Assembly (NCBI GenBank): GCA_026985515.1
Contig: JALSQH010000166.1
Coordinates: 1 to 10,091 of the forward strand
Reading direction: 5' to 3'
Source of the DNA: a bacterium
GTDB lineage: Bacteria; JALSQH01
DNA length: 10,091 bases
The notes under the pieces are model-generated. The model made no database searches. It had not been told where the DNA came from and saw nothing but the letters and a program-made list of their open reading frames with translations. Position 1 is the first letter of the stretch; every line of letters starts with the position of its first letter. Below are positions 1 through 10,091 of this stretch, piece by piece. The translations under genes were made by a program, and so were the position numbers.

Positions 1-405
1 CACACCAGATGTATCTCTGTCAAGTCTGTGGATGGGATAGATAGTGGAATCGATTTTTTTCTGGAGAATATCTTTGACTCCAAAATTCCAGCCACTTCCA
101 CTGTGAATGGGTATGCCTGAAGGTTTGTTAACGCAGATCAGGGAATCATCTTCAAAAATAATTTCAAGGGAATTTATCAGGTTTTCCGGAATTGAAACTT
201 CTTCTCTTTCGTCAGGCTCAAAGGGAATGTAAATTTTATCCCCCGGAGTGAGTCTGTAATCTGGTTTAACCCGTCTGCTGTTTACCAGAATGTCTCCGCT
301 TTTGATTAACTGGTAGATTTCTGAAAGAGGAATTGTGCGAATGATCTTCCTCAAGTATCTGTCAATCCTCAGGTTTTTTTCTTCTTCCCCCGCTGTGATT
401 TCCAT
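1..405 (-). CDS. RluA/RluC-family 23S rRNA pseudouridine synthase, N-terminal part (cut by window edge)
   Basis: Only the first 135 codons are present; the gene continues beyond base 1. It would isomerise specific uridines of 23S rRNA to pseudouridine in the cytoplasm. An S4-type RNA-binding domain spans roughly residues 12-60 (RIDRYLRK, then GDILVNSRRVKPDYRL). The catalytic domain begins near residue 80, with VNKPSGIPIHSGSG at about 92-105 and the catalytic motif HRLDRDTSG at 126-134, where D129 is the expected catalytic Asp. The KPSG...HSGSG...FGV stretch looks more like RluC than RluD or RluA, so a target set like that of RluC is likely but not shown. The ATG at 405 lies one base after the TGA of the upstream HD-domain gene, so it is probably translated by coupling as the last visible gene of a five-gene leftward operon. 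It is too truncated to judge the full length. Confidence 0.9.
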   Translation of the reverse strand, partial: MEITAGEEEKNLRIDRYLRKIIRTIPLSEIYQLIKSGDILVNSRRVKPDYRLTPGDKIYIPFEPDEREEVSIPENLINSLEIIFEDDSLICVNKPSGIPIHSGSGWNFGVKDILQKKIDSTIYPIHRLDRDTSGV

Positions 406-406
406 C

Positions 407-1687
407 TCAGATGATCCTCTTGAAGTGATCAAAAATCTCCATGTCAATTTTATCTCTGAATTTTTTCTCCATCAGTGAGAGGGCCTTTCTGGATGATAGT
501 TCTTTTCTGTATGGTCTCGGAGATGTGAGAGCCTCATAAATATCTACTATTGTGAGTGTCCTTGTGAAGAAGTCCAGGTCCTTACTGCACAGTCCCCTCC
601 AGTACCCTGTGCAATCGAGGTATTCGTGATGTTTGCCCACTATCTCTGCCACATCATCCATTCCATAGATTTTTTTTGCTATCATTTCAGAATAATAGGG
701 ATGTCTGCGGACAACCCGCCATTCAGATCTGTTGAGTTTCCTTTTCAGACTGAGTACTTCAGGAGGTATGTGGAGTTTTCCTATGTCATGAATGGCGGCA
801 GAGAGGGTCAATTTCTCAATATCGGCAGGAGAGAGGTAGAGATTTTCTCCAAAATGTTTGAGGAGTTCTGCAACATTCTTTGAATGGGGTTTTTCATAGT
901 TGCTCCACACCTCTTCCATGTAGCTGAAGAGTTCCCCTATTGTGCCTGAGTCGAGAGATTTATCCCCCTCCTCCTCCGGTTTTATTCGAACAATCTCCTC
1001 CTCAACTTCTCCATCAATGAGGAAGTCAATGAAGTCATTATCTTCAAATTTCTTGAGAAGTTCAGAAACTATTTCATAATCATACTTCTCAAACTGCTCC
1101 TTCAACCAATTTTTCACCTTTTCCACATTGTGTCTGTCATCATTTAAGAGGTGAATACTCTTTTCAGACAGGCAAACAATCTGATTTACGGGAGATGAAA
1201 TTTTGTTCGCCACGTATCTGCTGTGGAGGAATTCTTTAAGTTTTTGAAGAACTTCTTCGGGAACTCCATAAGTTTTAAAAGCGTGGAGAGTTTCCTCAAC
1301 ACTTTTTTTCAGTTCGTTCTTCCACTCTTTTAAGAGGTCCTCATTTATTGTTTTTTCAACTGCTTCTCTGAAACATGAAAACCCACATTTTTTGTGGTAA
1401 CTCCAGAGAGATGAGTACCTTTTCAATTTTCTGCTGAGGAAGTTCCTTATGAAAAGAATGCCAAAATCATGGAAAATTGAGGCATAAAAGAGGGCAAGCA
1501 GGTCAGTTTCATCCTCTAATATGTGTTCCCCAATACTCATGGAAACGAAAGTTAGTTTGATACCGTGGCTCAATGGTTGATCCTCTGCAAGATCAATCGC
1601 CTGAGTTATTGCAAAGGCGAAAGAGAGTCTGACAGGTTCCTCCTCTTCGCTTTTTATTATTTTTTTCAGTACCCTTGAGAAATCCAT
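407..1687 (-). CDS. Tandem HD-domain protein with C-terminal HD-GYP-like phosphohydrolase domain
   Basis: The protein has 426 residues with no signal peptide or membrane segment, so it is probably cytoplasmic. The N-terminal half (about 25-225) looks like a divergent HD domain: SHG at 40-42, FHDFG at 72-76, and CLSEKSIHLL at 172-181 in the place of the usual late helix. An acidic linker (about 226-245) leads to a second, better conserved HD domain: H268, IHDIGK at 299-304, H329, HHE at 353-355 and VDIYEALTSPRPYR at 381-394. These match the metal ligands and the DALTS.RPYR block of HD-GYP phosphodiesterases, which degrade cyclic di-GMP or related cyclic dinucleotides. The name-giving GYP is GYW here (361-363) and the preceding segment is HHEYLDCTGYW rather than HHERxDGxGYP, so the substrate is uncertain. 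The start overlaps the end of the upstream lipoprotein gene by 22 nt. An AGAGGA Shine-Dalgarno about 6 nt before the ATG supports it. Confidence 0.85.
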   Translation of the reverse strand: MDFSRVLKKIIKSEEEEPVRLSFAFAITQAIDLAEDQPLSHGIKLTFVSMSIGEHILEDETDLLALFYASIFHDFGILFIRNFLSRKLKRYSSLWSYHKKCGFSCFREAVEKTINEDLLKEWKNELKKSVEETLHAFKTYGVPEEVLQKLKEFLHSRYVANKISSPVNQIVCLSEKSIHLLNDDRHNVEKVKNWLKEQFEKYDYEIVSELLKKFEDNDFIDFLIDGEVEEEIVRIKPEEEGDKSLDSGTIGELFSYMEEVWSNYEKPHSKNVAELLKHFGENLYLSPADIEKLTLSAAIHDIGKLHIPPEVLSLKRKLNRSEWRVVRRHPYYSEMIAKKIYGMDDVAEIVGKHHEYLDCTGYWRGLCSKDLDFFTRTLTIVDIYEALTSPRPYRKELSSRKALSLMEKKFRDKIDMEIFDHFKRII

Positions 1688-4308
1688 TTTTCTTCCTCTT
1701 TCTTGCTGAATGTTACTCTAATTCCCCTCAGAGTGCCTTCATTTTTTCCCGCTGGTGTAATGGCGGCAGCGATAGTCAGATCCTGATTACCCCCCACAGG
1801 CAGAATTATTGTACCCGATTTACCATTTATCTTCAAAGGATGGGAAGCAAAGATTGAGGGAATAAGATTTCCCATCAGATTGTTGTTTATGTATGTTCTT
1901 ATGAAGAGATTTTCTCCTGCGAAATCTATTCTGCAGAGGAAATTTCCATTCCAGTCGGGTGTGTGGATAAATTTTTTTACCCACACAATATTGCCTGAGG
2001 AAACCTGTAACGGAAGGTTTTTAAGAGACCAGAGGGAATTTACAAAATTTTCGTAAAACTTTTCTTTTTCTCCAATCAACCCCTTCATGAAATACCATTT
2101 TCCTCTGAGTGTTATGGTATATTCTCCAACCTTCACGAGCCCCTGTCCAAGGAATCCCGGTCTGTGGTAAAAGTTAAAGAGTGTCAGATACTCCTGGTAA
2201 GGGACGAATTTTGCCGGGAGGGTGTTCAAGTAAAGGGGGTCATCAAGGGGAAAGGAGCCCACAGGCAGTGCCATTATGATGATGTAATTGTTACCGATTT
2301 TAATCTGGCGCCTGTTGAAAGGTACCGTTACATCTTCTCCGTAGGCCAGGATTGTTCCAAGATAGTTGCCATTGAGAAATATGTTAAAAAGTCCGTTCGC
2401 CGATGGGAGAGTGATATAGCCGTTGCCTCCATGGGTATTTCTGAATGGTATGTAAACCCAGTAGAAACCTGATGTGTAGTTGTATGGGGAGGGGGAAAAG
2501 TAGTCTTCAAAGGCGTTTCCCTCAAGCCAGTTATCCCTGTTGTAGATGGGATTGTATTTATCGCTGAAAAGTGTTTCATTGAGAGTGTAGAGTTCTGTTA
2601 AGATGGCAGTTGACACTGCTGAAGAGAAATTTACAGTCGTTACAGTCTCGGGATAATCTCCACCTATTCTCTGAATAACCCCGTTTTTGCCTCCCCAGAT
2701 GTGCAGTGTCCCATCTATATCCACAGCGTAATCTATTCCCTTCAGGAGAAGATTCAATCTGGGGAGGAAAGAGAGGTGTTTTAGTCTTTCAGGAGGAAAA
2801 CCGTAGATAAGGATTTTGCCCCTGTTTTTTGAAGAGGAAATTTCCACGAGGGAATCGGTGAGAAATCTGATCCGTGTAAGATCGATTTTATTCCACTGGT
2901 TGGGAATGATTTTCACGCTGCCAGTGGTACTTATGCTGCAGTTTTCTGAATCTTCAGCAATGAGATATATGGTGGAGGTGGTTTTGCCAGCATAGAGTAC
3001 CCTGCAGTTTTCAATGATGGTTGATGGAAAATCTCTGGAAGAAATTTCTATTTTTAACTCTTTCTCATCCGTGTAGAGGATGCTCATCAGACTGTCTCTA
3101 CATTCCCATTCTCTGAAAATTTCTCTGCCTCTTTTGCTGCTGATATATTTCCACCAGATTCCATTTTCCATATCCAAATCATTACTGCTCCTCCACGTTT
3201 TCCACTCTACTATTCTGCAATGATCAGGGAAAAATCCTTCATTGAGCCATCTTGCAACTAAATTTAGTTCAGAGGCTGTTACAGAAGGTGGAGAGTAAAG
3301 GGAAATCAGTCCATTTTCAACAGGTGGTTGTGGACTTATCTCCGTTGCTCCCTCGGGATAACTTTTCCTATCCCATCCCTGAAGATCATCGGGATATAGG
3401 GTGGTTACAAAATTTGGAATGATAACACCTGAAAATCCTGCGGCTGATGCAGTAAGCACTTCATATGGATTGCTTTTCAGGAGTTTGAAAAAAGAGGGTT
3501 TCTCCTCTCCATACACACATTGATTGATCTTTTCCCCTGCAATTAATTGTGAATTTGATAGTTGAGATTCTTCCTCTATTAAAAAAGTCAGGTCCGGATA
3601 GTTTTTAACGAAGAAATTTATAAGGTTCTGCCTGTACTTTGTTATCATATTCTCTGATGGCGGGATCCCAAGGTATGTTAATGTTTCAAACCACACTGCT
3701 TTCAATCTATGAAGGTCTCCCTCAATCTGGACTGCAAAAATATTTCCAGGATTTTCATATGCATGGAGAAAGGGGAAAAGAATATCAAGGAGGGATTCTC
3801 CATATGAGGTGAATAGATTAATAAAATCTTCATCCGGGGTTCTTAAGGCTATTTTCCCATCACCATTTTCCGGTAAGAAGTAGAGATATCTCTGAAGCCA
3901 TGAGGGAAGACCCCCTCCAGAGGCATTTTCCAACGACTGAGGTGAAATATTCAAAATTACCAGGAAATCTGACTCAGCTGCGATTCTCAAAAGTGCCCTT
4001 AAGTTTCTCCTGTCGTTGAGGAAATCGGGGGGATTTTGTTCTGGTTGATGAAAGATCCATGGTACAGAGATATAGAGGGTGTTGATTCCAGAGGATTTAA
4101 GCTGGAATAGTAAATCCTTCCAGATCCTGAAATCATCTTTCTCAGTAGATGAATGTGGCGGGTATGAGTAGTAAGGAAAATTTGATGCCACTATGAATTC
4201 TTTTCTGCCATTTATTGTGAAATTTCCCCTCCTGTGCCAGCCCATTGATGTTTCATTTTCGCAGGAGAAAAGGGTAAGGAGGAGAATGAAAGGGAAGATC
4301 CGCCTCAT
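1666..4308 (-). CDS. Large lipoprotein with diverged GH35 beta-galactosidase-like fold
   Basis: The protein has 880 residues. MRRIFPFILLLTLFSC is a lipoprotein signal with lipobox LFSC (Cys16). Glu17 follows, so by the +2 rule of enteric bacteria it would go to the outer membrane. Residues about 28-200 follow the start of a GH35 (clan GH-A) barrel: an opening strand TINGRKEFIV, SGINTLYISVPWIFHQPE (73-90), a GGLPSWL segment (132-138) and FAVQIEGD (191-198). In GH35 enzymes the last is QVENEY, whose second Glu is the acid/base; here it is Asp198, preceded by Gly. The usual WFDHWG nucleophile motif is absent; E268/E269 is a possible substitute. Two beta-sandwich segments resembling GH35 galactose-binding-like domains lie near 610-690 (LNGNYLGTI at 645-653) and 770-870. 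Activity is therefore uncertain: it could be a glycosidase with changed specificity or a non-catalytic glycan binder. A TAG lies in frame four codons upstream, so ATG 4308 is the first available start, although its Shine-Dalgarno is weak. Confidence 0.75.
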   Translation of the reverse strand: MRRIFPFILLLTLFSCENETSMGWHRRGNFTINGRKEFIVASNFPYYSYPPHSSTEKDDFRIWKDLLFQLKSSGINTLYISVPWIFHQPEQNPPDFLNDRRNLRALLRIAAESDFLVILNISPQSLENASGGGLPSWLQRYLYFLPENGDGKIALRTPDEDFINLFTSYGESLLDILFPFLHAYENPGNIFAVQIEGDLHRLKAVWFETLTYLGIPPSENMITKYRQNLINFFVKNYPDLTFLIEEESQLSNSQLIAGEKINQCVYGEEKPSFFKLLKSNPYEVLTASAAGFSGVIIPNFVTTLYPDDLQGWDRKSYPEGATEISPQPPVENGLISLYSPPSVTASELNLVARWLNEGFFPDHCRIVEWKTWRSSNDLDMENGIWWKYISSKRGREIFREWECRDSLMSILYTDEKELKIEISSRDFPSTIIENCRVLYAGKTTSTIYLIAEDSENCSISTTGSVKIIPNQWNKIDLTRIRFLTDSLVEISSSKNRGKILIYGFPPERLKHLSFLPRLNLLLKGIDYAVDIDGTLHIWGGKNGVIQRIGGDYPETVTTVNFSSAVSTAILTELYTLNETLFSDKYNPIYNRDNWLEGNAFEDYFSPSPYNYTSGFYWVYIPFRNTHGGNGYITLPSANGLFNIFLNGNYLGTILAYGEDVTVPFNRRQIKIGNNYIIIMALPVGSFPLDDPLYLNTLPAKFVPYQEYLTLFNFYHRPGFLGQGLVKVGEYTITLRGKWYFMKGLIGEKEKFYENFVNSLWSLKNLPLQVSSGNIVWVKKFIHTPDWNGNFLCRIDFAGENLFIRTYINNNLMGNLIPSIFASHPLKINGKSGTIILPVGGNQDLTIAAAITPAGKNEGTLRGIRVTFSKKEEEKWISQGY

Positions 4309-4339
4309 ATAACTATACTATTCCATGAACGGCTACAGG

Positions 4340-5692
4340 TCAAATGATTTTCAGCTTTCTTGAGGGATTTTCCTGTTCCAGAATATTTAGTACTGCTTCA
4401 TCACTGTAGCTGACTTTCCTCAACTTATCAAGATAGTCCCTTACAAAATGCTTTGTGATTTCTATGCCATAGCTTTTCAGGATCTCTTTTATTTCGTCAA
4501 AATCTTCATCTATTGAAAAGATCACAGATTCAAACCCTTTTTTGGCCGCCTTGGCCCTGTTCCAGAAGGCAACAGGATTCATGTTGAAGAACTCTATGTC
4601 ATCTTCTGTTGGTTCAATGAGGATTATGTCGCCATTGAAGGATGGGTCATACTTGAATCTTTCGATTCCCACTTCCAATCTTGTGTGAAGAAGCGTCCTG
4701 AAGACCTGGTTGAGGACCGAGAGAATCCCCTTATCCGCTATGTATGTTCCCTGGACGCTGTATTTATCCAGTGCCTCTATGTATTCAACATGAATCTCAT
4801 TATAGATGGGCCTGAAAGGATTATAACAGATTATCAGTTCTGCACCATGCTCATAGGCAACATCAATATTTGCAGTTCTCCTTATTCCTCCATCTACATA
4901 GTCAATTCCTCTTATCCTTGCAGGTTTGTAGAATCCAGGCAACGCTGTGGATGCCTGGACTGCCTCAGAAATTGTGATGTCATTCCTCTCATTGTGACCG
5001 AAAACAACCCTTTCGGCGGTGTCAAGATTTGTGGCAGTTATGAAAAGTTCTTTCCCCGTTCTTCTGTAAAGTTCAACAAAATCGTTGGACAGGTTGTTTC
5101 TCTCTATGTTTTCTCGCAGGAATTTTTCAATCCGCTTATTGTCAAAGAAGCCTGAAGGGAGATATTCCAGGGGGTTGGGGAACTCCGGTGATATCATTGA
5201 ACTGGCTATTGGTTCGAGGATCTTTTCCAGATTTGAGTAGGTTGGATTTTTAATAAATTTTTTTACCTGCTCCTGTACCTCAAATAAAAGATTAGGAGCG
5301 ATTATGAAGAGGTCGTAGAGAAATTGAGGGAAAACTTTTATGAGATCCACAACGAACTGAATGGGCTTTGAGATCAATTCCCTGAAGTTTGGATAGTAAA
5401 AGTCCCAGTACTTCAGCTGTGAGAATTTTTCAGATGTACCACTGATACTTTTTAACATTTCTTCAGGGGGGATGTCACCTGCAAGGGGTGCGGATAATAG
5501 AGCTCCAGCACTCAGACCAACATATATGTCAAACTCGATTATTTTCCTGTTAAGGAGATAGCTGTTGAGAGCAATAAGTCCCCCCACTTTGAATGCTCCA
5601 CCTGAAACTGCTCCTCCAGCCAGGACGAGGGCAATTTTGGAACTTCTTTTATCTGTGCCTGGTTTGGTTTTTCTGACTATGGTTATTCCCAT
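4340..5692 (-). CDS. Patatin-like phospholipase family protein
   Basis: This 450-residue protein has the Ser-Asp dyad layout of patatin-like acyl hydrolases, which cleave phospholipid or other acyl esters. The glycine-rich oxyanion loop is LAGGAVSGGAFKVGG at 24-38, the nucleophile elbow is GLSAG with Ser61, and the Asp motif is YVDGG with Asp267. ASTALPGFYKPARI (248-260) precedes the DGG motif, as is usual in the family. The oxyanion loop lacks the common Arg/Lys (GGGxRG). A hydrophobic/aromatic stretch (about 105-140) sits between the catalytic residues and might contact membrane. There is no signal peptide. The C-terminal tail (about 300-450) is long and charged, and I do not recognise it. 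The ATG lies 10 nt after the fbp stop, and its GAGGGGG Shine-Dalgarno overlaps that stop codon, suggesting coupled translation. The substrate cannot be inferred from the sequence. Confidence 0.88.
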   Translation of the reverse strand: MGITIVRKTKPGTDKRSSKIALVLAGGAVSGGAFKVGGLIALNSYLLNRKIIEFDIYVGLSAGALLSAPLAGDIPPEEMLKSISGTSEKFSQLKYWDFYYPNFRELISKPIQFVVDLIKVFPQFLYDLFIIAPNLLFEVQEQVKKFIKNPTYSNLEKILEPIASSMISPEFPNPLEYLPSGFFDNKRIEKFLRENIERNNLSNDFVELYRRTGKELFITATNLDTAERVVFGHNERNDITISEAVQASTALPGFYKPARIRGIDYVDGGIRRTANIDVAYEHGAELIICYNPFRPIYNEIHVEYIEALDKYSVQGTYIADKGILSVLNQVFRTLLHTRLEVGIERFKYDPSFNGDIILIEPTEDDIEFFNMNPVAFWNRAKAAKKGFESVIFSIDEDFDEIKEILKSYGIEITKHFVRDYLDKLRKVSYSDEAVLNILEQENPSRKLKII

Positions 5693-5702
5693 AATTTCCC
5701 CC

Positions 5703-6722
5703 TCATACGGGTTGTTTTTCTCCTCTCAGAAATGCCTCTGCCTCCAGAACATCCTCCTCTGAACCAATTATCAGAGGAGTCCTCTGATGCAAATCCTCAG
5801 GCTGTATTTCTCTGATTCTCCTCTTTCCATCGCTGGCTCTTCCACTTGCCTGTTCAATGATGAAGGCAAGGGGATTTGCCTCATATATAAGTCTCAGCTT
5901 CCCGTTTGGATTCTTTTTGTCTGCTGGATAGAGAAAGATTCCTCCATAGATCAGGGTTCTGTGAAAGTCTGCAACGAGGGAACCTATGTATCTCATTTTG
6001 TAGGGTTTGCCATTTGCATTTTTATCAGATTTGAGGTAATCAATGTATTTTCTCATGTTTTCATCCCAGAGATTGTAGTTTCCTTCATTGACACTGTAGA
6101 TGTTTCCCCTCTTTGGAACCTTTATATCTGGATGTGAGAGGAGAAACTCTCCAACTGATGGATCAAGTGTAAATCCATGAACACCATTTCCTGTTGTGTA
6201 CACCAGCATTGTTGATGAGCCATAGAGAACATATCCTCCACAGACCAGATTGTCACCCTTCTGAAGCACATCCTCCAGCGTACCTTTGGTTCCCTCGGGT
6301 GTTACTCTTCTGTAGATTCCAAAAATTGTACCTATGGTGGCATTGACGTCAATATTTGATGAACCATCAAGGGGGTCAAAAACAAATACATACTTTCCCT
6401 GAGGATACTTATCCGGTATCTCTATGATCGTCTTGTTCTCCTCTGATGCCATCACACACAGGTGGCCGACGTGATCAAGTGCCTTGATAAAAGTTTCATT
6501 GGCATAAACATCAAGTTTTTTTACCTCATCGCCACTTACATTTGTCTCTCCAGTGAATCCAAGTATGTTTACCAGGCCAGCCTTGTTTACCTCCCTGCTG
6601 ACAATTTTTGCAGCAAAGGCAATCTGGTTAAAGAGAAGGGTGAATTCACCTGTGGCACCCTTTATCCTTCTCATCTCTTCAAGAATATGCCTTGAAAGTG
6701 GTGTACCAATTTTATCTGACAT
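5703..6722 (-). CDS. fbp: Class I fructose-1,6-bisphosphatase
   Basis: The enzyme hydrolyses fructose 1,6-bisphosphate to fructose 6-phosphate in gluconeogenesis. From ATG 6722 it has 339 residues, the usual class I length. Visible motifs, numbered from that start, are the metal-binding pair E94/E95 (ASEEN), FDPLDGSSN with D116 and D119, [15 protein letters not shown] (about 233-247) and [13 protein letters not shown] (275-287) with the metal ligand E281. A longer frame begins at a GTG at 6734, but the GGAGG at 6728-6732 overlaps that GTG and sits 5 nt upstream of ATG 6722, which makes 6722 the convincing start. It is the first gene of the leftward operon, with a strong promoter immediately upstream and the patatin gene 10 nt downstream. 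Nothing looks broken or unusual. Confidence 0.96.
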
Positions 6723-6727
6723 GGCAA

Positions 6728-6732
6728 CCTCC
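6728..6732 (-). promoter_or_regulatory. Shine-Dalgarno of fbp that decides the start
   Basis: On the minus strand GGAGG is followed by 5 nt and then ATG at 6722. The alternative GTG at 6734 overlaps this site and so is unlikely to be the initiation codon. Confidence 0.85.
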
Positions 6733-6759
6733 ACTTTTTCTTCAGTTTACTTTTATTAA

Positions 6760-6787
6760 ATTATAGTTTAATGACGTGAAAAGTCAA
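6760..6787 (-). promoter_or_regulatory. Sigma70-type promoter of the fbp operon
   Basis: On the minus strand, TTGACT (6787-6782) is followed by a 16-nt spacer and a perfect TATAAT (6765-6760). Transcription would begin near 6752, leaving a leader of roughly 30 nt before ATG 6722. A TGAC-N7-GTCA half-palindrome (6772-6786) overlaps the -35 box and spacer and could be an operator, but its arms are only 4 bp. The promoter assignment rests on motif match and position only. Confidence 0.75.
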
Positions 6788-6820
6788 ACTCATGAGGGAA
6801 GAAAGTTTGAAAAAAGATAA

Positions 6821-6842
6821 TTGACAATTCCTTGACATCCCC
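6821..6842 (+). repeat. Short direct repeat TTGACA at 11-nt spacing
   Basis: TTGACA occurs at 6821-6826 and 6832-6837, starting exactly 11 nt apart, which is about one helical turn. Only the second is well placed as a -35 box. The pair could be chance in AT-rich DNA or a tandem binding site for a regulator acting at the divergent promoters. Confidence 0.35.
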
Positions 6843-6861
6843 TCCTTTCTGGTTGTAAAAA
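6832..6861 (+). promoter_or_regulatory. Probable promoter of the aminotransferase operon
   Basis: A consensus -35 TTGACA lies at 6832-6837. The best -10 candidate, TAAAAA at 6856-6861 with an 18-nt spacer, is a poor match to TATAAT. A second TTGACA at 6821-6826 lies exactly 11 nt earlier and has no good -10 partner. The leader would be short (about 15-20 nt) and contains a GGGAGG Shine-Dalgarno at 6874-6879, 4 nt before the ATG. Confidence 0.45.
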
Positions 6862-6883
6862 TAATAGTGAACCGGGAGGTTTT

Positions 6884-8131
6884 ATGATTTTCAAGAAGGA
6901 AGACAGAAAAGAGATTCTGGAAAAATACGCAAAGTATGTTTCAAAGGGAAAGGTGGATCTCTACACCCAGTTTGGATTTGATCTTGTGGCAGGGGAAAGA
7001 GGTGGGGTTAAATTGAAGGACATTGGTGGTCGCGAATTTTACAATGTGCACTGCAATGGGGGGGTATTCAATCTTGGCCACAGAAACCCTGAGGTTATTG
7101 CCGCGTTGAAGGAGGCTCTTGAGTACTACGATATCGGCAATCATCACCTCATTTCTGGTCCCAGGGCTATTCTTGCTGAGAAACTTGTCTCCACCTTTCC
7201 AGATCCCCTGAACAAAGTTGTTTACAATGTAGGTGGAGGCGAAGCTATTGATCTTACGATAAAAATTGCAAGGGGTTACACAGGGAGAATGAAAATAATT
7301 TACGCAAGGGGTGGGTACCATGGCCACACAGGCCTTGCCCTGGCTGCCGGTGAGGAGAAATTCAAAAAGCCTTTTTTAGGTGAGACTCCAGATTTCATAC
7401 CTGTGGAGTTTAACAATATTGATGCAGTGAGGGAGAAATGTACTGAGGAAGTCGCCGCCGTGATCTTTGAAACGGTACCTGCCACAGGGGGGATAAAAAT
7501 ACCATCTCCCGATTTTTTCCCGGAAGTCAAGAGGATCTGTTCTGAGAAGGGTGCCATGTTTATCATTGATGAAGTTCAAACAGGTTTTGGAAGAACAGGA
7601 AAGTTGTGGGGATTTGAGCATTTTGATTTTGTCCCTGACATAGTTGTCATAGGTAAGGGAATGAGCGGAGGAATCTATCCAATTACCGCAGTGATTTACA
7701 ATGAGGAGTATGAAACCATTTTCCTGCAGGATCCCTTTATCCACATTTCAACCTTTGGGGGAAGTGAACTTGGATGTCATGTTGCAATGAAAGTGCTTGA
7801 AATCTCCTCAAGGAAGGAGTTTCTGGATAATGTAAACAAACAGGCTCAGATCTTCAGAGAGGGGGTAGAATCTGTCATGAATGAAATCCCCGGGGTAATA
7901 ACTGAATTCAGACAGCTTGGTTTGATGATGGGGTTAAAAATAAAGGATGAGATGACTGCCCTGATATTCCTGAAACACTTATTTGATAATGGAGTTTACA
8001 CAGTTTATTCAGGCAATGATCCCTCTGTGATTCAGTTTCTCCCTCCCCTCATTATTCGTGAAGATGAGAGCAGGGATATCCTTGATCGTATAAGGAAGAC
8101 CACCATGAGTGTCAGGGAGATAACAGGATGA
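6884..8131 (+). CDS. Class III PLP-dependent aminotransferase-fold enzyme, substrate unknown
   Basis: This 415-residue protein is a full-length fold-type I, class III (acetylornithine/GABA aminotransferase-like) enzyme. Visible features are the PLP phosphate-binding segment NVGGGEA (115-121), the ring-stacking YHG (145-147), E196, FIIDEVQTGFGRTG (226-239) with D229 contacting the pyridine nitrogen, GKGMSGG with the Schiff-base Lys258, and HISTFGG (287-293) with T290 from the partner subunit. Two positions are unusual. The phosphate-binding motif is GGGEA rather than the common SGTEA or SGSEA. In the C-terminal block QFLPPL (384-389) Gln384 stands where many members have an Arg that binds the substrate carboxylate. 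The enzyme may therefore not act on a standard amino acid, or it may be a phospholyase rather than a transaminase. The start has a clear GGGAGG site. It overlaps the following kinase-like gene by ATGA, so the two are probably translated together. Confidence 0.9.
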   Translation: MIFKKEDRKEILEKYAKYVSKGKVDLYTQFGFDLVAGERGGVKLKDIGGREFYNVHCNGGVFNLGHRNPEVIAALKEALEYYDIGNHHLISGPRAILAEKLVSTFPDPLNKVVYNVGGGEAIDLTIKIARGYTGRMKIIYARGGYHGHTGLALAAGEEKFKKPFLGETPDFIPVEFNNIDAVREKCTEEVAAVIFETVPATGGIKIPSPDFFPEVKRICSEKGAMFIIDEVQTGFGRTGKLWGFEHFDFVPDIVVIGKGMSGGIYPITAVIYNEEYETIFLQDPFIHISTFGGSELGCHVAMKVLEISSRKEFLDNVNKQAQIFREGVESVMNEIPGVITEFRQLGLMMGLKIKDEMTALIFLKHLFDNGVYTVYSGNDPSVIQFLPPLIIREDESRDILDRIRKTTMSVREITG

Positions 8132-9120
8132 GAAAAATTGTAGAAAAAAAAGGACTTGCAGAACATATTCCTGACGATGTGATTTTTGAATTTGAGGAAA
8201 AATTAAATCCTGCCTATCCCGAGAAGAGTGAAATAGAATTGAGAGTAATTGGCTATGGTGAAATAAGCACCACTTTTAACATTCCGCATCCATGCTGTGA
8301 GAAAATTGTTTTTAAGCGGATTCCCGTTTTTGAAAATGAGGAGCAGTTAAGGGATTACACCGCCCTTTACAACGAATATCTTGATTTACTTACTCAGAAT
8401 GGCATTGATCTCCCTGAAAACGGATACCTTTCTCTTGTAACTGATGATGACAGAATAGTTTTTTACGATATTCAGGAGTTACTCCCTTCTGAATCCATAG
8501 GCAACAAAATAATTCATATTGTTGATGATCAGCAATCCCTTGAACTTTTTAAAATGGTTCTTGAAAGGATGAAGTCCATATGGGAATACAATTCATCTCA
8601 TCCTGAAAAGCATATTGGTCTTGATGGGCAGATATCCAACTGGGCACTTCCTGATTTTCCCGAAGCAAAAAGGGTAACTTCTGGTATGAAGATTGTATAT
8701 ATAGATGTGAGTACTCCAATGATAAGGGAAAATGGAAGACATCTCCTAAATGCCGAGCTTTTCCTGAAAAGCACACCACCCGGCTTGAGATGGATTGCAA
8801 AGAAGTTTTTCCTGCAGGATGTTCTTGACAGATACCATGACCTGCATCTTGTAATTGTTGATCTTATTGCTAACCTCTATAAGGAGAAGAAAGAGGAGCT
8901 TATACCACCATTGATTGAATTTACAAACAAGTTTATCGAAGAAGAATTGGCATCTTTAGGTGTTGAACCGATAACAGGTGAAGAGGTGAAAAAGTATTAT
9001 AAAGAAGACGCCTTTATCTGGAGTTTCTATTTAACGGCAAGGAAAATTGACAGGTTCATTAAAACAAGGATACTGAAGAAGAGGTATGAGTTCATTTTAC
9101 CCGGAAAAATAGAAAGATGA
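8128..9120 (+). CDS. Putative kinase-like (APH/protein-kinase fold) protein of unknown substrate
   Basis: I do not recognise a named family for this 330-residue protein. The order and spacing of conserved-looking residues fit a diverged kinase-like fold: a glycine loop GYGEIST (42-48), a beta3-type Lys63 (VFKR), a helix-C-type Glu83 (YNEYLDLL), a hinge-like segment DIQELLPSES (114-123), a catalytic-loop-like LDGQISNW (165-172) in which D166 and N171 have the D-x4-N spacing of aminoglycoside phosphotransferases, and YIDVSTP (191-197) with D193 in the DFG-like position. The His normally two residues before the catalytic Asp is Gly. The C-terminal third is helical and charged, with no motif I can name. 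It would be cytoplasmic: there is no signal or membrane segment. ATG 8128 overlaps the aminotransferase stop and has an AGGGAG site 8 nt upstream. The context suggests that it phosphorylates the substrate or product of the aminotransferase-fold partner; this is inference. Confidence 0.6.
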   Translation: MRKIVEKKGLAEHIPDDVIFEFEEKLNPAYPEKSEIELRVIGYGEISTTFNIPHPCCEKIVFKRIPVFENEEQLRDYTALYNEYLDLLTQNGIDLPENGYLSLVTDDDRIVFYDIQELLPSESIGNKIIHIVDDQQSLELFKMVLERMKSIWEYNSSHPEKHIGLDGQISNWALPDFPEAKRVTSGMKIVYIDVSTPMIRENGRHLLNAELFLKSTPPGLRWIAKKFFLQDVLDRYHDLHLVIVDLIANLYKEKKEELIPPLIEFTNKFIEEELASLGVEPITGEEVKKYYKEDAFIWSFYLTARKIDRFIKTRILKKRYEFILPGKIER

Positions 9121-9134
9121 GCAGGAGCAGAAGA

Positions 9135-10091
9135 ATGGGGAAAAAATATTTATTTTTCGTCTTCATTGCAATCATATTTACCACTTCCCTCATGGCAGAA
9201 GGGTATGGTCCCTTTGTTGTTACACAGATCAGGGGGAATTTCGTTTATTTTGTGGGTAGTGAAACAGATTTTCTCATGCATAACAGATACTTCAGAGTTT
9301 TCAGAGTTGTACCGGGGAGATTCCCCAGGAGTCTGACAGACGTTGTTCCTGTGGCTGCGGCGAAAATATATGCAATATCCAGAGATGGTGGTATTCTTTA
9401 CTTCAAAAAAGGTGTTCCTGAAATTCTACGGAAAGGAGACAGGATTGTTATCGTTAAAGGTAACAAGATAACATTTGGTTTCAGCAAGAAGAAAAAAAGA
9501 CCCAGGGTCAAGTCCTTTTTTTTTGCTGATCTGGAAGAATCGATGTTTGAAACAGATGTGAACAGATTGAGATTAAAAGCTTCTGAAGAGCTTGTGAATC
9601 TTCTTTCAATTGTTGGACTCAGATTTGATGTTAGTTATATAAACAACAGATTTGTTCAGAGGAAGAGGTTATCCACCGAACCCGGTTCAGTTGAAATTAG
9701 CCGGGTTTATGATTTTGTTTCCATTTCTGCTCTCATAGGATTTGTTGATGTGGATTATGCCTTTCTGTTTGGTCCCATGCTTGGGGTTGTAAATGGGGTA
9801 AATGCCGGAGGTGTTGAGATTACATACAGATATGGTTTTCCCTACGAAAGCTTCTTCCAGATCAATCTGGAGGATGTTCCCACTGCCGATTATCTTGAGA
9901 TAGGTGTTAAGGGTAGATTCAAAACCACTGACAACAGAGGACTTTTGTTCAGGTATCAGTACAGCTCATATCCAGAAGTTGATCACAACAATCACTACAT
10001 CTCCATGGGACTGAGTTTTGTTAAGGAGAATAACATTATAAATGTTTACCTGGGTGTGGGTCTCAGTGGAGAGGATTACAGGGGTCCCACA
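9135..10091 (+). CDS. Secreted or outer-membrane protein, N-terminal 319 residues (cut by window edge)
   Basis: The frame is open from 9135 to the window end. The N-terminus MGKKYLFFVFIAIIFTTSLMA is a classical signal peptide, with cleavage likely after Ala21. Residues about 25-110 form a beta-rich domain (VTQIRGNFVYFVGS, then a GDRIVIVKG stretch) reminiscent of small beta-barrel modules in envelope assembly proteins; I cannot assign a family. A basic patch KKKKRPRVK (118-126) follows. From about residue 195 the sequence shows alternating hydrophobic and polar strands rich in Tyr, Phe and Gly (LLFRYQYSSYP, HYISMGLSFV, INVYLGVGL), typical of an outer-membrane beta-barrel. ATG 9135 has AGGAG at 9123-9127, 7 nt upstream. 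An in-frame ATG at 9117 overlaps the kinase stop as ATGA and would add MSRSRR; either start keeps the signal peptide. A T9 run lies at 9516-9524. The gene is probably the third gene of the rightward operon. Confidence 0.75.
   Translation, partial: MGKKYLFFVFIAIIFTTSLMAEGYGPFVVTQIRGNFVYFVGSETDFLMHNRYFRVFRVVPGRFPRSLTDVVPVAAAKIYAISRDGGILYFKKGVPEILRKGDRIVIVKGNKITFGFSKKKKRPRVKSFFFADLEESMFETDVNRLRLKASEELVNLLSIVGLRFDVSYINNRFVQRKRLSTEPGSVEISRVYDFVSISALIGFVDVDYAFLFGPMLGVVNGVNAGGVEITYRYGFPYESFFQINLEDVPTADYLEIGVKGRFKTTDNRGLLFRYQYSSYPEVDHNNHYISMGLSFVKENNIINVYLGVGLSGEDYRGPT

Follow-up and report, generated by a model that had tools for sequence, protein, structure and literature searches.

The logic of a kinase followed by a phospholyase is known from HYKK and PHYKPL, the hydroxylysine kinase and phosphohydroxylysine phospho-lyase of animals, and from ETNPPL; HYKK belongs to the APH family, and the substrate of PHYKPL bears an amino-acid carboxylate. 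In human OAT, Arg413 binds the carboxylate of 2-oxoglutarate and is gated by Glu235 (PMC9136103), and YgjG keeps the Glu243-Arg426 pair for 2-oxoglutarate (PMC4244111). PbfA, the (R)-1-hydroxy-2-aminoethylphosphonate ammonia-lyase, has the class III fold and works as a lyase although it is annotated as a transaminase (PMC8154272). The idea of a kinase working with a class III phospholyase is already known; the families described here, a DUF6206 protein (KI) and a PatA-related class III aminotransferase-fold enzyme (AT), are not.

The window, i.e., the whole stretch of 10,091 nucleotides analysed, carries AT and KI on the plus strand. A first-pass annotation of this DNA had recognized two full-length open reading frames with an ATGA overlap, and this arrangement was confirmed at 6884-8131 and 8128-9120. 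A -4 overlap of the two genes is also present in approximately 10 further loci, as judged from locus coordinates. The features of the window are as follows:

407-1687, minus strand: HD-domain protein, an ordinary neighbour
1666-4308, minus strand: GH35-like protein of 880 aa, an ordinary neighbour
4340-5692, minus strand: patatin-like phospholipase, an ordinary neighbour
5703-6734, minus strand: class 1 fructose-bisphosphatase, an ordinary neighbour
6871..6883, plus strand: ACCGGGAGGTTTT, ribosome-binding region of AT, 5' of the ATG, read from the sequence
6884-8131, plus strand: AT, 415 aa, class III aminotransferase-fold PLP enzyme, putative non-transaminase and probable phospholyase
8128..8131, plus strand: ATGA stop/start overlap of AT and KI, with presumed translational coupling
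8128-9120, plus strand: KI, 330 aa, DUF6206 protein, putative small-molecule kinase

Scans of the window for promoters and terminators gave hits at chance level only. A third open frame (9117-10091) shares an ATGA overlap with the end of KI, has a signal-peptide-like start and runs off the contig end; a Pfam search with this frame gave no match.

The first-pass annotation had treated the two genes as a pair from this one locus, and a survey of gene adjacency extended the pairing well beyond close relatives. AT adjoins KI in 43 of 45 KI loci from bacteria and Archaeoglobi, namely 19 of a set of 20, all 11 of another set (8 from the Archaeoglobi class and 3 others), and 13 of 14 from the Leptospiraceae phylum. 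In the two exceptions, AT lies on another contig of the genome (L029) or the contig starts at KI (L118). Among 386 genomes drawn from diverse bacterial families, DUF6206 (scored above the Pfam cut-off) and AT (E <1e-90) occur in the same 14, and among 59 Archaeoglobi-class genomes KI and AT occur in the same 11. Genomes are not independent of one another, but if they were, the chance of such identical genome sets would be about 7e-26 (bacteria) and 4e-12 (Archaeoglobi). Profile scores separate the members of the AT clade (at least 591 bits) from the closest ATs outside it (436), apart from two paralogues that fall in the gap (525 and 506). The AT and KI gene trees correlate with r=0.78, a value reached in none of 2000 permutations, although a correlation of this kind would also arise from adjacency and common descent alone. 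In one genome of the Archaeoglobi class (G434, locus L086) in-frame stops are found in both KI and AT, so the two genes have decayed jointly. AT-KI is a real, near-obligate module whose two genes are co-inherited in both bacteria and archaea. That Archaeoglobi, Leptospiraceae, KSB1 and other lineages all carry it suggests a metabolite that is common and yet unrecognised.

KI had been described on first reading as a kinase-like protein that belongs to no nameable family. A named family does exist, Pfam PF19709 (DUF6206), which KI matches with 96.4 bits against a cut-off of 30.4; this family is uncharacterised, and a search of a library of papers found no mention of DUF6206. DUF6206 was the sole Pfam match at E up to 1, and KI was unmatched by the APH profile PF01636. 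A sequence search of the PDB returned no credible relative of KI, and a search of plasmids returned no match. The AlphaFold2 model of KI (pLDDT 93.8, pTM 0.91, from an alignment of 20 homologues) has a two-lobed protein-kinase/APH fold, and the matches listed by Foldseek and VIA are kinase-fold proteins, save one unchecked chain of a large axonemal assembly. The best Z among the matches listed is that of amicoumacin kinase (10.6, rmsd 5.3, 230 aligned), and WaaP (10.4, 5.1, 214), N-acetylhexosamine 1-kinase (10.4, 4.5, 231) and APH(2'')-IVa (9.8, 4.7, 214) stand close to it; VIA Z differences below 1 were treated as ties. The best matches by Z are small-molecule kinases, with a margin of about 1 over protein kinases, whereas the top Foldseek matches by E-value are protein kinases. 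The kinase fold proposed earlier was thus borne out by the comparison of the predicted structure with known folds; on this model KI is a kinase-fold protein, and we infer that it acts as a kinase on a small molecule.

The residues expected of an active kinase were located in KI at the following positions, with conservation counted over 45 homologues (43 rows at G44, E45 and K63, where two rows are truncated):

8251..8271, plus strand: glycine-rich loop G42-Y-G-E-I-S-T48, flanked by two strands; 43/43 for G44 and E45
8314..8316, plus strand: K63, beta-3 lysine, in the strand next after the glycine-rich loop; 43/43
8623..8640, plus strand: catalytic loop D166-G-Q168-I-S-N171; D, Q and N in 45/45
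8704..8706, plus strand: D193, DFG-type metal-binding Asp, in the motif Y-[IFLV]-D-T-S-T-P; 45/45

P197 is also invariant in the 45 homologues. The earlier reading had placed K63, E83, D166, N171 and D193 in kinase order, and all five are at these positions; E83, however, is conserved in just 30 of 45 homologues, so its assignment as the helix-C Glu is unsupported by conservation, with a helix predicted at 71-90 after the K63 strand. A pseudokinase reading of KI was rejected because its catalytic residues are invariant.

Several variants of the KI protein were encountered. In one subgroup (L109-L114, L118-L120), the KI proteins begin with an extra N-terminal stretch of about 185-225 aa in which the motif PY-(L/F)-(E/Q)-x-Y-(L/M/I)-P is conserved. 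This stretch has no Pfam match, and the idea that KI is fused to a known domain was rejected on this ground. At locus L028 (genome G021), upstream of position 2510, an in-frame TAG lies near the KI N-terminus with the rest intact, which could reflect a pseudogene, an error or recoding. Genome G656 (L117:8119-8961) encodes a divergent DUF6206 protein of the core type (5.9e-48) that lacks a neighbouring AT; it was excluded from the 45-locus count and shows that the family has at least one further branch in another gene setting.

AT is a member of Pfam PF00202 (Aminotran_3; 275.6 bits), and its AlphaFold2 model (pLDDT 89.8) has YgjG/PatA (4uox) as the closest solved fold (Z 51.2, rmsd 1.9 over 413 residues, 30% identity). 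A search of viral contigs gave no match to the AT patterns. In an alignment of the ATs with PatA, OAT, ETNPPL and the Arthrobacter phospholyase, the intact PLP site reported earlier (K258, D229) held up. The positions of interest are:

7139..7147, plus strand: N86-H87-H88, aligned to OAT S112-R113-A114; in 39-42 of 43 paired ATs, rare in unpaired ones
7478..7486, plus strand: P199-A200-T201, replacing OAT/PatA Q233-G234-E235, which removes the Glu of the Glu/Arg switch for 2-oxoglutarate; 43/43, 43/43 and 42/43 in KI-paired ATs
7568..7570, plus strand: D229, Asp at the PLP pyridine nitrogen, aligned to OAT D263
7655..7657, plus strand: K258, PLP Schiff-base lysine, aligned to OAT K292
8033..8035, plus strand: Q384, replacing OAT R413, which removes the Arg of the switch

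In the 43 intact KI-paired ATs that entered the tree described below, the OAT E235 position is Thr in 42 and Ser in one, and the R413 position is Gln in 40 and Ile in three; one of the Ile cases is the AT of genome G041 (L090), which is not beside its genome's KI. Both Glu and Arg are kept in all 18 of the nearest unpaired ATs examined, i.e., 16 outgroup loci, L091 (the second AT copy of genome G186) and PatA. KI is absent from the 16 outgroup loci and the L091 region, and the genomes of the outgroup gave no match to DUF6206. Among these ATs the switch is thus lost throughout the KI-paired clade and nowhere else, so the kinase partnership coincides with the loss of ordinary transamination. By the switch criterion (Thr201, Gln384), AT as read from its alignment is predicted not to be a 2-oxoglutarate-dependent aminotransferase. 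These two residues separate KI-paired "aminotransferases" from real ones, and the paired enzymes would otherwise be named putrescine or acetylornithine transaminases. The close paralogue L091 (G186:C282), which lies near an amino-acid/amine permease and keeps Glu/Arg, provides a naturally occurring control for this pair of residues.

Loss of the switch is found elsewhere in the class III fold. BioA transaminates with SAM as partner and GSA aminomutase carries out an intramolecular amine shift, and neither uses 2-oxoglutarate. Among controls from the same genome as AT, an ArgD-like enzyme keeps Glu/Arg, and two enzymes that we take to be BioA-like and GSA-aminomutase-like from their sequences are without the pair. 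The pair is also missing from a class III ACL racemase variant (Glu at the R413 position) and from ETNPPL and the Arthrobacter phospholyase 5g4i (C/T at E235, K at R413). Since the BioA-like and GSA-aminomutase-like enzymes lack it too, its loss marks an enzyme as "not a standard 2-oxoglutarate transaminase" and not as a "lyase". Further clade-specific changes in AT are R113 to H87, A114 to H88, S84 to N58 and L276 to W242 (OAT residue given first). N58 and W242 are common to both known phospholyases, which may be due to chance, as they are two of 20 clade-specific positions and the gap near N58 is ambiguous. The clade-specific polar patch N86-H87-H88, together with N58, is a candidate for substrate or phosphate contacts. 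OAT R180, which contacts the substrate carboxylate, is His in AT and likewise in ETNPPL, which argues for a substrate without a distal carboxylate.

In a tree of 67 ATs (with long-branch warnings on the reference rows), the KI-paired ATs form one clade with support of 98/96 and thus have a single origin. An unpaired group (L091 and L139-L142) adjoins this clade, and the PatA-like enzymes lie outside. With one paired clade and the switch kept outside it, the gain of the kinase falls together with a single change in AT. The known phospholyases, ETNPPL and the Arthrobacter enzyme, make up their own clade (100/99), far from AT on long branches; as AT is PatA-related and outside that clade, a phospholyase activity in AT would be convergent.

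Compared with the described systems, AT-KI resembles HYKK/PHYKPL as it is generally described, in that a kinase-fold protein and a class III aminotransferase-fold enzyme would act in sequence on an amino alcohol; it differs in that KI matches DUF6206 rather than APH and AT has His in place of OAT Arg180. ETNPPL (6tor) has the same class III fold as AT (Z 47.1, rmsd 2.0, 368 aligned), and both it and the Arthrobacter enzyme (5g4i/5g4j) share with AT a non-Glu residue at E235, a non-Arg residue at R413, and N58 and W242, whereas the two belong to a separate clade, have Lys instead of Gln at R413, and have other residues at the P-A-T and N-H-H positions. PatA/YgjG, the closest solved structure in both sequence and fold, belongs to the clade next after the unpaired sister group, but has Glu243-Arg426 where AT has Thr and Gln, and Phe where AT has Gly at OAT Y85. 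PbfA differs in its phosphonate substrate, its OH leaving group and the lack of a kinase, and AT scores 210.8 bits against the PbfA family profile, the cut-off being 525. The amicoumacin, N-acetylhexosamine and aminoglycoside kinases and WaaP share the kinase fold and active-site order with KI, but are only about 10-13% identical to it on structural alignments and show no family match at the sequence level.

We propose that KI phosphorylates an amino alcohol and that AT, a phospholyase, eliminates phosphate from the product, a reading with about as much to be said for it as against it. An obligate kinase next to a PLP enzyme freed from 2-oxoglutarate is most simply read as phosphorylation followed by phosphate elimination. 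The acceptor would be a small vicinal amino alcohol that bears no distal carboxylate; KI would phosphorylate its hydroxyl with the gamma-phosphate of ATP, and the phosphorylated amine would bind AT as the external aldimine, displacing K258. Removal of the alpha proton and beta-elimination would expel phosphate, and the enamine released would be hydrolysed to an aldehyde or ketone plus ammonia. Because the leaving group comes from the phosphorylation step and a single half-reaction restores PLP, no 2-oxoglutarate would be needed. The phospholyase would have arisen separately from a PatA-like transaminase by the changes Q-G-E to P-A-T and R to Q.

The first-pass annotation had left the pair as a kinase plus phospholyase or transaminase module; the clade-wide loss of the switch favours the phospholyase, and the PatA relationship of AT, outside the ETNPPL/Arthrobacter clade, weighs on the other side. 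Several observations count against the phospholyase reading: the paired clade carries Gln and not the phospholyases' Lys at R413, AT does not group with known phospholyases in the tree, no conserved neighbour of the pair indicates a substrate, and the switch loss is not lyase-specific, being found in the BioA-like, GSA-aminomutase-like and class III racemase enzymes. The last of these observations also speaks for a somewhat unlikely alternative in which KI phosphorylates the substrate and AT, which keeps the PLP Lys and Asp, carries out some other 2-oxoglutarate-free PLP reaction, such as transamination with another partner, an intramolecular amine shift, or racemisation/epimerisation of the phosphorylated amine. 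This scheme, however, leaves the obligate kinase to be accounted for separately, whereas phosphate as a leaving group explains it directly, and the compared racemase has Glu rather than Gln at R413.

That the best Foldseek matches of KI by E-value are protein kinases, that many Leptospiraceae-phylum KIs are extended at the N-terminus by a domain of about 185 aa unmatched in Pfam, and that the pairing is near obligate would also suit a regulatory role, in which KI controls AT by protein phosphorylation or as a bound partner, or both belong to a signalling/modification system. We consider such a role improbable, as it would not predict changes in the substrate-recognition pair of the paired ATs, and the top Z scores are those of small-molecule kinases, though ahead of protein kinases by about 1. 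That putrescine aminotransferase is the closest relative of AT in sequence and structure would fit an ordinary 2-oxoglutarate-dependent diamine or amino-sugar transaminase acting first, with KI phosphorylating its product; both halves of the switch are gone from all intact KI-paired ATs and kept in their unpaired relatives, which makes this order of events very doubtful.

The kinase-phospholyase reading gives DUF6206 a likely biochemical role. If it is correct, class III phospholyases would have arisen from transaminases at least two times, a clear instance of convergence for which the unpaired sister ATs serve as a comparison. We put forward only tentatively the broader claim of an independent second kinase-phospholyase pathway that has passed between bacteria and archaea, in which DUF6206 would be a new family of amino-alcohol kinases, AT a PatA-derived convergent phospholyase, and the substrate new to metabolism.

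Beyond the AT-KI pair, no neighbour is conserved over the whole range of loci examined, and among these loci no conserved transporter, aldehyde dehydrogenase or catabolic gene hints at the substrate. Sugar-related genes (GH35, DUF2961, ABC transporter) occur in just one or two loci each, and the genes around the unpaired sister ATs (CoA-ester genes, an alcohol dehydrogenase, a permease) point to no common substrate. In one genome (L030), a gene of the RidA family, whose members are enamine/imine deaminases, follows the pair; this single case fits the release of an enamine. Several loci (L010, L039, L106, L107, L112-L115, L120) encode a secernin-like C69/C45 Ntn hydrolase (MCDT...KNSDRE...EAQ) adjacent to the pair or close by; it is confined to the Leptospiraceae-phylum sample and genome G128. 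A thiamine-kinase/APH-like gene is located upstream of AT-KI on the same strand at L116:3552-4616. In genome G277 (L038:8956-10305), a second class III aminotransferase-like gene sits between KI and AT, and its product has His at the position of OAT K292, i.e., the PLP Lys is replaced, so that it is probably a non-catalytic partner subunit.
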